IMG/VR virus record: IMGVR_UViG_3300032931_000523
Location: 1-35,452 of that record
Strand: one strand, 5' to 3'
Length of the DNA: 35,452 bases
Origin: a virus
In this document: positions 1 to 35,452 of the stretch, piece by piece
Position numbering within the stretch: the stretch's first letter is position 1
Layout: every line of letters starts with the position of its first letter
Notes under the pieces: model-generated
Databases searched by the model: none
Told to the model about the DNA's origin: nothing
What the model saw: the letters and a program-made list of their open reading frames with translations, nothing else
Position numbers and translations under genes: made by a program

Positions 1-217
1 CGATCCGCGAGAGCGCCCCGGCTACGAACTCAAGGGCCTCGTCATCCATGCTCAGGCCCTTCTTCGTAGGCTTCCACACGCCCCCGTCGTCCTCGTACCA
101 TACCCGGGCGTCAATCCTAACCCGCCCCTTGAACTCGGACTTGCCGACCCGAATCTGCTCGTTGCCGGGTAGCTGATGGATAACCGTTTCGACCTTAGCC
201 GTCATGTCCTTAGTCAT
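1..217 (-). CDS. PC4/YdbC-like ssDNA-binding protein (runs off the left edge)
   Basis: The first 72 codons are visible from the ATG at 217, and the frame is still open at base 1. The segment IRVGKSEFKGRVRIDARVWY, followed by a WKPTKKGLSM stretch, matches the PC4 (transcriptional coactivator p15) fold signature: FKG, then I-D-x-R, then a KPTKKGL motif. PC4-family proteins bind single-stranded DNA and act in transcription or replication. The start overlaps the stop of the upstream gene in an ATGA arrangement and has a GAGGAGA ribosome site, so it is the second gene of the leftward operon. If the window ends are joined, the frame continues 26 more codons to a TAA at 35376-35378, giving about 98 residues. 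The domain call is from motif recognition; its role in phage replication or early transcription is inferred. Confidence 0.7.
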   Translation of the reverse strand, partial: MTKDMTAKVETVIHQLPGNEQIRVGKSEFKGRVRIDARVWYEDDGGVWKPTKKGLSMDDEALEFVAGALSRI

Positions 218-450
218 TTCATTCTCCTCAAACGTTCCCTCGTCCTCCCTACCGTTCTAAAAGCGGCCTTGCCGAAAGCCGCCGTCCCTACCGCGTTTCC
301 GTTCTCGTCCGTCAGCCGGTAGGCGTCCGCGCTGTTGTGCAACCTGTCGACCAGATCCGTCAGAATGCGCCTCAGCTCCGGGCGGAGGTCGGCGTCGAAC
401 GCCGCGCCGTCCAGGCTGACCTTGACCTCGAACCGTTTTTGTCTTTTCAT
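214..450 (-). CDS. Small basic hypothetical protein, first gene of the leftward operon
   Basis: This gene encodes 78 residues. The chosen ATG at 450 follows a strong AAAAAGGAG ribosome site with 6 bases between. A longer in-frame ATG at 567 has no good ribosome site and would translate through a predicted leader hairpin. The protein is rich in Arg, Lys and Asp, has no membrane segment and no motif I recognise. Its end is very basic (RTRERLRR). It is the first gene behind the leftward consensus promoter and is coupled by a 4-base overlap to the PC4-like gene, so it should be among the earliest proteins made. The function is unknown. Confidence 0.7.
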   Translation of the reverse strand: MKRQKRFEVKVSLDGAAFDADLRPELRRILTDLVDRLHNSADAYRLTDENGNAVGTAAFGKAAFRTVGRTRERLRRMK

Positions 451-497
451 CTCTATCTCCTTTTTAAGATGATGAATGGCCCCGGCGCTTTCGCCAG

Positions 498-580
498 ATG
501 GAGACCCCGCCCGGGAGCGGGCATGGGGACAGGCTACGGCGCCGAGGTCATTTGCTTGCTGATTCATTCCGGGTCTCCAT
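498..580 (-). promoter_or_regulatory. Structured 5' leader of the leftward transcript, with a mini-ORF
   Basis: ATGGAGACCC at 498-507 is the exact reverse complement of GGGTCTCCAT at 571-580. The 5' end of the leftward RNA can therefore pair with a segment about 60 bases downstream. A second stem, CCCGC/GCGGG (506-510 with 517-521), competes with the inner part. The leader also carries a 10-codon frame, METRNESASK, from ATG at 580 to a TGA at 548-550. It begins close to the expected transcription start and has no clear ribosome site. Both the stem and the mini-ORF lie between the promoter and the first gene at 450. A role in attenuation or mRNA protection is possible but unproven. Confidence 0.4.
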
Positions 581-587
581 ACCCCTA

Positions 588-616
588 ATTATAACACACT
601 CTGAGGCGTTTGTCAA
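588..616 (-). promoter_or_regulatory. Leftward consensus sigma-70 promoter
   Basis: On the minus strand, TTGACA (616-611) and TATAAT (593-588) are separated by exactly 17 bases, a perfect match to the housekeeping consensus. Transcription would start near base 581 and run leftward into the genes at 450 and 217. If the genome is circular, it continues through the replication genes at the right of the window. Using the host housekeeping factor without help fits an early promoter. Confidence 0.85.
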
Positions 617-654
617 GTATTTCCGTTCGTATTTCCCCGATCGGACAAATGTAT

Positions 655-670
655 GGGTAATCCGTTACCC
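655..670. repeat. Short inverted repeat GGGTAA-N4-TTACCC
   Basis: This is a perfect 6-base inverted repeat with a 4-base spacer, placed just upstream of the leftward -35 box (611-616) and before the AGTGAAC array. The same GGGTAAC word recurs in both arms of the dyad (GTTACCC at 897-903, GGGTAAC at 951-957). It is a candidate operator for a dimeric regulator, but no regulator gene is recognised. Confidence 0.4.
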
Positions 671-712
671 ACTACGACGGGAACAGCCCCCCCTCTACGG
701 CAACGAGCGGGG

Positions 713-885
713 AGTGAACGCGAGTGAACGCCGATGGCCTCCTCCCCCCTAAAGAACCCGAAGGAGCAGTGAACGCCTAGTGAACACCCCCATAATACGG
801 CGGGATGGGGGAGTGAACGCCCGAGTGAACACTAGTGAACACCGCCCCCTAGAGAATAGTGAACGGGTAGTGAACACTAGTGAAC
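713..885 (+). repeat. Iteron-like array of ten AGTGAAC direct repeats
   Basis: Exact AGTGAAC copies begin at 713, 723, 768, 779, 812, 824, 834, 858, 869 and 879, all in the same orientation. An inverted copy lies at 905-911. Start-to-start distances are 10, 45, 11, 33, 12, 10, 24, 11 and 10 bases, each close to a multiple of one DNA helical turn, so all sites face the same side of the helix. That geometry is typical of iterons bound by an initiator, or of cooperative repressor or partition sites. Spacers are unconserved, so this is not a CRISPR array. A replication role is inference, supported by the RepA-type ATPase domain in the primase-polymerase encoded at 24329-26005. Confidence 0.75.
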
Positions 886-893
886 GCGGGCCT

Positions 894-960
894 CCAGTTA
901 CCCCGTTCACTCCCGGGCTTTCCCCCCTTTGGGGGGAAGCCGGGTGAACAGGGTAACAGG
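894..960. repeat. Long imperfect dyad / potential cruciform
   Basis: Outer arms GTTACCCCGTTCAC (897-910) and GTGAACAGGGTAAC (944-957) are complementary at 13 of 14 positions, and CC/GG at 894-895 and 959-960 extends the match. Inside, CCCCCC (922-927) pairs with GGGGGG (931-936) around a TTT loop, and intermediate bases pair with a few left-arm bulges. One arm contains an inverted AGTGAAC unit, linking the dyad to the array beside it. No T-run follows on the plus strand, so it is not a standard terminator. It lies about 35 bases upstream of the rightward -35 box. Confidence 0.6.
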
Positions 961-992
961 CCCAATAGACGGCGGGCCGGAGGTATATAGAC

Positions 993-1022
993 TTGACAAC
1001 CTTTGATCGCCTATGTTATAAT
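993..1022 (+). promoter_or_regulatory. Rightward consensus sigma-70 promoter
   Basis: TTGACA (993-998) and TATAAT (1017-1022) are both perfect and lie 18 bases apart. Transcription should start near 1029-1031, about 65 bases before the endolysin ATG. It is the only strong promoter I see for the whole lysis-packaging-head-tail unit. Such an unregulated-looking promoter for late genes suggests that timing is set by the adjacent repeats and dyad. Confidence 0.85.
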
Positions 1023-1095
1023 GGTGTGTATAAGGGCGTTTGCCGTACCAAAATGATAGAAAGCATCTTTCGTCAAGCGCGGGAGTCCACCTGAG

Positions 1096-1461
1096 ATGGC
1101 GACCTCTACGCACTTCCCGGACATCGAGCTTCGCTGCAAGTGCGGGTGTGGCCTGAACAACATCAAGCCTGCGCTTCTCGTCAAACTCGAACAAGCCCGT
1201 ACCGTCCTCGGAATTCCGCTAGTCATCGACTCCGGCTCGCGCTGTCCAAAACATGAGTTGGAGGTGAGCGGCAAATCCGGCGGCGAGCACCCGGACGGAG
1301 ACGCTGTAGATATTCGTTGTCTGGCGGACCGGACGCGGTTTAACATCATTCGGGCGTTCCTGGAATTCGGGGTTTGCCGGATCGGGATCGGGCCGACGTT
1401 TGTTCATGTCGGAATCTCCGAGACGCTACCGGGCAGCGTATGTTGGACGTACTACGAGTAA
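1096..1461 (+). CDS. M15-family peptidase endolysin
   Basis: The 121-residue protein has the Peptidase_M15 (D-Ala-D-Ala carboxypeptidase, VanY-like) layout. A cysteine-rich start (RCKCGCG, residues 13-19) is followed by an SGSRC segment (46-50). The zinc and catalytic motif EHPDGDAVD has His65 and Asp72, and the third ligand is His104 in FVHVGI. Phage members of this family cut peptidoglycan cross-links at lysis. The length is normal for a single-domain phage enzyme, with no signal peptide, so it needs a holin or other membrane lesion. GGGAG at 1081-1085 serves as ribosome site. A 13-codon frame at 1053-1094 ends one base before this ATG and might couple translation. It is the first gene of the rightward unit, which is unusual because lysis genes often come last. 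Confidence 0.88.
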   Translation: MATSTHFPDIELRCKCGCGLNNIKPALLVKLEQARTVLGIPLVIDSGSRCPKHELEVSGKSGGEHPDGDAVDIRCLADRTRFNIIRAFLEFGVCRIGIGPTFVHVGISETLPGSVCWTYYE

Positions 1462-1465
1462 CTTA

Positions 1466-1666
1466 ATGGCCGTTAATCTAGGTGAAATCATCCAACTCCT
1501 GGCCAAGATTGAGGGGCTGGGCGAACTTATATTGGAGGCTTGGCAGGACATCCGGGAACGGGCGGCCCAGGAGGCCGACGAAAAGAAACGGGAGAAATTA
1601 CTTGAGGCGATTAAAAAGCGGGATTGTGCTGCTGTCCGCGACATTCTTTTTTCTGTCGGCGGTTAG
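1466..1666 (+). CDS. Small charged helical protein, lysis-region hypothetical
   Basis: The ATG at 1466 gives 66 residues; a longer in-frame start at 1400 would lie inside the endolysin gene. The protein is almost entirely predicted amphipathic helix, with a Lys/Glu/Arg-rich centre (residues 28-53) and no membrane span. The last 65 bases overlap the lipoprotein frame that starts at 1602. The overlap recalls the nested Rz/Rz1 spanin design, but this protein lacks the N-terminal anchor an inner-membrane spanin needs, so I do not call it a spanin. The ribosome site is weak, suggesting coupling to the endolysin stop five bases upstream. Confidence 0.55.
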   Translation: MAVNLGEIIQLLAKIEGLGELILEAWQDIRERAAQEADEKKREKLLEAIKKRDCAAVRDILFSVGG

Positions 1667-1856
1667 CTGTTGCCCGAAGTACAGGCCGGACCTGGGCGTC
1701 GGGTACGATGTCCTAAAGCCAAACGCCGAGGTCAAGCTCAACCCCCTCTCGTTTACCCCGGATGGCAACGCGATCGTGAACCCGGCCTTTCTTCAGTGGG
1801 TGTTGGAGTTAGAACAGGAAATCGTCAAACTCCGAAAATACCTCGGGGGAAAATAA
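1602..1856 (+). CDS. Putative lipoprotein (outer-membrane spanin-like), TTG start
   Basis: Taking TTG at 1602 as start, with GGGAG 7 bases upstream, gives an 84-residue product. It has a classic lipoprotein leader: basic residues 2-5, a hydrophobic core (7-19) and a lipobox-like A-V-S-C with Cys23, followed by a second Cys. The mature part contains a proline- and asparagine-rich stretch, then a C-terminal helix (WVLELEQEIVKLRKYL). The length and nested position resemble Rz1-type o-spanins, which join to an i-spanin to disrupt the outer membrane. The start choice is inferred from the leader, and the ATG at 1482 would add an implausible 40-residue basic extension. The lipobox -3 position is Ala rather than the preferred Leu. 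Confidence 0.6.
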   Translation: MRRLKSGIVLLSATFFFLSAVSCCPKYRPDLGVGYDVLKPNAEVKLNPLSFTPDGNAIVNPAFLQWVLELEQEIVKLRKYLGGK

Positions 1857-1950
1857 TAGTGAACCGTCTTATTCTGGCTGCTGGCTGGCCGGGGGGCTTT
1901 CCCTCCTTTCACTCCCCGGCCTCGCCGGCCCGTTCGAGGAGGGAAATTAG

Positions 1951-2340
1951 ATGATCAGCCCGCAGGATATGTCAGCAGTTACCAAGGAGCTTCCCGGGCT
2001 CGCTAAAGCCATCGAGACTAGCGGGATTCTTTTGTCCGTGGTGATATTTTGTGTGCTTATTTTTCTGATCGTCAAACTGGTTGTAACGGTCAGATTCAAG
2101 GGCAGGGATAACGGGAGAAGGTCTGAGGGCCTTAACCCGGGATATGTGGCCCAGGTCCAAAACCATATGGCCGACGCCATCGAAGCTAATTCAAAAATTG
2201 AGAGGATATACAAGAACGCGGACGAACTTTGTAAGTGTATGGTCGTCTTGGCTAACAATCAATCTCAGCAAACGACGATTCTGGGTAAGATCAGCGATCA
2301 GCAGATTAGGGAATCCGGCAAGGCGGAAGGGAGAAGATGA
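1951..2340 (+). CDS. Single-pass membrane protein, candidate holin or inner-membrane spanin
   Basis: The 129-residue protein has one strong membrane segment at about residues 25-47 (ILLSVVIFCVLIFLIVKLVV), a basic stop-transfer edge (RFKGRD) and a long polar helical C-terminal part. An N-terminal region of about 24 residues and a single span fit an i-spanin or an uncommon one-span holin. Its position after the endolysin and the lipoprotein supports a lysis role; the exact class is not decided by sequence. A strong GAGGAGGG ribosome site lies about 8 bases upstream. Its stop overlaps the terminase small subunit start. Confidence 0.55.
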   Translation: MISPQDMSAVTKELPGLAKAIETSGILLSVVIFCVLIFLIVKLVVTVRFKGRDNGRRSEGLNPGYVAQVQNHMADAIEANSKIERIYKNADELCKCMVVLANNQSQQTTILGKISDQQIRESGKAEGRR

Positions 2341-2900
2341 ATAAACCGGAGGAGTTAAAGCCGATAGAGGACCGGTTTGTCCTGGAGTACCTTAAGGACC
2401 TCAGCCCGAAGCGGGCCGCCATACGGGCGGGGTACTCTAAAACGTCAGCGCACGTCCACGGCTACCGGCTAATGCACAGGCCGCGGGTCCTAGCGGCGAT
2501 CGAAAGGGCGAAAAAAGCGACGGCTTTGCGTCTTGAAATTACCCGGGACGAATGGTTGAGGGAATTACAATTAATTGCCTTCTCGGATCTGGCCAACCAT
2601 GTCGATATTGACGGCAAGACGAGGGCGATTAGGGCAAAGGCCATTAACGAAATGCCGGGGAATACCCGCCGTGCTCTTGAGTCCATAACCGAGATTAAAA
2701 CGGGCAGCGGGCGGAATGCCAGCGAACGGGTAACGTTTAAGCTTCACTCTAAGGTTGAGGCGTTAAAGATCATCGGGAAGCACCTTGGGTTCCTGGTAGA
2801 CGACTTCAAGCTTTCCGGCGCTCTAGCCCTTAATGCAAAACTCTCGATGTCCGATATGAAGAAAAGCCTAAAGGGAATTGAGGATGGAACCAGAACTTAA
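2337..2900 (+). CDS. terS: Terminase small subunit (Terminase_2 family)
   Basis: The 187-residue protein matches the Terminase_2 pattern: an N-terminal RFVLEYLKDLSPKRAAIRAGY helix-turn-helix (residues 13-33) in which the AAIRAGYSKTSA motif is diagnostic, then a RPRVLAAIERA segment and an oligomerisation helix region. TerS recognises the packaging site and loads viral DNA into the large-subunit motor. It overlaps the upstream membrane gene by 4 bases and the TerL start by 17 bases, showing tight coupling. Confidence 0.9.
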   Translation: MNKPEELKPIEDRFVLEYLKDLSPKRAAIRAGYSKTSAHVHGYRLMHRPRVLAAIERAKKATALRLEITRDEWLRELQLIAFSDLANHVDIDGKTRAIRAKAINEMPGNTRRALESITEIKTGSGRNASERVTFKLHSKVEALKIIGKHLGFLVDDFKLSGALALNAKLSMSDMKKSLKGIEDGTRT

Positions 2901-4374
2901 CACCGAGGCCGTCCGGGTCGTTTCGACGCTCCTGCGCCGATACCGGGAGGACCCGGTTTTCTTTGTCGAGCACTGCCTGGGCCACAAGACGTGGTCAAAG
3001 CAGCGTGAAATCCTGATGAGCGTTAGGGACAACGAGCGTACGGCGGTTCGGGCCTGTCATGGGTCGTCGAAGACGTACAGTGCGGCGGAAGTCGCGATTT
3101 GGTTCCTAAACTGTATTCCTAACTCTAAGATCATTACTACGGCGCCGACTTTTACCCAGATAAAGATGCTTCTCTGGAGCGAAATCAACGCCGCGTACAT
3201 GTCCAGCCGGATTGAGCTTGAGGGCGAGTGCCTAACGACGGAGATCAAGACCGACGAGCCGGACCATTTTGCGATCGGGTTCTCCACGGACAAGCCGGCT
3301 AGGGCCGAGGGGTGGCATGCGCCGGCGATCTTATTCATCTTTGATGAGGCTAAGGGGATCCCCCAATGGCTATGGGACTCTTCGCGGGGGCTTATGACGG
3401 GCGGTTTTTGCCGGTGGCTTGTACTCTCGACTACTGACGGAGTCCAGGTAGGCGAACAATACCACAAAATCTTCAGCAACGAGAATCACGGGTGGAATAG
3501 GATTCATATATCGGCGTTCGACACGCCCTACGTTACGGGCGAGAAGTTCGAGGCCGTAAGCGTTCCGGACATCGACCGGGTTGACAGGTTCAAACAGGTT
3601 CGGATTAGCTCAGAGGACTTCGTAATCCAGATTGCAGGGCCGAAGTACATTGAGGATTGTAGGAAGGAATGGGGCGAGGACTCGGTCCTTTTCCAGACGA
3701 AGGTAGAGGGTAAAATAGTGGACGCCGGGGCGGATTCGATAATCAAGCTGTCCCAGGTTAACCGGATGTTTGCTAATTGGGACGATCCGACCTTTGGTAC
3801 CGAGGGGGCCGACGAGGGCGGAATTGACGTAGCCCGTGGCGGAACGGACGATACGGTTTTCAAGCACCGTAAGGGCATGAAACTGATCGACTCGAAGACC
3901 ATATCGACGGCAAACCTACCCGAGAAGGCTAAGCTCGTATTCATCTCGGACGAGGCCAAACGGTTCTTTGGGTATAATAAGAAAATGTTGATCAAGATTG
4001 ACGATACCGGAGTCGGCGGCGGCGTTACGGACATTCTACAGGATGACGGCTATACCGTAGCCCCGGTATGTTTTGGTGGGGAGGCTGGCGACCCCAACAG
4101 ATACCCAAATGTTGCGTCGGAGATGTGGTTTGAGGTCGGGAAGATCGTTCACGAAATCGCGTGTCCGGAGAACAACCGGCTCATGACGGAGCTTGTGAAC
4201 CGTAAGAGTAAGGGTCTGGACAAGAAAGGCCGCCGGCTCATTGAGAGCAAGGACGACTATAAGGCCAGGGGCTTCCGGTCTCCGGATGACGCTGACGCAT
4301 TCCTACTCGCGTTCTATGAACCGGGGAGCAAGGCCGATGCCTATGTCGAGCAGGGCGGCGAGGACGTATATTGA
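2884..4374 (+). CDS. terL: Terminase large subunit, ATPase and nuclease
   Basis: ATG at 2884 is chosen, with AAGGG 8 bases upstream, over the TTG at 2878. This gives 496 residues. The ATPase half shows a Walker A-like ACHGSSKT (residues 57-64), a Walker B with catalytic Asp-Glu (ILFIFDEA, 154-155) and a coupling motif LSTT (about 183). The RNase H-like nuclease half has GIDVARGGTDD (Asp at about 315), IKIDDTGVGG (about 373-374) and DDADAFLLAFY near the end, giving the acidic metal-binding set. The enzyme drives DNA into proheads and cuts the concatemer. Packaging type (pac or cos) cannot be read from this alone. Confidence 0.95.
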   Translation: MEPELNTEAVRVVSTLLRRYREDPVFFVEHCLGHKTWSKQREILMSVRDNERTAVRACHGSSKTYSAAEVAIWFLNCIPNSKIITTAPTFTQIKMLLWSEINAAYMSSRIELEGECLTTEIKTDEPDHFAIGFSTDKPARAEGWHAPAILFIFDEAKGIPQWLWDSSRGLMTGGFCRWLVLSTTDGVQVGEQYHKIFSNENHGWNRIHISAFDTPYVTGEKFEAVSVPDIDRVDRFKQVRISSEDFVIQIAGPKYIEDCRKEWGEDSVLFQTKVEGKIVDAGADSIIKLSQVNRMFANWDDPTFGTEGADEGGIDVARGGTDDTVFKHRKGMKLIDSKTISTANLPEKAKLVFISDEAKRFFGYNKKMLIKIDDTGVGGGVTDILQDDGYTVAPVCFGGEAGDPNRYPNVASEMWFEVGKIVHEIACPENNRLMTELVNRKSKGLDKKGRRLIESKDDYKARGFRSPDDADAFLLAFYEPGSKADAYVEQGGEDVY

Positions 4375-4375
4375 A

Positions 4376-5722
4376 ATGAGCATAATCCCGGGCAGCAAGA
4401 TACGACGTGAACTCCAGGCTTTACACTCTGAATTTGAAGAACTCAGGGCCGAGAATCAATTACAGGCACTCATCATCGACGACATTACGACGGCGACCGC
4501 GTCCGGCGCCAATAAGTATGTCGGCAACGTCTACAAGGATTACCAGTCGACGATCAAGGAGATAGCTGCTAAGTACGAGGGCAATTCTGAATGGGGCGTT
4601 CTACAGACGGGAAACATCATCGACGTTAGGGCGGCTTTCATCATCGGCCAGGGAGTGGCCGCCGTCCCCGTATCGAAAGAGGATAAGAATTCGCCGGAGA
4701 TGGAATTTATTAAAGCTTTCTTTGATTATAACGATCTTGACCGCGAGATGGCTCAGGAGTTTGCCAAGGAGGCCGAGATTGAGGGCTGTTTTCTCGGTAA
4801 CCTAATTTGGGACGAAACGGACAAGATGGTCAGCCTTAGGTTTCGATCCCGCGTTGATACGTCATATACCATCATTACCGACCCCAAGGACTATGCCTGG
4901 TACAAGCAAGCGACGTGGAAGGAAGGGGGGGCGGCCGCAAATACGACCATTGAAGAGCCCGATTTCGTCTACGCCAGGTTCGGCGGCCGGGTTCATCTTC
5001 CCAACCGACCCATGCCCAAGACGGGAAAATGTTTGACTCAGATCGAGAGCATTGATAAGGCGCTTAGGGACTGGCGGGAGATAAACCATCTTTTCGTCGG
5101 GCCGATCCCCGCCGTGGAGTGTGCAAACGCGGCCGACGCCAAGGCGATGTCGGCGGCCATTACCAAGATCAATTGGAAGCTTCGGAAGATGATCGCAATC
5201 GCCGGTAAGCTGGTTTTCGTCCAGCCGGACCTTCGGGGCGGGAGCGAGGCCCTGGAGAAGGAGATCATCACTAACGCTAAGATGGTGTCCGGGACGACGG
5301 GCGTTCCCATCGGGTTCATGGGGTTCGGGGACCTGACTACGAAGCTGGGCGCGGGGAGCGAAATCACGTCCGACGTGATAATGGCGTCCACCTCGAAGGA
5401 GCGGTCGACCTGGGTCGGAAAGTATTCGGAAGTCATCGTAAAGGCGATGGAAATATGGAACGAAAAATCGGGCATGACGAAGCTAGACCCGACTCGATTT
5501 AAAGTTGTTATCCCGTTCATCACGGCCGAGACCTGGCAGCGGATCGCGGATGATTACCTTCCGCTCTATACGGCGGGCGCAATCAGCCTTGAGACGTTGC
5601 TCGCTCAGGTGCCGAACGTAGACGTGGACGCCGAGATGGAACGCCAGGCGGCGAAGGACGCCGGCGCACTGAAAAAGTTTACGGAAGACAACCCGGAAGA
5701 GGAAGTAGTGGAGGAGGGTTAA
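4376..5722 (+). CDS. Portal protein
   Basis: Starting at the ATG two bases after the terL stop gives 448 residues. Portal features are the early VRAAFIIGQGV segment, the REMAQEFAKEAEIEGCFLG stretch, and a C-terminal half with GFMGFGDLTTKLG leading into a long helix (SEVIVKAMEIWNEKSG), as in SPP1/HK97-type portals. The C-terminus is acidic. Portals form the 12-subunit ring at one capsid vertex through which terminase pumps DNA. Position after terL is canonical. Confidence 0.85.
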   Translation: MSIIPGSKIRRELQALHSEFEELRAENQLQALIIDDITTATASGANKYVGNVYKDYQSTIKEIAAKYEGNSEWGVLQTGNIIDVRAAFIIGQGVAAVPVSKEDKNSPEMEFIKAFFDYNDLDREMAQEFAKEAEIEGCFLGNLIWDETDKMVSLRFRSRVDTSYTIITDPKDYAWYKQATWKEGGAAANTTIEEPDFVYARFGGRVHLPNRPMPKTGKCLTQIESIDKALRDWREINHLFVGPIPAVECANAADAKAMSAAITKINWKLRKMIAIAGKLVFVQPDLRGGSEALEKEIITNAKMVSGTTGVPIGFMGFGDLTTKLGAGSEITSDVIMASTSKERSTWVGKYSEVIVKAMEIWNEKSGMTKLDPTRFKVVIPFITAETWQRIADDYLPLYTAGAISLETLLAQVPNVDVDAEMERQAAKDAGALKKFTEDNPEEEVVEEG

Positions 5723-5723
5723 G

Positions 5724-6059
5724 ATGCCGTACCCAAATGAACATTCTGCACGCCTACAGGACCCGGGCAAGTTCGACAGTTTCGGTAGGAGCAAGGGCGG
5801 AAGGCTTTACGGCGGCGCGTTGATCGTCCCGGTTACGATCAGTGTCGTCTGGGGCCATCCCAAGGGCGGGCCGCCCGCGGCGGCCATTCCGCAGGCGTTA
5901 CGGTTTCCCACCGGGGACTGGACCGAGGAGGAGGCCAGGAAGTGGCTGAAGGACCATGAGGTCAAATATATTTCATTCGAGGCGGCCAAGGAACTCCAGG
6001 CCATGACGCAGGCGGAACTTACGGACCCCGAGGTCAACGACCTCATCCCGAAGGAGTAA
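5724..6059 (+). CDS. Conserved phage protein with PNEH and ALRFP motifs
   Basis: The 111-residue protein begins with PNEHSARLQDPGKFDSFGRS and later has QALRFPTGDWTEEEARKWL and YISFEAAKEL. This PNEH...ALRFP...W...EA pattern recurs as a short module near portal and prohead-protease genes of many phages, sometimes fused to the protease. Its biochemical role is not established to my knowledge. It lies one base after the portal stop and before the protease, so head morphogenesis is likely. The end carries a strong AAGGAG ribosome site for the next small gene. Confidence 0.6.
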   Translation: MPYPNEHSARLQDPGKFDSFGRSKGGRLYGGALIVPVTISVVWGHPKGGPPAAAIPQALRFPTGDWTEEEARKWLKDHEVKYISFEAAKELQAMTQAELTDPEVNDLIPKE

Positions 6060-6063
6060 CAAC

Positions 6064-6237
6064 ATGGACATGATTGAAAGAAGTGTGCCGACGACAAACA
6101 ACACGCAGCCGCAGCGGCCGACTTATCCCGACGCAAGGACGAGGAAGTCGGCAACGGGGCCTTTGATCTCGACGCGGAACATAGACGAGATTGTAGAGGC
6201 CAACCGGGCAAAGAGGGCGAGGAAGGCAAAAGCATGA
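6064..6237 (+). CDS. Small basic hypothetical protein (57 residues)
   Basis: The ATG at 6064 sits 8 bases after an ideal AAGGAG at 6050-6055, and the stop overlaps the next start in an ATGA, both strong signs of real translation. The protein has a Thr/Asn/Gln/Pro-rich first half and a very basic end (RAKRARKAKA), which could bind nucleic acid or scaffold. No family is recognised. Its place between portal and protease suggests a head-assembly accessory. Confidence 0.65.
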   Translation: MDMIERSVPTTNNTQPQRPTYPDARTRKSATGPLISTRNIDEIVEANRAKRARKAKA

Positions 6238-7418
6238 AGATCCTGGCTCAGATTCTGGCCATGGCGGACTCGGAGATCCTCGGGCTCATCTCCCCTCGTA
6301 CGATCAGGGACATCAAGCGCGAGGACCCGAATCCCGTTTTCAAAGTTTTCCGCGTGGGCCAGGAGGGCGAGAGCCGGCCCCATATCGTCGGCGTGGGCGC
6401 AACCGTCCAGCGTTGGTTCCAATCAGCCGTTGAAAAGCTTACCGAGAGGCTGGGGCTCGGTCTTCCCGTCTACCACAATCATATGCCCACGAATACGAGC
6501 AAGAACCGGCCAGCCATCGGCGAGATCGTCGGCAAGGCGCTCAAGAACATTGAGGGCTCGCTGTCCTCCATCGCCGTTGCTTACATCTACCCACAGTTTA
6601 AGGACCTCCCGCTTGACATCGCGTCCATCGAGGCTGGCGTCATGGTCCCCCAGGACAGCCGGGAGTTTGACGTCAAGGACGTCGACATATCGGAAGTTAC
6701 GGGGATTGCCCTCGGCAATTCCCTTATAAAAAAGCCGGCATTCCCCGGGGCCACGCTGTTGGCGCAGCTCCAGGCGTTCGCCGAGACCAACCGCTCAGGA
6801 GGCGAGATTAACATGACCACGGCAGAAATTAAAAAAGCGATCCGTGAGGCCGGACTCCAACCTTCGGACGTTTTCAGTCTGAAGGAAATTACGGCAGACC
6901 CCTCAATCGAAGAGGAAATGAGGGAGGGGACCCCGGCAAACCGGGAGTTTGTAAGGTTGCGTCAGGAGTTTAAAGACCTGAAACAGCAACTGAAGGACGC
7001 TGAGGCCAGGGCGGTCTTGCTGGAAAAGGAAAAGCAGACGCTGTCCGACCAGTTCAAGACCAGCCAATCCAGCGTCTTAAAGACCAAAGCTCGGGAGGCG
7101 TTAGAGGCGGTCCTCGCTGAACGGCCCAAGCTTAAAGAGGACGTACGCCTTGTCAAGTTCATTCGCAAGTCGTTCGAAAAGTCCTTCACCCCGACGGACG
7201 AGGCTAAGGTCAAGGACGAACTTAACAAGTTCGTCGACGGCCAAGTAACCGAGTTTGCCGAGGTTATGGGCGACGGCAAGGACGGGGGCAAAGACGGCGG
7301 CAAGGAAAAGACTGATGCGGAAAAAGCTGCTGAAGTCGCTGCCGCGGCCTCCGAGCAGAATCGCGACAAGACGAATCTCCTCGATCCGAAGAACAACGAA
7401 TTGATCCCCGCGCTGTAA
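6234..7418 (+). CDS. Prohead protease fused to scaffold domain
   Basis: The 394-residue protein has two parts. Residues 1 to about 185 look like a prohead serine protease: VYHNHMPTN (His81 or His83 as candidate catalytic His), IGEIVGKAL, SSIAVAYIYP and LDIASIEAGVMVP (Ser131 as candidate nucleophile). Residues 194-394 form a coiled-coil-rich, highly charged region (about 230-290) ending in a Gly/Lys/Asp/Ala-rich low-complexity tail, typical of scaffold. The catalytic residue assignment is tentative. An internal start with its own ribosome site at residue 194 should yield free scaffold. Such proteins template capsid assembly and are then cleaved and removed. Confidence 0.8.
   Translation: MKILAQILAMADSEILGLISPRTIRDIKREDPNPVFKVFRVGQEGESRPHIVGVGATVQRWFQSAVEKLTERLGLGLPVYHNHMPTNTSKNRPAIGEIVGKALKNIEGSLSSIAVAYIYPQFKDLPLDIASIEAGVMVPQDSREFDVKDVDISEVTGIALGNSLIKKPAFPGATLLAQLQAFAETNRSGGEINMTTAEIKKAIREAGLQPSDVFSLKEITADPSIEEEMREGTPANREFVRLRQEFKDLKQQLKDAEARAVLLEKEKQTLSDQFKTSQSSVLKTKAREALEAVLAERPKLKEDVRLVKFIRKSFEKSFTPTDEAKVKDELNKFVDGQVTEFAEVMGDGKDGGKDGGKEKTDAEKAAEVAAAASEQNRDKTNLLDPKNNELIPAL
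6813..7418 (+). CDS. Predicted internally initiated scaffold protein
   Basis: An in-frame ATG at 6813 (Met194 of the fusion) is preceded by a full AGGAGG at 6797-6802 with 10 bases between, better than the ribosome site of many neighbouring genes. Translation from here gives 201 residues starting MTTAEIKKAIREAG, exactly the scaffold part without the protease. The arrangement equals lambda C/Nu3, where scaffold is made in excess from an internal start. Evidence is the site itself plus the domain boundary; production has not been shown. Confidence 0.65.
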   Translation: MTTAEIKKAIREAGLQPSDVFSLKEITADPSIEEEMREGTPANREFVRLRQEFKDLKQQLKDAEARAVLLEKEKQTLSDQFKTSQSSVLKTKAREALEAVLAERPKLKEDVRLVKFIRKSFEKSFTPTDEAKVKDELNKFVDGQVTEFAEVMGDGKDGGKDGGKEKTDAEKAAEVAAAASEQNRDKTNLLDPKNNELIPAL

Positions 7419-7449
7419 AAAAGGCCGGGGGTCCATTAGGAGGTTAATT

Positions 7450-7818
7450 ATGACGATTACGGGTATTCAGTTACGGTGCGGGTCCGACAAGACCAAGTCG
7501 ATCACGATCCCGGCTCCGGTAGGCGGGGTCGTGGCCGGGTCGATGTACATTGTCGGCACGTACACAGTCGGCGTGGCCTACGAGACCAAGGCCGAGGGGC
7601 TGGACGTTGCTCTGTGCATCTCAGCCCACAAGATTCTTCTGCCCAAGGTAGGGGGGTCCCTCGGAAATGCGATCGCGCAGGGGGAGAGAATCTATTTTAC
7701 GGCCGGCGCGGCCGGGGTCGACAGCGCGGGCGGGACCCTCTGCGGACGTTGTTTGGTAGCCGCGGCTGCGATGGACGACACCATCCTGGCCGACTTCAAC
7801 GGCGACGTGGCCGCATAA
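7450..7818 (+). CDS. DUF2190-like capsid decoration/stabilisation protein
   Basis: The 122-residue protein is a small all-beta, Gly/Ala/Val-rich product with PAPVGGVVAGSMYIVGTYTV, a central ILLPKVGGS element and IAQGERIYFTAGAAGV. The order of these segments matches the DUF2190 family, found next to major capsid genes and implicated in capsid decoration or stabilisation. AGGAGGTTAATT precedes the ATG, predicting high expression. The 31-base gap after the protease gene contains only this ribosome site and a G-rich stretch. Confidence 0.7.
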   Translation: MTITGIQLRCGSDKTKSITIPAPVGGVVAGSMYIVGTYTVGVAYETKAEGLDVALCISAHKILLPKVGGSLGNAIAQGERIYFTAGAAGVDSAGGTLCGRCLVAAAAMDDTILADFNGDVAA

Positions 7819-7831
7819 AGGAGCACGAACA

Positions 7832-8839
7832 ATGAAACAGCAAATTTTTAGCGACATCGGCAAGCTCGATTTCTCGACCAAAGCGGGCCGGGATAAGATC
7901 TTTGCGGCCGTTCAGTATTTCGCTTCTGGCGAGAGGCAGAAGGCGGAAGCCAAGCGCTACCAACAGGCGCTCCAGGCATTCGGCAGCGCGGGCGACTTTC
8001 CCGCGGTAGCCCATTCGATTCTCGAAAAGTTCCATGCGATCCCGGCCTACGACACGGGTTTTGAGGAGATCTTCGACGTGCGTGATTTTACCGGGACGAC
8101 CGAGAGCGGGTTCGACATCCTCGACGTAGAGGACGGACTGACCTTCGCCAAGGTGGCGCTCGGCGACAAGGCGCACATCTTCAAAATGGCCGGGACCAAG
8201 GTGTCGGTCGAATTCGACATCTACGGCGGGGGCCTCGGATGGCGTCGGACCCTGATTGACGACAAGAAGTATTGGACGCTTGAGGACAATGCCGTCGCGT
8301 TCGTTAACAAGGCGGCGGAGCACAGGGCGGCCTGCTTCTACGCGTTGATCGAGGCCGTAGCGGCCGCGCAGAACATTGGCTGGCAATTGCCGGACCCGGC
8401 GGGCCTTGCCGTTACGGATGCTCTCTATACGGCGAACCGGGACGCTCAGACGCTAAACCTCGCGGCCCAGACGATCCTCCTGAACATTCAGGACAAGGGC
8501 TACGGCGTAACGCCGGCCAACGCAGTATTTACAGTTCTTACCCCGTTGCAGATCGTCGGGCGGCTCACGAAGGCGCTCGGGCTTTTACTCCAGGGGTTTG
8601 CCGGCTCGCCCAACCAGGCGGGCTATAAATTCCGGCTGCTCCCGACCACGATGCTGGCGAATACGGCACACTATTACGTTGCCATTCCCAAGCTCAAGGC
8701 CAAGGGCGGGGACCGCATGCGCCTCCAGATCTTCAACAAGTTCGATGAGGAAGCCTACACCGACGTCGCCGTCGGCTGGATGCGGTTCGGCGGGGCGATC
8801 GGCGACCAGGAGCAATTCAAGCGCTGCGACATCGCATAA
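7832..8839 (+). CDS. Major capsid protein
   Basis: The 335-residue protein follows protease/scaffold and decoration protein and is itself followed by a strong terminator, the standard place for the major capsid protein. Visible elements include an N-terminal helical arm, an E-loop-like middle (VSVEFDIYGGGLGWRRTLID), a helical region (NKAAEHRAACFYALIEAVAAAQ, residues about 157-178) and a C-terminal beta region (RMRLQIFNKFDEEAYTDVAV). I read it as an HK97-fold subunit by context and general architecture, as no single diagnostic motif exists. Confidence 0.82.
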   Translation: MKQQIFSDIGKLDFSTKAGRDKIFAAVQYFASGERQKAEAKRYQQALQAFGSAGDFPAVAHSILEKFHAIPAYDTGFEEIFDVRDFTGTTESGFDILDVEDGLTFAKVALGDKAHIFKMAGTKVSVEFDIYGGGLGWRRTLIDDKKYWTLEDNAVAFVNKAAEHRAACFYALIEAVAAAQNIGWQLPDPAGLAVTDALYTANRDAQTLNLAAQTILLNIQDKGYGVTPANAVFTVLTPLQIVGRLTKALGLLLQGFAGSPNQAGYKFRLLPTTMLANTAHYYVAIPKLKAKGGDRMRLQIFNKFDEEAYTDVAVGWMRFGGAIGDQEQFKRCDIA

Positions 8840-8880
8840 TTAAAGGCCGGGGGAGACTTGATCCCTTGACGACGCAGAAC

Positions 8881-8918
8881 GGGAGGGGCGGATTGTTTCC
8901 GCTCCTTCCGTCTTTTTA
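8881..8918 (+). terminator. Rho-independent terminator after the major capsid gene
   Basis: GGGAGGGGCGGA (8881-8892) pairs with TCCGCTCCTTCC (8898-8909), a 12-base-pair stem with two G-U pairs and a 5-base loop, followed by GTCTTTTT. No promoter is seen between it and the next gene at 8939. It should therefore lower, not abolish, expression of the sugar cassette and tail genes relative to capsid. Confidence 0.85.
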
Positions 8919-8938
8919 ATTTGAGCGGAGGATGATCG

Positions 8939-9697
8939 ATGGTAATGATTACGACTCAGGACCCCCGGGTTGTAGTGATAATGGACCAACGAAGGCGGCA
9001 ATTGGAAAACCGGGGGCGTCTTCGTACGTATAGGGCTGCGTCCATCCTCCATAAAGTTCCCCTGGGCGAAAAACTTCCGGACGGGGCGTGGGCGGGGCGG
9101 CGGTGCTTCATCATCGGCGGCGGACCGTCACTCAAGGGCTTTGATTTCTCGCGGCTTAAGGGCGAACGCGTCATCGCCGTCAATAAGGCATTCCTGGACG
9201 TGCCGTTTGCGGACGTCGTGTTTGCCATGGACAGGCCGCTTCTCGACCTCATCATGTTGGGCAAGCTCGGCGAGAATTATAGACGGGCGTTCGAGACGTT
9301 CCCGGGCGTAAAAATTTGGCTTGACCTGTCCGGCTATTCCTATCCCCCGGGCGTCTATTCTCTGCCGTCGGCTGGCGAAATCGGCTGGACGAGGAGCCTT
9401 AGGGAAGGATTATTTCACGGCCAGAACTCCGGTTACGGTGCCCTGAACCTGGCCCTGGTACTGGGCGCGGACCCGATTTATTTGCTCGGCTATGACTGTT
9501 CCCGGGGTCCGGCCGGCGAGAAGAATTATCACGACGGCTATCCCTCCGGGGGCAACCCGGATGCTATGAACATATTTAGGCGGTCTTTAGAGGCCGGGGC
9601 GGCGTTGCTTAACAACGGGCCGCGGATCGTTAACCTCAACCGGGACTCCGCGCTCGGGTGCTTTGAATTCGGCGACAGGGACGGCCCATGGCAATAA
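8939..9697 (+). CDS. MptE/DUF115-like Rossmann protein, sugar-cassette gene 1
   Basis: The 252-residue protein has a glycine-rich loop CFIIGGGPSLKGFDFSRLKG (residues 56-75), followed by RVIAVNKAFLDVPFADVVFAMD and later NSGYGALNLALVLGADPIYL. This is the pattern of the DUF115/MptE-like superfamily, which overlaps with sialyltransferase-like and diphosphotransferase enzymes acting on nucleotide-activated substrates. Residues 1-25 (MVMITTQDPRVVVIMDQRRR and on) are outside the domain and closely match the start of the next protein. The substrate is unknown. It opens a five-gene cassette of sugar-active enzymes. Confidence 0.7.
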   Translation: MVMITTQDPRVVVIMDQRRRQLENRGRLRTYRAASILHKVPLGEKLPDGAWAGRRCFIIGGGPSLKGFDFSRLKGERVIAVNKAFLDVPFADVVFAMDRPLLDLIMLGKLGENYRRAFETFPGVKIWLDLSGYSYPPGVYSLPSAGEIGWTRSLREGLFHGQNSGYGALNLALVLGADPIYLLGYDCSRGPAGEKNYHDGYPSGGNPDAMNIFRRSLEAGAALLNNGPRIVNLNRDSALGCFEFGDRDGPWQ

Positions 9698-10482
9698 TAA
9701 CTACGGGGGACGCTAGGGTTGCGGAGATCATGGCGCAGCGAAGGCAGCAACGAGTGGACGATGTGAATCAAAGGACGTACTACAGGACGTACAGGACGTA
9801 TAGGATGGTAGAGCCGGTTCCCAGCTCTGCGCCCCGACAGAACGGCGCAGCATGGCAGGCAGTAACGTTCTATACGACGGGTACTGGTTATGAACAGGAA
9901 GTAAAGAACCTTATCAAATCCGCGACGGCGCTTAACGTTCCGTTAAAAGTTTACGATTACCCGCCTACCGGAACCTGGCGCGGGAACCTTAACTACAAGA
10001 GTGCGTGTATCCTCCGGGCATTCAACGAGTTCCGGGACAAGGATATCGTGTTTGTCGATGCCGACGCCATCATCCGCCGGAATCCTACATTGTTTGATGA
10101 GCTTTCGGCCAAACGAGAGTACGATATTTCGGCCTGTTTCTTCAAATACGACGCGAAATCCGGCGACGCTGATGAACTCCTCTCCGGGACGCTGTGGATT
10201 AAGAACAATGATACCGGACGTGCGACCGTCCGGCGTTGGCATGAGGTCGGGCTGACAAGGCCCGACGTCCGGCATCAAATGTGTCTTAAGGCCGCGCTGG
10301 AGGACATGCGAAGAGAGGGCATAAGGGTTCGCGTCAACCGTCACTCACTTGCTTATACTTGCATTTTCGACTACCACGCAGCCCGCAACGTGGTTCCCGT
10401 GATCGAGCACTTCCAAGCATCGCGCCGTCTGAGAAAGGACGTTGGCCGGGGCCAGCAGCTTAAGTTTCGGAGGGACCCGTGA
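9688..10482 (+). CDS. GT-A-type glycosyltransferase-like protein, sugar-cassette gene 2
   Basis: The 264-residue protein starts with the shared tag MAIITTGDARVAEIMAQRRQ, then an RTYYRTYRTYR repeat (residues 29-39). The catalytic part has NLNYKSACILRAFNEF and IVFVDADAII, where Asp124-Ala-Asp126 is the metal-binding DxD motif, followed by SGTLWIKNNDTGRATVRRWHE, as in nucleotide-diphospho-sugar transferases. It likely moves a sugar from a nucleotide donor, but donor and acceptor cannot be told. The start overlaps the preceding gene by 10 bases and the stop overlaps the next GTG start. Confidence 0.75.
   Translation: MAIITTGDARVAEIMAQRRQQRVDDVNQRTYYRTYRTYRMVEPVPSSAPRQNGAAWQAVTFYTTGTGYEQEVKNLIKSATALNVPLKVYDYPPTGTWRGNLNYKSACILRAFNEFRDKDIVFVDADAIIRRNPTLFDELSAKREYDISACFFKYDAKSGDADELLSGTLWIKNNDTGRATVRRWHEVGLTRPDVRHQMCLKAALEDMRREGIRVRVNRHSLAYTCIFDYHAARNVVPVIEHFQASRRLRKDVGRGQQLKFRRDP
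9770..9805 (+). repeat. Short tandem AGGACGTA repeats inside sugar-cassette gene 2
   Basis: AGGACGTA is repeated three times in close succession and followed by AGGATGGTA. It encodes the RTYYRTYRTYR run between the N-terminal tag and the catalytic domain. The repeat is in frame and could change in copy number by slippage, lengthening or shortening a basic/tyrosine linker. Confidence 0.5.
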
Positions 10483-11129
10483 TAGCGTCCGTCGTCGTCG
10501 TAACCTATCGTCGTCTGGGGCGAATTCCGGAAATCCTTGCGGCCTGGCTCGGTCAGACGGCTGATGTTTGGCTGTGCGATTGTTCGCTCCACGGTGTCAA
10601 GGTCGTTCCACCGGGTACGCGAATAGCCCGGTTTCGGCCTGATCCCGGGAACAAGGTTCGCCATGCCGTGGCACTTCTGACCTCCGGCGATGTTGTCATC
10701 AAGGCGGACGATGACATCATGCCGCTTCCCGGGCTTGTTGCCGATTTCCTAAAATGGCGTGAGAAGCTTGGACCCTGCATTATGGGCATTCACGGTCGGA
10801 CGTTCCAGGGGCCGGATTACTATCGTAATACGACAATGTACGCGGCCCATATGACCCCCAAGCCCCTAAAGGTTGATTTCGTGGGCATCATCACGTGTGC
10901 CGATAGACAGTACCTACCGATGGATCTTCGGGACTGTGGGACGGACATCGAGGATTTGTATTGGCATAACCATTCCTATCCCAAGGCACCGAAGTACGTC
11001 ATTTCGACAAAAGCGTATAACAACAGCCTTCCGGAAAGCCGCGACGCTGGCAGGCTTTGTGCAAACGCGCCCGGGCGCGCTGCAAGACGGGCGTTTTACA
11101 CAAAGTGCTGGATGGAGCATTACCGATGA
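10479..11129 (+). CDS. Family 2-like glycosyltransferase, sugar-cassette gene 3
   Basis: The 216-residue protein starts with GTG at 10479, served by GGAGGG. It begins ASVVVVTYRRLGRIPEILAAW, the usual beta-strand/helix start of GT2 enzymes, and has DVVIKADDDIMPLPG with the DDD motif at 77-79. A later WHNHSYPKAP segment may be acceptor-side. The length is short for GT2, so it is probably a minimal catalytic domain with no membrane anchor. It is coupled by ATGA-type overlaps on both sides. Confidence 0.72.
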   Translation: MIASVVVVTYRRLGRIPEILAAWLGQTADVWLCDCSLHGVKVVPPGTRIARFRPDPGNKVRHAVALLTSGDVVIKADDDIMPLPGLVADFLKWREKLGPCIMGIHGRTFQGPDYYRNTTMYAAHMTPKPLKVDFVGIITCADRQYLPMDLRDCGTDIEDLYWHNHSYPKAPKYVISTKAYNNSLPESRDAGRLCANAPGRAARRAFYTKCWMEHYR

Positions 11130-11818
11130 CGCGAAAGCTCGTATTCTGGACGGCCCTTAACAGCTACCGGTCGGAGAAGTGCCTCCGGGGGTTGTCCCCC
11201 GGCAGCGCCCATCCGGTTACGACGTCCGCATGGACGGCCCGCCGGGTAGGGCTCTGGCGCAAGTTTACGCTTAACAGCATTCTAGCGCAGGCGGCTGACG
11301 ATTGGCTGTATGTAGTACTTCTGGATCCCGAGTTGAAACGCCTGACCGAGCCCTTGCTCCCGAGACGGGATTCCCGGGTACTCTACTGTTACGAGGACAA
11401 TCCGACGCTTGAAAATCTCCGGGCGTACGATGAGATCGTCCTGGCGCTTATCGACGGTGACGACATGTACAGCCGGTCTGCCGGGCGGCTCATGATGAGG
11501 AGTACGGCGGAATGGATGTTTTTCAAATTAGGCTACGCTTATGAGGTTAGGACGGGAAAGCTTTGGGAGTACGATACCATCGGTACGGGTCCGTTTTTTG
11601 CGCGCCGCGTGGACCCAAAGAAACTGGTTAGATTCGATCGGGACAAGAGACACCCTACGCATAAAACGGTTGCAGAGCAGAAGCCGGAGTGCCTGCCGGC
11701 GGGCCATTTTTGCGTCCTCCTGCACGACATCAACACGTCAAGTCATCCGGGGATGCGCTACGTATTGCGGGACAAACCGGCGGATCCGGGAATTTTAAGA
11801 AAGGAGTTTGGAAGATGA
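11126..11818 (+). CDS. Putative rhamnosyltransferase-like glycosyltransferase, sugar-cassette gene 4
   Basis: Starting at ATG 11126, whose TGA overlap couples it to the previous gene, the product has 230 residues. KFTLNSILAQAADDWLYVVL followed by LALIDGDDMYSRSA (Asp-Gly-Asp-Asp at 110-113) resembles the putative rhamnosyl transferase family (PF11316), with a DxD-like metal motif. The sugar specificity is a guess from family resemblance only. A longer in-frame ATG at 11057 lies inside the preceding gene and lacks a ribosome site. Confidence 0.62.
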   Translation: MTRKLVFWTALNSYRSEKCLRGLSPGSAHPVTTSAWTARRVGLWRKFTLNSILAQAADDWLYVVLLDPELKRLTEPLLPRRDSRVLYCYEDNPTLENLRAYDEIVLALIDGDDMYSRSAGRLMMRSTAEWMFFKLGYAYEVRTGKLWEYDTIGTGPFFARRVDPKKLVRFDRDKRHPTHKTVAEQKPECLPAGHFCVLLHDINTSSHPGMRYVLRDKPADPGILRKEFGR

Positions 11819-12522
11819 ACGTCTGCAAATCTCCTTTACCGTATCTGGACCGTCTTGATTCCCTGCGCCTTCGCAATCGCAACGTTTACGAGCCCTGGGA
11901 GACGGGCATCGTTAACGCCAGGGTCAAGCCCGGGGATTGGTTTATCGACGTCGGGGCACACATCGGGTATTATACGGTCATGGCCGCCAGACTCGTCGGA
12001 CCCTCCGGGACGGTGGTCGCGTTTGAGCCCGGGCCGGAGAACTACGAGATTCTCCGGAAAAACACGGCCGGGCTTGAAAACGTGAAGACGTATTGCATGG
12101 CGGCCTCCTCGTATGCCGGCAATTCAGATTTCTACATCAGCCGGATAAGCTCGGGCGGTAACCGAATTTCGCCCTCCGGGCCGGGCTATGACCGTGTGAC
12201 TATAAGAACGATCCGCCTGGACGACGTCTTCAAGCCGGATTCCTATTCGCATATTAGATGGATGAAGGTCGACACGCAAGGGCATGAATTGTCCGTTCTT
12301 GCCGGGGCCAATGGGATACTGAAAACGTCCCGCAGAATAAGTCTTATAATAGAATACGAGCCGTGTCTCCTGGACCTAAACGGGATAAGGCCGGAGCTGT
12401 TGCTTGAGACCTTGAGGGGACATGGGTTCACGCTCAAATCCTCAAGGACTCACGACTACCGAAAATGCACGGTAGCGAACGGGCGGCACTGCAATCTTTA
12501 TTGCGTTCGACGCGGAGGTTAA
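11815..12522 (+). CDS. FkbM-family SAM methyltransferase, sugar-cassette gene 5
   Basis: The 235-residue protein has the SAM-binding motif I DWFIDVGAHIGYYTVMAARL (residues 41-60), then GTVVAFEPGPENYEILRKN with the acidic loop Glu71, VTIRTIRLDDVF and WMKVDTQGHELSVLAGA, all hallmarks of FkbM methyltransferases. FkbM enzymes O-methylate sugars and related hydroxyls, so it probably caps or modifies the glycan made by the preceding enzymes. AAGGAG lies 8 bases upstream of the ATG and the stop of gene 4 overlaps it. It ends the cassette, one base before the neck genes. Confidence 0.88.
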   Translation: MNVCKSPLPYLDRLDSLRLRNRNVYEPWETGIVNARVKPGDWFIDVGAHIGYYTVMAARLVGPSGTVVAFEPGPENYEILRKNTAGLENVKTYCMAASSYAGNSDFYISRISSGGNRISPSGPGYDRVTIRTIRLDDVFKPDSYSHIRWMKVDTQGHELSVLAGANGILKTSRRISLIIEYEPCLLDLNGIRPELLLETLRGHGFTLKSSRTHDYRKCTVANGRHCNLYCVRRGG

Positions 12523-12523
12523 T

Positions 12524-13006
12524 ATGGGCGGTGAAATAGGATACATCAACATAACGGATGCCGATCTCTATTTTTCAACGCGCCTTTCTTCTGACGCTTG
12601 GACGGACATCGCGCTGACCAGCGGCGATCCGATTAAGACCGCCGCGCTGACGACGGCCTATAATCGGCTCTTCTATTCGGGCCTGTTCGCCCTCCCGACT
12701 CTTGCTGCGGCTACGGCCGCGCAATTGGTCGTCCTGAAAAAATTCCAATGCGAAATGGCTTTATACATGCTAATTCACCTGGCTGACGAAGACCGGCGTT
12801 TGGGCCTTCAGGCGCAGGGCGTTACCGTCGCGGGCATCGTTAAGGAGCAGTACAAGGAATCCGACCTGAACAAACTCCCAATACCCGCGTTCATCACGGC
12901 GGGGTTGGAAGCGATGGGTTTCTCGGCGGCCCCCGTCCCGTTCTACGTTGTCGATATCGACCGGGACGAGGACAAGGGCGCGAATGAGGACGCTACGGAT
13001 TTCTAA
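12524..13006 (+). CDS. Head-tail adaptor protein (DnaT-like/head-completion family)
   Basis: The 160-residue protein has the start pattern GYINITDADLYFSTRLSSDAW followed by helices containing KTAALTTAYNRLF, as in the small helical adaptor (gp6/gp15-like) proteins annotated as DnaT-like ssDNA-binding domain phage proteins. These attach to the portal ring after packaging. The acidic C-terminus (DIDRDEDKGANED) is distinctive. It resumes the structural order after the sugar cassette. Confidence 0.65.
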   Translation: MGGEIGYINITDADLYFSTRLSSDAWTDIALTSGDPIKTAALTTAYNRLFYSGLFALPTLAAATAAQLVVLKKFQCEMALYMLIHLADEDRRLGLQAQGVTVAGIVKEQYKESDLNKLPIPAFITAGLEAMGFSAAPVPFYVVDIDRDEDKGANEDATDF

Positions 13007-13007
13007 T

Positions 13008-13937
13008 ATGCCTAAAAAGTTAGCTTTAATTCCAATGAAGACGCAAATCGCGAAGATCCGATCCGTTTACGTTTCAGCGGCGGGGCGGATCGTCGCAGTA
13101 TTGTCTTCGTTAGAGCCGGAAAGTTATACGGCGGCGAAATCTGGATCGGTGTTGTCCCAGATTAAGGACATCATTCGTTCGCTCGATGCGGCCGTCCGGA
13201 CGTGGGCTCCGGCGGCAATAAGAGCAGCCTACCGGGAGAGTGTCGGTGTCGCCGGAACGCGTCTTGAGATGATCGGCGCGAAACGCCTACCAGAACGGAA
13301 GTACAACCCGGCGCGGCATGATAAAAAAATCAAGGCACTGACGAGGACGGTCATGACGGACTACTGGAAGGCCAACCGAACGATTGAGAGAACGGCACGG
13401 AAGTACCTGGCCGTCATGGCCCGGGCGGCCGCGGGAGTCTCGAAAATTCAGCAGGTTCAGATGTTCGAGGCCAAGGACGCGTGGCCCCGGATTAAGGCGC
13501 TCATCAAAAAGTCACGTCCGGCGGACTGGGCCAAGGCATCGCAGGCGAGGGGGGCGGTGAGCAAGCAGATCAAAGACTATTTATTGGGCAAACTCGGCGG
13601 GAAGGATTTTATAGCCATCAGGGGCAAGGACGGCATCAGCCGCAATTACAATCTTAAGTCTTATTCGGAGCTGGTCGCCCGCACGCGCATGAGGGAGGCA
13701 CAGACGGAGGCCGTAAAGGAAAGCATGAAGCAATTTGACGAAGACCTTGTCGAAATCCCCCGCCACGATAATCCGTGCGCGGAGATCTGTGCCCAGTATC
13801 AAGGTCAGGTCTATTCGATTTCCGGCAATTCGGACAAATACGAAAAACTGCCCGACGGCGGACCGCCCTGGCATCCTAACTGTGAGGACGTGATGAACCC
13901 CGTTTCCGAGAATATTCTGGCCTGGAGAAACGCATGA
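13008..13937 (+). CDS. Minor capsid / Mu gpF-like head morphogenesis protein
   Basis: The chosen ATG is directly after the adaptor stop and gives 309 residues. The N-terminal two thirds are helical and basic. The C-terminal part carries SELVARTRMREAQTEAVKES, then a Cys/His-containing stretch (NPCAEICAQYQGQVYSI, PPWHPNCEDVM) typical of phage minor capsid/Mu F-like domains that often hold a metal. Such proteins usually follow the portal; here the gene has moved behind the sugar cassette. No clear ribosome site is seen, so it probably relies on coupling. Confidence 0.68.
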   Translation: MPKKLALIPMKTQIAKIRSVYVSAAGRIVAVLSSLEPESYTAAKSGSVLSQIKDIIRSLDAAVRTWAPAAIRAAYRESVGVAGTRLEMIGAKRLPERKYNPARHDKKIKALTRTVMTDYWKANRTIERTARKYLAVMARAAAGVSKIQQVQMFEAKDAWPRIKALIKKSRPADWAKASQARGAVSKQIKDYLLGKLGGKDFIAIRGKDGISRNYNLKSYSELVARTRMREAQTEAVKESMKQFDEDLVEIPRHDNPCAEICAQYQGQVYSISGNSDKYEKLPDGGPPWHPNCEDVMNPVSENILAWRNA

Positions 13938-14257
13938 TCGGCCCGTATTGCATCCATCCCTTGACGTTGAAGCGACTTGTTTTGCTCGATCAATGGAACG
14001 TTCCGACCTGGGCACTTATATCCTTTATGGGCCGCCTGGACCGCGGATCGAAGCTTGTCCGGAACCTTCAGGGCGAACAGGTCGTATCCGCGGCGATAGT
14101 ATCCATTCCAAAAACCGTAATTTCGGTAACGTTGGCCGATAGAATAATAATTCCCGGGGAGGTAGACGGGGCCGGGAATCCTGTAGATCACGCCATCATC
14201 GTAATCGATCCGAAATACGATTTTTCATTTTCCCATTGGGAGGCGGCTATAGCATGA
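13934..14257 (+). CDS. Putative head-closure (stopper) protein
   Basis: The 107-residue protein is mainly beta, with PLTLKRLVLLDQWNVP early and VTLADRIIIPGEVDG and HAIIVIDPKYDFSF late. The size, beta-rich look and place between the adaptor/minor capsid genes and the gp10-like gene fit a head-closure protein of the gp16/FII class. The call is mostly contextual. It shares ATGA overlaps with both neighbours. Confidence 0.5.
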   Translation: MIGPYCIHPLTLKRLVLLDQWNVPTWALISFMGRLDRGSKLVRNLQGEQVVSAAIVSIPKTVISVTLADRIIIPGEVDGAGNPVDHAIIVIDPKYDFSFSHWEAAIA

Positions 14258-14748
14258 CCGAATACGGTAGCTTCGGCGTAGATTTCAAGGACTTTGAGAA
14301 AAAGTTTTTCGAGTACGCTTTGAAGACCGCACCCGAAGCTGCTGAAAGGGGGATGTGGGAGGCTTTACGGGCACTTAAGGCCGATTGTGACAACGTCTAC
14401 CCTAAAACGCCGCTCCTCGAAGGGAATCTCAGGGGAGATTATACGTTGGTCCTGGAGGGAATTACACAAAGCAAGGCTGAGGAAAAAACGGGGGGTAGGG
14501 GCAAGGACCACCATCAGAGCGGGGTTTCGGCGGTGCAGCATGCCGCCGAAATCATCACTAAAGTAGTTTTCCGCATGCCCTATGCGGCAAAATGGCACGA
14601 GGCCATAGATAAAACCTGGGAGGAGGGCGGAATTAAATGGTCCGAATCCGGGGCCGGGCCGAAATATTGCGAATCGAAAATGATGTATTTCGCGAAAAAA
14701 TATATAGGGATCGTCGCGTCGGCGATTAAGGCCGTGACGGGGAGATGA
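14254..14748 (+). CDS. HK97 gp10-like neck/tail-completion protein
   Basis: ATG 14254 is preferred, with GGAGG 10 bases upstream and the ATGA overlap, giving 164 residues. The pattern DFEKKFFEYALKTAPEAAERGMW, then PKTPLLEGNLRGDYTL, and PYAAKWHEAI is characteristic of HK97 gp10-like proteins, in which the S/T-G-x-L-R-x-S and P-Y-A-x-x-x-H-E elements recur. These act at the head-tail joint or tail completion. The function is well supported by order and motif. Confidence 0.72.
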   Translation: MTEYGSFGVDFKDFEKKFFEYALKTAPEAAERGMWEALRALKADCDNVYPKTPLLEGNLRGDYTLVLEGITQSKAEEKTGGRGKDHHQSGVSAVQHAAEIITKVVFRMPYAAKWHEAIDKTWEEGGIKWSESGAGPKYCESKMMYFAKKYIGIVASAIKAVTGR

Positions 14749-14749
14749 C

Positions 14750-15175
14750 GTGCTGAAAGAGCTGGCCGCGTGGATTCGTGACCGCGTCAACGCTCTGGGA
14801 ACCGTACCCGTCCTTGTCCTCGGCACGAACGTCCAGGTTGGATTCCGCGCTCAGGACGCCCCGATCCGCTGCCATACGCTCCTGGATTCCGGCGGGCCGG
14901 CCGACTTCGATCTTCCTTATCGTACGGACATGATGCTCCAGGTAATGACGCGAGCCGGGAAATACGAATACCAAGAAGCTCGGGATGACGCTTGGGCGAT
15001 TTACAGCGCCATTGAAGGAACGTCCGGTTGGACGATCGGGCCGCTTGTCTCCGGGGGCCGGCGGTACAAGATCTGGTCCGTCAGCGCACTGGCTAAGCCA
15101 CAGTATCTGGGCATGGATGAAAAAGGATACCCGGAATTTTCAACGAATTTTCTTATCACGGCGAGTCCGTTATGA
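14750..15175 (+). CDS. Tail terminator/minor tail-completion protein
   Basis: The 141-residue protein starts with GTG one base after the gp10-like stop. It has LKELAAWIRDRV at the start, FRAQDAPIRCHTLLDSGGP in the middle, and a beta-rich second half with YQEARDDAWAIYSAI. This resembles the phage minor capsid/tail terminator family whose ring caps the tail tube before joining the head. Position directly before the tail tube gene supports it. Confidence 0.62.
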   Translation: MLKELAAWIRDRVNALGTVPVLVLGTNVQVGFRAQDAPIRCHTLLDSGGPADFDLPYRTDMMLQVMTRAGKYEYQEARDDAWAIYSAIEGTSGWTIGPLVSGGRRYKIWSVSALAKPQYLGMDEKGYPEFSTNFLITASPL

Positions 15176-15237
15176 GTAAAATAGTAACGAATGGGCCGAG
15201 AGCCCTTCGGGATAAAGACTTAGGAGGTCAAATATGA
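15172..15237 (+). CDS. Possible 21-residue coupling peptide between tail genes
   Basis: An ATG at 15172 overlaps the terminator-protein stop as ATGA, and its own stop at 15235-15237 overlaps the tail tube start as ATGA. The frame encodes MSKIVTNGPRALRDKDLGGQ plus one Ile. It contains the AGGAGG ribosome site of the tail tube gene. The double ATGA arrangement could occur by chance but is what a translational-coupling leader would look like. The initiating ribosome site is weak. Confidence 0.3.
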   Translation: MSKIVTNGPRALRDKDLGGQI

Positions 15238-15746
15238 GTGGATTTCCTCTGGGCGAAGTAGGCCCCTGCCAGATCAAATTCGGCGGGGTAGACCTGGGCT
15301 ACACGAAAGGCGGGACGACGTTCGAGCACAAGGAGGAGACCGTCAAGATCACCTACGATCAGACGGGCAAGAACGTGCAGAACATCATCGGGATCGGCGG
15401 ATCGGCGATCGTCAAGACGGCGTTGGCCAACCCCACCCTGGCGCAGCTGGAGGCCCTTATTCCGGGGGCCATAATTGATGTTGACGGGATGCTTGTAAAA
15501 GTATCCGTCGGCGTCGATAAACGCGCCCTGGCTAAGGAGTTGATTCTTACCATCATGGACGGGGACGTACCCTCTACGGACCCGGATGCGACCCTGGTCA
15601 TCTTCAAGGCCGTTCCGACCTACGAGGGGAATTTGAAGTTCGACGATTCATCCCAACGGTCGCACGCCATTACCTTTGAAGCTCTTCCGGACGATCTTTC
15701 CACCAACCTCAACGGCCTGTATCGTTTCGGTCTTCCGTCCGCGTAA
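15234..15746 (+). CDS. Major tail tube protein
   Basis: The 170-residue beta-rich protein has PCQIKFGGVDLGYTKGGTTF near the start and a repeated strand pattern through KAVPTYEGNLKFDDSSQRSH. It lies between the tail terminator and the frameshifted chaperone pair, the invariant place of the siphovirus tail tube gene. TAGGAGG is 7 bases upstream, a near-ideal site expected for an abundant protein. The assignment is by order and fold type. Confidence 0.8.
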   Translation: MSGFPLGEVGPCQIKFGGVDLGYTKGGTTFEHKEETVKITYDQTGKNVQNIIGIGGSAIVKTALANPTLAQLEALIPGAIIDVDGMLVKVSVGVDKRALAKELILTIMDGDVPSTDPDATLVIFKAVPTYEGNLKFDDSSQRSHAITFEALPDDLSTNLNGLYRFGLPSA

Positions 15747-15762
15747 TTCCGGTAATGACGCC

Positions 15763-16113
15763 ATGCCGAAATTTAAGATTGAAACGTCTCTATTCGAGCC
15801 GGTGACGATCGAGGTTGAGGGCGGGCGAACTTATACATCCGTTCCGCTTTCGCCCTTTCTGATCCGGGAGGCCGCAAAGATCGAGGAACAAAGGAAAGCC
15901 GGGACACTGGATGAGACAACCGCTACTACTCAACAGGTCGCACTCATTTTCGGGTTAGAATCAAAGGACGTCGAGACGATTGATGTCCGGATTCTAATTC
16001 AGATTCTGGAATATGCGACGGGTGCTATGATGGGCGGGAAGGCCGGAAGTATTGCGGTAGAGGCAACGGCCGAAAAAAACGTATCGAAGCCCGAGGCCGT
16101 ATCCTTGCCCTGA
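15763..16113 (+). CDS. Tail assembly chaperone, short form (G-like)
   Basis: The 116-residue protein lies between tail tube and tape measure, the standard chaperone position. It begins PKFKIETSLFEPVTIEVEGG and carries a helical centre. Its final ten codons are replaced in the frameshifted form, because the slippery heptamer lies at 16074-16080. Such chaperones coat the tape measure until tube subunits polymerise. Ending at TGA 16111-16113, it would be the major product. Confidence 0.78.
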   Translation: MPKFKIETSLFEPVTIEVEGGRTYTSVPLSPFLIREAAKIEEQRKAGTLDETTATTQQVALIFGLESKDVETIDVRILIQILEYATGAMMGGKAGSIAVEATAEKNVSKPEAVSLP

Positions 16114-16379
16114 TTTGGGAGGAATTCCCCGGGTTTTCGTATTCGGAATTGTTGAATCAGGACATTCGGGATCAAAGTTTCTGGTTCCGGGCGGCCCAAA
16201 AGAGGATGTTGAATAGGAGGATCGACGCGCTCCGAATGTCGCGGATGCCGTGGGAGGACGGCGATGTCGTAAAGGAAGAAATGGATGGTCTTTTTCGCGC
16301 ACTTGATACGCTGGAAGGCCCAAAGGAAAAACGTTACGCTAAAACATGGAAGGAAGCGATAGGCAAACGCAAAGGATAA
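15763..16379 (+). CDS. Tail assembly chaperone, -1 frameshift fusion (G-T-like)
   Basis: Reading slips back one base at A AAA AAC (16074-16080). The zero-frame codons are GAA AAA AAC; after slipping, translation continues CGT ATC GAA GCC. The new frame is open to 16379 and encodes LALIWEEFPGFSYSELLNQD and a basic/helical tail ending KEAIGKRKG. The fusion totals about 205 residues. The downstream frame has no good start of its own, supporting the fusion. Conserved frameshifting between tube and tape measure genes is well known in siphoviruses, where the fusion binds the tape measure. Confidence 0.85.
16074..16080 (+). promoter_or_regulatory. Programmed -1 ribosomal frameshift site A AAA AAC
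   Basis: The heptamer is in the correct X XXY YYZ phase relative to the upstream frame and is one of the most efficient slippery sequences in bacteria. It lies 31 bases before the zero-frame stop. I did not identify a convincing downstream pseudoknot or internal Shine-Dalgarno stimulator by eye. Confidence 0.85.
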
Positions 16380-16385
16380 ACGAAG

Positions 16386-19250
16386 ATGGCATTTGACGCC
16401 GGGGCAGTTGAAGCTCGTATGCGGTTGGCCTTGGATGAATGGAAAGCATCCATCGAAAGCGTAAAGGCCGACGAGAAAACCCTAACCGGGTCCGCTAAAA
16501 ATATAGATGCCGCCTTTACGGCCATGGGGACCCAGATGGCCATTACCGGTGGCGTCATGGTTGCCGCTGTCGTCGGCATTACGCAAAAGACTGCGGTAGC
16601 CGAAGAGAAAATGGGGGATTTGGCTAAGTCGTTAGGGATGGGAATAGAAAAGCTCACGGCCCTGAAACTAACCGCCGAATTGGGAATGATCTCGCTCGAA
16701 GAAATGGGGGGCTCGTTAGGGATTCTTAACCGGAACATGGCCGACGCGGTCAGCGGGTCCGTCCAGGCTCAGGACAAATTCGGCCTACTCGGAATCGCCA
16801 CTAAGGATCTAACGGACGGGAAGGGCGGTTTAAAAGACACCGACCAGGTCCTGATGATCATCGCCGACCGATTCAAACTGATGCCGGACGGCCCGGCCAA
16901 GGTCGCCGCGGCCATGGAACTCATGGGCCGTGGCGGAAAAGCGATGATCCCGGTTTTAAACGACGGGTCCGAAGCCATCAAACAACAAATGGAGCGGACC
17001 CGGGAGCTGGGCGGAGTCATGACAAAGGACGGGATCCGCTCGGCCGAAGACTATGTTAGAGCCCAAAAAGAACTTGGAATTTCCATGGACGCCACGACAA
17101 GAACATTGGGACAAGCGCTGATGCCGCTGATTACGGATTTTATGAAAAAGGCGACGGACATCGCTACGGCCGTCCGGAATTGGGCAAAGGAACACCCGGC
17201 CCTGGCAAAGACCGTAATGGAGACAGCCCTGGGCCTGGGCTCGATGCTCGTTGGGATGGGAGGGGCGCTGCTGATGCTTCCGCAATTGCTCAAGGGGCTT
17301 GAGGCCATGAAGACCGTGGCCGGAGCCGGCGGCGTCGGCGGAGCCCTTACGAAGATTGGCGCCGTGGCGGCTACGGCTTTTGTCGGCTGGCAAATCGGCC
17401 GGGCTGTCGGGGAACTTACCGGCCTGGATGAATGGTTGCAAAAAGTTTACGACAAAGCCTTTAAATTATTGGGGATTATCAAAGAACACAACGTCGAATA
17501 TGGGACCGGCCATGCGGCTGCCTACGCAACGCAGCAGGAGACCATTGGGAAGGCTTTTGACCTGACCGGAAAGCACGCGAAAACATACCACGAGGCCCTG
17601 GATCTGCTGGTCGAGGTTTACAAGAAAAATAAAACGACGGGATCCGAGGCGCTGGATGCCCTGGTCAAGGCCCACGGTACGGCGAACGAAGCGGTAGAAA
17701 AACATACCATCAAAATCATCAACAATAAAGAGGCTCTTGAGGCGGCCAAAAAGGCCCAGGAGGAATGGGCTGCGTTCCTGAGCAGCGTCGGAATTCAGAG
17801 CCAGGAGGACATGAGCAAGGCCCATGAATTTTGTCGGAAGGCGGTCTCATATCTTGAGGACCAATACAAGACCGGCAAGATCGGAATCCTCGAATATACG
17901 GAAGCCCATAAAAAACTGAATGAAAAAATGTGGGAGACGGGGACCGCCTTGGCGACCGCCCTGCCGCCTTCCAGAAATATGCATGATGTCTGGGACAAGA
18001 TGCCCAAGGTGATCGGATCGGCGAATTATGCCTTCGGCACTCTGGATGACAAGCTGGATGCTGTAGCCCACGAGATGGGAATCAGTACTACGACCCTCAA
18101 GGCGTATATTTATGAGTTGCAAAGGTTACAGCTCGGAATCCTAGGTTTCCATTTACCTCCATTCCCGGGATGGCCGAAGGAGGAAATAAAGACCGCCGTA
18201 ACGAATCCGGTTTCCGAGGCATTTGCCGGTCTTTACAATAACATCGCCCAGGGATTCGGGGATACCTTCCAGAAATTTGTGGAGACCTGGAGCGTCGACA
18301 AGCTACTGAAGCTCGACATTGATTTCAAGGCGTTCTTCAAAGACCTTTGGGGTAACATTAAAGAGTCCTTTTTCACGATGATCGGCGAGCTGACGACCAA
18401 ATGGGTCAAAGGATTCCTGGAGAACATCCTAGTCAAGAAAACGAGCGAGGCCGCAGCGAACGCGGCGACAAGTATGACTAGTATGGCTACAACGACGGGC
18501 TCGGCGCTAAGCGGGTTGGGGACCCTAGTCGCCGGAATCGCCTCGACGATCGCTACGGTCATAACAACATTGGCCACGGGGATCGCCACTGCTTTGGTGA
18601 CCTTAGCAACAGCCGTCGCTACAGCGGCCACGATCCTGGCGGCGGCGGCCGTGCCGCTTTTGATAGTCGGGGCGATCGCAATCGCCATCTTTGCCGGATT
18701 CAAAGCCATTGAAAGCCTTTTCGGCGGAGGCGGCGGAAAGCAGACGGACGTTACCTATTGGTTGAAATTAATGTGGGCGGACGGGAAGGAGCTGCACGAT
18801 TGGATCATCAACCTTCCGGCTGCTTACTTTAATACCTGGCACAATTTCTTTTTCGGGACGGAATGGGCAACCCGGGAAACCGTCAACGTCCTTTATGCCA
18901 TTAAGGATTTTTTAGGGCCGATGCTCGGCGCCCTGCAATCGATCGACAGCCAAATTTCAAAACTACGGGGAGCGGCGAGCGGCGCGATTTCGACACAGAC
19001 CGAAATGCTCGTCGTTCACGGTACGCCCAGCATTCCGGAAGTGACGCTGCCGATGCCCGGGCTCCAGCGGCTCGTCCGGGAGGGCGGAGGTAGCGGAGGG
19101 ACCGTTATGTTCAACGCCCAATTTAACGTTAGTACGCTCGATGCTGATTCCTTCCGGGAGACGGTCCGGAGAAAAATAGGACCGGAGATCGTCGAATGGA
19201 TTCGGACAAACGTTGGCAAGCGGCTTATCGCCGACGCCTTGGGGGTTTAA
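16386..19250 (+). CDS. Tail tape measure protein
   Basis: The 954-residue protein is the longest in the window and follows the chaperones. The N-terminal part has long helices and a tape-measure-like region (TQMAITGGVMVAAVVGITQK, then EKMGDLAKSLGMGIEKLTAL). A very hydrophobic Ala/Thr/Val/Ile-rich stretch at about residues 711-771 could insert in the host membrane during DNA entry. The C-terminus is Gly-rich then beta. By the usual 0.15 nm per residue the tail would be about 140 nm. A large part of the opposite strand is open by composition only. Confidence 0.9.
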   Translation: MAFDAGAVEARMRLALDEWKASIESVKADEKTLTGSAKNIDAAFTAMGTQMAITGGVMVAAVVGITQKTAVAEEKMGDLAKSLGMGIEKLTALKLTAELGMISLEEMGGSLGILNRNMADAVSGSVQAQDKFGLLGIATKDLTDGKGGLKDTDQVLMIIADRFKLMPDGPAKVAAAMELMGRGGKAMIPVLNDGSEAIKQQMERTRELGGVMTKDGIRSAEDYVRAQKELGISMDATTRTLGQALMPLITDFMKKATDIATAVRNWAKEHPALAKTVMETALGLGSMLVGMGGALLMLPQLLKGLEAMKTVAGAGGVGGALTKIGAVAATAFVGWQIGRAVGELTGLDEWLQKVYDKAFKLLGIIKEHNVEYGTGHAAAYATQQETIGKAFDLTGKHAKTYHEALDLLVEVYKKNKTTGSEALDALVKAHGTANEAVEKHTIKIINNKEALEAAKKAQEEWAAFLSSVGIQSQEDMSKAHEFCRKAVSYLEDQYKTGKIGILEYTEAHKKLNEKMWETGTALATALPPSRNMHDVWDKMPKVIGSANYAFGTLDDKLDAVAHEMGISTTTLKAYIYELQRLQLGILGFHLPPFPGWPKEEIKTAVTNPVSEAFAGLYNNIAQGFGDTFQKFVETWSVDKLLKLDIDFKAFFKDLWGNIKESFFTMIGELTTKWVKGFLENILVKKTSEAAANAATSMTSMATTTGSALSGLGTLVAGIASTIATVITTLATGIATALVTLATAVATAATILAAAAVPLLIVGAIAIAIFAGFKAIESLFGGGGGKQTDVTYWLKLMWADGKELHDWIINLPAAYFNTWHNFFFGTEWATRETVNVLYAIKDFLGPMLGALQSIDSQISKLRGAASGAISTQTEMLVVHGTPSIPEVTLPMPGLQRLVREGGGSGGTVMFNAQFNVSTLDADSFRETVRRKIGPEIVEWIRTNVGKRLIADALGV

Positions 19251-19251
19251 A

Positions 19252-20025
19252 ATGGGTTTTGATTATTCGGCTACCAACCTTTTGACCGCCGTGACCCTGG
19301 TCTCGGTTTCGACCGAAAACACAATCTATCCGAAAGAAAACCTTTACGATGACCGACCTTCGAAGCCTTTTTATTGGACCTCGAAACTTGCCCAGGAGAT
19401 CATCATCGACCTCGGTGCCACCCCGCCTCTTCTCGAATTGATCGCCATTTTTAACCATACCCTGATGCAAGCCGCGACGATCACCGTCGAGGCGAACAAC
19501 GCCGGATTTCCGGGCGCTCCGTTGCAGTCTTGGAGTCCGGCCTGGCGGGAATATGATTTTTATTTCAGGCCGTTGGATACTTTCAGATATTGGCGCGTTT
19601 ACATCGATGATCCGACCAACCCGCTCATCCCCAGAATCGGGGAGCTTTGGCTTGGATCTGTTTCTCAATTCATACAAGCTTACGTTCAGGACGGACAGGC
19701 GGACGGAAAGACTTTCCACGCTGATGAAAAGCAGACTGGCTACGGCCAGGATTGGGATGTCTATTTCTCCGAACAAAAGGAATTCAAGCTCCAGATCAAA
19801 CACGTCAACGACCCGGCCGTGGTAGACGAAATCGAGACCTTCCTGACGTCGATCGCCGGACCGGCCGGCCGTTTTGTTTTGATTCCGGATACCCGATATG
19901 CGCATGTTTATTTCGTCAAAGTAGTCGGCAGCCCGGCAGCCCAACGTCCGATTTACGGGGACTGCGAACTGCGGGAATGGGCTCTGACCCTCCGGGAGCT
20001 GACGCGGGGGATAACGCTTTTATGA
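19252..20025 (+). CDS. Distal-tail-like protein with discoidin-like domain
   Basis: ATG 19252 follows the tape measure stop by one base and gives 257 residues. The first half has a galactose-binding/discoidin-like pattern (WTSKLAQEIIIDLGA, IAIFNHTLMQAATITVEANN, FRYWRVYIDDPTN, LGSV) seen in distal tail and fibre proteins. The second half (FHADEKQTGYGQDWDVYFSE and on) is likely the tail-attachment domain. The role as distal tail or tail-tip hub adaptor is inferred from position. Confidence 0.58.
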   Translation: MGFDYSATNLLTAVTLVSVSTENTIYPKENLYDDRPSKPFYWTSKLAQEIIIDLGATPPLLELIAIFNHTLMQAATITVEANNAGFPGAPLQSWSPAWREYDFYFRPLDTFRYWRVYIDDPTNPLIPRIGELWLGSVSQFIQAYVQDGQADGKTFHADEKQTGYGQDWDVYFSEQKEFKLQIKHVNDPAVVDEIETFLTSIAGPAGRFVLIPDTRYAHVYFVKVVGSPAAQRPIYGDCELREWALTLRELTRGITLL

Positions 20026-20780
20026 ATGTCCACGATGAACTCCAGGAACTCCGGGGAAAAATCTCCGACCTGAATTGGCGGCTGAATGCGGCGCGGGCGT
20101 CGATCGTTCCGGCAACCGATCCAATACAATTCGCTTTTATGGATCATTTTTCTGACGCGGATATAAATTTTTGGTACAAGCAGATAAACAACGCGGCCGG
20201 GAAAACGATCACAGAGCCGGCCGGGTCGGACATCGTTTTTACGATCACGGCGGGAGTCGACGCCCGATGGACGCTAGGAACAAATAATCTGGCGCCTCAC
20301 CTTTGCCTGGGCAACCCCGGCTTTCCCTATTACATTGAAACGAAGATCTCGGCCAGCTCGATACTTCCTGCGGATACGATTCAAGCCGGGGTCTATGTCG
20401 GGAGCGGAGAATCGACAGGCGCAAATCAGACCGTCATGTTTGGATATTCTCTAAATCCCGCCAATCTTGGATATTGGTTCAACGACGGAGCGGCCGGAAA
20501 CCCTCGAGGCCCGATCGGATTCCCGGCTTATTTGCGAATGCGGGTGAGCGGAGCCCCTGGGCAAGGGTCCGGATATCGGATCAGCGCCCAATATTCCTCG
20601 GACGGGATCGCCTGGACGACTTACCAAAGCGTCCTCGGGATAGATTGGTACTGGTGGGGATCGACAACTTATTCCTACAACCTCGGCCTTTTCGTCCGGA
20701 ATTGGGGTGCCTTTCCGGGCTGCATAATTAATTTTGATTATCTTCGCATCTATCGAGATTTTGGACCCGGGGGTTCATGA
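20022..20780 (+). CDS. Tail-tip protein with a concanavalin-like/DUF1349-type beta-sandwich
   Basis: Starting at the ATGA-overlapping ATG, the product has 252 residues. A short N-terminal helix (DELQELRGKISDLNWRLNAA) probably trimerises or docks. The rest is a beta-sandwich: FMDHFSDADINFWYK, ARWTLGTN, YRISAQYSSDGIAWTTYQSV, and an INFDYLRIYRDFGPG end. The phrase pattern is common in LamG/DUF1349-like carbohydrate-binding domains. A role in binding host surface glycans is plausible but not shown. Confidence 0.5.
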   Translation: MNVHDELQELRGKISDLNWRLNAARASIVPATDPIQFAFMDHFSDADINFWYKQINNAAGKTITEPAGSDIVFTITAGVDARWTLGTNNLAPHLCLGNPGFPYYIETKISASSILPADTIQAGVYVGSGESTGANQTVMFGYSLNPANLGYWFNDGAAGNPRGPIGFPAYLRMRVSGAPGQGSGYRISAQYSSDGIAWTTYQSVLGIDWYWWGSTTYSYNLGLFVRNWGAFPGCIINFDYLRIYRDFGPGGS

Positions 20781-23578
20781 TGACGATTCCCTATCGTGAG
20801 TGGCTGAACTTCCAGCATTGGAGCGCCCATTACTCGTCTACCGCCGGATATGATGATTCGCGGCCAAATTGGATCCCGGGCCGCGAAAATTTCTGCAAAG
20901 CAGGATGGCGGAGGACAAACGCCGCTCCGAATGTCTATACGGAATGGAGGGGCCTAGCCCGCCCGATTAATAATTTTTCCGTTGATCTTGTAAACCTGAA
21001 CGTCTGCATCGATTTTCAAGCCGACGTTTTTGAGCAGCTAAGTACTCGAACGGCCGCTGGGGTTACGCACGTTCATATCAAAAATGAAGCTTCCTACTTT
21101 CCGGCCTCGCCCAATACATGGGATTCGGTTTTGGCAGATGCGGTCCTTTATGATGGGTTCAATTATTGGTGCGGGATTGCGCAAGTCCCCCTTCTGATAG
21201 TAAATGACTACGCCGTAGCTTTGGGGCCGGGCGTCCCGTCGCCCAGCGGCCAATGGAACCAACCCTATACTACGATAACAACCCGTACCTACGGTTGCCG
21301 CTATAAAGCGGGGCTCGGGCCGGACGTTTGGATGAACAAATGGCAATATGAGAATCACGGCCTTCTTTTGGGCTTAATAAACCCGGCGGGGGCTCCCGCT
21401 GCCGGAGAAGAAATAACTTTCAACTTTACTTTAAAAGCGTATCGGCTTTATTATCTAAATCCCGTCGTTAATTCCCTTTCCCGGCCTTGGGTACCTCCGG
21501 CCGGAGGGGTCGAACTCAAGCTCTACGGCGTCGGATTCCATATCGGCGATGCCGAGCTTGAGGATACAACCTACAACATCTTCAACGCCCATCCGCCCGG
21601 CGGTTGGAAGGATGACGTTTATCACATTCAATTTGAGGGGCTGCAAGGGCAGGGGAATTACTTACTCCATAGTTTCGCCGGGGATTTCACGGTCGATTCC
21701 AATGTCCAAATTACGATCCCGGCGGCGAAGATGCCCGCCCTTCCGCTGGGTTCTTACCAAATTTATTTAATGAAAGATAGGGCGGCTTTTGAGGGCGGCG
21801 GTCCGGGAGTCGGTTCCGCCTATGCTTACGCCGGGGACTGGAGGGCAGAGACGACGGGGCGGCTTTATCGCGGTACTCGCCTCATTCTCTACTCGGGCGT
21901 TCCCGGTGTCGGCAAAAAGAAACCGACAATCTTTACCAAGTGGCGCTGGAAGAAATACGGCGGCGGGGTAGACGCCTACTACGCTCCGATCGACACGATT
22001 ACGCCCAATATTTTTTACGACGGCCGGATCCTGACCATGAGTGCCCTAACCCGGGCCATCTCGGACAAGGGCGGCTTTTATACTTCGAGCGATATGGATG
22101 TCGAGCTGGCCAACGCGGACAAGGAATTCTCGAAACTCCTGGCCGAATATTTTTTGAAGAATCAGATCGTTGAACTTTTCTACGGCTGGGCAGACCAGCC
22201 GGAGGGCTGGAAGACCGCCGCCTCGGTTTTGATCGTCGACGATTACAGCCGGCCCGGGTCGGTTTTCAAGGCCCGGCTCCGGGACATTACTACCAAATAT
22301 TTCAAGAAAAAAATCCCGCTCTACCGAGTCACCCTGGCCGAATACCCGAACGCCCACAAGAACGTTTTGAACAAGCCGATGCCCGAGGTTTTGGGCAACG
22401 CGGCCTATTCGATCGCCGGCCAGGGCGGCGCGGTCGAGGCCCTCTGCGTTGACACGGTCAATTATAAATGGCTGGCGGCCCGGGGATCGCTCCAGGAAAT
22501 ACCGGCCGTTTATATTGACGGCGGCCTTTGTCCCGCCGGCCCTCCTTATTATACAATTTCCTACGATGACGGCGGCCGGACTTACATTAACATCAACCCG
22601 ATTTTATGTGATACCGACGCTAAGGTCACATTTAACGCGAAGGGATACAGTTATGCGCCTTGGGACAGCGCCGGCGGGTTTGTCCAGAACCCGGCTTACG
22701 TTTTAGGATTTTTCCTGGGCTTCCTGGTTGAGGTACCGGAAGATTTCCTGGATTTCGATTCGCTGGACGCCTTGGCCGCGAAATTCACTGCCGGCGGTGA
22801 GGACACATCCGGCTTTCTGGTTCTGCAGGGCGAACAGGACAGCGAGACTATTACCGAAGAGTTACTCTTCACCATGGGTGCCCAAAGCGCTTTTGACCGG
22901 AGCGGCCGTTTTTATGTTGAGCGGAAGGATCTCTCGGTTCTGGCGACAAGCCTTTTTATTTTTTCCCAAATCGATACTCTCGGCCATCCGGATTTCAATT
23001 ACAACCTGAAATCGGCCATCAACCGGATGCGCTACCGTTGGACATACAGCCCGGCCGGGGATACCTATGCCGGCGGAGCGGAAGCGATTCGCCAAAGCTC
23101 GATAACCGACTTCGAGCAGCAGCTTGAGAGCGCGGACTTCATTGATTTCAAATGGACTACGAGTTCGACCTGGGCTGCGAAGCGAGCGGAGGAGGAACTT
23201 CTCAAATGGGGGTACGGCCAGCCTCAGATTTCCTTCGACTTGCCGCTGGCCTGGATAGATGATCTGGACATCCTGACCAATTTTCGGCTCCAGGATCCCT
23301 TCGGCCTGAGCCGGATCGGCGCCGGCGAAATAGGCCGCTATTGCTACGTCTCAAGCTTCACGGCCGACTTTCTGGGTGCCCGTCTTTCGATCCAGGCGAT
23401 GGACCTAAGCTGGATTTTGAGGCAATATCTAATCTGCGGGGATGAGAACGCCCTGCCGGCGAATTGGGCGAACGCGACGGATGAGGAGAGAATCTGGGCT
23501 TTTGCCTGTGATGAGATAACCGGCCGCTTTGCTGACGGAGAGCCGGGCAAAAAAGCGGCTGACGAAAATATGGTTTAG
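20777..23578 (+). CDS. Large tail-tip / hub protein
   Basis: The 933-residue protein follows the two smaller tip proteins. The N-terminal 230 residues are aromatic-rich and beta, suggesting a binding domain. The middle has an Ig/TIG-like segment (VELKLYGVGFHIGDAEL, residues about 238-254). The C-terminal half resembles the phage tail-hub proteins that line the central channel, with repeated ADADKEFSKLL-like and TEELLFTMGAQSAFDRSGRF patterns. It most likely closes the tail tube and carries receptor contact. No enzyme motif is visible. Confidence 0.6.
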   Translation: MMTIPYREWLNFQHWSAHYSSTAGYDDSRPNWIPGRENFCKAGWRRTNAAPNVYTEWRGLARPINNFSVDLVNLNVCIDFQADVFEQLSTRTAAGVTHVHIKNEASYFPASPNTWDSVLADAVLYDGFNYWCGIAQVPLLIVNDYAVALGPGVPSPSGQWNQPYTTITTRTYGCRYKAGLGPDVWMNKWQYENHGLLLGLINPAGAPAAGEEITFNFTLKAYRLYYLNPVVNSLSRPWVPPAGGVELKLYGVGFHIGDAELEDTTYNIFNAHPPGGWKDDVYHIQFEGLQGQGNYLLHSFAGDFTVDSNVQITIPAAKMPALPLGSYQIYLMKDRAAFEGGGPGVGSAYAYAGDWRAETTGRLYRGTRLILYSGVPGVGKKKPTIFTKWRWKKYGGGVDAYYAPIDTITPNIFYDGRILTMSALTRAISDKGGFYTSSDMDVELANADKEFSKLLAEYFLKNQIVELFYGWADQPEGWKTAASVLIVDDYSRPGSVFKARLRDITTKYFKKKIPLYRVTLAEYPNAHKNVLNKPMPEVLGNAAYSIAGQGGAVEALCVDTVNYKWLAARGSLQEIPAVYIDGGLCPAGPPYYTISYDDGGRTYININPILCDTDAKVTFNAKGYSYAPWDSAGGFVQNPAYVLGFFLGFLVEVPEDFLDFDSLDALAAKFTAGGEDTSGFLVLQGEQDSETITEELLFTMGAQSAFDRSGRFYVERKDLSVLATSLFIFSQIDTLGHPDFNYNLKSAINRMRYRWTYSPAGDTYAGGAEAIRQSSITDFEQQLESADFIDFKWTTSSTWAAKRAEEELLKWGYGQPQISFDLPLAWIDDLDILTNFRLQDPFGLSRIGAGEIGRYCYVSSFTADFLGARLSIQAMDLSWILRQYLICGDENALPANWANATDEERIWAFACDEITGRFADGEPGKKAADENMV

Positions 23579-23588
23579 GAGAAATTCA

Positions 23589-23906
23589 ATGGCCTTTATC
23601 GACGGCGACGATCCAATCAACGGGTCTCTTTTTAGCTTCCAGGAATGGGAAAGGATGAAAAATAATTGGCGAGGCGTGGCAGCCCCGGCCAACATCCAGC
23701 CCGGCATGCCGTTTTCCAGTAACGTGGCTGACCGGCTCTATCACATGGGTACGGCAGCCCTGGAGGAGGTCGTCCAGCTTACGCGGAGCAGGCTGGCTGC
23801 GCTTTTCCAAATGGCGACGCTTGAGATAAAACAGATCAACGCGGTCTGCCTGGCCGACAACGTGGTCTGCATAAATAATTCGGTCGTCTTTCTGGCGACC
23901 TATTAA
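23589..23906 (+). CDS. Hypothetical tail-region protein
   Basis: The 105-residue protein starts at ATG 23589 behind TAGGAGA. It contains a Met/Trp-rich start (FSFQEWERMKNNWRGVA), a GMPFSSNVADRLYHMG segment and a long helix (LEEVVQLTRSRLAALFQMA). It has two late Cys residues but no recognised family. Its place after the hub suggests a tail-tip or fibre-attachment accessory. Confidence 0.6.
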   Translation: MAFIDGDDPINGSLFSFQEWERMKNNWRGVAAPANIQPGMPFSSNVADRLYHMGTAALEEVVQLTRSRLAALFQMATLEIKQINAVCLADNVVCINNSVVFLATY

Positions 23907-23918
23907 GGGAGGAGTTCC

Positions 23919-24308
23919 ATGCCTGATTTGAGAGAAAACGCGGTCACGCTTTTGGCTCGGGTTGCGGGGATCAACGCGAAGACCGTCGCCGCGACGCCGC
24001 TGATTACCGTACCCGTCGGGAAGGTGATGGTGGTTACGGAGATCGTAATTCGGGTGACCGCCTGGGTCGCCGGCGCCGGCGCAGCGGCTACGGTCGGCTT
24101 CGGCCAATCCGCCGCCCCTGCCGACTATTTGGCTGCTGCGGCCCAGGTTATAGCCACCGGGGTTACGAACGTCTGGACGAACAAGGCTGCCGTAAAGACG
24201 ATGCTCATCGGCTACGTAGCCGGGCTAAGTTTCGTAGCCAACATTACGGTCGGATCCACGGCCACAACGGAGACCTGGGAGATTTCGGTTTTCGGGTTCC
24301 TGGTTTAA
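23919..24308 (+). CDS. Hypothetical beta-rich virion protein, last gene of the rightward unit
   Basis: The 129-residue protein has an AAGGGAGGAG ribosome site and a low-complexity Ala/Val/Thr/Gly-rich beta composition with regular strands (ITVPVGKVMVVTEIVIRVTA; VANITVGSTATTETWEISVF). Such small jelly-roll-like proteins often occur near tail fibres or as head or tail decorations. I recognise no family. It ends 20 bases before the stop of the convergent primase-polymerase gene. Confidence 0.6.
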   Translation: MPDLRENAVTLLARVAGINAKTVAATPLITVPVGKVMVVTEIVIRVTAWVAGAGAAATVGFGQSAAPADYLAAAAQVIATGVTNVWTNKAAVKTMLIGYVAGLSFVANITVGSTATTETWEISVFGFLV

Positions 24309-24328
24309 CGGGGGAAAGGTCACCCGGG

Positions 24329-26005
24329 CTATTTAGGCGGCAGTATGTAATGTCCGTCCTCGTCCCTGCTTAAGCCCATTTTCTTTATTACCCTGTGTAC
24401 CGCCGCCAGGCTGCACCCGGCTCCCTCCGCAATCGCCCTCATGGACTTGGGGGTGCCGCTCATGATCGCCTCCTCTATACGGTCGGCAACGGAGGCACAG
24501 CTCTCGTCGACGTCCACCCCAAAGCTCCAGTCGGTTATGTTAAATTTTAGGCGAATTCGTTTTGGGTTTTCGCAGCTCTTAAAATGCCTTATGACGATGT
24601 TCCCCCTCTCGTCCCCCTCGGGAAGACGCCAGCCCCATTCCAGCCATGCGTTGAGAAATTGCGAACCCCATATGCTTGAGCGGTCCTCGGAGGAACTTCC
24701 GGCTACGGTCGTATGATGAGCGATGGCAAAGCTGGAATGGTACTCATCGCGTAGCCTCTTTAGGGACAACATGGCCTGTGCGCCGAGGGCCATGTATTCC
24801 TTGGCCGAGATGGCCGAATACAGCGGGTCGATTACGACCAGCCTGGGGCGGATCTCCGCGATCTTTGCCCTGAACCTAGCCAGGCAGCCCGTGTCCTCCA
24901 GGTTGAGTTCTCGGTCTTCGTGCCAGTAGATGGGTACTGCGTCTAGCTCCTGTACAAATCCACAATCCAATTCATGGGTTCCGTCCTCTTCCCCCGGCGC
25001 CGACGCGTTGAACATTCGTGCCAGCCGGCTTTGCAACATCCACCACGGGTCCTCCTGCTGAACAAAGAGCACCGACCCCCGGCCCGTTACCGGATAGCGT
25101 CCCAGGAACGGTTTTCCCGTGCTTACGGCGAAGGCCAGGGCGACCAGAAGCCAAGTCTTGTAAGACCCGGGCGGCGCTACGATCAGCCCGCAGGAGGCTT
25201 CTGGTAGCCATTCGGCTATGGTCCATCGTGAGTCGTCCTCGCCGTACCGGCGAAGCATTTCCCTGGTTGTAGTAGTCTTGAACTCCTTTTGTTCCGTCCT
25301 TCCCGGCTTCCCCGCCTCACGCTCGGCTATGGAGCGGACTATCTTCTCTACCTGGGCGTCAGCCAGGGGCGGCTTACAGTGTGCCCGGTTTACGGCCAGC
25401 ATGACGGACAGACACTCCGCGGCCGGCATCCCGACCTGTAGCAGGCGCCCGGTACGGCGCGTTAGTTCCTGATCCCTCGCCCCCTCGCCTATATCCGTGG
25501 CCCATTCCCTGCCCTCCAGCCGCCGGCCCGTCCCGGAGGACCGTACCAGGGCCAGGAGCCCAAGGGAGGGCAAGGAGGGTACTACGCCGGGGTTCTCCCA
25601 GGTGTATTGCCCGTACTCCCCCCGACTCGGGGGGGCCACGACCATCCCGCCGTCACTCCGAACGTCTACGTTCTTAACTACCCCAACGCAATTCGGCACC
25701 CCTGGAACATACTCAAAATACAAATGGAAGCCGCCACGTTGCGTCCTGGCCGTCAGCGTAGGCGGAATAGTGCCGAGGGCTCTAAGTCCCTCTTCAGAGT
25801 CAACGTCTATAACGATAATGTTGGAGACTCGGCCAGTGGCGATGCCAATACCGGCCTTAGGCCATTGAGTCCACCATGCCCTTATTTCCTCCTCTGTGGC
25901 TCTATGTTGTTGGTATTCGGTCCAGGACGAAAGTAGTGGTCTCTTATTCATTACAGGCAAGACTGACCACCCGCGCCGTGCGTACTTGAGGGCGTGTTCT
26001 AACAC
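24329..26005 (-). CDS. Primase-polymerase fused to RepA-type AAA ATPase
   Basis: The GTG at 26005 (GGAGG 5 bases upstream, overlapping the HNH gene stop) starts 558 residues at LEHALKYARRGWSVLPV, the usual Prim-Pol start; the longer ATG at 26092 overlaps HNH coding. The Prim-Pol core has VIDVD (Asp67, Asp69) and GGFHLYF (His94). A RepA/AAA_25-like ATPase follows: GLIVAPPGSYKT (Walker A, about 273-284), RLVVIDPLYS (Walker B, Asp393). The C-terminal MRAIAEGAGCSLAAVHRVIK is a helix-turn-helix. It likely primes and unwinds at the phage origin. It is the last gene of the leftward unit. Cyanophage S-2L, a base-Z phage, also uses a Prim-Pol. Confidence 0.85.
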   Translation of the reverse strand: MLEHALKYARRGWSVLPVMNKRPLLSSWTEYQQHRATEEEIRAWWTQWPKAGIGIATGRVSNIIVIDVDSEEGLRALGTIPPTLTARTQRGGFHLYFEYVPGVPNCVGVVKNVDVRSDGGMVVAPPSRGEYGQYTWENPGVVPSLPSLGLLALVRSSGTGRRLEGREWATDIGEGARDQELTRRTGRLLQVGMPAAECLSVMLAVNRAHCKPPLADAQVEKIVRSIAEREAGKPGRTEQKEFKTTTTREMLRRYGEDDSRWTIAEWLPEASCGLIVAPPGSYKTWLLVALAFAVSTGKPFLGRYPVTGRGSVLFVQQEDPWWMLQSRLARMFNASAPGEEDGTHELDCGFVQELDAVPIYWHEDRELNLEDTGCLARFRAKIAEIRPRLVVIDPLYSAISAKEYMALGAQAMLSLKRLRDEYHSSFAIAHHTTVAGSSSEDRSSIWGSQFLNAWLEWGWRLPEGDERGNIVIRHFKSCENPKRIRLKFNITDWSFGVDVDESCASVADRIEEAIMSGTPKSMRAIAEGAGCSLAAVHRVIKKMGLSRDEDGHYILPPK

Positions 26006-26385
26006 CCGCTCCTCCGTAGGTAATCGATGGCCGCTTCTAAGAGAGCAGGTGAGTCTTGAAAACACCCTAGCCCTTTGTTGCATCCGTGGCACAGGAGCCC
26101 GCGGATTTTACCAGTGGCATGATTGTGGTCTACAGCTAGCCGATATCCACCGATATTCGGCCTCCTACAGATAACGCAGACATTTCCCTGTTGGGCCGAA
26201 AGGGTAAGGATCTCCTGAGTAGTCAATCCGTATTTTTGCCTGTCCCGACGCTCCGCCCTACCGCGCGGGTTGGCTCTGTGGCGAGTTTTAGAGCGTAATC
26301 GTTCTTTCTCTAGGTGATCTCTATAGTGGGCTCTATGCCGGGCGTTCACCTTTTCTCGAACTTTTTCCGGGTCTTTATACGGCAT
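25999..26385 (-). CDS. Endonuclease VII-like HNH protein
   Basis: The 128-residue protein has a basic helical N-terminus (residues 8-50), then the zinc cysteines Cys70/Cys73 (NVCVICRR), the LAVDHNHATGKIRGLLCHGC core with Asp86-His87-Asn88-His89, and Cys99/Cys102, then NKGLGCFQDSP. This is the recombination endonuclease VII (T4 gp49-like) family, which resolves branched DNA before packaging. AAGGG precedes the ATG. Its stop overlaps the primase-polymerase GTG start. A free homing HNH endonuclease is the less likely alternative. Confidence 0.85.
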   Translation of the reverse strand: MPYKDPEKVREKVNARHRAHYRDHLEKERLRSKTRHRANPRGRAERRDRQKYGLTTQEILTLSAQQGNVCVICRRPNIGGYRLAVDHNHATGKIRGLLCHGCNKGLGCFQDSPALLEAAIDYLRRSGC

Positions 26386-26415
26386 GTTTTCCCTTAGGAT
26401 GGAAAATCCCCGCCG

Positions 26416-27498
26416 CTAATCACGCCATATGTTATCGTGCTCGCCAGGTCCCGTTCTTATCAGGATTACGGGTACGTCGACCGTCTTCTCGATCTGACCG
26501 ATCAGCGCCCGGGTGTCCGGGTGCAGATCGTTCCACTGAGTGACCCGGTAGTTGCCCCTACGGTGATAGTCCGCAAAGGTTACCGCCAGGGAGTCGTAAT
26601 CGTTCAGCAGATGGGACTTGTACAATTCCTCCAGCGAAAAATCAAATAGTCGCTCCTCCTCCGCCTTCTCCGGCCGGAGGCTAGCGTTCCAACGGGTAGA
26701 ATCCCCCTGTAGCCGTCTGTGGTGGGGAAGCCGCAACGATGTTCGGGCCTCTACCTCGTCGAACGACACCTCCCTGCCAGCCGACGGCCCGCTCGGGCCG
26801 GGGACGCGCATCAGTACCAGGCGAAATACGCCCACCACCCGGCGGATTCTTCTGTAACTAAACCCAAACTCGCCCGCGATGGCCGGTACCGTTACGTCCT
26901 TTGCCGTACAGTACGGGTAATAACCGTGATTCAGGGACAGCAACGCTCCTTGGCTTCCCTCTACCAGGGCGGGGCCGCTAACTTCCGCTATAAACTCCGG
27001 TACGGAGCGCAGGTTCCTGCCCAGGGCCTGTCGCAGCATTTCACAGTCGCCGACCAACTTTGTATCGGGGCGACGACGTACTTTCTCGGCTATGGCCGCC
27101 CCGACGCCCCATCCCGTCGTCCCCCTCGCATTCCCAACCTCCAGGTTCTCAACAGCGTGCTCCGGCCTTAGCCACATGGCGTGGGGGTCAACGATAATGC
27201 GGGCCAAGGGGAGCCCCAGATGGGTCGCCTCGCGGATAAGGTGTTCCGGTATGAAACAATGCCCGGCCCCCAGTACGGCCGTAATGTCGGGCCGGTAGCA
27301 GGAGGCTGACGGCAGTACGCGGGCGCAAAAATCACAAGCTTGGTGAATAAACCGGTGTTCCGCATTCTGTGCGCCCACTCGCCCGGTCCATCGATACGGT
27401 TCTTTTTCCGCCGTGGCCCGGTCGGCCAGAAGCTTGGCTACCATTCCCTTGCCCTCGTCTCCAAATTGTCCTCCTACAAGAATGTCGATGTTTTTCAC
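26416..27498 (-). CDS. purZ: PurZ-like short adenylosuccinate synthetase
   Basis: The 360-residue protein uses a GTG start (AAAGGAG 5 bases upstream) overlapping the previous stop. It has the adenylosuccinate-synthetase signature VGGQFGDEGKGMVAKLL (residues 8-24), NAEH (His48), GTTGWGVGAA (127-135) and VEGSQGALLSLNHGYYPYCT (179-198). It is far shorter than cellular PurA (about 430). The GTP-specifying KLD motif of PurA is absent, with TFAD (307-310) and YHRRGN in its place. Both fit PurZ, which makes N6-succino-2-aminodeoxyadenylate from dGMP for base Z. Asp14, equivalent to the catalytic Asp13 of E. coli PurA, is kept, so substrate choice (IMP or dGMP) is not settled by sequence. Confidence 0.78.
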   Translation of the reverse strand: MKNIDILVGGQFGDEGKGMVAKLLADRATAEKEPYRWTGRVGAQNAEHRFIHQACDFCARVLPSASCYRPDITAVLGAGHCFIPEHLIREATHLGLPLARIIVDPHAMWLRPEHAVENLEVGNARGTTGWGVGAAIAEKVRRRPDTKLVGDCEMLRQALGRNLRSVPEFIAEVSGPALVEGSQGALLSLNHGYYPYCTAKDVTVPAIAGEFGFSYRRIRRVVGVFRLVLMRVPGPSGPSAGREVSFDEVEARTSLRLPHHRRLQGDSTRWNASLRPEKAEEERLFDFSLEELYKSHLLNDYDSLAVTFADYHRRGNYRVTQWNDLHPDTRALIGQIEKTVDVPVILIRTGPGEHDNIWRD

Positions 27499-27689
27499 TT
27501 AGTCTCCTTTGTTAAAATTCCGTTGCCGTCCGGCTTGTCCAGTCCGTCCAGCCTGTCTAGTATGGCGAGATAATCGGTAAAGGCTTCGACGCGGAGTGCG
27601 TCCCTGTCGGAGAAGAACCCGTGCTCGTGCTGCCATTCTGCCTTCTTTAATTCAGCCTCCGTCCACTTCCGTAATTCTTTTGTGTCCAT
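27495..27689 (-). CDS. Small hypothetical protein between purZ and the DNA polymerase
   Basis: The 64-residue protein has a GGGAG ribosome site 7 bases upstream and a GTGA overlap into purZ. It is helical and acidic, with KELRKWTEAELKKAEWQHEH, SDRDALRVEAFTDYLAIL and a polar end. It has no MazG or HD motifs, so it is not an obvious MazZ or DatZ. Its tight position within the polymerase-purZ block makes it a candidate accessory of the same pathway. Confidence 0.6.
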   Translation of the reverse strand: MDTKELRKWTEAELKKAEWQHEHGFFSDRDALRVEAFTDYLAILDRLDGLDKPDGNGILTKETK

Positions 27690-27703
27690 GTCGTTTCTCC
27701 CAA

Positions 27704-29503
27704 TTAAAGTTGTAACGTCAACTGACGGGCCTTGCCGGGCGCCCCGCCGCCGAGGTCCGGGGTAGTCGGCTTCCCGTCCTTATCAAACGTAATGGGCTTC
27801 ATAACGTCCCTCCCCCATGACCGGCCCATCTTCCCCTCGGCCACTATGGGCACGTCAAACTCAAAATCTTCCATGGCCTGTTTGATCGTTGCGGCCCACT
27901 CGGCCTCCTCGCCCTCGGGAATCTCGAACAGTACTTCGTCGTGGACCTGCAATATTTGATGTGCTGCGGTACCGCTCAGGAGTCCGTACAACCTCGTCAG
28001 CGCCACCCTCATCATCTCGGCCACGCCGCCCTGGATGAGGTTGGACATGGCCTTGTGCGTCTCGTCCTCTTCTCGGTAATGGCGTAGGCGCCCGGTCCAT
28101 ATGGGTATTCTGCGATCCCGGTCGGCGATGCGCTGGGCCGTGCCGTAAAGCTGGCGGACCTTGGGCATTAATTGATGGTGGCGATTGAGGTATTCTCTGG
28201 CCCTGGCTACGGGGATGCCAAGCTCCTCAGACAGGGTTGCGGCCCCTACTCCGTAGACTGACCCGAAGTTGATGCGCTTTGCTGAGTCCCTTGGGATGTT
28301 TAGCTTAACGGCGGTCTCGCCGTGGATATCCTTGCCCTGCCTGAAGGCGTCCAGCAGGAATTCATCCTTTGCGTAATGTGCCAGGAGCCGTAACTCCGCT
28401 TGATTCCAGTCCCAACTCATGAGCGCATAACCGGGGGGCGCTATCACCAGGTCACGGATCTTGTGGACGTCGCTCCCCTTCGGCAGGGCCTGTAAGTTCG
28501 GTTCACTACAGGATAGCCGGCCCGAGATGGTACCGATCAGGTTTAGGTTCGGATGAACACGATGGTTACCGTCCATCGAATCCAGGAATCCGCGGTAAAA
28601 GGTACCGGCTGCCTTCCCCCAGGACCGGCTCTTTACCAACAGCGGGGCGACAGGGTGCTTGCACGCGGCCATAGCCTTTTTGTCGGTAGCTTGCTGTCCT
28701 AATATTTTACGCAATTGCGGTACGGAGTCCGGGTTGAAGTCGTATCCTACAACGGCCCTCATTTGCCCGTAGATTTCGGCTCGATGCTTGTTCGCTTCGG
28801 CCAGGTTCTTCTCGCAGCCTACCGGGTCGATCAATACGCCCCGTCGTTCCATGGCTATAATCGCCATCAGATACTCATTGGCCTCGGGCCACAGGCGGGA
28901 GATGCCCTGCTCTTCAAGGTTCTTGGTGTACAGTTCGGCCAGCCGCCAGGCCAGGCGGACGTCCTGCTCGGCGTACGGGGCTACCTCCTCGGGCGTTAGG
29001 TACTGCATGCCGCTCTTGTCGAGGCCCCGGCTCTTTAGCTTCTGCAGCAGACTCTTCTCGGCCTGGGATGCGTCCGAGCCTAGGTATTTGTCCCCAAGAC
29101 GTTTTAGGGCAAAGCTCATTTCGTTCTCGTTGGCCAGATGGGCTGCCAGCATTATGTCTACCAACCGGTTGTAGACGACTAAGTGCTCGGCCTCGGTAAA
29201 ATGGACATCGAACTTTAGGTTGAACCCGACTAGGGTCCGGCCCGGGTCGGCCAAGAACGGCGCTAGACGGTACAGGGCTGAGATCGGTAAGTTGTGACCG
29301 GCCCGATGCCTGAACGGTATGTAGAACGACTCGCCGGCGGCGCCCTCACTGGTCTCGTCCGGCATGAGCAGGGCTATGCCTACAAGTCTGTCTTGCTTGA
29401 ACGGGTCGAGGCCGGTAGTCTCTAGGTCGTAGACGGTAACATCCGGACCGGCTCGTAATTTGTTGAGCAGCTTCCCGTATTCGGCTTCGGTCGAAACTAA
29501 CAT
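27704..29503 (-). CDS. Family A DNA polymerase with 3'-5' exonuclease (DpoZ candidate)
   Basis: The 599-residue protein lacks the 5'-3' nuclease of bacterial Pol I. The exonuclease part has TVYDLETTGLDP (Asp26, Glu28), GFNLKFDVHF and YAEQDVRLAW. The polymerase part has motif A ALMSWDWNQAELRLLAHY (Trp where Tyr is usual), motif B SAKRINFGSVYGVG and motif C QVHDEVLFEIPEG. It should be the replicative polymerase. In base-Z phages such as phiVC8 and SH-Ab 15497, the family A polymerase DpoZ sits beside purZ, so this is a DpoZ candidate by neighbourhood; preference for dZTP cannot be read from sequence. AAAGGAGG precedes the ATG. Confidence 0.88.
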   Translation of the reverse strand: MLVSTEAEYGKLLNKLRAGPDVTVYDLETTGLDPFKQDRLVGIALLMPDETSEGAAGESFYIPFRHRAGHNLPISALYRLAPFLADPGRTLVGFNLKFDVHFTEAEHLVVYNRLVDIMLAAHLANENEMSFALKRLGDKYLGSDASQAEKSLLQKLKSRGLDKSGMQYLTPEEVAPYAEQDVRLAWRLAELYTKNLEEQGISRLWPEANEYLMAIIAMERRGVLIDPVGCEKNLAEANKHRAEIYGQMRAVVGYDFNPDSVPQLRKILGQQATDKKAMAACKHPVAPLLVKSRSWGKAAGTFYRGFLDSMDGNHRVHPNLNLIGTISGRLSCSEPNLQALPKGSDVHKIRDLVIAPPGYALMSWDWNQAELRLLAHYAKDEFLLDAFRQGKDIHGETAVKLNIPRDSAKRINFGSVYGVGAATLSEELGIPVARAREYLNRHHQLMPKVRQLYGTAQRIADRDRRIPIWTGRLRHYREEDETHKAMSNLIQGGVAEMMRVALTRLYGLLSGTAAHQILQVHDEVLFEIPEGEEAEWAATIKQAMEDFEFDVPIVAEGKMGRSWGRDVMKPITFDKDGKPTTPDLGGGAPGKARQLTLQL

Positions 29504-29659
29504 TGAGACCTCCTTTCATGGGTGAATCGGGACCCGATGGCCGTCGTGTTGCCGGGGGTCTCGCGTAGACCCCCGTTTGGCGCGGAGGGCCTTCCCCCGG
29601 TTGGGAAGGTGCTCCTCCGCGGCCCATTACCTGTCGCCGGGTCCCGGTTCTTGCTACGG
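29504..29659 (-). ncRNA. Highly structured intergenic RNA element before the DNA polymerase gene
   Basis: In this 156-base gap, CGGGACCCG (29528-29536) pairs with CGGGTCCCG (29638-29646), a 9-base-pair outer stem. Inside lie a perfect 9-base-pair hairpin (29553-29561 with 29567-29575, 5-base loop) and a second hairpin with an 8-base-pair lower stem (29581-29588 with 29614-29621) and a 7-base-pair upper stem (29590-29596 with 29603-29609). Together these make a three-way junction. No T-run follows in the leftward direction, so it is not a standard terminator. GAGACC of the first hairpin could also pair with GGTCTC at the polymerase ribosome site. No known RNA family is recognised. Confidence 0.55.
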
Positions 29660-30238
29660 CTAGAATGGCGTCGTATCGCTCTTGGCGAACTTGATGCTAC
29701 TTTCGTCCGGCGGGTGTACCCTGAGTACCTTGTGGTTGAGTCGTCCCTCGTAGGTGTCGTGAATGACCTCAATGATGCAGGGCCGGCCTAGGATGTCCTT
29801 CTTGGTAAACCTGGCGATGGAACCCGCAGCTTTGATGCCGACAGCGTCCAGGGTCTGAGCTACCTTCCAGCGGGCTTGTGGGAGCAGGCTCGTCCAATGG
29901 CGGATCTCTATGTCTTTCGAGTTACCGGCGGTAATACGGAATTGCCATACGTATTGCGGGTTTTTGCTGCTGCTCTCGGACTTCTCGAAATCGATTACTT
30001 TCGCGTGGTGGAGCCCCGGCTCCGCCATGGGAAAACCGCTCTCGACTTCGGTAAAATCCTCCTCGAATTCCACGCCGCCGACGGCCTGCGGCAGGTTCGC
30101 GGGCTTGTTCGACTTTGTCTCGCTACCGGTGTCCGGCGGCAAGCCTACGGGCCTGTTCGACCCCGGCTTGTCCTTGACGGATGGGCCGGCCTTTTTCCCG
30201 GCCTCGCCCGAGAACGGGATTTGGGGTTGTTTTGGCAT
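29660..30238 (-). CDS. DUF669/SSB-like ssDNA-binding protein
   Basis: The 192-residue protein begins with a disordered Pro/Lys/Ser/Gly-rich region (about 60 residues), then a beta-rich core: FEEDFTEVESGFPMAEPGLHHAKV, YVWQFRITAGNSKDIEIRHW, ILGRPCIIEVIHDTYEGRLN. The C-terminus ends SDTTPF, like the tip of bacterial SSB proteins that recruits partners. DUF669-type proteins stand next to Sak4-like recombinases in phages, as here. It probably coats ssDNA during replication and annealing. AAAGGAG precedes the ATG. Confidence 0.66.
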   Translation of the reverse strand: MPKQPQIPFSGEAGKKAGPSVKDKPGSNRPVGLPPDTGSETKSNKPANLPQAVGGVEFEEDFTEVESGFPMAEPGLHHAKVIDFEKSESSSKNPQYVWQFRITAGNSKDIEIRHWTSLLPQARWKVAQTLDAVGIKAAGSIARFTKKDILGRPCIIEVIHDTYEGRLNHKVLRVHPPDESSIKFAKSDTTPF

Positions 30239-30247
30239 GTTGCTCCT

Positions 30248-31096
30248 TTATTTTTCCAAGATTCGGTCTATGATGACCGGTATCGACGGGTCCTCGATCA
30301 TGAGCCCCAGGCGCTGCCCCGGGCTGCGGTCCTTCGCGACCCATTTGTCGTAGGGGCGGCACAGCAAACGGCGGCTGGTCTCCTGGGTTTCGGCGTCGGT
30401 GTCAACGAACATGTAGCCGATGACGTCCATGTAGCCCATGACGGCGCTACGAAGCTTCGGGGTCAGCATGGGGTGAGAACTCTCTACCTTGTCCTTGTCC
30501 TGTGATGTAGCGTCGTGGCATGAGAAGAACACGTGCATGGGCAGATCGCGGAACTGACGAACGACGCGCCGGAGTTGCTGGGTACTGGTACCGTAATCGT
30601 CCTGCCAAATGTCGTCTAGTGATTCTCGCTTTGCCCCGGACCCGCTAGACTTACCGACTAGTTTCTTGACAATGTTTTCCAGGTTGACCATCTGTAACTC
30701 GGACAGCGAGTCGATGCCGACCGACTTATAGGGATGGTCGCCCTTGGCCAGGTACCAAAAAATGCCCTCCAAATGGTCGAATCCCTTGAGGTCCACTACG
30801 TCCGGGGCGACCTTTAGGCCGAGTACGCTGGCCCCGGCCACGCTTAGCATACCGCCCTCTATGTTGATGATCAGGATCGGCGCCGTGGATTCGTGCAGGT
30901 CGGCCGTGGCCAACAGGGACGTCTTGCCGACGCCCGGCGGCCCGTAGATGAGCATTTTCAGCTTGTAGGACTCGATGCGGGGCTTATAAATCCTGATGTC
31001 CGGCAGGCCGGTCGGCGCTGCGGCCAGCTCCTCGTCCGCCCCGACCGCCGTGCCCTCAGGCTCCGGGTTCGGTCTCGGGCTCTTTTTCGTATTCAT
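30248..31096 (-). CDS. Sak4-like RecA-fold ATPase (AAA_24), recombinase
   Basis: The 282-residue protein has a disordered start, then KMLIYGPPGVGKTSLLATA (Walker A, residues 52-59), ILIINIEGGMLSV, VGIDSLSEL (Walker B, Asp129) and DDYGTSTQQLRRVVRQFRDL. This is the phage AAA_24 / Sak4 pattern. Sak4 proteins are single-strand annealing recombinases that work with SSB, and the SSB-like gene is directly downstream. The start has GAGGAGG and lies 41 bases inside the nuclease gene. Confidence 0.82.
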   Translation of the reverse strand: MNTKKSPRPNPEPEGTAVGADEELAAAPTGLPDIRIYKPRIESYKLKMLIYGPPGVGKTSLLATADLHESTAPILIINIEGGMLSVAGASVLGLKVAPDVVDLKGFDHLEGIFWYLAKGDHPYKSVGIDSLSELQMVNLENIVKKLVGKSSGSGAKRESLDDIWQDDYGTSTQQLRRVVRQFRDLPMHVFFSCHDATSQDKDKVESSHPMLTPKLRSAVMGYMDVIGYMFVDTDAETQETSRRLLCRPYDKWVAKDRSPGQRLGLMIEDPSIPVIIDRILEK

Positions 31097-32060
31097 TGTT
31101 TTCCTCCTCTCTAGATTTTTTGGCCTCGAATTGGTCCGCGATGATGTAGGCGACGTCCCTTCCCTTCACGGACTCCAGGCACAGCTCGCGATAAGCACAC
31201 GGGCCGCAAGTAATAAAGGACTCGCTGCGGTAAATGTGCTTTTTCTTGCGTCGCATGTCCCAGACGCGATGCTCCATGTCTCGGGTAAACAACCGTACCT
31301 CGACCGGCGGCCGGTAGATATGGCTGCGTTGGAAGAATTTGAAGCCGGCTAGCCGAGCCTCCATGTCCGCGTAGTTTGCCGGGTCCAGCCCCCGCGAAAC
31401 GGCGGACTCCCTGTATGTCGGCCAATCGGTGTAAATTACGGCCCTGGACAGGCTACCGTCCTTATTGGCCTTGGGCTCGGCCGGGATACGGGCTAACAGT
31501 TGGTTGTAGATCGTACCCACTACCGGATAACCCAGACGGTGGGCGGCGTATTGGTAGACGCCGACCTGCCCGTCCAAGTCCAGGTCCTCCTCGGCACGGA
31601 GGCGTTGTTGCGGAAACTTATGTTCCATCAGCCAAAGTTTACCGTCGCGATCACGCACCAGGGCGTCCCAGTACCCGACGAGCCGGGCCTTGATGCCGCG
31701 GACCGGTATTTCAAACTTGTGCTCTACCAGCACCGGCTCGAAACTGTCGGGATAAGCTTCTAGGTACCGGGGCATAACGCCCATGATCAGGGCCGCTATC
31801 CCCCGGAGTTCGGCCTCCTCCTCCTCGAACAACGCCCTCTTACCAAACTCCAAGTTGACCCAGAGTTCGACGGCCGCCTGCCAGCTCTTACCGCGGAGCG
31901 CGGCGGCTACGGCGGCGTGGCCGCAGGAGCCCACGGATGGAGCCCGGCGGGTTCGCTTGGGGACGATGCCTACCTCGTAGGCCCAGCGCCACCGAGCCCG
32001 GCAGGCACACCAGGCGGCTATCTCGCTCCAGGATACGTTCCTGTTCTTCGTATTGCCCAT
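31056..32060 (-). CDS. PD-(D/E)XK nuclease with Fe-S-type cysteines (Cas4/AddB-like)
   Basis: The ATG at 32060 is used (AAAGGAGG six bases upstream), giving 334 residues. The nuclease core is ARLVGYWDALVRDRDGKLWL then MEHKF: Asp132, Glu146 and Lys148 form the D...ExK site. QVGVYQYAA (about 165-173) is the RecB-type QxxxY motif. Cysteines Cys18/Cys20 near the start and Cys285, Cys288, Cys294 (CGPCAYRELC) could bind a 4Fe-4S cluster as in Cas4 and AddB. It likely makes or trims recombination ends for the Sak4-like annealer. Confidence 0.82.
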   Translation of the reverse strand: MGNTKNRNVSWSEIAAWCACRARWRWAYEVGIVPKRTRRAPSVGSCGHAAVAAALRGKSWQAAVELWVNLEFGKRALFEEEEAELRGIAALIMGVMPRYLEAYPDSFEPVLVEHKFEIPVRGIKARLVGYWDALVRDRDGKLWLMEHKFPQQRLRAEEDLDLDGQVGVYQYAAHRLGYPVVGTIYNQLLARIPAEPKANKDGSLSRAVIYTDWPTYRESAVSRGLDPANYADMEARLAGFKFFQRSHIYRPPVEVRLFTRDMEHRVWDMRRKKKHIYRSESFITCGPCAYRELCLESVKGRDVAYIIADQFEAKKSREEENNEYEKEPETEPGA

Positions 32061-32088
32061 TACATGCCTCCTTTCCATGGCAGTGTTC

Positions 32089-32118
32089 ATTCTATCATCG
32101 AATGGCAAATCCCGTCAA
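32089..32118 (-). promoter_or_regulatory. Possible internal promoter before the nuclease gene
   Basis: On the minus strand, TTGACG (32118-32113) and TAGAAT (32094-32089) are separated by 18 bases, each with one mismatch to consensus. It lies in the 54-base gap between the Cys-rich protein and the nuclease, about 30 bases before the nuclease ATG. It could boost the recombination-polymerase-purZ block independently of the promoter at 588-616. Confidence 0.45.
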
Positions 32119-32489
32119 GTACGGGTCCACTGCCTGGCCCTGAGTTCCTTTCTGGCCCTGACGCTGTTGACGGCGGCCTTCCTGAGCGCGCACTTGAGCC
32201 TCATGTCGTGCCCCGGGCGGAACCTGGCCTGCGGCCCCACGGTCTTCTTGCACCCGCACTCGCAGAGTTTGGCGGCCGGGGCAGCCTTGGTCTTGCCGGC
32301 GGCCGGGAGCGGGGCGCCCTTTCCCATCGCTTCGAGCACCCTGTCGCACTCGGCGTCGGTCATTTCATCAATTCCCCCGTCCGAGCGATACTTGGTCTTG
32401 CCGTGGATTAAGACAACGCCGCCCACGGCGTCCCCCTCAACCCTACAAAGCTTTTTGAGCTTCTCGCGGGAAGTCAATTTCTTAGGCAT
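32115..32489 (-). CDS. Small Cys-rich protein with C-C-C...PGHD motif
   Basis: The 124-residue protein has AAAGGAGG upstream. The first 60 residues are charged; the second part has LCECGCKKTVGPQARFRPGH followed by DMRLK. Three clustered cysteines plus the PGHD histidine could bind zinc. The same arrangement occurs in small phage and actinobacterial proteins of unknown role. It overlaps the SNF2 stop by 8 bases, placing it in the replication/recombination operon. Confidence 0.6.
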   Translation of the reverse strand: MPKKLTSREKLKKLCRVEGDAVGGVVLIHGKTKYRSDGGIDEMTDAECDRVLEAMGKGAPLPAAGKTKAAPAAKLCECGCKKTVGPQARFRPGHDMRLKCALRKAAVNSVRARKELRARQWTRT

Positions 32490-33867
32490 AACGCCTCCTT
32501 TTTTTGTTTATTACCGCCTCGATGATGCCAACCTTTCCCGCCAACACGTCCTCAATCATCTCGTCTACGGTATCGCGGCCCAATAACTCTACGATCTGGA
32601 CGGGCCGCGTCTGCATGTGGGGGCGGGTTCGGTCAACGGCCTGTTCGTTAACGGCCGGCGTCCAGCACTTGTCGAGAAATACGACTACGGACGCGGCCGT
32701 CAGATTGACGCCGGAGCCCCCGGCCTGGGTGGTTGCCAGGAACACCCGGCAGCCCGGATTGGTTTGAAACGTTTCTATAACGCCATGTCTGTCCTCCTCC
32801 TTGGTATCCCCCGTAAGGACGGCGTGGCCCATGCCCTCCGCCTCCAGGAGTCCGGCCACAAACCTTATGGCCCCGGCAAACTGGGAAAACACCAGTATCT
32901 TTTGATCGGTACCGCGCACGATGTCCATCAGGGCATCAACCTTGACGCCTACCAACGGGCCGCCGATGAGCCCGGGTGACACGGCAACCTGCTTGCACCT
33001 GGTCAGTTGAGCCAGTATCCCTGGAGTCTCCACGACCATGCCCTCGTTGACCTCGGCCATGGCCGTTTCCTCTATTTCCCGGTATATGCGGAGCTGCTCG
33101 CCCTCCAGGTCCAGCCATACCTGCTGGTATACTTTCCGGGGCATGTCGGGAAATACCTCTTCCTTCTCACGACGTAGAATTATGGAGCCGACCTCGGCGC
33201 GTAGCCCCTCCGGCCACGTCGGCCGGCCGTCTACCTGCCATACGATCCTGGTGATCCTTCTCTTTTCCTTCCCCGACCAAAAGACCATCGGCATTTTGTA
33301 CACGCTAGTGTGCCGTCTTACGAATGACCAATAGGACGGGAACCGCCTCGGGTACAGGATGTTCAGGGGTGACCACAGGTCGTCTACCCGGTTCATGATG
33401 GGGGTTCCGGTGAGCAGGTAGACGCGTTGGACTCTGCTGGCTAGCAGCCTGACGCCCTTAGTTTGTGCGGCCTTTCGGTTCTTAACGCTGTGGGCTTCGT
33501 CTACGATAAGCACGTCCCAGGAAATTCCGAGCAGGGCGCCCAGCAGATCGGGCACCGGGCGCACGGCCTCAATGTTAATTATCAGGTATCCGACCCCAAA
33601 CTCTTTGATGGCTTCCCTTTTCTCCTCGCGGGTTCCCCGCAGCACGGACACGCACCGGCCGGGCGCCCATTTTTCGATCTCCGCGGCCCAATTTGCTTTT
33701 AGAGTATTTGGGCACACCACCAGCACCCGTCCGGCCCCGGACTCCTCACAGGCGGCTATGGCCTGAACGGTCTTGCCCAGGCCCATGTCGTCAGCCAGGA
33801 TGGCCCGCCCGGTTCGCAGGAGAAAGCGTACGCCGGTCTTCTGAAAGTCGTACAGGGCAGGGATCAT
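32482..33867 (-). CDS. SNF2-family helicase/translocase
   Basis: ATG 33867, overlapping the RusA-like stop, gives 461 residues. Motifs appear in order: Q-region YDFQKTGVRFLL, motif I ADDMGLGKT (residues 25-33), motif II IVDEAH (121-126), motif III LLTGTP (151-156), motif V-like TTQAGGSGVNL and motif VI-like QAVDRTRPHMQT. This is the two-lobe SNF2/RapA layout, without extra domains. Phage SNF2 enzymes are placed with recombination or replication genes and likely remodel or translocate on branched DNA. The short form leaves little room for a targeting domain. Confidence 0.88.
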   Translation of the reverse strand: MIPALYDFQKTGVRFLLRTGRAILADDMGLGKTVQAIAACEESGAGRVLVVCPNTLKANWAAEIEKWAPGRCVSVLRGTREEKREAIKEFGVGYLIINIEAVRPVPDLLGALLGISWDVLIVDEAHSVKNRKAAQTKGVRLLASRVQRVYLLTGTPIMNRVDDLWSPLNILYPRRFPSYWSFVRRHTSVYKMPMVFWSGKEKRRITRIVWQVDGRPTWPEGLRAEVGSIILRREKEEVFPDMPRKVYQQVWLDLEGEQLRIYREIEETAMAEVNEGMVVETPGILAQLTRCKQVAVSPGLIGGPLVGVKVDALMDIVRGTDQKILVFSQFAGAIRFVAGLLEAEGMGHAVLTGDTKEEDRHGVIETFQTNPGCRVFLATTQAGGSGVNLTAASVVVFLDKCWTPAVNEQAVDRTRPHMQTRPVQIVELLGRDTVDEMIEDVLAGKVGIIEAVINKKRRRYA

Positions 33868-34262
33868 TTTTTGTCCCCCAGTAGTTCGGTGTAGTCGATC
33901 TCTACCCGATCGCTGTCCGGGCCGCACTTTAATTGCTCGGGCCGCGGCTCAAGCTCAAGCCAGACGGGGGAGTCGTTGCGCAAGTACCCGGCGTCCCGCA
34001 TTCCGTCGAGGAGCGGCTTGAGCCCGGCCATGAAATTTTCCTCGTCGTACCGTCGGCCGTTACGGTATGCCCGTATCCCGAGCCGGACACGCGGAATGTC
34101 GTGTGCAGCGCGTGGCCGTAGGCCGCACAATTCCGCGTTGCAACGAAATTCCCACGCAAAACCGGTACGAAGCTCCCGCTTCACGGCCCAGTGTAGGCGA
34201 TGGTAAACCGAACCGGACGGCGGCACCGTGACGAGTGCAATCATTACCGGAAATTCTGCCAT
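33864..34262 (-). CDS. RusA-like Holliday junction resolvase
   Basis: The ATG at 34262 (AAAGGAGG 5 bases upstream) gives 132 residues. The core RRYDEENFMAGLKPLLDGMR and GYLRND match the RusA signature with Asp73, Asn76, Lys82, Asp86 and Asp97; the acidic residues bind metal. RusA cuts four-way junctions. It is the second putative junction resolvase in this genome besides the endonuclease VII-like gene. Its stop overlaps the SNF2 start. Confidence 0.78.
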   Translation of the reverse strand: MAEFPVMIALVTVPPSGSVYHRLHWAVKRELRTGFAWEFRCNAELCGLRPRAAHDIPRVRLGIRAYRNGRRYDEENFMAGLKPLLDGMRDAGYLRNDSPVWLELEPRPEQLKCGPDSDRVEIDYTELLGDKK

Positions 34263-34374
34263 AACGTCCTCCTTTGCCGGCTGGGGGCGGCGGCCCGTCA
34301 CGTTCGGGGCTGTCGGCTCTCCGAAGAATGAATCGGCTAGGCCCGCGGATACCGAGCGCCGCCCTCTGCCTTTC

Positions 34375-34737
34375 CTAGAATGCCTTGTACAGTCCGTTCG
34401 CCGCTAGTGCCGTAACGAACGTGTAGAGCGCGAACGTCGCCAGGACAAACGGCGGAGCGAAGAACAGGAAGAAGACCCCGGACGCGATAATCGACAGCGC
34501 GATCGACACGGCGTAACCGGACCATTTGGGCCGGGTAGCCTCGTTCGGCCAGAACCATCGCTTGACCAGCTCGGTCAGTCCGATGACGCCGCCGATGCCG
34601 AACGGTAGGAACGACAGGTTCAGGATCTTCTTCAGCACTTCGGGGTCGATCGTGACGCCCTGGGCCGCGGCCGCGAGCGGCAACATAAGAACCACCATGA
34701 ACGCGAGCAAGGCAACCATTACTATTTTTTTCTTCAT
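34375..34737 (-). CDS. Membrane protein with signal-like start, holin candidate
   Basis: The 120-residue protein starts MKKKIVMVALLAFMVVLMLP and has an Ala-rich cleavage-like end near residue 25. Two further membrane segments follow at about 72-92 and 95-114, and the protein closes with ALAANGLYKAF, a common ending in LLH-type phage holins. Three spans and a small basic start fit a class I holin. It lies in the leftward operon, far from the endolysin at 1096, so an early membrane function is also possible. AGAAGGAG precedes the ATG. The 112 bases downstream, before the RusA-like gene, show no clear gene or terminator. Confidence 0.6.
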   Translation of the reverse strand: MKKKIVMVALLAFMVVLMLPLAAAAQGVTIDPEVLKKILNLSFLPFGIGGVIGLTELVKRWFWPNEATRPKWSGYAVSIALSIIASGVFFLFFAPPFVLATFALYTFVTALAANGLYKAF

Positions 34738-35027
34738 GCTTTTCTCCTTCTATTGTAATTAGAACGCGCAAGAGTTTTCTTTAGTCTTTTCCACCGGCCC
34801 CGGAGTGTCCGGGACAGGAGTTCCTTGTAAATCAGCTCCTGGGCCTGTCTGACCTCGTAGATCTCCTGCTTCAGTAGGCTGTTCACTATCTCCTTGAGTT
34901 CCCCCGCCAGCTTGATGAATATTTCTATCCGCTGGTTCAGGATGACCTCGATTGCCGCCGCCCGCTTTTCGAGGATGTCTATCCGCTGATTCTTAATCGA
35001 GACGTTAAGACGTTGTTCGTGCCCCAT
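34734..35027 (-). CDS. Coiled-coil hypothetical protein
   Basis: The 97-residue protein is almost one continuous helix (KNQRIDILEKRAAAIEVILN and on) with heptad-like Ile/Leu spacing and a very basic end (WKRLKKTLARSNYNRRRKA). The helical part suggests an oligomer; the basic end suggests nucleic-acid or membrane contact. The start shares TAATG with the preceding stop, and the end overlaps the holin candidate start by 4 bases. No family is recognised. Confidence 0.6.
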   Translation of the reverse strand: MGHEQRLNVSIKNQRIDILEKRAAAIEVILNQRIEIFIKLAGELKEIVNSLLKQEIYEVRQAQELIYKELLSRTLRGRWKRLKKTLARSNYNRRRKA

Positions 35028-35257
35028 TATAGTTTGATCTCCTCAAGGAACCTTCTAACCTCGGCCAGACATCCCTTATTCCAGGCGGTGCCGCTGCAGG
35101 GGAAAAACGCGTACTGCCGCCAGCGGCCGTACCATCGGATTTGCCCTAGCTTAAAATCCCGCCCGTATTTGCTTTCGCACGACTTCGGGAAGACGTCGTA
35201 GACGTTCGTCCTGGGGAGCGTGGCCACTTTTAGAAACTCTAGGTATTTATAGTCCAT
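35027..35257 (-). CDS. Small conserved-looking protein with WYGRWRQYAFFP motif
   Basis: The 76-residue protein contains LGQIRWYGRWRQYAFFPCSG followed by WNKGCLAEVRRFLEEI. The aromatic WYGRWRxYAFFP plus a CL..V..FL end recurs in small phage proteins of unknown function. It is compact, with no membrane segment. Translation is coupled to its neighbours by TGATG and TAATG overlaps. The function is unknown. Confidence 0.6.
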   Translation of the reverse strand: MDYKYLEFLKVATLPRTNVYDVFPKSCESKYGRDFKLGQIRWYGRWRQYAFFPCSGTAWNKGCLAEVRRFLEEIKL

Positions 35258-35403
35258 CAGTCCCCCGCCCCCGGCCTGGCGATGACTATGTCCTTCGTCC
35301 GCCTCAGCCCGAGCATGTTTTTGATTACAGCATTCAGGTTCTCCACGCGTTCGAGTATGCGTAGGTTCTGTTCGGTTAGGGCTTGGATTCTCTCATCGTC
35401 CAT
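35257..35403 (-). CDS. Small helical hypothetical protein
   Basis: From ATG 35403 the frame encodes 48 residues: DDERIQALTEQNLRILERVE, NLNAVIKNMLGL and a basic/Gly-rich tail. The first 30 residues form a predicted amphipathic helix with heptad spacing. The frame is open back to the window edge, so a longer start cannot be excluded. It overlaps the predicted end of the PC4-like gene if the contig is circular. Evidence is coupling to the next gene by a TGATG overlap. Confidence 0.5.
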   Translation of the reverse strand: MDDERIQALTEQNLRILERVENLNAVIKNMLGLRRTKDIVIARPGAGD

Positions 35404-35452
35404 CGCTTTCTGCCGCTTCGAGCCCACGGTGTCGCCGATGTATACCCCGGCG

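Follow-up and report, generated by a model that had tools for sequence, protein, structure and literature searches.

Does a PurZ-like gene beside a family A DNA polymerase mark a phage that builds base Z into its DNA, or does the enzyme serve another end? The question is raised by the virus record IMGVR_UViG_3300032931_000523, whose 35,452 bases were analysed as a whole and are referred to here as the window. An earlier note on this DNA had placed a PurA/PurZ-family gene, a 64-residue open reading frame (ORF) and a family A polymerase next to one another, and all three lie where it put them. The genes of the region, all on the minus strand, are as follows.

24329-26092, minus strand: PrimPol/AAA replication protein (PF09250, 123 bits; PF13481)
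25999-26385, minus strand: Endonuclease VII-like gene (PF02945, 83 bits)
26416-27498, minus strand: synthetase of the PurZ lineage, third clade; 360 residues, GTG start (PF00709, PHROG_1211)
27495-27689, minus strand: 64-residue ORF, non-conserved, its stop overlapping the synthetase start codon
27704-29503, minus strand: family A DNA polymerase with 3'-5' exonuclease domain, non-DpoZ type; 599 residues
29660-30238, minus strand: SSB-like gene of the replication module (Pfam/PHROG matches)
30248-31096, minus strand: Sak4-like gene of the replication module (Pfam/PHROG matches)
31056-32108, minus strand: PD-(D/E)XK exonuclease of the replication module (Pfam/PHROG matches)

The record lacks an end repeat and is an open fragment. 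Since related contigs reach 43.8 kb in G005, which a 114-base repeat closes, and 45.9 kb in G003 (open, covering the tail genes through terminase and with a seemingly complete early region), part of the genome is probably absent from the record, and gene absences in the window are therefore weak evidence. A search for the missing part found no contig sharing the right-end gene of the window (35027-35257). Relatives of the synthetase, sought in IMG/VR and in bacterial and archaeal genomes, were recovered from 14 more viral contigs and two MAG contigs (L112 and L113) as full or near full-length proteins of 34-85% identity, with one additional partial relative (L006). INPHARED phages held relatives only below 33% identity, and rescanning the viral records with a broader alignment added no clade member. 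The replication module is common to the window, G001, G003, G005, G006, G011 and G014; it differs in G010, G013 and G015, the last of which is closed by a 123-base repeat.

By profile and by fold, the synthetase is a member of the PurA/PurZ superfamily (PF00709). It matches PF00709 with 98 bits against a cut-off of 27, and PHROG_1211, annotated as "2-aminooxy adenylosuccinate synthetase", with 137 bits. Structural comparison of its AlphaFold2 model (pLDDT 86.6, pTM 0.89) with PurA and PurZ structures gave Z scores of 28-41; the nearest is P. horikoshii PurA (Z 41.3), followed by other PurA, PurZ (38.5) and PurZ0 (38.3), and the gap among the three kinds of structure is small. The gene is under strong purifying selection, as judged from a dN of 0.12 and a dS of 1.48 against its 84% identical counterpart in G001, and 0.18 and 1.79 against that in G003.

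A maximum-likelihood tree built from 62 proteins unites the window protein and 16 relatives, that is, 17 sequences from 15 viral contigs and two MAG contigs, in one clade (support 100/99). This clade lies outside the PurZ and PurZ0 clade and is sister to PurZ, PurZ0 and the PurA-like protein of Bacillus phage vB_BpsS-140 combined (support 100/97), and all of these together join archaeal PurA (100/100). Two alternative topologies were rejected by the AU test: one in which the clade groups with archaeal PurA (p 0.007), and one in which PurZ pairs with archaeal PurA and the clade stands apart (p 0.01). Some branch attraction is possible, because PurZ and PurZ0 are long branches. The vB_BpsS-140 protein belongs to the same PurZ superclade as the window protein; unlike the window clade, it carries Ser13 and Arg305 and groups with PurZ.

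The active site separates the clade further. Residues follow the E. coli PurA literature numbering unless window residues are given, and residue counts leave aside the divergent jumbo-phage protein pv27, which has a very long branch. Four elements were located in the window gene.

27445-27462, minus strand: GDEGKG motif, window residues 13-18; in the alignment, window Asp14 is E. coli PurA Asp13
27352-27366, minus strand: NAEHR motif, window residues 45-49; NAGHT in others, catalytic His41 kept
26785-26808, minus strand: RVPGPSGP loop, window residues 231-238; insertion of PurZ/PurZ0 type, adjoining the deoxyribose
26650-26655, minus strand: window Glu282-Arg283; Glu at the place of PurA/PurZ Arg305

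The clade keeps Asp13 (16/16 of the members covering the site in the alignment, window included), Lys16, Asn38 (16/17), His41, Gln224 and Asp333 (17/17). By comparison, Ser replaces the catalytic Asp13 in 147 of 147 phage PurZ/PurZ0 sequences (PMC12884076). Asp333 is likewise Asp in PurZ0 and PurA, and Asn or Gln in ATP-using PurZ. Gly40Glu and Thr42Arg, which convert NAGHT into NAEHR, occur in this clade only and are invariant there (17/17), and Arg305 of the aspartate loop is Glu in all 17 members as against Arg in 44/44 others; Arg305 is present in 10/10 PurZ, PurZ0 and BpsS-140 proteins. In S-2L, the equivalents of residues 40-42 bind the triphosphate tail, and R280 (= Arg305) adjoins the Asp13 position. 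With PurZ and PurZ0, the clade has in common the YPYC motif, the loss of Arg303 and an RVxGxSGP insertion, whose xSGP portion extends across the clade. This insertion shifts Val241 toward the 2' position in S-2L; in PurA, O2' and the free aspartate are contacted by Arg303 (PMC8342488). The tests at Ser13, NAGHT, Arg303 and Arg305, along with the placement in the tree, show that the window protein is neither PurZ, PurZ0 nor PurA. The earlier description of it as PurZ-like therefore holds for the lineage, as the tree places it, and fails for a strict PurZ, given the retained Asp13 and the changes at NAGHT and Arg305.

Archaeal PurA (Pyrococcus horikoshii PH0438) offers the nearest solved fold and has Asp13 and Asp333 as in the window clade, but lacks the SGP insertion, retains Arg303, Arg305 and NAGHT, and acts on IMP and aspartate. 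A rival reading, in which the protein is a phage PurA raising the supply of AMP/dATP from IMP and its active site has drifted neutrally, would fit the retained Asp13 and GTP-type Asp333 and the ranking of solved folds (Z 41.3 vs 38.5); we nevertheless consider it decidedly unlikely, because Arg303 and Arg305 are both gone, Arg305 has become Glu in 17/17 members, such invariant changes are not drift, and both the PurZ-type loop and the association with genes for dATP destruction, described below, point the opposite way. The PurZ phages (S-2L, phiVC8, ZP6 and SH-Ab-type Acinetobacter phages), whose set comprises PurZ, DatZ and MazZ/DUF550, resemble the window in lineage, fold, SGP-type loop and YPYC; none of their Ser13, Asn/Gln333 (ATP/dATP donor), Arg305, DatZ and MazZ was found in the window clade. 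The PurZ0 phages (Gordonia Ghobes, Arthrobacter Wayne/TattModd and Streptomyces Hiyaa), with a set of PurZ0, DutZ, DmtZ and DUF5664, share the lineage, the GTP-type Asp333, an RVxGNSGP loop and the loss of Arg303. PurZ0 has Ser13, NAGHT/V and Arg305 beside a DpoZ with Phe, whereas the window clade has Asp13, NAEHR and Glu305 beside an ordinary PolA.

The polymerase matches PF00476 (226 bits) and carries a PF01612 3'-5' exonuclease domain (53 bits). The earlier note had proposed it as a DpoZ candidate, which the marks of DpoZ reported in PMC8599892, a helix-O Phe and a phiVC8-type insertion, do not bear out: its helix O reads KRINFGSVYG with the Tyr kept, the position being Phe in 7/7 DpoZ compared (four phiVC8-like, three Wayne-like), and the helix-O insertion is absent. 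A DpoZ assignment was accordingly ruled out, and no mark of Z selectivity is present. PolA of the clade relatives has the helix-O Tyr too, except in G002. A non-DpoZ polymerase is still compatible with Z, since S-2L substitutes adenine through a PrimPol that has no Z selectivity (PMC8599892).

The 64-residue protein had been put forward as a new pathway member. It has no Pfam or PHROG match, tblastn found no homologue in the clade contigs, and the polymerase and synthetase genes are separated by a noncoding stretch of about 45-80 nt in G001, L006 and G003. As a conserved pathway member, a new dATPase included, it was rejected on these comparisons, although it could be a genuine small gene in the window phage. 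In the same gap of G001, L006 and G003 a TTGACA-type element was seen by eye; directly upstream of the window synthetase gene, no sigma-70-like site was found on the coding strand. An ordinary base-Z phage with PurZ and DpoZ, in which DatZ is replaced by the 64-residue protein or another new dATPase, would explain why a PurZ-lineage enzyme adjoins PolA and why no DatZ is seen. It appears quite unlikely, however, as Asp13, Glu40, Arg42 and Glu305 are unlike every PurZ/PurZ0 compared, PolA is without DpoZ marks, and the ORF occurs in no relative.

The reported lack of DatZ and MazZ in the window was reproduced, within the limits of an open record. Pfam searches of the window gave no MazG (PF03819), no YfbR/HD (PF12917, PF13023) and no dUTPase, DCD, NDT or DUF5664 match; HMMs that we built from five DatZ, three MazZ and four Dut proteins of known Z-phages gave no match; and no homologue of these phages' DUF5664/DUF550 proteins was found. 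A PF04447 search, run without a positive control, is excluded from this evidence. Across the clade, none of 15/15 virus records searched has a DatZ-type HD domain, and none of seven has MazG. No DatZ, Dut, DCD, NDT or DUF5664-type gene was found in G001, G002, G003 or the closed G005. The window thus shows none of the helper genes of PurZ0 phages, and its Endonuclease VII-like gene occupies, by gene order, the slot of a DmtZ-like gene in several relatives.

Relatives differ in this respect. Nine members outside the window's subclade have enough flanking sequence (G005, G006, G010-G015 and L113), and eight of them hold at least one of NDT, dUTPase and DUF5664, the set by which Z-phages remove dATP, the exception being G005. 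An NDT-family gene adjoins the synthetase gene or lies within about 1 kb of it in seven (G006, G011, G012, G013, G014, G015 and L113), dUTPase occurs in three (G010, G013 and G015), and a DUF5664 gene is located elsewhere on the contig in two (G006 and G014; 70-74 bits). Judged by fold and by the DmtZ-distinguishing residues Tyr6, Asp12, Pro57, Asn77 and Glu103 (PMC12884076), these NDT proteins look DmtZ-like: Asn77, Pro57 and Glu103 are present in 7/7, Asp12 in 6/7 (not G013) and Tyr6 in 6/7 (not G014). The only three phage records matched by the G012 protein are Streptomyces PurZ0 phages with a DmtZ-DutZ gene, and the NDT-Dut fusion of G015 aligns over 98-100% with the DmtZ-DutZ of PurZ0 phages. 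Loci of other viral or archaeal PurA gave 0/143 matches to our NDT model, which was built partly from the clade; Pfam independently detects five of these genes. Within the window's subclade, a dCTP-deaminase-type gene (71.6 bits), initially a weak Dut match that closer search reassigned, lies immediately upstream in G009, and a weak NDT-like gene lies immediately downstream in G008. The earlier suggestion that another protein removes dATP thus fits the DmtZ-, DutZ- and DUF5664-like genes of the relatives, and no such gene was found in the window itself.

Could the absences be assembly gaps in a complete phage with the usual helper genes? The record is open, and early regions of relatives do hold Dut, NDT, DUF5664 or DCD genes. 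Such gaps would leave the changed active site unexplained, however, and G003, with its seemingly complete early region, and the closed G005 lack helper genes too, so this account is very unlikely. Linkage of the helper genes to the synthetase could in part reflect common descent of the replication module; the differing modules of G010, G013 and G015 speak against that.

We consider it most likely that the clade represents a third, uncharacterised purine-substitution pathway. In PurA and PurZ chemistry, a phosphate is first placed on O6 of the purine nucleotide and is then displaced by an amine; Asp13 is the state of those enzymes whose purine substrate has no 2-amino group. With a probability of roughly 0.5, the third-clade synthetase makes a 6-amino-type deoxypurine nucleotide that replaces some or all adenine. 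In the proposed mechanism, O6 of a purine 2'-deoxyribonucleoside monophosphate would be phosphorylated with GTP, an amine would displace the phosphate to give the 6-amino-type product, host enzymes would carry this to the triphosphate, and the phage polymerase would insert it as a substitute for adenine, in part or throughout. Substrate, product and adenine replacement are what we infer here, the starting base being that of dGMP or dIMP. The PurZ-type loop and loss of Arg303 favor a 2'-deoxynucleotide substrate, Asp333 favors GTP, and the dATP clearing predicted for the relatives (DmtZ/DutZ/DUF5664-type) speaks for a product that takes the place of adenine in DNA. Arg305Glu would take a positive charge off the aspartate loop, so that the carboxylates may be held otherwise, with Arg42 as a candidate, or the amine may be other than aspartate.

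Granted the third-clade pathway, base Z made through the remodelled site has a little better than an even chance, and some other N6-substituted deoxypurine, formed with an amine that is not aspartate, a little less than one. The more specific proposal of an undescribed base, an N6-substituted adenine or 2-aminoadenine built from a non-aspartate amine with DmtZ/DutZ-type clearing of dATP, draws its amine from the change of Arg305 to Glu and further charge changes, and is unlikely. The same changes, which lie precisely at the sites for the amine and the phosphate tail, would suit a protein with no adenylosuccinate-type product and another job, such as hydrolysing or sensing (d)GTP; PurZ of S-2L reportedly has a dATPase side activity. 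As the core catalytic Lys16, His41, Gln224 and Asp13 are all kept, we give this little credence.

The third-clade pathway is favored by the tree, the AU tests, the clade-only residues, purifying selection and the NDT/Dut/DUF5664 linkage. On the other side stand the lack of a dATP-removal gene in the window, G001, G002, G003 and closed G005, the non-DpoZ polymerase and Asp13 as the PurA state. MT-A70-type adenine methyltransferase genes near the synthetase gene in three relatives (L112, G011 and G012) were also counted against it, yet would be compatible with an N6-amino purine in phage DNA and suggest that such a purine is still available. No PurB (adenylosuccinate lyase) was detected in the clade contigs when they were searched with the Ghobes protein.

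In the widest survey consulted (PMC12884076), PurZ and PurZ0 are the only groups named apart from four basal archaeal sequences that carry Ser or Gly. Our literature search, with most subscription journals outside its scope and an earlier mention therefore possible, found no description of this clade; the literature searched describes two phage branches of Z-making synthetases, and Ser13 is common to them. A further branch, with Asp13 retained and its amine and phosphate-tail sites remodelled, bears on the route from archaeal PurA to PurZ and could be a sign of a novel DNA purine. DmtZ- and DutZ-type genes accompanying two synthetase clades would add evidence for convergent dATP removal.

Several genes lie close to the synthetase gene of the PurA/PurZ family in members of the clade formed by the window and its relatives. 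In six members (the viral contigs G002, G006, G011, G012 and G014, and the metagenome-assembled genome (MAG) contig L113), the synthetase gene is followed by a gene for a small MazE/AbrB-type DNA-binding protein, possibly an operon regulator, and an MT-A70-type adenine methyltransferase gene lies near the synthetase gene in three members. Directly downstream of the synthetase gene of the viral relative G007, a 167-aa protein is encoded that, judged by eye from its sequence (CGSTRF ... GGYIGSSTASEIEYA), looks similar to NDT, the family of DmtZ-like proteins; it had no Pfam match to any family.

Genes near the synthetase gene
L200:3904-4152, MazE/AbrB-type gene (example)
L019:12531-12755, MazE/AbrB-type gene (example)
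L112:1428-2039, MT-A70-type methyltransferase gene
L198:8458-9018, MT-A70-type methyltransferase gene
L200:4632-5186, MT-A70-type methyltransferase gene
L209:5165-5668, 167-aa protein of G007

The PurA-like protein of Bacillus phage vB_BpsS-140 (L020) contains Ser13 and is placed with PurZ in the tree on a long branch, and no annotated DatZ or MazZ is found within 6 kb of its gene.

Within the window, 11 copies of AGTGAAC are clustered at 713-911, in the 528-base non-coding gap separating the divergent early and late genes. The whole window contains 14 copies versus 2.5 expected, with shuffles (n = 100) reaching at most 10, and the cluster may represent iterons or an operator array. Among the structural genes, the stretch 8939-12522 includes a gene for an MptE-like protein, with relatives in G002, G003 and G005; two glycosyltransferase-like proteins and an FkbM-type methyltransferase are encoded there as well.

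Two clade members, L113 and L112, come from contigs that were assigned to MAGs of bacteria (Syntrophomonadaceae and Spirochaetaceae). Their neighbouring genes are of phage type (PrimPol and PolA), and these are probably phage contigs that provide a hint of the host.
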